Source: a virus
Virus record (IMG/VR): IMGVR_UViG_3300044608_001282
Coordinates: 1 to 30,202 of that record
Direction: 5' to 3' (one strand)
DNA length: 30,202 nt
Below are positions 1-30,202 of the stretch, one piece after another (position 1 is the stretch's first letter; each line of letters starts with the position of its first letter). The position numbers and the translations under genes were made by a program. The notes below the pieces were generated by a model. It saw only the letters and a list, made by a program, of their open reading frames with translations. It ran no database searches and had not been told where the DNA came from.

Positions 1-560
1 TTGCGCCCTTCGGCCTGCTGCACTCGGTGAAGGTGTGCGATCACGACTTTGTTGGCAGCGCCCTCGCAAATTGCTTCGGCGTGGTCGCGGACAGCGTTTT
101 CATTGACCATGTAGCCGTGCCCAAACAGTGCGTCACCGTAGAGTCTCCAGCCTCGCTGGAAATTGTAGTCCACAACCTGGCACCGCATTGATCGAGCTCG
201 ATCCTGAATCTGCGACATTACGCGAGCTGCCAGCGCGGCCACGATGGCGCGTGGAGACTCCATCAGCGTGTTTAGCCGAGCCTCGTGGTTTCCGAGAAAG
301 TAGACCTGCGGTTCCAGTCGCGAAAGAAACGCGAGCCCGTCGTTTAAGTCAGACTCGGGATTCACCGCATCATCTGCTGTACCCCCAGCCCCTGCACGGA
401 GACAGGCGAGATCGATAGCATCTCCCAAGTGCAGCGTGGTGTGCGGCTTCCAACGCTTTTTGAACGCCAGCACCTTTGCAAGCAACTGCTGGTCCGCGTG
501 GTGCCCATGCGAGCACCCGACGGCAAGAAACCGCTTCCATGCCCGCGTAATATTCGCCAT
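1..560 (-). CDS. Calcineurin-like metallophosphoesterase, second allele, 3' end cut by the contig edge
   Basis: The reading frame from the ATG at 560 is open to the left edge. It encodes nearly the same protein as 29382-30128, with the metal-site motifs HLGDAID, FLGNHEAR and AHLHR conserved. Most base differences from the other copy are silent or conservative and there is no frameshift, so this is a functional allele under purifying selection, not a decaying pseudogene. The C-terminal part lies beyond position 1. It starts 3 bases after the TGA of the 77-residue gene at 564-797, so it would be the next gene of the minus-strand operon. See 29382-30128 for the function. Confidence 0.85.
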   Translation of the reverse strand, partial: MANITRAWKRFLAVGCSHGHHADQQLLAKVLAFKKRWKPHTTLHLGDAIDLACLRAGAGGTADDAVNPESDLNDGLAFLSRLEPQVYFLGNHEARLNTLMESPRAIVAALAARVMSQIQDRARSMRCQVVDYNFQRGWRLYGDALFGHGYMVNENAVRDHAEAICEGAANKVVIAHLHRVQQAEGR

Positions 561-634
561 GCGTCAGACGCGCGCCAAGAATGTGGTGCCCGGTCCCGGC
601 ACGCGCGGAAGCCGTCCCTGCTCGTCGTAAATGC
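1..634. repeat. Left copy of the contig-end repeat
   Basis: This segment aligns without net indel to 29569-30202 (constant offset 29568). Bases 1-77 and 508-634 are identical between copies, and about 63 substitutions lie between 78 and 507, so the middle is roughly 85% identical. The identical right part is exactly 127 bases, a common maximum k-mer of de Bruijn assemblers. The simplest reading is a circular genome in which the assembler entered through one allele and left through another. A true long terminal repeat would not be expected to diverge this much. Confidence 0.9.
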
Positions 635-797
635 CACTGTACGGGTTGATTTTGTCAGACGGCAGCCCGACGCCATCAGTGCCCGCAGGTGGCAAAATGC
701 GCTTAATTTCCGCGAGTACTTGCAGCCCTGCCGGAGGGGTCGCGCCAAGATAGCGCGCTTGCATCGCTGGGATTACGGGAACAGAAAGGACGGTCAT
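564..797 (-). CDS. Small hypothetical protein, 77 aa
   Basis: The start ATG at 797 overlaps the TGA of the preceding small membrane protein (ATGA overlap), and the stop lies 3 bases before the phosphoesterase start, so it is embedded in the late operon. The protein begins MTVLSVPVIPAMQARYLGA and contains no recognisable motif, signal peptide or membrane helix. It is proline-rich and the C-terminal half (INPYSGIYDEQGRLPRVPG) looks like an exposed loop-rich segment. Its position directly after the holin candidates suggests a lysis or virion accessory role, but that is inference only. The same coding sequence begins again at the right end of the contig. Confidence 0.7.
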   Translation of the reverse strand: MTVLSVPVIPAMQARYLGATPPAGLQVLAEIKRILPPAGTDGVGLPSDKINPYSGIYDEQGRLPRVPGPGTTFLARV

Positions 798-976
798 AAA
801 AGAGGCTTCTGCCCGCGTTCGTTGCGGATGACATCGATTACGCCAAAGATGCCCATTACAGCAGTGCCAACTGCGCCGCCAATGCCGGTTGAATAGAGCC
901 CAAGTGCGGCCCCGAGCTTTGCAAGTCCCAGCCAAGTGGACGGCTGCCTAACGTAGGTCTTTAGAGTCTGTTTCAT
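794..976 (-). CDS. Small membrane protein, 60 aa (holin candidate)
   Basis: The protein starts MKQTLKTYVRQPSTWLGLAK. A basic, polar N terminus is followed by one long glycine/alanine-rich hydrophobic stretch (about residues 16-50, possibly two short helices) and a charged tail RNERGQKP. It overlaps the upstream 59-residue membrane protein by 29 bases and the downstream gene by ATGA. Two tiny overlapping membrane proteins at the end of a late operon is a common holin or holin/antiholin arrangement. The endolysin is elsewhere (28354-28956), though in the circular genome the two loci are only about 2 kb apart. Function is inferred from topology and position. Confidence 0.6.
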   Translation of the reverse strand: MKQTLKTYVRQPSTWLGLAKLGAALGLYSTGIGGAVGTAVMGIFGVIDVIRNERGQKPLL

Positions 977-1127
977 GTTCGTTGAGTAGCCTTTCCCAAA
1001 GCGCCTTGCGGTCAGCCTCGCACTCCTTGATTTTGCCGTTGAGATACCAAACGCCCGCCAGCGTCAGAGCCATGGAAAGCCCCTGCGCGGCTGCCTGCTG
1101 GGCGATTAGGTCGAGGAGTTGCGTCAT
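948..1127 (-). CDS. Short membrane protein, 59 aa, BhlA/holin-like topology
   Basis: I translated this by hand because it is very short: ATG at 1127, TAG at 948-950. It begins MTQLLDLIAQQAAAQGLSMA, has one predicted transmembrane segment (about residues 15-30, GLSMALTLAGVWYLN) and then a charged helix rich in K, E and R. One N-terminal helix followed by a charged cytoplasmic helix is the topology of BhlA/UviB-type phage holins. The start overlaps the tail-fibre stop at 1124 (ATGA), and the 3' end overlaps the next membrane protein by 29 bases. Both overlaps support real translation. The holin assignment is inference. Confidence 0.65.
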   Translation of the reverse strand: MTQLLDLIAQQAAAQGLSMALTLAGVWYLNGKIKECEADRKALWERLLNEHETDSKDLR

Positions 1128-2608
1128 GCGAAGTACGGCGTGTTTGGCGTGATCCGCGAGTACACGAAGTCCAAATTTGCCACCACTGCCGTTCCGACTG
1201 CCGCCGTGCGATTTATGTGGGCAAAGAAAATGATGCGCGCAGCAGGAATGTTCGTCGTGTGCGTGGCAACCGTGTTGCCGTCGATTTTGGCAACAACCTG
1301 CGTGCCGGCAGCGTTGATCAAAATTTCCAGTGAACGAAAAGTGTTTGTTGAAAACGAAATGCCCGTTGAAGTGAGAGTTTCGTTTCCGCTTGCGCGCGTC
1401 ACAAAGTCAATGGCTTGACCATTTTGGACGCGAAAATAAATCCCGTTTGCTGATTCTCCCGTGACAGAATCACCCCAACCGCAGCGGAATGCGCCTGTCA
1501 GCGTGCCGTCAAACCATGTGGTCCCGCTTTGACCAACTCGAAAGATTACGCGCGCCGCAGAATTGCCAACCAAAATAGCGTTTGCAGCTTGATTCAGTCG
1601 GCTTTGAGAGTTCGCACTGACATTTGTTCCAGTGGACATTGCCACAATTCCAAAACCAGAATTGACCTGCGAGTTTGTTGCGCCAGTGCTGACGCCAAAA
1701 GCAAGGTTTCCAGTCAACGAGGTCGTCCCCATGAACTGCTCAAAGAACTCAATGTAACCGCCAGGCGTCGGCACATTTGCCAGCGCATCGGTCAGCCCAG
1801 CAATCTTGCTTTGCGCAACAGCCGCGTCAGCCGCCACATCCGCATCCACCAGCAGACTCGCCGGTGATTGCAGCACGCCAGCTACATTTTTCCACAAGCC
1901 AGTGCCTGCCACCAGCCCTAGAGATGTGTGCACATGGCTCGGAGTGTTGTTGCCAAATTCGCCAGTGACACTGTGCCCGTTGCCGGTCGCGTAGGCTTCC
2001 AGCGTCACATAAATGCGGTCAGTCACCAGCATGGCGGTTTTCGGCACCAGCACGGAGATTCCAACGAGCGCAGAGGTCTCGCCAATGGTCACCGCCGCCG
2101 AGGTCGCAAGAAGCGTCGGTGCGTTGCTGCCGTCGTACTTGTAGACTTTTGCGCAAACGCTGTTGCTGTGGTTGTTGTCAGCAACGCCGTACAGCCAGAT
2201 ATTAAAGTCCCACAGGCCAGCAGGGATGTCAGTTGAGCCCGGATCTTGCGGCGTGGACTCGGACACAAAGCCCGCAAACTGCGTCCAGGTTGTCGGCGTC
2301 AGGCTGCCAGTCGTCGCGGTCGTCTGCGTTGCGTCTGCACTGCGCCCGAGTTGCTTGGGAGTGCCGGGCAGGTTGGTAGTCGGTGCGTCGGCGTCGGTGC
2401 CGTTGTTGAGGTAATAGGTCAGCCCATTAGCACCACCGCCGCCACCGCCGGTTGACGCTGCCGGTGCCCATTGCGAGCCGTCCCATGTCAACACCTGCCC
2501 ACTCGTTGGTGCAGTGCTGGAAACCGCAGAGCCCTTGATTTTGTCGACGCTCGTCGAATGCAGCCCGCCGGATACATCGCCGGTCAGAATGGGAGAGTTT
2601 AAAGGCAT
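1124..2608 (-). CDS. Tail fibre / receptor-binding protein, 494 aa
   Basis: This is the largest of four consecutive fibre-type genes and the last before the membrane proteins, a typical place for the receptor-binding subunit. The N-terminal 50 residues contain the module IKGSAVSSTAPTSGQ...WDGSQWAP, also seen in 4486-4773 and, diverged, in 2612-3532. A glycine-only linker follows, then a beta-rich domain (about 75-220). A short helical segment (DADVAADAAVAQSKIAGLTD, about 255-275) and a C-terminal beta-sandwich-like domain rich in S, T, G and N (290-494) complete it. Lectin-like or trimeric fibre folding is likely but not proven. The target receptor is unknown. It starts 3 bases after the preceding stop. 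Confidence 0.8.
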   Translation of the reverse strand: MPLNSPILTGDVSGGLHSTSVDKIKGSAVSSTAPTSGQVLTWDGSQWAPAASTGGGGGGANGLTYYLNNGTDADAPTTNLPGTPKQLGRSADATQTTATTGSLTPTTWTQFAGFVSESTPQDPGSTDIPAGLWDFNIWLYGVADNNHSNSVCAKVYKYDGSNAPTLLATSAAVTIGETSALVGISVLVPKTAMLVTDRIYVTLEAYATGNGHSVTGEFGNNTPSHVHTSLGLVAGTGLWKNVAGVLQSPASLLVDADVAADAAVAQSKIAGLTDALANVPTPGGYIEFFEQFMGTTSLTGNLAFGVSTGATNSQVNSGFGIVAMSTGTNVSANSQSRLNQAANAILVGNSAARVIFRVGQSGTTWFDGTLTGAFRCGWGDSVTGESANGIYFRVQNGQAIDFVTRASGNETLTSTGISFSTNTFRSLEILINAAGTQVVAKIDGNTVATHTTNIPAARIIFFAHINRTAAVGTAVVANLDFVYSRITPNTPYFA

Positions 2609-2611
2609 AAA

Positions 2612-3532
2612 TTATTGTACGAGAGGAATAAAGTAATTGGTCCCGTTGATAGAAATAGCAAGGTGCGCAACTACTGTTCCGGGATTGGATGGTGTCCCAT
2701 TTGTTAAATTTGGAGCGCTTATTGCTAGTCCACCATTCGTCGTTGCTTGATAACCAATTGCAATTCCTCCGTTGTCGGAAATTGTACTAGGTCCAATTGC
2801 GATTGAATTAGACCCATTTGAATCAGCTTTTGCACTTTGACCGATAGCAATGGAGTAAGCAGCAAATGTGGTTGCGGAATTGCCGATGGCAATGCTTTCA
2901 AATTTGTTTTGAGCGTACGGATCAGCTAGCGCATTGTAGCCAATTGCAATTCCTGAATTGTTTGCAACTGTTTCGTCGCCAAACCTTAAACCTGTGCCTG
3001 CACCATAAGTGGTGCTTGCAGTTCCTAGTTGAGTTGGGATCTTTGGTTGCCACTCATTGGCTGCACTGTCAAAAATCAGTAAATTTGCATTACTTGGCGC
3101 AGTTGTTGAAATTGCAACGCCCTGTAGCGAAGTCGCATCCCCACTGCCACCGCCGCCAGAACCGGCAACCAGTGCGCGGATGCTGATCAGTTCGCCAGCT
3201 ACCGGAGCCTCGACAAATGTGATCGTGCCTCCTGCGGTCGAGGTGATGGCGTACTTGGAGGGAGGCTGGTCAATGCCGCCCACGCTGACGATGTACCCAC
3301 CGTCCTCGGTGCCGTTGTAACCGGCAAAGGTGAACGCCGTAGTGGTGCCGTCTCCAGTGTGCTCGGTCGCCGTAGTGCCTGCGGCCACGGGACCGTTCAG
3401 CAACATCACGGCGGAGTCACCGCCCAGATATAGTTCACCGTTTAAGGTGTTAACGGCAAGCTCTCCAACTTCAAGCGTCGTCGGATATCCCGACGCTCCG
3501 CTTCTCTTTTTCGGAATGATCGGGAATGCCAT
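2612..3532 (-). CDS. Tail fibre protein with YadA-like head repeats, 306 aa
   Basis: The N terminus MAFPIIPKKRSG...GELAVNTLNGELYLGG is homologous to the start of the neighbouring gene at 3535-4476, so the two share a virion-attachment domain. Residues about 140-165 hold a diverged copy of the STAPxxxxLLxxD...W.P module. Residues about 195-275 carry at least four SIAIG/GIAIG repeats spaced about 14-20 residues, the signature of left-handed beta-roll heads of trimeric autotransporter adhesins (YadA family), which also occur in phage fibres. The protein probably forms a trimeric fibre shaft or head. Its DNA looks locally A/T-richer than the neighbours over the repeat part, consistent with modular acquisition. 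Confidence 0.8.
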   Translation of the reverse strand: MAFPIIPKKRSGASGYPTTLEVGELAVNTLNGELYLGGDSAVMLLNGPVAAGTTATEHTGDGTTTAFTFAGYNGTEDGGYIVSVGGIDQPPSKYAITSTAGGTITFVEAPVAGELISIRALVAGSGGGGSGDATSLQGVAISTTAPSNANLLIFDSAANEWQPKIPTQLGTASTTYGAGTGLRFGDETVANNSGIAIGYNALADPYAQNKFESIAIGNSATTFAAYSIAIGQSAKADSNGSNSIAIGPSTISDNGGIAIGYQATTNGGLAISAPNLTNGTPSNPGTVVAHLAISINGTNYFIPLVQ

Positions 3533-3534
3533 GT

Positions 3535-4476
3535 TTAGTAGGTGCCAGCGGATGCGACTGTTGCGGTGCCGTCAACGGCAATTTCAATGCTTGCAGAGGA
3601 CTTGATCCCGCCCACCACTGTCGAGGTGCCCGGGATGATTTTGGCAGCGCCTGCTCCCGAGACAAACAGCGAATTGCTGGCAATCGGGTCCACGCTAAGC
3701 ACCCCGAGTTGCGAGGTGCTTGCAATTTGAAGCTGCGCCGTCGAGAGGAACCCACTCGCAGTCAACTCCGGTACTCCGCCGGCAGTCGCAAGCTGCGTCA
3801 ACTGAGCGGTGCTCACTGCGCCGATGTTCGCAGGCGTCAGCGTGATGTTTCCGTTTACCGGCGTCTGATTGTTGACGCTCACCACTTCGGACTTGCTGCC
3901 GTCAACGAAGTCCCAAGTTGTGCCGTTGAACACAATCCAGTCCCCGGCCTCCACGCGGGTCTGCCCGTCGATGGCAGGCGAGAGCGTTGCGCTGTTGCTG
4001 GCGACATAGTAGTCGCCTTTTGCAGCCGTGCCGGAACCGACAACGCCTCCGTTAGCAATCACCGGCGAGGTGTTGACCGTCCATGCACCTTTGTAGTTAA
4101 CGCCGCCGATGATCGAAGCAGGAAGCTGCGCAGTGCTGATTTTGCCATCGCCACCGAGCTGCGGGATCAAGCCAGCGATCGCGGAGGTCGTCAGCGCGCC
4201 AATTTGCGCGGTTGTCAGGTTCGCGATTTGGTAACTGGAAATAAGTCCGGCACTGGTCAACTGCGGAACCTTTCCAGCCTCGGCAAGCTGAGAGAGGTCA
4301 TTGGTAGTCAGCGCGTTTTGCGTGCCGCCAATTTCTACCACGCCAGAGTTGCCCTTCATGTAGAGCTTGCCACTTTGCGTGTTGACGGCCAACTCTGCCA
4401 ACTGCAAAGCGCCAGCGAGAGGCGCATCAGGCGAAGTGGTTACTGCGTTACGAATCGGAATGATTGGAAATGCCAT
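3535..4476 (-). CDS. Tail fibre protein, 313 aa, paralogous N terminus to the next gene
   Basis: It begins MAFPIIPIRNAVTTSPDAPL and continues QLAELAVNTQSGKLYMKG, aligning with the first 40 or so residues of 2612-3532. The middle shows repeated short helical segments of the form STAQL/TTAQIGALTTSAIAG separated by beta-rich stretches, typical of trimeric phage fibres with alternating coil and beta-prism parts. Residues about 130-200 (KGAWTVNTSPV...GDYYVASNSATLS...AGDWIVFNGTTWDFVDG) match the widespread fibre module that ends in a W-D/W-V-F-NGT-W motif. It is transcribed just before its paralogue with a 2-base gap. Likely side or central fibre; receptor unknown. Confidence 0.8.
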   Translation of the reverse strand: MAFPIIPIRNAVTTSPDAPLAGALQLAELAVNTQSGKLYMKGNSGVVEIGGTQNALTTNDLSQLAEAGKVPQLTSAGLISSYQIANLTTAQIGALTTSAIAGLIPQLGGDGKISTAQLPASIIGGVNYKGAWTVNTSPVIANGGVVGSGTAAKGDYYVASNSATLSPAIDGQTRVEAGDWIVFNGTTWDFVDGSKSEVVSVNNQTPVNGNITLTPANIGAVSTAQLTQLATAGGVPELTASGFLSTAQLQIASTSQLGVLSVDPIASNSLFVSGAGAAKIIPGTSTVVGGIKSSASIEIAVDGTATVASAGTY

Positions 4477-4485
4477 GGTCGTGAA

Positions 4486-4773
4486 TTAATAAGTGCCTGC
4501 TGTAAAATCTACTGGCACCCACGAGGTGCCGTTGTATTGGTAAATTTGGTTGGCGGTCGGTGCGGTTGCCGAAACGGTCTTGCCGCGAATGCCGGTAACT
4601 GTTGCAACGGTTCCACCGCCGCTTGTTGTCAACGAGAGATCGCCGGTGACGCTGGTCAACGATCCGGGCGGACCTTGTGGACCTTCCGGTCCCTGCGGGC
4701 CTTGCAGCCCGGGGACGCCTGTAAGAAGAGTGACCACTAGAGGGCCACAGAGTGTGTTGCAGCTCATGGTCAA
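4486..4773 (-). CDS. Short collagen-like tail protein, 95 aa
   Basis: Residues about 19-37 form six consecutive G-x-y triplets (GVP GLQ GPQ GPE GPQ GPP), a collagen-type triple helix that trimerises phage fibres. After a beta-rich link comes the module IRGKTVSATAPTANQ...YNGTSWVP shared with the 494-residue fibre. The protein is thus a small trimeric connector or fibre tip built from parts also used by its neighbours. The start overlaps the preceding stop by ATGA. The N terminus (SCNTLCGPLVVTLLTGVPG) is moderately hydrophobic but short and is probably not a secretion signal in this context. Confidence 0.75.
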   Translation of the reverse strand: MTMSCNTLCGPLVVTLLTGVPGLQGPQGPEGPQGPPGSLTSVTGDLSLTTSGGGTVATVTGIRGKTVSATAPTANQIYQYNGTSWVPVDFTAGTY

Positions 4774-5090
4774 GAGATTGTTACGCGGGCCTCGATTAAC
4801 CGGATGTCCCAGCCGTCAGGACGCTGGACATTTACGGTCAACTGAGCGCCGAATTGGGCGGAGAAAAGTGCGGTTTGCGTATTGGTCAACCGTAAGGAAA
4901 CTACATCCGGCACCGGGCGCACGATACTTGGGGTCGTCAACAATGCCCCAGCAGCGGTCTTGAGCGTCACGCCGACAAACCAGTCGGTGAGGTCGGTGTA
5001 CGCCGAGCACGGGCCGTCCTGCTGCAACTGGAAGCTGAAATCCCAGTCCGTGCCTCTCTGAATTGTGGATGAAGTCTGGACGGCGACCAT
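4770..5090 (-). CDS. Distal tail/baseplate-type protein, 106 aa
   Basis: A compact protein starting MVAVQTSSTIQRGTDWDFSF. The pattern of an N-terminal strand with GxDW, followed by DLTDWFVGVTLKTAAG and a C-terminal RLIEARVTI strand, resembles the small immunoglobulin-like or BppU-N-like domains that many siphoviruses place just before fibre genes. I do not recognise it by family with certainty. It overlaps its upstream neighbour by one base (TAATG) and the collagen-like gene by ATGA, so these are translationally coupled. A role in attaching fibres to the tail tip is inferred from position. Confidence 0.65.
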   Translation of the reverse strand: MVAVQTSSTIQRGTDWDFSFQLQQDGPCSAYTDLTDWFVGVTLKTAAGALLTTPSIVRPVPDVVSLRLTNTQTALFSAQFGAQLTVNVQRPDGWDIRLIEARVTIS

Positions 5091-5323
5091 TACATCCTAG
5101 GGGTGCGGGACAAGTAGTTCTCAGCCGAGTCGCAGCACCCGCTTACCTGCTCGGCTCCATCCGGCCACGCACGAGCGGCGATCTCGTCGTCCCGGCTTGG
5201 TAGTTTACCAACCGGGCAGGCTGGGCGGTCTTGCAGGATGGTCCACCGCCCAGGACACCCGCCGTACTGGTCGCAATTTAAACACACTGCTGCGCGTTTG
5301 TCAGCCAGCCATTGAGGAATCAT
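5090..5323 (-). CDS. Cysteine-rich small protein, 77 aa
   Basis: Six cysteines are visible: CLNCDQYGGCPG in residues about 14-25, CPVG near 36-39 and CC near 63-64. A CxxC-x(5)-C cluster plus a later C suggests a small metal-binding knuckle, zinc or Fe-S. The rest is charged and has no hydrophobic core typical of a membrane protein. It sits between two distal tail proteins and overlaps both (ATGA upstream, one base downstream). Similar short Cys-rich proteins occur next to tail-tip genes, where metal binding can stabilise a tip, but this assignment is inference. No closer relation is recognised. Confidence 0.65.
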   Translation of the reverse strand: MIPQWLADKRAAVCLNCDQYGGCPGRWTILQDRPACPVGKLPSRDDEIAARAWPDGAEQVSGCCDSAENYLSRTPRM

Positions 5324-5907
5324 GCGGTTGTGAATGTGTAGTTCAGCGTGCCGGTGCCCACGGGAGTCGTCAGCTCAAAGTCATCTGGCCTGTAATAGGT
5401 GATCACCTCGCCGGGACCAATTCGTTGGAACCACCCAATTGCTAACACCTCTGCCATGTCGTTAATGATGCGCACAAAGCCCTTGGTGACGCCGGTCGAT
5501 ACCGTCCAAACTCCAAAACCGCACTCATAAAACGGATCGCTGCTGTTCTCCGGCTTGAACATGCCGGAAGGAAAGATGGCAAACTGGTCCAACGCTGAAT
5601 CAAAAACCGCAGCGGTGGCAATTGGTGTGCCTTCCAAATTCACCGTCAGCGGGTAGCCGTTGTTGGTTTGGATAAAAGTTGTCAGAAAAAAGCGTTCGTA
5701 CCCTTCCAGCCCGTTACGACGGGCAAAAAAGCCGTCGTAGCCTTGCCCGCATCGCATCCCCCTGCGCGTGTACGGAGGTCCAACATCTGGGTAGGTCTGG
5801 GTTCCGCTGATTGTCACCTGTAAGCCAAACTCATCGAGGTAAGAGATCTCCGCCGAGATGCTCATCCCGGTTAAACTGAAACTGTGCCGCCACTCGTAAC
5901 AGTTCAC
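5320..5907 (-). CDS. Distal tail protein, 195 aa (GTG start)
   Basis: I chose the GTG at 5907 because GTGA there overlaps the TGA of the preceding gene exactly as most neighbours do. The ATG at 5961 would overlap by 58 bases. The protein then begins MNCYEWRHSFSLTGMSISAE. It is beta-rich, with a glycine/aromatic-rich middle (GYDGFFARRNGLEGYERFF) and a C terminus ending GTLNYTFTTA. No family is recognised. The position between two other unknown tail proteins and the fibre block suggests a baseplate or tail-tip component. Four cysteines (positions about 3, 56, 131) do not form an obvious metal motif. Confidence 0.65.
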   Translation of the reverse strand: MNCYEWRHSFSLTGMSISAEISYLDEFGLQVTISGTQTYPDVGPPYTRRGMRCGQGYDGFFARRNGLEGYERFFLTTFIQTNNGYPLTVNLEGTPIATAAVFDSALDQFAIFPSGMFKPENSSDPFYECGFGVWTVSTGVTKGFVRIINDMAEVLAIGWFQRIGPGEVITYYRPDDFELTTPVGTGTLNYTFTTA

Positions 5908-6473
5908 GGTGCAGGAGTGGACCAGTCCAACAAGCACGGGTTCGGCACCGGCTGCGTGCACACATTGTCAATCTGTGTGATGGCAGGCGGACTGCCTGCC
6001 ACCGTCACGGTCGCCAGCAAGATGTACTGCATCGTGCTGGTATTTGCCAGCAGGTCATTGCTTTGCAAGATGGTGATTGCGTCAGCGTCAGGACCGATTA
6101 CGAGGTTGACGGTGTCCCAGTAAATCGCAGCGTAAATGTACGAGCTGCCGGAAAGCTCAAGAATGAATGGCGGGTTGCCAATGCCCATTCCTTCCGGCCA
6201 GCGGTTTGCAATCTGGTTCTGTGCGACTTCGACTTTTAACACCTCGCCTTCGCTGGCATCAGTGACCTCAAAATACTGGCACCCGGCGCCTTGAGACGCT
6301 GCGCCGCCAGCGCCCGTGCTTTGGGAAGTAATGGTAATTGTCGTGCCTCCGATAGAGCGCGAAAATGTGCCACCAACTACGCTCGTGAGTTGCGCCGCTT
6401 TGACCATGTCGATCAAAGCGTTGAACGAGCTTGGCGGAATCGGTTGCCCGCGTTGTGCGTAGGGAGGGATCAT
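5904..6473 (-). CDS. Distal tail protein of unknown family, 189 aa
   Basis: It begins MIPPYAQRGQPIPPSSFNAL, a proline-rich arm followed by a short helix (IDMVKAAQL) and a region of Gly, Ser and Thr strands (about 35-65). The C-terminal part has a pattern of alternating hydrophobic strands (SSYIYAAIYWD, MQYILLATVTVAG). The N-terminal arm plus helix is like phage structural proteins that dock onto a neighbouring subunit. No enzyme motif is visible. The stop TGA overlaps the GTG of the next gene, and the start directly abuts the previous stop (6474), so the three tail genes 5320-7151 form one tight unit. Confidence 0.65.
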   Translation of the reverse strand: MIPPYAQRGQPIPPSSFNALIDMVKAAQLTSVVGGTFSRSIGGTTITITSQSTGAGGAASQGAGCQYFEVTDASEGEVLKVEVAQNQIANRWPEGMGIGNPPFILELSGSSYIYAAIYWDTVNLVIGPDADAITILQSNDLLANTSTMQYILLATVTVAGSPPAITQIDNVCTQPVPNPCLLDWSTPAP

Positions 6474-7151
6474 TTAGTAAAGAATCGCGTTCCAAGCCGT
6501 TCCTGCCGGACTGCTTTGGTATTCGTAGGTGGTGCGGAAAAACGAGCCTTCCTGTTGCGAGCGCACACCAGACAGAATAAAATTACAGCCTTCTGCGACT
6601 TGGAAACCTGCTGGCCAATCCCCCCAAGCGTCAATTTTGCCTAGGTTCGTCATGTTAGGCGCACCTTCTTCAAGGACGGTTACGCGAGCTGTGACGCGGC
6701 CCACATAATACGATTCCATTCCGGCTTTGATAAAGCCATAAAACACTTGAAAGCTGGCATCATCTTCCGTTGCAGGTTGCCAGAGGTTTGTCGGATTCTC
6801 CGTTGTTGCTCCTGTGCCTTTACCTGCCAAATAAGGGTCCGTTGGATTGCGTTTGTAAACCGTCCAGAGCTTTTTGATGTTCTCTGGGATTTCAAAATCT
6901 CCTCCAGCGTTAAAATTAGGGTTTGTTTCCAGCGGCTCGGTTCCGATCGAGCCGTCAAACGCAAACTGTGGCTCGCCTTGGGACAGCAAAAATTCCTCAA
7001 CGAGCGTATAAACCGCGTCTGTGTGATCTTCACGGTAACTGCGCGCATCTGGGTTTTTATCAATCGGCCCATCAAGACTCTGCCTCGTGATCGTCTGCAT
7101 CACGCAGCGATCCACACCCATCGATTCTTCAACTTTTACTTCTGTGGCCAT
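6474..7151 (-). CDS. Tail protein after the tape measure, 225 aa
   Basis: The start is MATEVKVEESMGVDRCVMQT. It is rich in N, D, G and aromatic residues, with a C-terminal strand pattern (EGSFFRTTYEYQSSPAGTAW). It follows the tape measure gene by one base, the place normally used for the distal tail protein or first baseplate subunit in siphoviruses. I see no signature of a known Dit or Tal family, so I call it by position only. Length is close to short Dit proteins. The upstream context TTTAAT-ATG has no Shine-Dalgarno sequence. Confidence 0.65.
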   Translation of the reverse strand: MATEVKVEESMGVDRCVMQTITRQSLDGPIDKNPDARSYREDHTDAVYTLVEEFLLSQGEPQFAFDGSIGTEPLETNPNFNAGGDFEIPENIKKLWTVYKRNPTDPYLAGKGTGATTENPTNLWQPATEDDASFQVFYGFIKAGMESYYVGRVTARVTVLEEGAPNMTNLGKIDAWGDWPAGFQVAEGCNFILSGVRSQQEGSFFRTTYEYQSSPAGTAWNAILY

Positions 7152-7152
7152 A

Positions 7153-8490
7153 TTAAATTACCCCGAGTTGCGGCGTCACATCGCCGATAAAACCGTTTGT
7201 TGCGCCGCCTGCTGCGGACCGCAAAAAGCTATCGATTGAATTTGCGATGCGTTGCTGCACGGCTAGTTGTTCGCGCTGGACCACAACGGCGTCATCGCCG
7301 CCCCAAATGCCTGCTCCAAACGCGCCCACTTTGGCTGCGCTGGAAGTGATCATTGGTTCCATGGCGTTGCTGATGGCTTTTGGAATGTAACCTGCACCAG
7401 AATCTCCCGGCATTGGCGTGCCGTATTTTTCACGAGCTGCCGCCGCTGTTGCTTGTTTGCTCGCCTCAATGGCATCGGATGCCGCTTGGATGCGAGCCTC
7501 AGTTTCCGTCGTGTCAACAGTTGGGCTTTGTGCTCGCGCTTCGTTTGCAGCGATTTCCATCGCTTTGACTTGCTCGCTTGTTGATTTAAAAATGTTTTTG
7601 ATCGACGCAGCACTGACTGCCAATTGCACGCGGAGTTCTTCGCCCAAAAAATTGACCGCGTTCAAAAACGCCAGCTTCAGGGTGTTATAAATCAAGTCGC
7701 CGGTCGTGCCGAAATTTTGGAAGTAATTGATCCAGAATGCAACAGCGTTGCCAAAAGCCTGACCAATCCCTGACAAGTCGATGCCGTTGAGAGCATCAAC
7801 AGCGCCCATGATTTGCGGCATCACTTCCGATGCCATGCCGACAAAAAGGCCTTGAATCTTTGTGCCTGCGGTGCCCAGTACATCGCTTGCCCGGTCAAAG
7901 ATGCCTGCGTTTTCAAGCATCAAAGCCGCCTGATTGCCTAGTGCTTTGCGCACATCTTCCATCCCGCCAGCGGCAAACAATGCAAGCAATTTGGCTCCGC
8001 TTTTGCCAAACACTTCCATTGCCATCGCCGCGCGTTGAGTTGGGTTTTGGATTTTGGAAATTGCGTCCCCGACTTTGGCAAGTTGCTCGTCAGCCGAAAG
8101 CCCTTGAATCTCTTCAATTGAGATTCCCATGATGGCAAACTTTTTTGCGGCTTCAATTGAGCCAGTCGCCGCTTCGGCAATGTTGCGTTGCAACTTCGCA
8201 AGCACCGGCTGCACATCGCTTGCTGCCATCCCTGCCTGCTCAAAAGCAAGCTGCAATTCCATGAGCTTGTCGACGGCAACGCCAGTTTGCCCGGACAAAT
8301 CCACAAGCGCACCTCCAGCTTCCAACGCCGAATAAAACTGGCGCACCATCATCCCAATGGTTCCCATCACTCCCGCCGTTCCGAGAACGCGCTGCATGAT
8401 TGAGCCAAGACCAGCCATGGATGCCTGTGCGCGTGCAATGCCGCTTACAAACCCGCTTGTATCTGCTCCGATTTGGATATTGTTTGCCAT
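7153..8490 (-). CDS. Tail tape measure protein, 445 aa
   Basis: The N terminus MANNIQIGADTSGFVSGIA and the following Ala/Gly/Met-rich helices (GSIMQRVLGTAGVMGTIGMM) match phage tape measure proteins. Hydrophobic stretches of the type GLFVGMASEVMPQIMGAV and FLNAVNFLGEELRV occur in the middle (about 210-290). A long helical Ala/Glu/Lys section follows (about 300-350). Tape measure length sets tail length; at about 0.15 nm per residue (the known rule for lambda-like phages) this short protein would imply a tail of roughly 65-70 nm. It lies downstream of the frameshifted chaperone gene but separated from it by one extra gene. The AACC-ATG start lacks a Shine-Dalgarno sequence. Confidence 0.85.
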   Translation of the reverse strand: MANNIQIGADTSGFVSGIARAQASMAGLGSIMQRVLGTAGVMGTIGMMVRQFYSALEAGGALVDLSGQTGVAVDKLMELQLAFEQAGMAASDVQPVLAKLQRNIAEAATGSIEAAKKFAIMGISIEEIQGLSADEQLAKVGDAISKIQNPTQRAAMAMEVFGKSGAKLLALFAAGGMEDVRKALGNQAALMLENAGIFDRASDVLGTAGTKIQGLFVGMASEVMPQIMGAVDALNGIDLSGIGQAFGNAVAFWINYFQNFGTTGDLIYNTLKLAFLNAVNFLGEELRVQLAVSAASIKNIFKSTSEQVKAMEIAANEARAQSPTVDTTETEARIQAASDAIEASKQATAAAAREKYGTPMPGDSGAGYIPKAISNAMEPMITSSAAKVGAFGAGIWGGDDAVVVQREQLAVQQRIANSIDSFLRSAAGGATNGFIGDVTPQLGVI

Positions 8491-8492
8491 GG

Positions 8493-9245
8493 TTAACGAT
8501 TGTAAACAGCCTGCGCGTCAATAATTCCACGCGAAATAGCTCGGTTAAGTTGTCGCCTCATGCTTTCTGCTTGCCGGTAATAAGCGGCATCAAGCGCCCG
8601 TTGAATGCGCCGGGAATCGGTGTGCCGGTTCGGATTTTGCGCCTTAAATTCCACCGTGTTGCCACTGGATCGCAAAACCGAACTTCCGTTGTTGCGTGAT
8701 CTCCAGCGTGCAATCCAGTCAGGAAAACTGACTCCAAGTGCAGTTCCAGCCGCACACCATCCGGCTGCAGTTGCGCCAATGGTTTTGTCCAGCAACTCCT
8801 GGACTCGTTTGCGAGTCTCAACCGTTACAAAATGCTTGGGCCCATTTTGCGGGTACTTTTTGCTGGGTTTCTGGTTGCGCTTTATAAACTGCACCACCGT
8901 TTCAGGTGAGGCTTCAAGTTGCTGCTGAATCGCTTGATATTGCGCTCGCCGAGCTTGGTTGCGGGTGCGTTCTAAACCTCTTGCAATCGTGGCAGCGTTG
9001 CGCGCCACAAGCGCAAATTTGAGGCTGCCGCGAATTGCACGGCGAGACGCCGAGTAGCCTTTAGCAAACGACCGACCAGCCATTGGCGGCGTGTACAAAA
9101 AAGCAAACTTGACGAGCCCTTTTGCTTCACGGCGAATCACTTGTTCAAGCGAAAGTCGGCTGATTTGAATAGTCCGCTGCAAATAGCGGTTAAAGCGGCG
9201 AGAATACTCGTCGGCATTGTTGGTGACTCGGATTGCGTCACTCAT
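8493..9245 (-). CDS. Basic tail-module protein between chaperone and tape measure, 250 aa
   Basis: The ATG at 9245 overlaps the end of the frameshift extension by 8 bases, so I use it rather than the in-frame ATG at 9278. The product starts MSDAIRVTNNADEYSRRFNR and is very rich in Arg, Gln and Ala, with long amphipathic helices (QISRLSLEQVIRREAKGLV, NQARRAQYQAIQQQLEASPE). A central region has KPSKKYPQNGPKHFV and VSFPDWIARWRSRNN. Most lambda-like phages have the tape measure directly after the chaperone, so an extra gene here is unusual. It could be a minor tail or tail-completion protein. No family recognised. Confidence 0.65.
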   Translation of the reverse strand: MSDAIRVTNNADEYSRRFNRYLQRTIQISRLSLEQVIRREAKGLVKFAFLYTPPMAGRSFAKGYSASRRAIRGSLKFALVARNAATIARGLERTRNQARRAQYQAIQQQLEASPETVVQFIKRNQKPSKKYPQNGPKHFVTVETRKRVQELLDKTIGATAAGWCAAGTALGVSFPDWIARWRSRNNGSSVLRSSGNTVEFKAQNPNRHTDSRRIQRALDAAYYRQAESMRRQLNRAISRGIIDAQAVYNR

Positions 9246-9800
9246 CGTCTTCGTCCTCCTCCCGTTGCGGCGATACAAACAGGCTTTCTAGCGCCTTTTG
9301 TTTGCGGCGAATAGTCCATGCCCCGTTGCCCCAGATCGCGGCGTGGTAAACGCGCACAAGCATTGCCAGCGGTGCTCTGCGTTGTATGTAGTCGTGCGCC
9401 CATCCTGTTTCACGCGCCAGTACCAGAAGAAAGGATTCCTCCCAGCCCGGCGCTGTTAGTTTTTTGGTTGATCCGTTCGCCCTCCCGGTTGCGGTATGAC
9501 TTCCACGCGGCCCGTTTCTACGGCTTCGGCTTGTGCTCGGCACCATTCAGCGACTGGCTTTGCCAACGCCAGCGGGAAGGCCCGCGAAAATGCTTTGATA
9601 GCAACGGTTGCAGTCTTGTCAGAGATCGCCTGTTCCACTTCTTCGGGCTCGCGGCTCTGCATCCACGCAACAGCCACAACCTGCTCTTGGTCAGTCATGG
9701 CTGCCAGCCCAAGTTCCATGATTGCCATCTGCGTGGTCAGCGTCCACGGACGCAACTCCAGCGGCCCGATCACCGTGTTTTTGAGGAAAAACGGGTTCAT
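9238..9800 (-). CDS. Tail assembly chaperone GT-type fusion made by -1 frameshift, 187 aa
   Basis: The zero frame (9800 to 9456) ends with codons CCA AAA AAC TAA. At the A_AAA_AAC heptamer the ribosome can slip one base back and continue CTA ACA GCG in the -1 frame to 9238. This adds 73 residues that begin LTAPGWEESFLLVLARETGW and end in the acidic tail REEDEDDE. The extension has no convincing start of its own (its frame opens inside the upstream gene), which supports production by frameshift. This is the well-known gpG/gpGT arrangement of lambda: the longer form binds the tape measure and recruits tail tube protein. Only the event itself is inferred; heptamer, frame and stop are seen. Confidence 0.82.
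9456..9800 (-). CDS. Tail assembly chaperone, unshifted G-type form, 114 aa
   Basis: The ATG at 9800 overlaps the previous stop at 9797 by ATGA, so it is preferred over upstream in-frame starts. The protein begins MNPFFLKNTVIGPLELRPWT and has helical, tail-chaperone-like content (TTQMAIMELGLAAMTDQEQV). It has a C-terminal Ala-rich region ending TDQPKN before TAA. In tailed phages the gene upstream of the tape measure codes a chaperone made as a major short form and a minor frameshifted form. The location, size and slippery heptamer fit. No catalytic function is expected. Confidence 0.78.
   Translation of the reverse strand: MNPFFLKNTVIGPLELRPWTLTTQMAIMELGLAAMTDQEQVVAVAWMQSREPEEVEQAISDKTATVAIKAFSRAFPLALAKPVAEWCRAQAEAVETGRVEVIPQPGGRTDQPKN
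9459..9465 (-). other. Programmed -1 ribosomal frameshift site, A_AAA_AAC
   Basis: Read on the minus strand the heptamer is A AAA AAC in the zero frame CCA-AAA-AAC, immediately followed by TAA. It satisfies X_XXY_YYZ with X = Y = A and is one of the most efficient slippery heptamers known. Slippage by one base back exactly joins the chaperone frame to the downstream frame. I did not find an obvious strong downstream stem, but a stop directly after the slippery site can itself cause pausing. Confidence 0.8.
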
Positions 9801-10222
9801 GCGAATCGGGCTGCAAACTCTTGTTTCAGCCACTCGGGAGAATCTGGATAAACGATCCCAAACGCTCGCCCGTCTTTCCGCGAGATCCCCACGGCAGACG
9901 ACCGTGCAAACCGTTTCAGGTCGCGAGCATTGTCACGGTAGCCGCGCATCCACGAGATGTCCGAATCGGGATGCGCCTTGCACCAGTCAAGGTCTTCAAA
10001 GCGTTTACGAAACTCATCAAAATCAATGGGTTGTCCATCGATCTTTGCGAGCACATCGCAGTTCACGATCCAGCGCACATGCGGTTTGCCGGATTCGTCC
10101 ACGAAGTGCTGGAACCCACCTCGTTCAACAAGTGCACCGCCTGAGGTCAACCAGGCTGCGATGATGTCTGTGTTGAAGCTCTTGCCGGGAGCTTCGGAAT
10201 CCTCAATTAATCGGAGGCGCAT
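9797..10222 (-). CDS. Tail-module protein of unknown function, 141 aa
   Basis: The protein starts MRLRLIEDSEAPGKSFNTDI. A possible structural pattern is an N-terminal strand, a helix with ISWMRGYRDNARDLKRFARS in the middle and a tail ending EWLKQEFAARFA. Charged and soluble, with no membrane segment or metal motif. It sits between the paralogous tail proteins and the chaperone, the usual site for tail tube or tail assembly accessory genes. The start has an AT-rich leader without Shine-Dalgarno (AAACAAAAT-ATG). The stop overlaps the chaperone start by ATGA. Function is not assigned. Confidence 0.65.
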   Translation of the reverse strand: MRLRLIEDSEAPGKSFNTDIIAAWLTSGGALVERGGFQHFVDESGKPHVRWIVNCDVLAKIDGQPIDFDEFRKRFEDLDWCKAHPDSDISWMRGYRDNARDLKRFARSSAVGISRKDGRAFGIVYPDSPEWLKQEFAARFA

Positions 10223-10232
10223 ATTTTGTTTA

Positions 10233-10547
10233 CTAGGTTGCGTTTACATACACGGTGCCGGTCGCGGACCAGCCACGGTAATCGTCGTTCTTTGAGTCGA
10301 GCGTCACATTCGTCCAAAATCCTTTGCCAAAAACGCCAGTGACGCCGCTGACAGTGTCAGCCACATCAAAAGGGCATGTGTCGCCTTTGCCTTTTACGCT
10401 GATGGAATAGGACGTGTCGTATGTCCTTGCTTCAGAGTGCTGTCCAAGCGAGTTGATCAATTGCTTGAACTCGCCTTTCATTTCGAGATCAACCGATTCG
10501 ACGATTGATCCAGAAGCCGTTACAATGGAGATGCCGAAAGTAGCCAT
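10233..10547 (-). CDS. Small tail protein (tube-like), paralogue of the adjacent gene, 104 aa
   Basis: The sequence MATFGISIVTASGSIVESVD continues into a strand-rich fold with TSYSISVKGKGDTCPFDV and ends NDDYRGWSATGTVYV. The later two segments match the neighbouring product of 10551-10850 in order and spacing (TTTTTVKTKGEASLLAV and NDDFSTAEATYTL). A pair of consecutive related beta-rich proteins just before the chaperone is compatible with a tail tube protein and a related tail or terminator subunit. The family relationship is seen as conserved short motifs only. The product would be a major virion component if it is the tube. AACC-ATG start, no Shine-Dalgarno. Confidence 0.7.
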   Translation of the reverse strand: MATFGISIVTASGSIVESVDLEMKGEFKQLINSLGQHSEARTYDTSYSISVKGKGDTCPFDVADTVSGVTGVFGKGFWTNVTLDSKNDDYRGWSATGTVYVNAT

Positions 10548-10550
10548 GGT

Positions 10551-10850
10551 TTATTCAAAGAGGGTGTAGGTTGCTTCGGCTGTGGAAAAGTCGTCGTTGG
10601 TTTGCGAAACCTTTGATCCAGTGAGCTTTGCGCCGGTAAAGTTTCCTTCCGGCACGGCCAGCAGAGAGGCTTCCCCCTTCGTTTTAACGGTGGTGGTCGT
10701 CGTGCTGCGCGGCTTTGGCTGCACCACTACCGTTTGCCCATCGGCATCGCGAATGGTTGCAAGTTCAACGGCAGTCTCTTGCGACGACTCTTGCAGGTAA
10801 CCGCTTGGTGCGTTCACCCCGAAATCTATTGCTCCAAATGATACAGGCAT
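10551..10850 (-). CDS. Small tail protein (tube-like), paralogue of the next gene, 99 aa
   Basis: It starts MPVSFGAIDFGVNAPSGYLQ. Residues about 35-65 (VVQPKPRSTTTTTVKTKGEA) and the C terminus (SQTNDDFSTAEATYTLFE) align with the paralogue at 10233-10547. The protein is beta-rich, with Thr-rich strands and no helix-breaking catalytic motif. In phages whose main tail tube protein is this short, duplicates are sometimes used for the tube and for a tail-tip or completion subunit. Separated by only 3 bases from the paralogue. The start lies after an AT-rich leader (ACCTT-ATG) without Shine-Dalgarno. Confidence 0.7.
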   Translation of the reverse strand: MPVSFGAIDFGVNAPSGYLQESSQETAVELATIRDADGQTVVVQPKPRSTTTTTVKTKGEASLLAVPEGNFTGAKLTGSKVSQTNDDFSTAEATYTLFE

Positions 10851-10856
10851 AAGGTT

Positions 10857-11237
10857 TTAAGGTTTAGGGCCGTAGCCCACGATGTAGGGCATGGAGGTGC
10901 GCCAATGGCGTTCCTCGCGGAGATTGTCGGTGGACTGTGCGACTACCCCGTAAAGCTGCACAGCGTCAGAATCGAGCACCAGAGAGCGCATGGCGGCGTC
11001 TACCTCGGCAGCAAAAGCGGCCTGCTCGGCCTTGGTGTAGTCATCGGCCTGCGAAATGACATTGAGCGTCAGCGTGCCACGCTGAAGCGGACTGCCCACG
11101 ACGATGTCGCTTTGCAATTCCATCAGCACTGACTTGCCGGGGATTGCTTGGTCGTCCTGTGGTTCGCCAATGTAGACGCCAGGTAATTCCAAGGCCAAAG
11201 CGTCTTGTACCGCTGCTGAAAAGACACCGTCGATCAT
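10857..11237 (-). CDS. Tail terminator / tail completion-like protein, 126 aa
   Basis: The ATG at 11237 overlaps the previous stop at 11234 (ATGA), so I use it over the ORF start at 11267. The product begins MIDGVFSAAVQDALALELPG and shows the alternating pattern of small alpha/beta tail terminator proteins: an N-terminal helix, strands (GKSVLMELQSDIVVGS, RGTLTLNVISQADD), a long helix (KAEQAAFAAEVDAAMRSLVL) and strands to the C terminus. Position after a head-tail connector gene and before the tube-like proteins is that of the gpU/gp17-type terminator. Confidence rests on order and fold pattern, not on a clear signature. Confidence 0.65.
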   Translation of the reverse strand: MIDGVFSAAVQDALALELPGVYIGEPQDDQAIPGKSVLMELQSDIVVGSPLQRGTLTLNVISQADDYTKAEQAAFAAEVDAAMRSLVLDSDAVQLYGVVAQSTDNLREERHWRTSMPYIVGYGPKP

Positions 11238-11536
11238 CGCGAGATGTCCTCCAGATAAATCTTCCACGAAACCGGATCTTCGTCCCAGCTCGTGATCCGC
11301 CGCTCAGTGCCGTTCACTGTGAGCTTTGTGCCTTTTACCGGCTCAGGAAAGCCCGCCTTTGCAACGCGCACAAAGCCCGCGAAATGCTGCTCAAAACCGC
11401 CCATGGCTAACAGGTCGGATGTTTTTTCGGTTGCCACACAATCCGCAGTCACGCCTTGGTAGGTCACGCTATCGGCTTGCATGTAGCCGAGTGCGTCCCC
11501 GAGTGCGGTTGCGGTGATGTCGGTCCAGTCAGACAT
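11234..11536 (-). CDS. Head-tail joining-like protein, 100 aa
   Basis: Begins MSDWTDITATALGDALGYMQ. It has the length and mixed alpha/beta pattern of lambda gpFII-like head-tail attachment proteins: an N-terminal helix, then strands (SVTYQGVTADCVATEKT, GTKLTVNGTERRITSWDEDP) and a C-terminal WKIYLEDISR. gpFII follows the capsid genes and precedes the tail terminator gene in lambda, matching the order here. The start overlaps the previous TAA by one base (TAATG). No catalytic motif. Probable but unproven. Confidence 0.65.
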   Translation of the reverse strand: MSDWTDITATALGDALGYMQADSVTYQGVTADCVATEKTSDLLAMGGFEQHFAGFVRVAKAGFPEPVKGTKLTVNGTERRITSWDEDPVSWKIYLEDISR

Positions 11537-11766
11537 TAAAGCAGCGGTTCTTTTGCGCGCCGGATAGGCGGTTTAACTGCCACGGATTCAACAACCGGCG
11601 TCCCGCGAATTGTGCGGAAGTTCTCGGGGTTCGGATTGCACACCAAAATCAGTTTGCCGGGATTGGTGTGCGCTTTGAAAAACCGACGAGCGTCTGCCGG
11701 TTCCGGTGAGGAAAAGATCACCTGCGGACCACCGCCGGTGTCTTCGATTACGAGGGAGATTTTCAT
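11536..11766 (-). CDS. Small protein after the capsid gene, 76 aa
   Basis: It starts MKISLVIEDTGGGPQVIFSS and continues with a short alpha/beta pattern (ADARRFFKAHTNPGKLILVC) ending in a basic tail RRAKEPLL. No family is recognised. It lies between capsid and head-tail joining gene, where phages place decoration or connector proteins, but its features do not identify which. The start is 23 bases after the hairpin at 11790-11817, the same distance seen for two other genes that follow hairpin modules. Small size and no cysteine pattern; the single Cys is in LVCNPNPEN. Confidence 0.65.
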   Translation of the reverse strand: MKISLVIEDTGGGPQVIFSSPEPADARRFFKAHTNPGKLILVCNPNPENFRTIRGTPVVESVAVKPPIRRAKEPLL

Positions 11767-11785
11767 CGTGAGATAATCGGATGAA

Positions 11786-11818
11786 GCAAAGGCTCCGCCC
11801 CGTAAAGAGCGGAGCCTC
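11786..11818 (-). terminator. Hairpin module 3 after the capsid gene
   Basis: On the minus strand AGGCTCCGC and GCGGAGCCT (11817-11809 and 11798-11790) form a 9-bp stem with a 10-base loop, followed by TTGCTTCATCCGATTATC. It begins about 19 bases after the capsid stop. The stem plus short T tract is intrinsic-terminator-like, but the late operon clearly continues, so it is probably partial or an RNA-stability element. It shares layout and a similar downstream box with modules at 13167-13197 and 15818-15847. Confidence 0.72.
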
Positions 11819-11836
11819 TGCTAATTGAGGGGATCG

Positions 11837-12718
11837 TTAGGGAGTGACGATGCGGACACCCATGTTAGTGCCCTTGCTGACTCCGTAGATGACCGATGCC
11901 GAAATGCAAGTCTTGCCGGATTCGCGGCTATAGAAGCGGCGGAAAGTAACCGGCAGCCCGAGGTCGGGAACGATCACTTCGGCGATTTCGATGGAGTCCT
12001 GAAGAGCGGCTTCGGGATTCACGCGGCGAGCGGCCATGATAAGCGCGCTGCTGTGCATTGCAAAACCGGCCAGCGCTTCGCCGTTAACATCGCAAAGGTC
12101 GGACTCGTAGATGTCAAATCCCGACACGCGAGGAACCAAGCCTTCAGCCTTAAACGGCGTGATGCCGGGAATTTCCGCGCTGATGAAGGTCTTGGAAATT
12201 GCACCGTAGTACGCAGGATTCAGCAGCACCGCACGGCCCATTTTGGGAGCCTTCAGCGTCTGCGTCAGCGTCACGCCGAGGTCGATTACATCCTGCCGGT
12301 CGAAATTGGCAGCACTGGAAGAAAGCGGAGTCTGCGCAAAGTTTGCAGCGGTTACCAGATCCCACAGGTCACCAAATACTTTTGCGCCAAGAGCCTGCAC
12401 CATCGGCGCGAGGAAAAGCCGCTCGAAGTTAATGGAAGACTGGAGAACTTCGATGTCCGTAAACCCGAGCGTTACGCCTTGGTGCTGATCCAGCGTAATG
12501 GTGCGGGCGGTCGTGTCACCGGCCACGGGAGCGTACCCGGCGCTGGTGATGTCCACAACGGAAGGAACCGTTGCAAAACGCGTGGTCACGGACTGTCCAG
12601 CCGATGCAACATCGCTGGAAAAGTCCGTTGTAATCCCACGAAGCGGGGCAAACGCGTTGGTGAGGTAGCTCAAGGAGGCTTGAGCAATCTGATTCAGGAA
12701 AACGCCATTAAGGGCCAT
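11837..12718 (-). CDS. Major capsid protein (HK97 fold), 293 aa
   Basis: The length, the position after protease and scaffold-like genes, and the sequence pattern fit an HK97-type capsid. An N-terminal arm MALNGVFLNQIAQASLSYLT is followed by an A/P-domain pattern (VQALGAKVFGDLWDLVTAAN) and the segment KMGRAVLLNPAYYGAISKTF. A C-terminal strand region follows (DLGLPVTFRRFYSRESGKT). No proteolytic delta domain is visible within it. The unprocessed 293 residues are close to short phage capsids, in which the scaffold is a separate gene. It starts 20 bases after the scaffold-like gene with an A/C-rich leader and no Shine-Dalgarno. Expected to be the most abundant late product. Confidence 0.85.
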   Translation of the reverse strand: MALNGVFLNQIAQASLSYLTNAFAPLRGITTDFSSDVASAGQSVTTRFATVPSVVDITSAGYAPVAGDTTARTITLDQHQGVTLGFTDIEVLQSSINFERLFLAPMVQALGAKVFGDLWDLVTAANFAQTPLSSSAANFDRQDVIDLGVTLTQTLKAPKMGRAVLLNPAYYGAISKTFISAEIPGITPFKAEGLVPRVSGFDIYESDLCDVNGEALAGFAMHSSALIMAARRVNPEAALQDSIEIAEVIVPDLGLPVTFRRFYSRESGKTCISASVIYGVSKGTNMGVRIVTP

Positions 12719-12738
12719 AGTGATTTAGTGTGTGAGGG

Positions 12739-13140
12739 TTAGAGCTGCATTGCTTTCTTGTTCGCGGCGTAAAAATCATTGCGCTCGCGGAAACCAAGAG
12801 TCATGTAGTGCGCCCAAAGTTCGTCTTTAGACTTAGGCGCGGAAATTTGTTCAGGCACGATGGCAACAGGAGCCACGCCCAGATTGGCAACGATCGCGTT
12901 TGCCTTCGCCGCAGCGTCAGCCTCGGCGGCCTTCACGGCGTCAAGCTGCTTGGCAAGTTCGAGCTTTTCGGCGTGCGACTTATCCAGTGCCGCAGATAGG
13001 TCAGCGGACTGCGCTTTGAGAATGTCAAATTGAGCCACCAGCGCGCTATGCTCGGCGCTGAGTGCGTTAAGCGCCGCCACATCTGCCTGGGCGGCAGAAA
13101 GCGCGGCCAGCGCATCGGTGAGGGTCGTAGGAAGATCCAT
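12739..13140 (-). CDS. Scaffold-like coiled-coil protein, 133 aa
   Basis: The first 90 residues are almost purely helical and Ala/Leu/Lys/Glu-rich (LTDALAALSAAQADVAALNA, KSHAEKLELAKQLDAVKAAE), consistent with a long coiled coil. The C-terminal 40 residues (KDELWAHYMTLGFRERNDFY) are distinct and could bind capsid subunits. Small helical proteins between a protease and the capsid gene typically act as head-assembly scaffolds and are cleaved or expelled. Here it is encoded separately from the capsid and follows the hairpin module at 13167-13197. The family is not recognised, so the role is from position and fold. Confidence 0.75.
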   Translation of the reverse strand: MDLPTTLTDALAALSAAQADVAALNALSAEHSALVAQFDILKAQSADLSAALDKSHAEKLELAKQLDAVKAAEADAAAKANAIVANLGVAPVAIVPEQISAPKSKDELWAHYMTLGFRERNDFYAANKKAMQL

Positions 13141-13162
13141 ACAACCCTAGATATCGGGACAA

Positions 13163-13197
13163 GCAAAAGCCCCCTCCGGGACAACCGGAGAGGGCTT
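13163..13197 (-). terminator. Hairpin module 2 between protease and scaffold genes
   Basis: Minus-strand AAGCCCTCTCCGG and CCGGAGGGGGCTT form a 13-base imperfect stem (13197-13185 with 13179-13167) around a TTGTC loop. It is followed by TTGCTTGTCCCGATATC and the ATG of the scaffold-like gene 26 bases later. The GC-rich stem with TTTT is a good intrinsic-terminator candidate on the minus strand. The late genes continue, so it may tune expression by partial termination or act as an mRNA 3'-end/5'-end element. Confidence 0.78.
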
Positions 13198-13227
13198 GAA
13201 TGAACCAAACAAATGAACAACGAACGG

Positions 13228-14031
13228 CTACAGCATACCCAAAAGCGCAGCGTACGCAAGTTCCTGATTGCCGATCCCGTCGATTAAATTAGCTGCCCGC
13301 GCACGCGGAGCCAAATAAGCGGCCCCTGTCATGTACTCTTCGGCCACTAGCCGGTTGCGTAAAACATTGTCGCGGAACTGCGCGAAGCTATCGTCAACAA
13401 GCTGTTGGAGGCTTGCGCGTTGAGCTGGTGTCAGGGACGGTCCCATGCCTGCGCCTTTAAGCGGGCCCGAGGTGATCGGTTCCCACTTCAGCCCTTCCTC
13501 CTCGTACATTGCGGACTGATCTGTCCACGGGATGATGGTGCCGATGCTGCCCCAGGTTGATCCTACGGAGCCAAACACTTTGTCGCAGGAAACCGCAATA
13601 TTGTACGCGGCGCTGCAAGCGGTGTCGTCGGAATAGGCCACGATTGGGACTTTCAAAAACTGGATCAGATCGGTGATCTCCGAGCACCCCGAACAACTCC
13701 CGCCGGGAGAGTTGATCTCCAACAACACGCCGCGCACATTCGCCTCCATCGCGGACTCCAGATCCTCCGCAACCCAATCGTAATCCCACGCGCCGCAACA
13801 GGCCTCGATGGCGCTGATGCCCTTGGCAAGCGTGCCCTCGATGCAAATGTGTGCAATGCCTTGCCCGTCGATCTCCATCGGTTCGCGCTGGGACTTCATC
13901 ATCCCCTCGTACTCGTCCCCGTTCGCGCGCACCAGCCGCGCTTCGACCAGCTTGCGGACGGCAGCGTAGCCGCCGGGTGTAATCAGCCACGGACGGTAAA
14001 AGACTTGCTCGATGACGCGTTGAAATTTCAT
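13228..14031 (-). CDS. Prohead protease, S49 / SppA-like, 267 aa
   Basis: A peptidase S49 (protease IV) fold is seen: the strand ISPG-type segment GVLLEINSPGGSCSG at about 102-116, then SDDTACSAAYNIAVSCDKVF with catalytic-position Ser140 in the A-C-S-A-A-Y context, and an S-G/GT rich loop after it (GSVGSTWGSIGTII). The family processes capsid or scaffold proteins during head maturation, as with the lambda C protein. The gene overlaps the portal stop by ATGA, matching the usual portal-protease order. The catalytic Lys expected some 50 residues later is not assigned with confidence. Function is assigned from the family signature. Confidence 0.85.
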   Translation of the reverse strand: MKFQRVIEQVFYRPWLITPGGYAAVRKLVEARLVRANGDEYEGMMKSQREPMEIDGQGIAHICIEGTLAKGISAIEACCGAWDYDWVAEDLESAMEANVRGVLLEINSPGGSCSGCSEITDLIQFLKVPIVAYSDDTACSAAYNIAVSCDKVFGSVGSTWGSIGTIIPWTDQSAMYEEEGLKWEPITSGPLKGAGMGPSLTPAQRASLQQLVDDSFAQFRDNVLRNRLVAEEYMTGAAYLAPRARAANLIDGIGNQELAYAALLGML

Positions 14032-15527
14032 TCTGTGGGTACGGATGTAACGGGATTCCCGTTGGGGGTGAGCAGTCCAAACACATCGCGGGTCAACCCC
14101 GAGCGTTCAACGCGCTTCTTTATTTCGAGCTCTTCGCGTTCAACCTCGTCGAGGTGCTCCTCAAGCGTTTTGGAACCGCTGGCAAGAATGTCTGTCATGC
14201 TGCGCATCCCGGCACGGTAAGCATCGATGGCATCGCGGGAAGCGTAACCGGAATCCGCAGTCAATCGTGCCGGTTCGGTGAACCTGAATTGGTACGCACC
14301 GCCCCGGTCCCGATCGGTTCCCCGATACTCCGGGAGGATGCCCATCTCGACGAACCGAGCCACGGCAAACGCGCAACGCCGCTTGCAGAATGCCGCGAGG
14401 TAGGCGTGACGCTCTGAGGTGATGCGGTTTACCTGTTCGAGTACAATCCGAGCAGAAGCTCCGCCAAGTTTGCTCATATCCCAACCGAACTCCGGCGGCC
14501 ATTGAGCGGCCAGAAGAGCGTTGCGGATGAGTCGTTCCTGCAAGCGGTCTTGCGCTTCGGTTGGAATCTTGGCGTCAATTTGCTCGATGGATTCGCCAGC
14601 GTTTGCCTGTAAATATTCGATGCGCCCGCCCGCCATCGGCGTAATGCGAAGCCCAAGCGTGCATTGCGGCGTATTGGTCTCGGTGAGCGCGTTGTACGCG
14701 TCCGAGGCATCCGCCATGCCTTGCTGATTAGTGACCATCAACCCGATTTTCGCGGCCATCCGGGATGCGGATTGGATGTCGTCACCCAGATCCTTAAGCG
14801 AAATGAGATCGCGGATCGCGGGAGCAAACGCCGAGATCCCGCGCACCTGGTCAACCTCGCGCGGGTCCATGGTCAGCATACACGACTGAACCGGGATGTC
14901 TCGGTCATCCACGCCGCTCTGATCCTCCCCGAGGACACGGTACGCCACGGCACGGTTGGTGCGCGAAAGGATCACGCCGTTGTAAATGCGCAGGCCACGA
15001 TACCGGCCCTCGGTCAAGATCCCGTCGTCCCCACGGCTTCCGATCTGGTGCCACGGCACCTGTTGGAGTTGCGGGTAACCGCTTGCGGCGGTCGTCAGGA
15101 TGGTCAGGAGATCACCCTCACGGTCGATTGCCGTAGATTCCAGCCGCAGCCCCTCCCACCAGCTTTTACCGTCGAGGTAAGCGATCTGGAACCAGTCAAG
15201 CAGAACCGCTTCCGCCTGTTTGCCCCATTCTTTGTCAGCGCCGACAAAAATGGGTCGCATTGCCATCCCCACGCTGAGCATGGATTTTTGGTCGATGGCG
15301 GCATTCACCATGCCGTTGTTCCAGTACAATTTCCTAGCCGCCGAATTGACTGTGCGCCATTCGCCAACGGTCAACTCGCGGCTGATGCTCTGAGTGTGAT
15401 TGCGCCACCACGGCTCGCCCCAAACTCCGCCCTCCACAAGACGCTGGCGACGGTACACGCCCCAATCGGACTGCGGTTTGGGAGTGCCAAATCCGGCGAG
15501 TTTTTTCAGTCGGTCGAGAAAACTCAT
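14028..15527 (-). CDS. Portal protein, lambda type, 499 aa
   Basis: The start MSFLDRLKKLAGFGTPKPQS and the next section KSMLSVGMAMRPIFVGADKE resemble lambda-family portal proteins, as do ISFAP-type helices near VRGISAFAPAIRDLISLKDL. A portal of about 500 residues located after a gpW-like gene and before an S49 protease is the lambda B order. It forms the dodecameric ring at the unique head vertex through which DNA is packaged. The start overlaps the stop of the gpW-position gene by ATGA. C-terminal helices are rich in Glu/Arg (LEEHLDEVEREELEIKKRVE). High confidence from context plus sequence pattern. Confidence 0.88.
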   Translation of the reverse strand: MSFLDRLKKLAGFGTPKPQSDWGVYRRQRLVEGGVWGEPWWRNHTQSISRELTVGEWRTVNSAARKLYWNNGMVNAAIDQKSMLSVGMAMRPIFVGADKEWGKQAEAVLLDWFQIAYLDGKSWWEGLRLESTAIDREGDLLTILTTAASGYPQLQQVPWHQIGSRGDDGILTEGRYRGLRIYNGVILSRTNRAVAYRVLGEDQSGVDDRDIPVQSCMLTMDPREVDQVRGISAFAPAIRDLISLKDLGDDIQSASRMAAKIGLMVTNQQGMADASDAYNALTETNTPQCTLGLRITPMAGGRIEYLQANAGESIEQIDAKIPTEAQDRLQERLIRNALLAAQWPPEFGWDMSKLGGASARIVLEQVNRITSERHAYLAAFCKRRCAFAVARFVEMGILPEYRGTDRDRGGAYQFRFTEPARLTADSGYASRDAIDAYRAGMRSMTDILASGSKTLEEHLDEVEREELEIKKRVERSGLTRDVFGLLTPNGNPVTSVPTE

Positions 15528-15790
15528 ATAAAATACGCTTGCGTCCGGCGCACCGGCCCGTTGATCCCCGCCGCTTTGTAATTCAAAGCCTGCTGCGCCA
15601 GCATCATCACATCGAGCGGACTCAAAGTGCCGCCCACATTAAACTGGAAACTGGCCCCGTCAATGGAGCTGGATACCAGAGAGCTTTTGCCAGCGGAGAC
15701 CAAATCGAATTTTTGAGAAACGATGGCACGCAACTCGGCAACATCACGGGTTAAGAATACCTGGAGCAGGAGCTTTTGGTCGGGAGCCAT
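15524..15790 (-). CDS. gpW-position head-tail connector candidate, 88 aa
   Basis: In lambda the short gene W sits between the large terminase and portal genes, where this one is. The product begins MAPDQKLLLQVFLTRDVAEL: a helix, a strand region (DLVSAGKSSLVSSSIDGASF) and a helix near the C terminus (PLDVMMLAQQALNYKAAGIN). gpW proteins have exactly such an alpha-beta-alpha pattern and about 70-90 residues. The similarity here is structural pattern and synteny rather than clear motif. The start is 27 bases after the hairpin at 15818-15847. Expected to help stabilise packaged DNA and recruit the tail-joining protein. Confidence 0.7.
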   Translation of the reverse strand: MAPDQKLLLQVFLTRDVAELRAIVSQKFDLVSAGKSSLVSSSIDGASFQFNVGGTLSPLDVMMLAQQALNYKAAGINGPVRRTQAYFI

Positions 15791-15812
15791 CTATCCAGAC
15801 GGTTCGGGACAA

Positions 15813-15847
15813 GGAAAACCCCGGACACCGCACTCGCGGGCCGGGGT
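15813..15847 (-). terminator. Hairpin module 1 between large terminase and gpW-position gene
   Basis: Minus-strand ACCCCGG (15847-15841) pairs with CCGGGGT (15824-15818), closing a 16-base loop. A T tract and box TTTCCTTGTCCCGAACC follow, and the downstream gene starts 27 bases after the stem. It looks like an intrinsic terminator on the minus strand although the operon continues. The loop is longer than in classical terminators. Confidence 0.7.
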
Positions 15848-15898
15848 CGTATATCCCTGATCTCTTCCTCACGCTTTGGTTGAGGTTGAGCCAGCAGA

Positions 15899-17701
15899 CT
15901 ATTCCGCTGCTGCCGGTTCGTCAACCTCCGGCGCTTCCGAAATCATGTCTGGCAGGATTCCGAGGATTTGCGCCGTCAGCACATTCATTGCCTCGGCGTC
16001 CCAAAGGTGGTTCGGCCTTCCGGTTGCCGTCCACCGCAGCCGCGTCTTTTTGGTGCGTTTGTCTACCGTTGCCCGTTTGCGCTCAGAATTGAGGTGCCGG
16101 ACATACTCCGGCGGCGCGTCCTGCGGGAATTCCCACACTGGAGAGCCCGTGTTGCGGAGGTTTGCCAAGATGTCCTTAATGGGATCGCTGGCCCAATAAA
16201 AGAAAGTGACGAACAGTCGCTTCCCAGCAACATCTCGGGTGGTCGGTGCCACCACGCGATCCGGTGCCGAGTAATACCGGCGCACCGGCTTCCCGTCAGG
16301 ACCACGAACCGTAAAATGGTCCTCGGCGCGTCCCACGAGTGCCGTCCAGCCGTACTTCGCGCAGGTATCGTACACTCGCCCGTGAAAACTGTTGCCTGCG
16401 TCCAACAGCGTGCGTTTGTCAGGTACTTTGAGCCGAGTCTGGATCTCGCGAATTTGGTCAACCGTCAGGATTTTGCCCGCCCAGAGTAGCCGCGAGTGAC
16501 CGTTTTTGAGCCAGCACCGCACGATGCCCCAGTAATGGTCCTGCTGGCAGTCCACGGTGAAAACCCTGGCGGCTTCCTCGGGCATCGGTCGCCCGTCTTG
16601 CCACTCGTTGACCCAGTACTCGGACGCTTCGAGTTCCAGCGCGGGCAATTCCTCCTCTTGTTTCCACGGTTCCGCCAGCCGTTGCATCCGAAAATCTTTG
16701 GTTGGCTGGAGTACTCCGAGGTGTCGCGCGTCGCTCGCTTGGCACCATTGGATGACAAGATCAGCCCATCTGATCCAATAAACGGACTGTGCCGACACTC
16801 GGCGCGAGCGGTAGCCCTCCACATGGTCGTTGCCTTCGCTGCGCCACTCGCTGCGCTGGGTCAGTGCCCGGCGAGCTGCGGTAGTGTCAGGAGTGACATG
16901 CCCGCAGTGCGGACACTCATGACGCACCGTTTTGACGAGCGCGCCCCAGTTCCACTCGCCGTTCTCGTTCTTGCACTCATCGTACTTAATATCGGTCCAC
17001 GCCGGTTTTACCCATTCGCTGCATCCGGGGCAGGAGTGGCACCACTGAAACTCTTCGCCGGACCTCCATTCCTCGGTCAGTTGGTGCGGCTCCTCAAAAC
17101 TCTGGGAAGTCAGGAGTGCGTAGCCGTTCCAGCGGTCGTGCAACCTCTTTTTGAACTGTGTGATGAGGTCCGAGTATTGCCAACATTCATCCAAAAAAAG
17201 CACCTGCACCGATTTCTCCTGCGCATTGCTAGTGTTGGCCCCGCCAAGCATCAGCGGCATGTGCGGAAAGTAGATGCCGTCTTTTTTGACGTGATGCCGG
17301 TTACTTGGCATCAGTCCCCGCAGCGGTTCGCACGCTCCGAGCACCGGCTTGAGCCGAGTCTCCATCCATTCCGCACTAGTCGCATCGGTCTGAGTGATGG
17401 ACAGCATCGGCCCCGGCTGTTGAGCCACTGCCCAGCACACCAGCGCCTCCAGTGCGGTGCTCTTGCCCGCGCCGGTGCACGCTTGGACGAAAGTTTGCCT
17501 GCAAGTCGGATCGGCGAAGTCGTGAAACACCGCATTCCACCAAGGAGCGGTTGATCGGTCAAAATGCGTGGATCGGGAGCTGTGCGGGAAACGGACATTT
17601 TGCTCCATCCAGTCCAGAGGGTCGCCGGTGTAGGCCAGCCGAACAGAGCGTGCCGCAGCCTTAACTCGATGCGGGATAATGCTCGAAACTGGCGCGTGCA
17701 T
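15899..17701 (-). CDS. Terminase large subunit, GpA family, 600 aa
   Basis: ATPase motor: Walker A ACTGAGKS at residues 74-81 (Lys80) and Walker B LFLDE with Asp171-Glu172. A zinc-binding insert follows (CHSCPGC at 221-227, CPHCG at 263-267), as expected in the GpA family. A nuclease domain follows, with Asp384 in the FTVDCQQDHYWG segment and a further acidic motif LLDAGNSF. The protein pumps DNA into the prohead and cuts concatemers; GpA-type enzymes are classically cos cleavers. The gene overlaps the small subunit stop by 41 bases. The start is the first ATG (17701) after that overlap; no better start is visible. Ends before hairpin module 1. Confidence 0.9.
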   Translation of the reverse strand: MHAPVSSIIPHRVKAAARSVRLAYTGDPLDWMEQNVRFPHSSRSTHFDRSTAPWWNAVFHDFADPTCRQTFVQACTGAGKSTALEALVCWAVAQQPGPMLSITQTDATSAEWMETRLKPVLGACEPLRGLMPSNRHHVKKDGIYFPHMPLMLGGANTSNAQEKSVQVLFLDECWQYSDLITQFKKRLHDRWNGYALLTSQSFEEPHQLTEEWRSGEEFQWCHSCPGCSEWVKPAWTDIKYDECKNENGEWNWGALVKTVRHECPHCGHVTPDTTAARRALTQRSEWRSEGNDHVEGYRSRRVSAQSVYWIRWADLVIQWCQASDARHLGVLQPTKDFRMQRLAEPWKQEEELPALELEASEYWVNEWQDGRPMPEEAARVFTVDCQQDHYWGIVRCWLKNGHSRLLWAGKILTVDQIREIQTRLKVPDKRTLLDAGNSFHGRVYDTCAKYGWTALVGRAEDHFTVRGPDGKPVRRYYSAPDRVVAPTTRDVAGKRLFVTFFYWASDPIKDILANLRNTGSPVWEFPQDAPPEYVRHLNSERKRATVDKRTKKTRLRWTATGRPNHLWDAEAMNVLTAQILGILPDMISEAPEVDEPAAAE

Positions 17702-18227
17702 TTAGTTTGAGAAGCTCCAACCGACTGCGAAGTTTTGGCTGGATTTCCGTTTCGGTCAGTCCAGCCAATTGCCCCGGTAGATCGTTGACCAGCGCGTCAA
17801 TTTCCGCGCACCAAGTTGCCACCACGCGGATCGTCTCCTCCACCACCTGTTCCACTGGCACCAGTCGCTTTTCGTCCTCGGCAATCTTGATGTCCAGCCG
17901 CCGCACTTCGCGTTCGAGCTTTTGCTTTTTGACGCCGTTGATGTCGCTAGGACTTGCCTGTTGCGCTTTGGAGTCGCGCCACTTCTGAATGCCTTCGATG
18001 GTTGTCCACGGCAGTCCAGCCTTTGCCATTGCCCGCTTCCACCGCAATACGCCGGGCCGACTCAGCCCAAAATGCGCGGCGACCTGCTCCAGCGTCAAAT
18101 CTGGCAGCGTGCCCGCCTCGTATGCGGCTACCATTGCCTGCTCTGCGCGGCTGATGGTCTTGCCTGCTTTGAGCTTGGCTAGGATGTTTTTGACCTGAGC
18201 CTTTGAAACTTGTTCGGTGAGGCTCAT
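17661..18227 (-). CDS. Terminase small subunit / DNA-packaging HTH protein, 188 aa
   Basis: A helix-turn-helix is visible in LTLEQVAAHFGLSRPGVLRW (about residues 39-58), followed by a basic linker, a coiled-coil-like helix (KKQKLEREVRRLDIKIAEDE) and a C-terminal helical region. This is the organisation of Nu1-type small terminase subunits, which bind the packaging site and assemble into a ring. It lies directly upstream of the large subunit with a short overlap and overlaps the methyltransferase stop by ATGA. The DNA target is unknown. The two-residue-rich start MSLTEQVSKAQVKNILAKL precedes the HTH. Confidence 0.82.
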   Translation of the reverse strand: MSLTEQVSKAQVKNILAKLKAGKTISRAEQAMVAAYEAGTLPDLTLEQVAAHFGLSRPGVLRWKRAMAKAGLPWTTIEGIQKWRDSKAQQASPSDINGVKKQKLEREVRRLDIKIAEDEKRLVPVEQVVEETIRVVATWCAEIDALVNDLPGQLAGLTETEIQPKLRSRLELLKLNARASFEHYPASS

Positions 18228-19450
18228 TTTGCAGCGGCCATCTCGTTAAATGTCTTGCCGGTCTCCGCGTGCATGGCACTTTTGCCGGTAAAGTCTTGCC
18301 AACGCTTTATGATTACATCCACAGAAGCAGGAGTAATTTCCATTGTGTGTGATTTTGCTCCTACAATTTCGCACCCAATTAAAGTGCTTCCACTACCCCC
18401 GAATAAATCTAAGTAGGAACTTCCTCCTACACCTCTAAATATGGCTTCAATCCATTTCATTGGTTTTGAATGAGCGTGCCCACCTCGTTCGGCTGTTGTG
18501 GGAAATGCTTCAACCGTTCGCAAATGCACTGCGCCGTTCAATGGCTTATATTCACAATCACCCCTAGAGTTTGTGACTGTTTTGGATTCTCTTTTTTTCC
18601 CATCCTTGATGATTGCCTCATCAAAATTCCATGCAGGATCATCGCCAAATATTCCGCACGCTTTATGTCTGGCAAGTGGTCTGTTTGGTGTATACCAAGA
18701 CGTCACATTATCCCAAACAAGCTCGTACAAAGGGGCCCACCCAAATTCCATTGCGGTTTTTGATGCAATGGCAAATCGCTTAAAATCCCAGAACGAAATC
18801 AATTTTGCTCCCTGTTTTTGTGGAAGCATTGCCGTTGAATACAGTTCCTCAATTTCATAGGGAGGATCAAACACTAAGCGATCCCATTCGTTTCCCGCCA
18901 ATAACAACGTCACAGCGTCAGTGCTCGTAGCGTCTCCGCACATTAGCCGATGTCGTCCCAGCGTCCAAACATCTCCTAGGGCTGTCACAGGGTCTTCCGG
19001 CACCTCTGGCACTTCGTCAGGGTCGGTGTTTCCTTCAATCACCTCCACAGACATCAGTGCTTTGAGTTCCTCTTCACTAAAACCCGTCAGTTCCAAATCA
19101 AATCCGGCCTCGTCCAGTTCCTGTAGTTCCAGCTTTAGAAACTCGTCATCCCATCCAGCGTTTAGTGCCAGCTTGTTGTCTGCAATAACATACGCCCGTT
19201 TTTGCGCATCAGTTAAGTGCCCAAGTCGAATGCACGGCACTTGCTCAACCCCAATTTTGCGAGCCGCGAGCACGCGGCCATGCCCTGCGATGATGTCGTT
19301 TTCAGTTCCAATTAACACCGGGTTGGTGAATCCAAACTCCCTGATGCTGGCAGCAATCTGCGCAACCTGCTCATCTGAGTGCGTGCGAGAATTGCGTGCG
19401 TAGGGAATTAACAAGTCAATGCTGACTTGCTCTAGTTTTGGCGCTGCCAT
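18224..19450 (-). CDS. ParB-like domain fused to a beta-class DNA methyltransferase, 408 aa
   Basis: N-terminal ParB/sulfiredoxin-type domain: IDLLIPYARNSR, then IIAGHGRVLAARKIGVEQVP (about 53-72). A methyltransferase core follows with DPPY at 195-198 and the SAM-binding FGGSGS at 350-355. DPPY comes before FxGxG, the beta-class order, so N6-adenine or N4-cytosine methylation is likely. Such ParB-methyltransferase fusions are widespread in phages, where they probably mask sites against host restriction. No partner nuclease is adjacent. It is the first gene of the late operon and starts 6 bases from a possible -10 box. Its DNA between about 18300 and 18900 looks more A/T-rich than flanking genes. 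Confidence 0.85.
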   Translation of the reverse strand: MAAPKLEQVSIDLLIPYARNSRTHSDEQVAQIAASIREFGFTNPVLIGTENDIIAGHGRVLAARKIGVEQVPCIRLGHLTDAQKRAYVIADNKLALNAGWDDEFLKLELQELDEAGFDLELTGFSEEELKALMSVEVIEGNTDPDEVPEVPEDPVTALGDVWTLGRHRLMCGDATSTDAVTLLLAGNEWDRLVFDPPYEIEELYSTAMLPQKQGAKLISFWDFKRFAIASKTAMEFGWAPLYELVWDNVTSWYTPNRPLARHKACGIFGDDPAWNFDEAIIKDGKKRESKTVTNSRGDCEYKPLNGAVHLRTVEAFPTTAERGGHAHSKPMKWIEAIFRGVGGSSYLDLFGGSGSTLIGCEIVGAKSHTMEITPASVDVIIKRWQDFTGKSAMHAETGKTFNEMAAAK

Positions 19451-19456
19451 GTAGGC

Positions 19457-19484
19457 AAAATATGCCTGTTTGTGCTGTTAACAA
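19457..19484 (-). promoter_or_regulatory. Candidate late promoter with -10 box abutting the start codon
   Basis: Minus strand: TTGTTA (19484-19479), a 16-base spacer, then TATTTT (19462-19457). The ATG of the methyltransferase gene is at 19450, so a transcript starting 6-8 bases after the -10 would be almost leaderless. It lies after the strong terminator at 19541-19573, where a promoter for the late operon is needed. Boxes match sigma-70 consensus at about 4/6 and 5/6; this is by eye and not proven. Confidence 0.5.
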
Positions 19485-19540
19485 GGAACTTTTTGCCGAT
19501 TGCACAAAAAAGGGGCACGCGTCTCTGCCCTCACCCCGAC

Positions 19541-19573
19541 AAAAACCCCCTGTAGGAGACTCCTTAAGGGGGG
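19541..19573 (-). terminator. Intrinsic terminator ending the HTH-gene transcript
   Basis: On the minus strand CCCCCTTAAGGAGTCTCCTA and the bases after it fold as CCCCCT/AGGGGG (19546-19551 pairs with 19567-19572) with an inner AGG/CCT. The stem is followed directly by TTTTTG (19545-19540). It is the best terminator in the window and sits 24 bases after the HTH stop at 19597. It separates the early block from the late promoter. On the plus strand no T tract follows. Confidence 0.82.
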
Positions 19574-19596
19574 AGGGGGGTCGGTCAACCCTTGAC

Positions 19597-19932
19597 CTAC
19601 CCTAAAATCGCCTTCGCTGCCTTTTTTGCAGCCAACTCAACGGCTTGGTGCGATACCCCAAGCTCTGCCGCTGCTTGGCTCATATCCTTATGCCCCGTCA
19701 GGTGCCCCAGTCCTGTCCCAAACGCAAGGCCCGTCAACCTCAATTGCAAATTAGCTCGGCTCGTAGCGTCCAGCATGTAACTCAACAACCGGATCACCAC
19801 CACGCCGCCGGTCGTCTGCATCTGCTGACGGCACGCCTTCACATACCAAACCCAAACATCTTCGGCTTGGTCGTGCGTGAGTCCAAGCTCGATGAGTTCG
19901 TCAATGCCTGCTGAGTAGTCTGGCTCTTTCAT
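19597..19932 (-). CDS. Small HTH protein, possible transcription regulator, 111 aa
   Basis: I choose the ATG at 19932 (MKEPDYSAGIDELIELGLTH) because the longer frame to 20028 runs into the repeat-rich leader. The middle contains helices (DVWVWYVKACRQQMQTTGGV, VIRLLSYMLDA). A helix-turn-helix-like segment MSQAAAELGVSHQAVELAAK is near the C terminus (about residues 86-105). It is the last gene before the terminator and lies just upstream of the late operon, so a role as switch or late regulator is plausible. The family is unrecognised. The 5' leader contains a closing stem 8 bases before the start and could regulate its translation. Confidence 0.7.
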   Translation of the reverse strand: MKEPDYSAGIDELIELGLTHDQAEDVWVWYVKACRQQMQTTGGVVVIRLLSYMLDATSRANLQLRLTGLAFGTGLGHLTGHKDMSQAAAELGVSHQAVELAAKKAAKAILG

Positions 19933-20202
19933 CAAAGATTGCCGGTCTCTCCCGGCTGTCACACCACTACGGCGACCGAGTAACCCGGTCCGTGCACCCC
20001 GGCATGGAGCCAGAGGCAGGTGTCGCATTGGCTGTCTCTCCAGTTGTCACACCGTTTCTGGCCTAACAGTATCAGGCCACGCAGGTGTCGCGGAAGTAAT
20101 GGCTCGCCGGTTTGAGGCTCACGCCTTGGCAAGCTCTATCGCCTTTACTTGTGCGCAATTTTGTATAAAGAGTCAAGTAGAACATTTTAAAAAAGCGCAC
20201 CC
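19933..20202. promoter_or_regulatory. Repeat-rich intergenic switch region
   Basis: This 270-base gap holds two diverged copies of one unit: TGTCACACC at 19957-19965 and 20045-20053, and GCAGGTGTCGC at 20016-20026 and 20081-20091. ACACC can pair with GGTGT in each copy (19961-19965 with 20019-20023; 20049-20053 with 20084-20088). Inner hairpins are GACCG/CGGTC (19974-19978 / 19986-19990) and TGGCCT/AGGCCA (20059-20064 / 20074-20079). TGCCGG/CCGGCA (19940-19945 / 19999-20004) lies next to the HTH start. A -10-like TATAAA lies at 20164-20169, toward the plus-strand gene. Operator or structured-RNA roles are both open. Confidence 0.6.
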
Positions 20203-20715
20203 GTGAATTTACATGACACAATTTTTATTTTTACACATTATAATCCTTACAAAAAATTTAAACAACTAAGACCTCTGTCCTACCTAGAGTTGCTCAAAGA
20301 TCGCTTAAAAGGAAGATGGGAAAATAAACCTGAGCTGGCTCAAAAATATGTAGACGACAGAAAAAAGTTTGAGGCTACTTTGGGCAAGGAATTGCTTGAA
20401 GCAGGACTTCCATATGACGCTGAGAAATCTTTTCTTTACGGTGCTGTAGATGGTCACGAGAGATTTGGTCAGCCCGGAGCATATCAGCATTTGGCTAACA
20501 TGCCTAATCTCGATAAGACTTTTTTTACAATTAATGGTTTAGACGATAAAGACCATATAAAGCGAGGAAAAGAAGGGCTGCTCAACGCTATAAAGCTCTG
20601 GAAAGAAAATCAGAACAACCTTAAGGAAACTGAATATATGGGCATGATTATTCGCCCGAGAGTCGACATCATGACCCAAGAAACTGTGATTCCATACTTG
20701 GTAAAAAAAATTTAA
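20203..20715 (+). CDS. Plus-strand hypothetical protein, 170 aa, A/T-rich moron candidate
   Basis: This is the only substantial gene on the plus strand. The GTG at 20203 is the only upstream start before an in-frame TAA at 20188-20190. The protein begins MNLHDTIFIFTHYNPYKKFK, is rich in Lys, Glu, Tyr and Asn, and includes LGKELLEAGLPYDAEKSFLY and AVDGHERFGQPGAYQHLAN. No membrane segment, Cys motif or catalytic signature is recognised. Its base composition is clearly A/T-richer than the flanking genes. It faces the early genes tail to tail, and its TAA (20713-20715) overlaps the minus-strand TAA (20712-20714). The strand, composition and own leader suggest horizontal acquisition; an exclusion or anti-defence role is only inferred. 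Confidence 0.75.
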   Translation: MNLHDTIFIFTHYNPYKKFKQLRPLSYLELLKDRLKGRWENKPELAQKYVDDRKKFEATLGKELLEAGLPYDAEKSFLYGAVDGHERFGQPGAYQHLANMPNLDKTFFTINGLDDKDHIKRGKEGLLNAIKLWKENQNNLKETEYMGMIIRPRVDIMTQETVIPYLVKKI

Positions 20716-20888
20716 TTTTCCACCTCGTCAAGATCCTCCTGCGTCCATCCTTCCCTGCGCATCTGTATTTCCAGTGCCGCTATACGCCTTTGTGCAGCCC
20801 TGAGTTGCCGCTGTGCGTCAGCCAACTGTGCGGCTAGCGTGTCCAGTGCTAGGGTGTGTTCCAGTCGTTCGTGCGCTTTGATGCTCAT
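20712..20888 (-). CDS. Small coiled-coil protein, 58 aa
   Basis: The start ATG at 20888 overlaps the preceding stop at 20885 (ATGA). The product MSIKAHERLEHTLALDTLAA is followed by heptad-like helices rich in Ala, Leu, Gln and Arg (QLADAQRQLRAAQRRIAALE) and a polar end DLDEVEN. A small dimeric coiled coil is likely. It is the last minus-strand gene of the early block and its TAA overlaps the stop of the plus-strand gene. No family is recognised and no function is assigned. Confidence 0.65.
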   Translation of the reverse strand: MSIKAHERLEHTLALDTLAAQLADAQRQLRAAQRRIAALEIQMRREGWTQEDLDEVEN

Positions 20889-21046
20889 TTTGCAGCCTCC
20901 AGTTCTTCCATCGGGATTCCAGTCAGTGCGTGCACTTCCATGCATGCTTCGATTGCCGAGAACGCGTCAACCTGCCAGCGCCGAAACGGCAGCCAGTCAG
21001 CGGTGACCGTGTAATGTAGTTTTTTAAGTGGTGGTAGTGTGATCAT
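20885..21046 (-). CDS. Small hypothetical protein, 53 aa
   Basis: Taken from the ATG at 21046, the first start after the stop of the previous gene (21069); an earlier in-frame start would overlap it by 50 bases. The product begins MITLPPLKKLHYTVTADWLP and ends MEVHALTGIPMEELEAAK. Its short N-terminal strand and C-terminal helix look folded, but no motif is seen. Overlaps the next gene by ATGA, so it belongs to the early operon. Start uncertain. Confidence 0.55.
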   Translation of the reverse strand: MITLPPLKKLHYTVTADWLPFRRWQVDAFSAIEACMEVHALTGIPMEELEAAK

Positions 21047-21068
21047 ACTGCTCGCTATAGAAACGGCA

Positions 21069-21380
21069 TCAGAAACCGCCTTTTTGTGCGTTGGTGAGGC
21101 GACTGCGTATTTTAGCACGGACGGTCCAGCACGATTCTTGGAATGCCTGCCAGCAATCTCGCTGGATCATGTAGGCGATTGCGTCGGTTTCGCTGGCGGA
21201 GTTGTAGTGCCGGGGAAACGCATCAATAAGACTGTCAGCCTGGCGCAACAACTCACGGAGTGCTGCAATCTGCTTTTGCAGGTTCTCGATGCGCACTGGG
21301 GTCACGGTTTCGCACTCCAGGCACTGGCGCTCGGCCAGTGCGCGGTAGCGTTCGATTTCGGTCATTAGGTCTGGGATCAT
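21069..21380 (-). CDS. Hypothetical helical protein, 103 aa
   Basis: From the ATG at 21380 it begins MIPDLMTEIERYRALAERQC, then a coiled-coil-like stretch (QKQIAALRELLRQADSLIDA) and a C-terminal segment with IAYMIQRDCWQAFQESCWTV. Three of its four Cys residues lie in C-LEC and CW...CW contexts, which do not form a clear metal site. The A/C-rich leader contains two AACC motifs (AAACCAACCGAC, CCAACCGATAC) and no Shine-Dalgarno. It follows the initiator by 31 bases. No function assigned. Confidence 0.65.
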   Translation of the reverse strand: MIPDLMTEIERYRALAERQCLECETVTPVRIENLQKQIAALRELLRQADSLIDAFPRHYNSASETDAIAYMIQRDCWQAFQESCWTVRAKIRSRLTNAQKGGF

Positions 21381-21411
21381 GGGTGTGTATCGGTTGGAAG
21401 TGTCGGTTGGT

Positions 21412-21990
21412 TTAGAAAAAATCCTCAAAACTTTGCTCGGGAATTGTCGAGTCAGTTTGCGGTTCTTTTGAGCCGCTGCTGCGCCTCAAGCGCGAGCAAG
21501 CGGGCTCGGCTTTTTCCTTCTCTACTACTCCCGCTGCCGCTTGAGGCGGCGCGGAGTAGTTGTTCTCTTTCTCTATTAAGCGACCCTGTGAGGGTTTCAC
21601 GCGGTGACCCTGTGAGGGTTTCACGAGCTCACCCTGTGAGGGTGTGCCATGACCCTGTGAGGGTTGGCAAATTGAGAGCAGGCAAAAGCTATTTCGGGTC
21701 GCTCTCCGGCTTCCATTTGCGCCCGAAAAAATGCGCACCAGCCCGGCTTTTGCAAGCACCGGCAAGCACCTCGCAACGGTATTTTTTGACGCCCCAATAT
21801 GGTCGGCTAGCTCCTCGTACGAGGCCGAAAAACGGCGTTTATGGTCAGCACCAGCAGCACTCTGAAAGTGCGTGAGTGCGTGGTAAACGGCGTAATGGTT
21901 GGGCCCGTATCGGCCCGCAATTTTGGCAGCCTCGCGGTGCTGCCATGCAAACGGCCCCTCGTCTCGCGGGTTCTCGGATCGTGGTTTCAT
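21412..21990 (-). CDS. Winged-helix replication initiator-like protein with internal origin, 192 aa
   Basis: The N-terminal domain carries a helix-turn-helix of winged type: FSASYEELADHIGASKNTVA, then CLPVLAKAGLVRIFSGANGS (about 54-90). The pattern is that of helix-turn-helix proteins such as lambda O or DnaD-like initiators. Residues about 113-138 contain the linker PSQG four times, each coded by the same 13-base palindrome (see 21583-21664). The C terminus is acidic and ends STIPEQSFEDFF, possibly a helicase-binding tail. The start overlaps the helicase stop by ATGA. Initiator plus helicase plus internal iterons together support an origin here; function is inferred. Confidence 0.78.
   Translation of the reverse strand: MKPRSENPRDEGPFAWQHREAAKIAGRYGPNHYAVYHALTHFQSAAGADHKRRFSASYEELADHIGASKNTVARCLPVLAKAGLVRIFSGANGSRRATRNSFCLLSICQPSQGHGTPSQGELVKPSQGHRVKPSQGRLIEKENNYSAPPQAAAGVVEKEKAEPACSRLRRSSGSKEPQTDSTIPEQSFEDFF
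21583..21664. repeat. Four palindromic iterons, candidate replication origin
   Basis: ACCCTGTGAGGGT occurs four times at 21583-21595, 21607-21619, 21631-21643 and 21652-21664 (spacings 24, 24 and 21 bases). Each copy is a perfect 5-bp inverted repeat around GTG. Copies 1 and 2 also share TTTCAC after the repeat. They lie inside the initiator gene, coding PSQG. Just beyond, at 21561-21582, the DNA is A/T-rich (TGTTCTCTTTCTCTATTAAG), a possible unwinding element. This copies the layout of the lambda origin within gene O. Identical wobble bases in all four copies argue for DNA-level selection. Confidence 0.75.
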
Positions 21991-23324
21991 TTTCGTTTTT
22001 TCGGTTCTTCTGGCGGCTCTGGCTTGTCACACTGCTGCCAGATCATCCCCTCCTTTTGCGGATTGAGACTGTGCCGAATGTAGATTTGCGCTGTCGGCCC
22101 GCCCTCCCATTTTCCCATCCCGGCACGCAATCGCCGCTTGGTTGCGGTCAACGAGCATGTGGGTGGTTGCCCTGGCTCGGTCTCCATTCGTTGCAAAGTC
22201 ACCACCTCGCGTGCCCAGTTGGTCAGCGCAGACGATCCGAACCCAGCGTAGGCCAAATCCGAGTCCGTGCGTGCCGTGCCTTCTCGCGGTTTTGGCAGGT
22301 GGTGGATCAGGACCAGCAGCACTCCCGTTTTGCTGCTGATACGGTTTAACCCGTTACAGAACTCAGTCACGACTTTCTGATCCGAGATGTCGTCCCCGAG
22401 GTAGCACATCAGCGGGTCAATCCATGCCACATCGGGCCTGTGCCGCACCACCAGTGCCTCGAGCACCCGCAAAAACTCGGCTCCGCTGTGGATATTGTCG
22501 CGGTAAAACACCAGCCTTTCATTCAATACTTGCTTTTCGTGTTCACCGCAAAGTTTGCCGCCGTATTTGCAAATCACCGATTGCAATATTTCGGCTTGAT
22601 CCCCGATATCGTTTTCGGCCTGTAAAATAAGGCTTTTGAGCGGTTTTACAGGCTTAATACCGAAAGTCAGATTTTCCGCAAAAGTCCCTAGGCGCTCAAT
22701 ACCGTGCAGCGCCCAGCCAATCGCGAGTTGCATGGTTAGCGAGCTTTTGCCGATACCGGACTGAGCGTTAATTAACAATGATCCGCCTTTGCAAAGCCAG
22801 CGATTGCCTATCAGGTTATTTCTATCGCACTCTGTATTATAGATCAGCAGGTCATTAAAGGTACTTTGTACTATAGAACCAAGACCTTGCTCGGCACCGG
22901 CAACGCTAACGGCATTGCCGAGTTCTGTCACTATGTCGCCGGTCGGGACGCCCTCGGAGATCGCCTTTGCCGCCTCGGTGAGTTGCCGCAGCAATCTGCG
23001 CCGCCGGGATGCCTCAAGCACCATTTCGCACCAGCTCGGGAGCGGCGCAAGGCTTGGCATCCCCGTAGCGAGGTCGGTCAGCAGCGGATAAGAAACGCCC
23101 TTGCTCGCCAGCCTATGCGCAAGCGCAATCGGGTCGAGACTGTCACCGGCATCGGCTGCAGACTGGATGCCTGCAAAGATAGTTGCGTATGTCGGGTTGA
23201 AAAAGTCGCCACTTGTCAACCCGGATGCGACAACCGCAGGAAATGCGGTATGCGGCGCAAACAAGAGACAACCCAGCACCGCCCGCTCGGCCTGTTCGGC
23301 CTGCGGGATCTGTTGAGTGCTCAT
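21987..23324 (-). CDS. Replicative helicase: DnaB N-terminal-like domain plus RepA-like ATPase, 445 aa
   Basis: Residues 1-120 look like a DnaB N-terminal domain (MSTQQIPQAEQAERAVLGCL with the helical tail). The RecA-type ATPase follows: Walker A AQSGIGKS at about 187-194 (Lys193), Walker B VAWIDP (Asp303) and a possible sensor motif LVLIHHLPKP near 335. The ATPase is closer to RepA/AAA_25-type helicases than to canonical DnaB, making a hybrid architecture. It should unwind DNA ahead of the replication fork. The gene precedes the initiator and no primase domain is visible, so a host primase is probably recruited. Start at ATG 23324 is 3 bases after the previous stop. Confidence 0.85.
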   Translation of the reverse strand: MSTQQIPQAEQAERAVLGCLLFAPHTAFPAVVASGLTSGDFFNPTYATIFAGIQSAADAGDSLDPIALAHRLASKGVSYPLLTDLATGMPSLAPLPSWCEMVLEASRRRRLLRQLTEAAKAISEGVPTGDIVTELGNAVSVAGAEQGLGSIVQSTFNDLLIYNTECDRNNLIGNRWLCKGGSLLINAQSGIGKSSLTMQLAIGWALHGIERLGTFAENLTFGIKPVKPLKSLILQAENDIGDQAEILQSVICKYGGKLCGEHEKQVLNERLVFYRDNIHSGAEFLRVLEALVVRHRPDVAWIDPLMCYLGDDISDQKVVTEFCNGLNRISSKTGVLLVLIHHLPKPREGTARTDSDLAYAGFGSSALTNWAREVVTLQRMETEPGQPPTCSLTATKRRLRAGMGKWEGGPTAQIYIRHSLNPQKEGMIWQQCDKPEPPEEPKKRK

Positions 23325-23327
23325 GAG

Positions 23328-23540
23328 TTAAAGCGTCGCCTCGTGTTGCCGTTGACGACGGCCAATCTCGGATTTGTCAGCGTCCGTTTTGGCTCCGAAA
23401 AGTTTGATCGCCCGCGCAAGCCGAATTGTATCCATCGCGTGCGGGTCAAGACCAGGTTGTCCAGAATTTACCAGCGCCAAGTGCGTTTCCATCAGTTCAT
23501 CGGCGATCCGGTGAGCTTCGTTAAGTTCAGTTTTGTTCAT
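23328..23540 (-). CDS. Small hypothetical protein, 70 aa
   Basis: A soluble, charged product starting MNKTELNEAHRIADELMETH with two helical stretches (LARAIKLFGAKTDADKSEIG) and a basic C terminus RRQRQHEATL. No motif is recognised. It is separated from the next helicase gene by 3 bases and from its upstream neighbour by 42 bases with no obvious terminator, so it belongs to the replication operon. The leader has an A/C-rich GCAACTGA-ATG with no Shine-Dalgarno. A function in replication is only suggested by position. Confidence 0.65.
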   Translation of the reverse strand: MNKTELNEAHRIADELMETHLALVNSGQPGLDPHAMDTIRLARAIKLFGAKTDADKSEIGRRQRQHEATL

Positions 23541-23582
23541 TCAGTTGCCCGCGTTTGTCGGATGCGCGGCCCCCGATGCGGA

Positions 23583-23789
23583 TTATTTTTTGCGGCTTAG
23601 TGCAGCAACAAGGAGATCGGCAATGTGCACCGAGTCGCCAACCATCTCCTCATTTGTCCAATTTTTTGACCGAGGGTCAGAAACCATTGCTGCCAGCAAA
23701 TGCAATGCAGCGTAATTTCTTAATGCTTCCATTTCGCTTTTTCGCTTTTGAGAAACAGAAGGCTGCTTCGGTGTATCTTTAACGCGCAT
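23583..23789 (-). CDS. Small basic hypothetical protein, 68 aa
   Basis: It begins MRVKDTPKQPSVSQKRKSEM, a very basic N terminus, then a helix-rich section (EALRNYAALHLLAAMVSDPR) and a C terminus VHIADLLVAALSRKK. It lies two bases after the SSB-like gene, so it is translated from the same operon. No family is recognised; a DNA-associated role is a guess from charge only. The 42-base gap that follows it holds no visible promoter. Confidence 0.62.
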   Translation of the reverse strand: MRVKDTPKQPSVSQKRKSEMEALRNYAALHLLAAMVSDPRSKNWTNEEMVGDSVHIADLLVAALSRKK

Positions 23790-23791
23790 AA

Positions 23792-24193
23792 TTAGAACGG
23801 GATTTCGTCAGCCTCCAGATCGGCATTGGCTGCCAGCGGCAACCAGCGTTTGATTTCGAGGTATGGCTTGCCGGTCTTGTCGTTAATCCGCTCGCCGGGC
23901 CCGAGTTCGACGCGAGCCATTTTGCCCACGCAATCTTCGGTCTCAATCACGAGCGTTTTACCCTCAACAACCCGTTTGCCGATGGCTGTCGCAAATTCGG
24001 CAACATTCCTGCTGTTTTTGGCTGTAAAAACGACCCATGACCGAAAGGTCAACGGGCCTACTTTTACTTCCAATTGCAGCATTTCGTTCCCGGCTTTCGA
24101 GACAGCTTCAACGGCTGTTTCGATGCGTGCGAGATGGATTCCCGCCTCAATCTGAGCGGGTTGGTCAGTAGTTTCGATTTTTAGTGATGGCAT
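23792..24193 (-). CDS. Single-strand DNA-binding-like protein, 133 aa
   Basis: A beta-rich body (LQLEVKVGPLTFRSWVVFTA, KTLVIETEDCVGKMARVELG) ends in an acidic tail with DLEADEIPF, the D/E...PF ending found in SSB proteins and used to recruit partners. The small size, beta pattern and location between the annealing protein and the replication genes fit a phage SSB or DUF669-like protein. Residue-level family motifs are not conclusive. It would protect ssDNA at forks or in recombination and could help load the RecT-like protein. Start context AACC-ATG, no Shine-Dalgarno. Confidence 0.72.
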   Translation of the reverse strand: MPSLKIETTDQPAQIEAGIHLARIETAVEAVSKAGNEMLQLEVKVGPLTFRSWVVFTAKNSRNVAEFATAIGKRVVEGKTLVIETEDCVGKMARVELGPGERINDKTGKPYLEIKRWLPLAANADLEADEIPF

Positions 24194-24205
24194 GGTTTTG
24201 GTTGG

Positions 24206-24961
24206 TTAAATTCCAAACGCTGCAAAGAACCTTTCAGGAAATGCGATGGCTTGCACAGCGATGTCTGCGGGAATGTCAACATAGGTCTGTCCGTCTTTTA
24301 TCCAGCCGCGTTTGATGGCTCCGGCGGTCACCTTGTCACGCTGCGCCTTGGTTTTGTCGGACAACAGGCGCTGCATGGGCGGGATGCGTTCGAGCATGGG
24401 CGGGACCGTGGACTCTACCGGCTCGGGGTCTGTCTGTACAGTTTCAGACTCGACGGTGATCGTCGGTGTCGGTTCCGTTTCCGGCTGGATAGGCGCAAAC
24501 TCTTGCACTTCCTCGGGTGCGTAAAGGCCAGAAAGCACGGCTGGAAAAATCCCGCGCACGGCCTCGGAAATGCACCGAGCCTTAAGCATTTGCCTCGGAA
24601 ATTTCTTCCAAGTCGGATTCCCCGTCAGCCCAGCCCGCTCGGCGTCTTTGATGGTCCAGGACACCTTTAACGAGCCTCCTTGCGGATGGCTAAATGTGCC
24701 TGACACGGACTCGTGCGTGTAGTCGTGCCATTCAACACGGCCCCCGGCTTGCTGGAACCGTGCCAACATGGCTTCGGATTTTAAAGACGGTCTACCGTTG
24801 ATGATGTGGTAATCGCGGGCTGCCTCGGCTGGGTGTCTGCCTTCGGCTTGGCAGAGTAGTCCAAGTGCGAGTGCCTGTTCAGCGGTCTGAATGCCGAACA
24901 GTTTGGATTTGGCGATGGCTTCAGCCATCAGTCGTGTCTGGTCGAATGGTATCAGGTTCAT
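24206..24961 (-). CDS. RecT-like single-strand annealing protein, 251 aa
   Basis: The middle carries RecT-family patterns: YHIINGRPSLKSEAMLARFQ (about 50-70), GNPTWKKFPRQMLKARCISE and AVRGIFPAVLSGLYAPEEV (about 118-150), which follow the NGKP-type and R-A-x-S-x-A-R-x-hPxxL signatures known for RecT relatives. After residue 155 the sequence turns Pro/Glu-rich, then has a C-terminal basic helical region. It should anneal complementary ssDNA, working with the nuclease at 25410-26399 and the SSB-like protein downstream. The start overlaps the RuvC-like stop by ATGA. The order nuclease, resolvase, annealase, SSB is one compact module. Confidence 0.85.
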   Translation of the reverse strand: MNLIPFDQTRLMAEAIAKSKLFGIQTAEQALALGLLCQAEGRHPAEAARDYHIINGRPSLKSEAMLARFQQAGGRVEWHDYTHESVSGTFSHPQGGSLKVSWTIKDAERAGLTGNPTWKKFPRQMLKARCISEAVRGIFPAVLSGLYAPEEVQEFAPIQPETEPTPTITVESETVQTDPEPVESTVPPMLERIPPMQRLLSDKTKAQRDKVTAGAIKRGWIKDGQTYVDIPADIAVQAIAFPERFFAAFGI

Positions 24962-25413
24962 TTCTTTAGTTTCATTCCCGCCTCCAAAATCAGCAACGCA
25001 TCGGCGGTTTTAAGCGTTACCGTGAGTCGTGGGTGCAGCGCCTGTGCGCGGCCTTTAAGGTGCGCTTTCCAGCGCGGCCCGTGAGTCTTTTTGTCGCCGA
25101 GTCCAAGCGCCTGCTGCCAGCGTTTTGGCGGGAGATACTCGATCCGGCATTGATGACTGGCAAGAAGCCCCTCGATGCGCCCGTAATTTCGGAACATGGT
25201 TGCCATGCTTGAGCCGCTCATTTTCCCGGCAAACTTGGGAAGTTCTTCCAAAAACACGGTAGGTGCGGGAACTTCGTAGCAAAGCACCTGTAGCGTTTGC
25301 CGCAAATCATGCACGGTGTCCGGCATCGGCAAAGCGTGCACGCTGCCGTCCGTGTCTGTGTAGGCAATTCCGCCGGATACGCCGGGGTCAATTGCGATGT
25401 AGTGCTGATTCAT
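24958..25413 (-). CDS. RuvC-like Holliday junction resolvase, 151 aa
   Basis: An RNase H-fold nuclease of RuvC type is indicated by the first catalytic Asp9 in AIDPGVSGGIAY, the Glu pair at 56-57 in FLEELPKF and the last Asp138 in LKTADALLIL. These three positions match the D-E-D of RuvC, with the expected spacing. The protein is short but complete. It would resolve branched DNA before packaging and could debranch recombination intermediates. Overlaps the nuclease gene by ATGA at its start and the RecT-like gene by ATGA at its stop. A fourth acidic residue (Glu144) is adjacent to the last motif. Confidence 0.85.
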   Translation of the reverse strand: MNQHYIAIDPGVSGGIAYTDTDGSVHALPMPDTVHDLRQTLQVLCYEVPAPTVFLEELPKFAGKMSGSSMATMFRNYGRIEGLLASHQCRIEYLPPKRWQQALGLGDKKTHGPRWKAHLKGRAQALHPRLTVTLKTADALLILEAGMKLKK

Positions 25414-26399
25414 TTTGCTTGTACAAGTGGAGCTTGCCCGACCTTTCGCTGCACGATCTCATCCGGCAGCACGGCACCAGCTGCACTCCAGAGAGATTGA
25501 GCTTTTTTGAGGCTCATTGAGCCTTGAGCGCGAATTGCATCACCGGCACCGATGACGCCGTCGGTGACTGCCTGAGCGAGATGCTCGGCTTCGATGTACT
25601 CGGAAGCCCGAGGCTTTTGCAGCCTCCAGCCCGGCACCTTTACGCCAGATTCGAGCAGCCCGCGTGCTTTTTCCTTTGCCGCATCTCGGAAGTCGTCCAG
25701 CGTCTGGCACGCGGCTAAAAACTGCCCAAGCCGGTCAGGGTCGTTGAGCAGCGCGAGGAAGCCCTCGTCCTGAACGGTTGGAGCCAAACCGGCAACGGGC
25801 ACCAGTGCCTTGTCTTTCGTCGCGACTCGGGCGGGACAGGTGAGACTTTTAGCGCACCAGCCGCAATAATCGTTTTCAACCGGCGCGGTCCCGACATTTG
25901 CAAGCACGCTGCGCACGAAATCGTGCGCCTCTTGGTAGGTCCACCGCTTCGAGACAACCTGGCGCTGGTCGCAAAACAGCAAATGTGTTGTCCAGTAGCC
26001 GACAAAATAGTGCTGCATCAATCCGAGCGCATACGCTGCCATCTGGGCGGAATAATCGTAGACCTGCCCGCTCTTGAGGTCGACCAACCATTGCCCGCGC
26101 ACTGCAACGCCGTCAGCAGTGCCCTCGTGCTCCATGCCGACCGTCCGTATTTTACAGGCTGCCTCGTCAGTCGTCAGTCGGTCAGCGCCACCGTTTAGGC
26201 TGATGCACCTGTCGATTGCCCAGCGCACTGCGGTTGCGTCCTCGTCGGACAAATCTCGCGGGAACTCGCCGGTTGTCCAAGCGTCCCGAAAAACACGGTC
26301 AAGCATGGTGCCGCGTGCTGCTGCTTCCGAGGTGCCCGGTGCGCCTTCGTATTGCCCGCACAATGCGAGCTTGGGTAAACTGCTGTGTCGTATTTTCAT
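25410..26399 (-). CDS. Cas4/RecB-like PD-(D/E)XK nuclease with predicted Fe-S cluster, 329 aa
   Basis: I start at the ATG at 26399 (MKIRHSSLPKLALCGQYEGA). RecB-type nuclease motifs are seen: an upstream Glu (about 92) and Asp96 in HEGTADGV, DLK (Asp107, Lys109) in WLVDLKSG, and QMAAY (Gln119, Tyr123). An N-terminal Cys14 and C-terminal CGWCAKSLTC (C179, C182, C188) give four Cys in the AddB/Cas4 pattern, predicting a 4Fe-4S cluster. Residues 190-329 form a separate helical region. No Cas gene or CRISPR array is near. Beside RecT it most likely supplies 5'-3' exonuclease activity, as lambda Exo does for Beta. Confidence 0.82.
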   Translation of the reverse strand: MKIRHSSLPKLALCGQYEGAPGTSEAAARGTMLDRVFRDAWTTGEFPRDLSDEDATAVRWAIDRCISLNGGADRLTTDEAACKIRTVGMEHEGTADGVAVRGQWLVDLKSGQVYDYSAQMAAYALGLMQHYFVGYWTTHLLFCDQRQVVSKRWTYQEAHDFVRSVLANVGTAPVENDYCGWCAKSLTCPARVATKDKALVPVAGLAPTVQDEGFLALLNDPDRLGQFLAACQTLDDFRDAAKEKARGLLESGVKVPGWRLQKPRASEYIEAEHLAQAVTDGVIGAGDAIRAQGSMSLKKAQSLWSAAGAVLPDEIVQRKVGQAPLVQAK

Positions 26400-26410
26400 T
26401 CTTGTTGGGT

Positions 26411-27082
26411 TTAATTTTTCTTCCGAGATTTTCCAAGCTCGCGCATCTTCCGGCGCGCAGCCTCTTTTGTGCAGGGTGCTGTGCAGGTTTTTGCTGGCAA
26501 CCGGGTTCGCGTGTAACGCCACGGGAACTCTACGCCACACACGGTGCAAATCTGCGCTGGCCTTGGCTGCCGACGCAATGCCGCGTCTGTGACCTGTTGG
26601 GCCTGGTGCCTGCGCCCGCACTCCCGAGTGCAACAGATCTCCTTGTTAATGCGTCTAAACAAGGTGCCGCAGTGCGCACACGGCTGCTTAGGCCGGTCAG
26701 CAATCCGGCAAGCCCGGCAGGCATTTAAGTTGAGGTGAATAATTGCACCGCACTTGCACGGTTTCGTGGTTGGGCCCGTGTAGGTCAGCTTTGGCTTTGG
26801 TGGCACAATCACCGGCTCGGGTCGCTGAATCAATCCCGCTTTGATGGCAGCCTCAACGGCTGCCGGAAAAGATGCCAGTAATTGCTCGTGCGTTTCCGGC
26901 TCTGGCTCCGGTTCCGGTAATTTGACCAGCCCCTTGGCAATGGCTGATTGAATCAAGCGTGGCAGGTCCAGCAACTGCGCCTTGGCCACTTCCTGCGAAG
27001 TCCAGTTCCGCATTCCGTAACTAGTGCGCGTTGCTGGTGACCAGCACGGCTTGCCGTTCATTGACCCGTGCATTCCGCTCAT
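26411..27082 (-). CDS. Zinc-finger protein with internal repeats, 223 aa
   Basis: Taken from ATG 27082 because of the ATGA overlap with the preceding stop. N-terminal part: two related repeats, LPRLIQSAIAKGLVKLPEPE and FPAAVEAAIKAGLIQRPEPV. The C-terminal half has five or more C-pairs (CKCG, CRAC, CAHC, CC...C, CTVCG, C...C), giving probably two to three zinc knuckles within about 120 residues. The architecture suggests a DNA- or RNA-binding protein; Pro/Glu-rich linkers join the repeats. No enzymatic motif is visible. It precedes the Cas4-like nuclease by 11 bases, so it could be an accessory DNA-binding factor of the recombination module. Family not recognised. Confidence 0.65.
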   Translation of the reverse strand: MSGMHGSMNGKPCWSPATRTSYGMRNWTSQEVAKAQLLDLPRLIQSAIAKGLVKLPEPEPEPETHEQLLASFPAAVEAAIKAGLIQRPEPVIVPPKPKLTYTGPTTKPCKCGAIIHLNLNACRACRIADRPKQPCAHCGTLFRRINKEICCTRECGRRHQAQQVTDAALRRQPRPAQICTVCGVEFPWRYTRTRLPAKTCTAPCTKEAARRKMRELGKSRKKN

Positions 27083-27300
27083 AGCAGGTCTCCTTTCCAG
27101 AGTGCTCCAATTGTGAGCACGATGAGCGCGGCAATGGTTAGTGCCTCGCCCAAGCACTGTGCGTGTTCTATTGCAACGAGGTCTGCCAGCAGCAGGCAGC
27201 CAAGCCCGCAAGCGTAGGCCACGGAGCGTTTGCGGCGATTGGGTGTTGGTGGCTTTTGCGGGCCTTGGTACGGGCCACTGGAGTAGTGGGAAGTGCTCAT
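27079..27300 (-). CDS. Small two-helix membrane protein, 73 aa
   Basis: From ATG 27300 the N terminus (MSTSHYSSGPYQGPQKPPTP) is polar and Pro-rich, then NRRKR and two hydrophobic helices (residues about 28-42 VAYACGLGCLLLADL, and about 50-68 EALTIAALIVLTIGALW). A short GDLL tail follows. It could be a holin, antiholin or superinfection-exclusion membrane protein; the polar N terminus with two helices fits all of these. It overlaps the zinc-finger gene start by ATGA and follows the 58-residue gene by 4 bases. It lies in the early block rather than next to the endolysin. Confidence 0.65.
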   Translation of the reverse strand: MSTSHYSSGPYQGPQKPPTPNRRKRSVAYACGLGCLLLADLVAIEHAQCLGEALTIAALIVLTIGALWKGDLL

Positions 27301-27304
27301 CGGA

Positions 27305-27481
27305 TTAGCGGGCAAAGATTGCAGTCTCAATGCGCACCACGGTCAGATCCGTGTGCAGCCCTTCGCGGCGGAGAATGCGTTCTGCGCCACGGTATGTCAG
27401 GCGTTTGGAGCGGATAATGTGCCGGGTTGATTGCTCGCCGGTTGCGCAGTTGGAGAGGGTAATGGTGTGCAGGATATTCAT
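27305..27481 (-). CDS. Small basic hypothetical protein, 58 aa
   Basis: From ATG 27481: MNILHTITLSNCATGEQSTR followed by HIIRSKRLTYRGAERILRRE and ending IETAIFAR. It has a short beta-hairpin-like N terminus and a basic helix. The upstream leader is unusual, with three stem-loops at 27505-27558 and then an A/C-rich stretch (CACAACAACGAACTGAACAA). An in-frame TTG/ATG further upstream would place coding across those hairpins, so I prefer this start. No family known. Nucleic-acid binding is suggested by charge only. Confidence 0.6.
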   Translation of the reverse strand: MNILHTITLSNCATGEQSTRHIIRSKRLTYRGAERILRREGLHTDLTVVRIETAIFAR

Positions 27482-27504
27482 TTGTTCAGTTCGTTGTTGT
27501 GTCT

Positions 27505-27558
27505 CTGACGGCCTCGTCAGCACCCGCCTTACGGGTGGACGCCCCCCGGAGGGGGCGT
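27505..27558. promoter_or_regulatory. Three abutting perfect hairpins in the leader of the 58-residue gene
   Basis: Three stems follow each other with almost no gap: CTGACG/CGTCAG (27505-27510 and 27515-27520), CACCCG/CGGGTG (27521-27526 and 27532-27537) and ACGCCCCC/GGGGGCGT (27539-27546 and 27551-27558, loop CGGA). The last lies about 7 bases after the stop at 27565. No T tract follows on the minus strand; the plus strand has only TTT. This is either a structured 5' leader, an RNA processing site or a small noncoding RNA. Confidence 0.65.
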
Positions 27559-27564
27559 TTCGGC

Positions 27565-27771
27565 CTAGAGATTGTGTTGAATCACTCGCCAACCGCTGCC
27601 CAACAAATCGAGCGCCAAATTTTCCGCGCGCTTGGGGCTGATGATTTCGGAATAGAGTGTAGTGTTATTGAGGGTCTCTTCGACCACTACCAGATCAGGG
27701 TATGCCCAGCTGTCACTGAGAGTGATGGTGGAGGTGATGTTGTTGCGTTCGATGGAGAGCTTCGTTGTCAT
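27565..27771 (-). CDS. Small hypothetical protein, 68 aa
   Basis: From ATG 27771 (the in-frame TTG at 27792 is a weaker start): MTTKLSIERNNITSTITLSD, then WAYPDLVVVEETLNNTTLYS and a helix (PKRAENLALDLLGSGWRVIQ) ending HNL. It appears to be a small alpha/beta protein without cysteines. It follows the 57-residue basic gene by 32 bases. No family is recognised. It precedes the triple-hairpin leader of the next gene. Confidence 0.62.
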   Translation of the reverse strand: MTTKLSIERNNITSTITLSDSWAYPDLVVVEETLNNTTLYSEIISPKRAENLALDLLGSGWRVIQHNL

Positions 27772-27803
27772 GGGCCCAACTATACGCAGCAAAACACGCT
27801 TGG

Positions 27804-27977
27804 CTAGCTATTTTTTGCAATTTTTTTCGCACGCTTTAACGCGTTTAGTTCGCGTGCTTTAGGACGAGGCTTGCACGCATTCCGGCGCGCTGCCTCTGTT
27901 TTTTTTTCTGACTTTGCTGCGCCGCCCAGCCGTCCTATTTCCCGGCAGTGCTCGCGGAGTGTTTTTTCAGTACTCAT
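27804..27977 (-). CDS. Short strongly basic protein, 57 aa
   Basis: Found by hand translation: ATG 27977 to TAG at 27804-27806. The product is MSTEKTLREHCREIGRLGGA, then AKSEKKTEAARRNACKPRPK and a Lys/Arg/Ala end. The GGAAKSEKKTEAARRNACKPRPK part is reminiscent of short Gly-Gly plus Lys/Arg peptides seen in many small phage and plasmid DNA-associated proteins (KGG-like), but I cannot name the family. It lies 20 bases after the preceding stop. It includes a run of nine A bases in the coding strand, a potential indel site. Confidence 0.55.
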   Translation of the reverse strand: MSTEKTLREHCREIGRLGGAAKSEKKTEAARRNACKPRPKARELNALKRAKKIAKNS

Positions 27978-27997
27978 TTTTCCTGTAAACGGTTGAT

Positions 27998-28216
27998 TTA
28001 CTGGTTTTTCTGTTGCTCAATTTTTTCTAGAAACAGCTCGGCTGTCTTTGCAGCTACAGAGAAGACCAACGATCCCGATTTTGGCGTGCCGGTGCAAAAA
28101 AAGTGCCCGTTTACTTCGGCCACCACCAGTAGCCTGGTCGCTTTAACATGGTCAGCCGTAAGTTCGCCCGCCGTTTTGAGCGCCAGCGTAATGCGGCGCG
28201 ATTCCTTTTTTGTCAT
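27998..28216 (-). CDS. Small hypothetical protein, 72 aa
   Basis: The product MTKKESRRITLALKTAGELT continues ADHVKATRLLVVAEVNGHFF and a C-terminal helix LVFSVAAKTAELFLEKIEQQ. Alpha/beta fold with one Cys. No family recognised. It is the first gene after the endolysin's terminator-like hairpin and the 137-base gap at 28217-28353, so it probably has its own promoter there, although I see none with convincing boxes. Confidence 0.62.
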   Translation of the reverse strand: MTKKESRRITLALKTAGELTADHVKATRLLVVAEVNGHFFCTGTPKSGSLVFSVAAKTAELFLEKIEQQKNQ

Positions 28217-28291
28217 CCTTGCAAGCTACCAAAGCTCGCTTTGCTGTCAAATTACTGTCGCAAGTGCCTTTGTTTCAAGAGGGGAAACTAC

Positions 28292-28318
28292 AAAACCCTG
28301 TCGCAGGCTCTCCCTGCG
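28292..28318 (-). terminator. Terminator-like hairpin after the endolysin
   Basis: On the minus strand CGCAGG and CCTGCG (28318-28313 and 28307-28302) form a 6-bp stem with a 5-base loop, followed by ACAGGGTTTTG. It is 35 bases past the endolysin stop. A second palindrome, GGGACTTAGTCCC, lies between it and the stop at about 28339-28351. The U tract is offset by several bases, so termination may be weak. Confidence 0.6.
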
Positions 28319-28353
28319 CACCATACGGTCACCTGCGGGGACTTAGTCCCAAA

Positions 28354-28956
28354 TCATTCTCCGAGCATTGCAAGCCCGGCTTCAAACAAATCGGCTTCCT
28401 CGTCTCGTCTGCGCCGCAGCCCACGGGACTCTGGCCATAGCCGTTTCATGGCTCGAAACTGCTCAGGAATGTGCTGCCATTCTTTCACGCGCATCAAGTC
28501 TCGGATGGCTACCATCTCGATGCGCCGGTCGCCCACAAGACTCGGCCCTCGGTTGAACACCAGCGAGACCAGCGCCGCCGCACAATCTCCGGGGAGGTCT
28601 ACAAGTTGCGGGTAAACTCGTAGCGTCCGCAAGTACCAGGTCGGGAGCGTTGTCTCCTCAAACACGGTCAGAGCAGCAGCCCACGGAATGATGAGGTGCC
28701 GGACATGTGGAAGAATTGTCCTGGCGTTTTCGCCCTTGCGGCCAGAAACGCCGACAAGTGCCGCCATGGTTTGCGCGTCCAGATGTTTTGCCCATGCCCT
28801 GGTGGTCTCGATGACAGGAGTGTGCCCCAAGTCCCAACCGATGCCTATCGTGACACCAGACTCTCCGCCGGGCCATTCAGGATTGCGGTCGTACAGGCTC
28901 TCCCCGCCGGTCTCCCAGCCAATAAGTGCCTTAATCCCCCGTGTGCTGATATTCAT
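28354..28956 (-). CDS. Endolysin, T4-lysozyme/pesticin-like muramidase, 200 aa
   Basis: From the ATG at 28956 the protein begins MNISTRGIKALIGWETGGES (an ATG 9 bases upstream is also possible). Catalytic residues of the lysozyme fold are in order: Glu15 in GWETGG, Asp23 in YDRNP and Thr36 in GVTIGIGWDLG, the E-D-T arrangement of T4 lysozyme and pesticin. The rest is helical with GDCAAALVSLVFNRGPSLV, typical of this family. No signal peptide or cell-wall binding domain is visible, so a holin is needed. The gene overlaps its predecessor by about 26 bases. Cleavage of peptidoglycan glycan strands at lysis is expected. Confidence 0.82.
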   Translation of the reverse strand: MNISTRGIKALIGWETGGESLYDRNPEWPGGESGVTIGIGWDLGHTPVIETTRAWAKHLDAQTMAALVGVSGRKGENARTILPHVRHLIIPWAAALTVFEETTLPTWYLRTLRVYPQLVDLPGDCAAALVSLVFNRGPSLVGDRRIEMVAIRDLMRVKEWQHIPEQFRAMKRLWPESRGLRRRRDEEADLFEAGLAMLGE

Positions 28957-29173
28957 CGTCGTCATCGTCCTCTTGTGTTTGTGGCTCTTCTCCAGTCTCT
29001 TCCGAAAACCGCATGGCTTGGTACAGCCGCGCAAAAAGACTGCCAGAGCCCGCTTCAAAAGTCGTATAAGTGTCAGTGTCCGAGTCATGCGCAAGGATCT
29101 GGACGCAATCAAAGTGCTCGCCTATCTCGGCAGCCATACGCTCGATGAATTGCTGCTTTTCGTCTTGGGTCAT
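28931..29173 (-). CDS. Acidic small protein, 80 aa
   Basis: The start ATG overlaps the stop of the previous gene (29170), and the end overlaps the endolysin start. The product MTQDEKQQFIERMAAEIGEH is followed by CVQILAHDSDTDTYTTFEAG and a C-terminal run EEPQTQEDDDDDEYQHTGD. The N-terminal alpha/beta part looks folded, and the acidic tail is about 20 residues. The overlap suggests coupled translation with the endolysin. No family is recognised. Confidence 0.65.
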   Translation of the reverse strand: MTQDEKQQFIERMAAEIGEHFDCVQILAHDSDTDTYTTFEAGSGSLFARLYQAMRFSEETGEEPQTQEDDDDDEYQHTGD

Positions 29174-29430
29174 TGCACAAAGTAATGTTTTGCAAGCACC
29201 CGTTTTCCGTCGTCGGTCGTGGTCATGTACCGAGCACTATTCCATTTCTTGGCAATTGCAAACCGGACGGCTTTGCAGCGCGGGATTTCCAGCATCTTTG
29301 CCAACTGCGCAGGAGTGTACCACCCTTCCGGTGCAGGGGTTCCATGCAACTCGGCCTTGAGCGCCGCAATGGCTGATTGCGTTAAACCGGAAGGCGGAAT
29401 TGTTGGTCTCTGGTCTCTTTTGCGAGCCAT
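29170..29430 (-). CDS. Small HTH-like protein, 86 aa
   Basis: I start at the ATG at 29430 (MARKRDQRPTIPPSGLTQSA), which overlaps the end of the phosphoesterase gene by 49 bases; no shorter start gives a better fit. A helix-turn-helix-like segment GWYTPAQLAKMLEIPRCKAV (about residues 35-54) and RFAIAKKWNSARYMTTTDDG suggest a DNA-binding protein. It could regulate the early genes. The start is uncertain because of the long overlap, and no family is recognised. Confidence 0.6.
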   Translation of the reverse strand: MARKRDQRPTIPPSGLTQSAIAALKAELHGTPAPEGWYTPAQLAKMLEIPRCKAVRFAIAKKWNSARYMTTTDDGKRVLAKHYFVQ

Positions 29431-30128
29431 ATAACAGTCTCTGTGTCTGAATATTCGCCCCATGCAAAGCCCCTGCTCCACGAGGTTGTTGCGCGGCGAT
29501 TTGCTGCGTACCCCATTGCGTCAATGTTGCCCAGCCAGCCCACGCAGTACCCAGTCGGATGCGCACGGTTGCGCCCTTCGGCCTGCTGCACTCGGTGAAG
29601 GTGTGCGATCACGACTTTGTTGGCAGCGCCCTCGCAAATTGCTTCCGCATGATCGCGGACGGCGTTTTCATTGACCATGTAGCCGTGCCCAAACAGTGCG
29701 TCTCCGTAGAGCCTCCAGCCCTGCTGGAAATTGTAGTCCACAACCTGGCACCGCATCGATCGAGCACGGTCCTGAATCTGATGCATCACACGAGCTGCCA
29801 GCGCCGCCACAATGGCACGCGGTGATTCCATGAGCGTATTTAGTCGAGCCTCGTGGTTTCCGAGAAAGTAAACCTGCGGTTCCAGTCGGCTTAGAAACGC
29901 GAGCCCATCGTTCAGATCAGACTCGGGATTCACGGCATCGTCCGCCGTACCGGCTGCACCAGCCCGTAAGCACGCAAGGTCGATTGCGTCGCCCAAGTGC
30001 AGCGTGGTGTGCGGCTTCCACCGCTTTTTAAAAGCCAGCACCTTGGCAAGCAAAGCCTGATCCGCGTGATGCCCGTGCGAGCACCCGACGGCAAGAAACC
30101 GCTTCCATGCCCGCGTAATATTCGCCAT
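29382..30128 (-). CDS. Calcineurin-like metallophosphoesterase, 248 aa
   Basis: Metal-site motifs are seen in order: SHGHH (H18), LHLGDAIDL (Gly-Asp at 46-47), FLGNHEAR (Gly-Asn-His at 90-92), GHG (148) and AHLHR (H176, H178). The usual first motif Asp-x-His appears as Cys-Ser-His-Gly-His, so the first Asp is absent. The protein should hydrolyse a phosphodiester or phosphomonoester, such as nucleotide or DNA 3' phosphates; phages carry several of unknown substrate. It starts 3 bases after the TGA of the 77-residue gene. Its allele at 1-560 differs mostly by silent changes, so it is under selection. Confidence 0.85.
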   Translation of the reverse strand: MANITRAWKRFLAVGCSHGHHADQALLAKVLAFKKRWKPHTTLHLGDAIDLACLRAGAAGTADDAVNPESDLNDGLAFLSRLEPQVYFLGNHEARLNTLMESPRAIVAALAARVMHQIQDRARSMRCQVVDYNFQQGWRLYGDALFGHGYMVNENAVRDHAEAICEGAANKVVIAHLHRVQQAEGRNRAHPTGYCVGWLGNIDAMGYAANRRATTSWSRGFAWGEYSDTETVIWLAKETRDQQFRLPV

Positions 30129-30202
30129 GCGTCAGACGCGCGCCAAGAATGTGGTGCCCGGTCCCGGCACGCGCGGAAGCCGTCCCTGCTCGTCGTAAAT
30201 GC
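29569..30202. repeat. Right copy of the contig-end repeat
   Basis: It aligns with 1-634 with no net indel. The last 127 bases (30076-30202) are identical to 508-634; about 63 substitutions lie in 29646-30075, mostly at third codon positions. See the left copy at 1-634 for the interpretation as a circular overlap carrying two strain alleles. Confidence 0.9.
30132..30202 (-). CDS. Second copy of the 77-residue gene, partial (contig edge)
   Basis: Only the C-terminal 22 or so codons are in the window. The bases are identical to those at 564-634, ending in the TGA at 30132-30134. The 5' part lies beyond the end of the contig and, in a circular genome, is the sequence at 635-797. Confidence 0.85.
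   Translation of the reverse strand, partial: IYDEQGRLPRVPGPGTTFLARV

Follow-up and report, generated by a model that had tools for sequence, protein, structure and literature searches.

A candidate lambda-O-type replication origin within a phage initiator gene and the apparent exchange of its helix-plus-iteron cassette

The O protein of phage lambda is a founding model of replication initiation, and in phage P22 genes 18 and 12 are an initiator and the phage's own DnaB-type helicase. As determined from the lambda ori sequence, the iterons are spaced 20, 24 and 23, with ATCCCTCAAAACGAGGGA as the first, and are themselves imperfect palindromes; the same sequence contains 41 nt that are rich in A/T (78%), as well as a palindrome of 28 bp. 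O dimers bind the lambda iterons, each of them an inverted repeat (PMC5043065, PMC7466680), and P22 genes 18/12 are named in PMC3349717. In the PLE satellites of Vibrio cholerae, the RepA domains covary with the origin iterons and cognate pairs are required (PMC8263062).

Here we describe a comparable locus in a 30,202-nucleotide virus record, analysed over its whole length (the window). On the basis of sequence comparison, we propose a lambda-O-type in-gene origin that would be bound by initiator dimers and whose helix-plus-iteron cassette appears to be exchanged among phages, and we put the probability of this reading at roughly 0.85.

The initiator gene and the elements of the candidate origin

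The putative initiator gene (21412–21990, minus strand, 192 residues) begins within a 4-base overlap with the end of a helicase gene (21987–23324, minus strand), which is DnaB-like by Pfam (DnaB N-terminal and AAA_25). This confirms an earlier sequence-only reading, which had placed a winged-helix gene next to the replicative helicase. The protein consists of an N-terminal winged helix-turn-helix domain (residues ~15–100) and a tail that is predicted to be disordered and whose codons contain the candidate origin; in the AlphaFold2 model, built from an alignment of only 24 sequences, residues 108–192 have pLDDT values mostly below 50 and no predicted elements. The C-terminus is an acidic-aromatic tip, SFEDFF (21412–21432, minus strand), and several initiator relatives end in EDFF, EDFD or EDFS. 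The C-terminal tips of SSB proteins loosely resemble such sequences.

Other features of the window include a type II hammerhead ribozyme (27503–27565, minus strand; Rfam RF02276, 43.1 bits against a gathering score of 37), a ParB-like N-terminal domain (TIGR00180) joined to what by eye is an apparent DNA methyltransferase (18224–19450, minus strand), and a probable tail or fibre reading frame with a short collagen-like run of Gly-X-Y (4486–4773, minus strand). A 170-residue reading frame at 20203–20715 (plus strand) lies on the strand opposite to its neighbours, has lower GC content and no family match, and may be a recent insertion.

Within the initiator gene, ACCCTGTGAGGGT occurs in four exact copies starting at 21583, 21607, 21631 and 21652, at intervals of 24, 24 and 21. 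Counted in gene order, exact motif search and the reading frame place iteron 1 at 21652–21664, iteron 2 at 21631–21643, iteron 3 at 21607–21619 and iteron 4 at 21583–21595. Exact search found zero further copies in the record, and allowing up to two mismatches yielded none beyond the four (shuffled mean 0.43); copies of the motif outside the gene are absent or near chance. The repeats are thus genuine, identical and limited to this gene. The motif had been called a perfect palindrome; instead, its 5-bp arms flank a non-symmetric 3-bp centre (5-3-5), which makes it an interrupted palindrome. GC skew around 21.6 kb, suggested as a check, displays no clear switch and is unusable as an origin signal.

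For comparison, related genes were collected from scans of viral contigs, giving 47 genes including that of the window, 42 of them distinct, with 170 sites or units. No relatives of the initiator were found in annotated phages, and none of the initiator or the helicase in bacterial genomes. Every related gene has its repeat units at the same place; they number three to five (five in L064 and L075/L076), and usually there are four, spaced 21, 24 and 24.

Beyond the iterons in gene direction lies an A/T-rich, purine-skewed tract of 19 nt (21561–21579), a candidate unwinding element, in close agreement with the ~21561–21582 given before. Across the 42 genes, mean A+T content is 71% in the 15 nt that come directly after the last unit, and no other bin of the region is as high. 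The tract is followed by HP1, a 37-bp imperfect palindrome (21524–21560) whose distance downstream is near-constant among relatives. All 41 sequences retain its seven outermost pairs through compensatory, two-sided changes with zero one-sided ones; the eighth pair (scored at columns 28/50) fails in 12. HP1 was also considered as an RNA element and rejected: Rfam gave no match at HP1, and because the outer-stem changes are two-sided Watson–Crick replacements and lack one-sided (G-U) intermediates, it suits DNA better than RNA. As an alternative to selection, template-switch repair of palindromes could also yield this pattern. A second hairpin, HP2 (21470–21507), is weaker but likewise covarying. 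The loops of HP1 and HP2 are complementary (CCTCAAG/CTTGAGG) in the window and in many relatives, which may reflect a loop–loop contact or a shared motif.

Palindromic, dimer-type sites in the gene of a winged-helix protein could also be repressor sites by which the protein controls its own operon, with no origin involved. The fold itself is compatible with such an autoregulatory operator, and Foldseek searches with the predicted model returned only generic winged-helix proteins, MarR-like repressors among them, none with E below 0.001. However, the sites lie deep in the gene, ~330 bp past its start, and a promoter scan of both strands near them found no promoter-like sequence. A regular array of three to five sites, followed by an A/T tract and a palindrome, is likewise not what an operator would predict. 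Furthermore, all 24 relatives scanned match phrog_678 ('replication initiation O-like'; best E 1.1e-9), the best E value among relatives for the replication-initiation family phrog_270 is 6e-14, and a helicase gene lies directly upstream of the initiator in 42 of 42 loci. We therefore regard an operator as improbable and favour an in-gene origin.

Covariation of recognition helix and half-site

The 42 genes fall into seven recognition-helix types, as defined by residues 69–70 (the XX of S-XX-T) and 73–77, and each type is paired one-to-one with its own half-site: KN with ACCCT, QR with CGCC, RG-K with GTNCA, RG-R with GGTC, RA with GTNTC, TK with GGACT and ER with TGNC. In the window, residues 69–74 read KNTVAR and are among those that covary with the sites. 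The most informative residues on site type are 77, 73, 69 and 70. These covarying residues fall on the predicted recognition helix: AlphaFold2 places residues 69–81 (codons at 21748–21786, minus strand), also singled out by mutual information and Mantel tests, in the third helix of the winged-helix domain, and the block 61–80 has a pLDDT of ~93. All three types with Arg69 carry G at −7, and both types with Arg70 carry a G at −5 together with a C at −3; from these shared bases we infer hints of a recognition code. No description of residue-level covariation between helix and iterons in phage in-gene origins was found in the literature searched, which covered only a minority of subscription journals and not the classic studies of lambdoid specificity.

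In Mantel tests, iteron distance correlates with helix distance (r 0.89; partial 0.86 given the rest of the domain), whereas iterons and the rest of the domain, given the helix, are uncorrelated (partial −0.06). As helix and iterons are only ~100 bp apart, linkage will inflate this association, and the two might covary simply as neighbours on one recombining segment, without recognition. The junctions of the mosaics along swap pairs, often located outside both helix and iterons, are in line with this explanation. In contrast, site type is followed much more closely by the helix (partial 0.83) than by the intervening DNA (0.27), and the 60 nt after the sites show an r of just 0.14. The same helix/site pairing also recurs on different backbones, as in L014/L015 compared with the window. 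Linkage by itself is thus highly unlikely to account for the pairing, and recognition of the iterons by the helix is the reading that we retain.

Site type is decoupled from the adjoining helicase. Iteron distance and helicase distance are uncorrelated (r 0.02), and the helicase tree requires 18 site-type changes against a shuffled mean of 18.2; this test was run on distinct genes, so that the prior removal of identical copies slightly favours dispersion. Where branches are supported, a switch of helix is accompanied by one of site in all nine independent KN pairs and in all nine informative, independent RG pairs (p 0.004 for each type). Sister phages do not differ in type significantly beyond chance, the commonest type undergoing 13 changes against 11.6 in shuffled data. 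Individual pairs illustrate the decoupling: the helicases of L008 and L028 are 98% identical and their types differ, and the nearest helicase relative of the window, L018 (92%), is of another type, whereas L007, at 59%, has the type of the window. Between the window and L018, identity is 92% over residues 1–22, 40% in the helix, 52% in the iterons and 100% in HP1. L065 and L049 are more than 90% identical except in the helix (60%), residues 81–107 (80%) and the iterons (60%). From these comparisons, the helix-plus-iteron cassette appears to be exchanged among related phages in at least seven matched versions.

Constraint on the iteron DNA

All four copies in the window are read in frame as CCC TCA CAG GGT, encoding PSQG, and the sequence-only reading was right that they agree at wobble positions as well. 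With the peptide fixed and codons resampled, an exact 13-mer arises with p ~0.001, and hence all four with p ~1.6e-12. Bases 3, 4 and 6 positions away from the centre are complementary between the arms in 91–96% of the 170 units. The symmetry score peaks at unit position 9 with 0.856, compared with less than 0.4 at every other centre and with 0.494 ± 0.014 under codon resampling.

The RG-K type separates DNA from peptide most clearly. GTNCA-N5-TGNAC is present in 69 of 69 sites (GTNCA in 138 of 138 half-sites) across ~20 different hexapeptides, among them STPHGR, STQFGR, STPDER, SPRGGR and STRGEL. Wobble positions are found among the invariant bases and non-wobble ones among the variable central bases, and the motif survives in 0.1% of codon-resampled units compared with 100% of those observed. 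In L013, one PSQG has changed to PCGG and the site is still near-palindromic (ACCCTGTGGGGGT). A pattern in which relatives keep PSQG with varied codons had been named as evidence against an origin; the relatives display the opposite, with palindrome arms kept down to the wobble bases and peptides altered. The comparison indicates that selection is acting on the iteron DNA and not merely on the peptide. A repeated linker peptide whose DNA identity stems from recent duplication, although the units keep the reading frame and a repeated peptide is encoded in every type, was rejected as untenable on the codon-resampling evidence, given how widely peptides vary within types and that the L013 substitution leaves the near-palindrome in place.

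Proposed mechanism and comparison with described systems

In the mechanism that we propose, a dimer of the winged-helix domain would bind each of the four palindromic iterons, with one recognition helix per half-site, and the array of bound dimers would strain and open the adjoining A/T-rich tract. The DnaB-like helicase that the phage itself encodes just upstream could then be loaded at the opened tract. The 37-bp palindrome downstream may serve as a third origin element, in strand folding, priming or protein binding. Recognition helix and iterons would form a single specificity cassette, swapped between related phages by recombination, and sister phages with near-identical helicases can therefore have origins that probably do not cross-react. 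In this initiator family nature seems to have swapped helix and binding site at residue and base resolution, which makes recognition rules and origin orthogonality directly testable. A more far-reaching scenario is tentative and, taken as a whole, doubtful: a replicon-typing system with at least seven mutually orthogonal origin specificities in one phage family, exchanged so frequently that type is unrelated to the adjoining helicase gene. Selection against having an origin type in common with others, whether co-infecting phages, satellites or decoy origins, would maintain the diversity, and residues 69–77 would spell out a simple amino-acid-to-base code.

The closest counterpart is lambda O with ori-lambda, together with the O proteins of the lambdoid relatives P27 and 933W. 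In both systems the origin, here a candidate, lies within the initiator gene, the DNA-binding domain is N-terminal, and four inverted-repeat iterons (spaced 20, 24 and 23 in lambda, and 21, 24 and 24 here) are followed on their 3′ side by an A/T-rich tract and then a palindrome (28 bp in lambda, 37 bp here). Three sequence features of a lambda-O-type origin are present: repeats in the initiator gene, their inverted-repeat form and an A/T tract on their 3′ side, short at 19 nt. With DNA sites conserved and this order of elements, the comparison strongly supports the lambda-O-like in-gene origin first suggested from the sequence. The accompanying statement that the binding logic differs from that of lambda does not hold, because the layout and the proposed dimer logic match those of lambda, where O dimers likewise bind inverted-repeat iterons. 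Differences are found elsewhere: the outer span of the half-sites is 13 bp here and 17 bp in lambda, the A/T tract is 19 nt compared with ~40 bp, the 24-sequence model predicts no counterpart of the folded C-terminal domain that binds the P helicase loader in lambda, the partner would be a DnaB-like helicase of the phage, from an upstream gene, in place of a P loader from a downstream one, and at least seven specificity types occur on closely related backbones. Direct profile comparison revealed no homology to lambda O (hhalign probability 0.1%, E 0.41, with a thin profile of Neff 1.9), and the lambda O sequence matched no chain in the PDB copy searched. Membership of the lambda O protein family is thus only partly indicated, in that O-like PHROG families match and lambda O itself does not align.

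P22 resembles the present locus in pairing an O-like initiator with a phage-encoded helicase, but, compared by description, the gene order is reversed, with the helicase first here. Geminivirus Rep, an HUH-type protein, offers an analogy only, and a looser one than PLE. Its iterons and specificity residues differ together between close relatives (PMC12548392, PMC10653810), but replication is by rolling circle and the sites lie outside the gene. PLE RepA/ori shares with the present locus the covariation of the initiator DNA-binding domain with semi-palindromic iterons and the exchange of both as one module. Unlike the locus described here, however, the PLE ori is intergenic, two modules have been described, the RepA_N domain belongs to another family and the element is a satellite. 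Alongside these satellites, the present initiators would be a phage case of origin specificity being the very trait that is exchanged.
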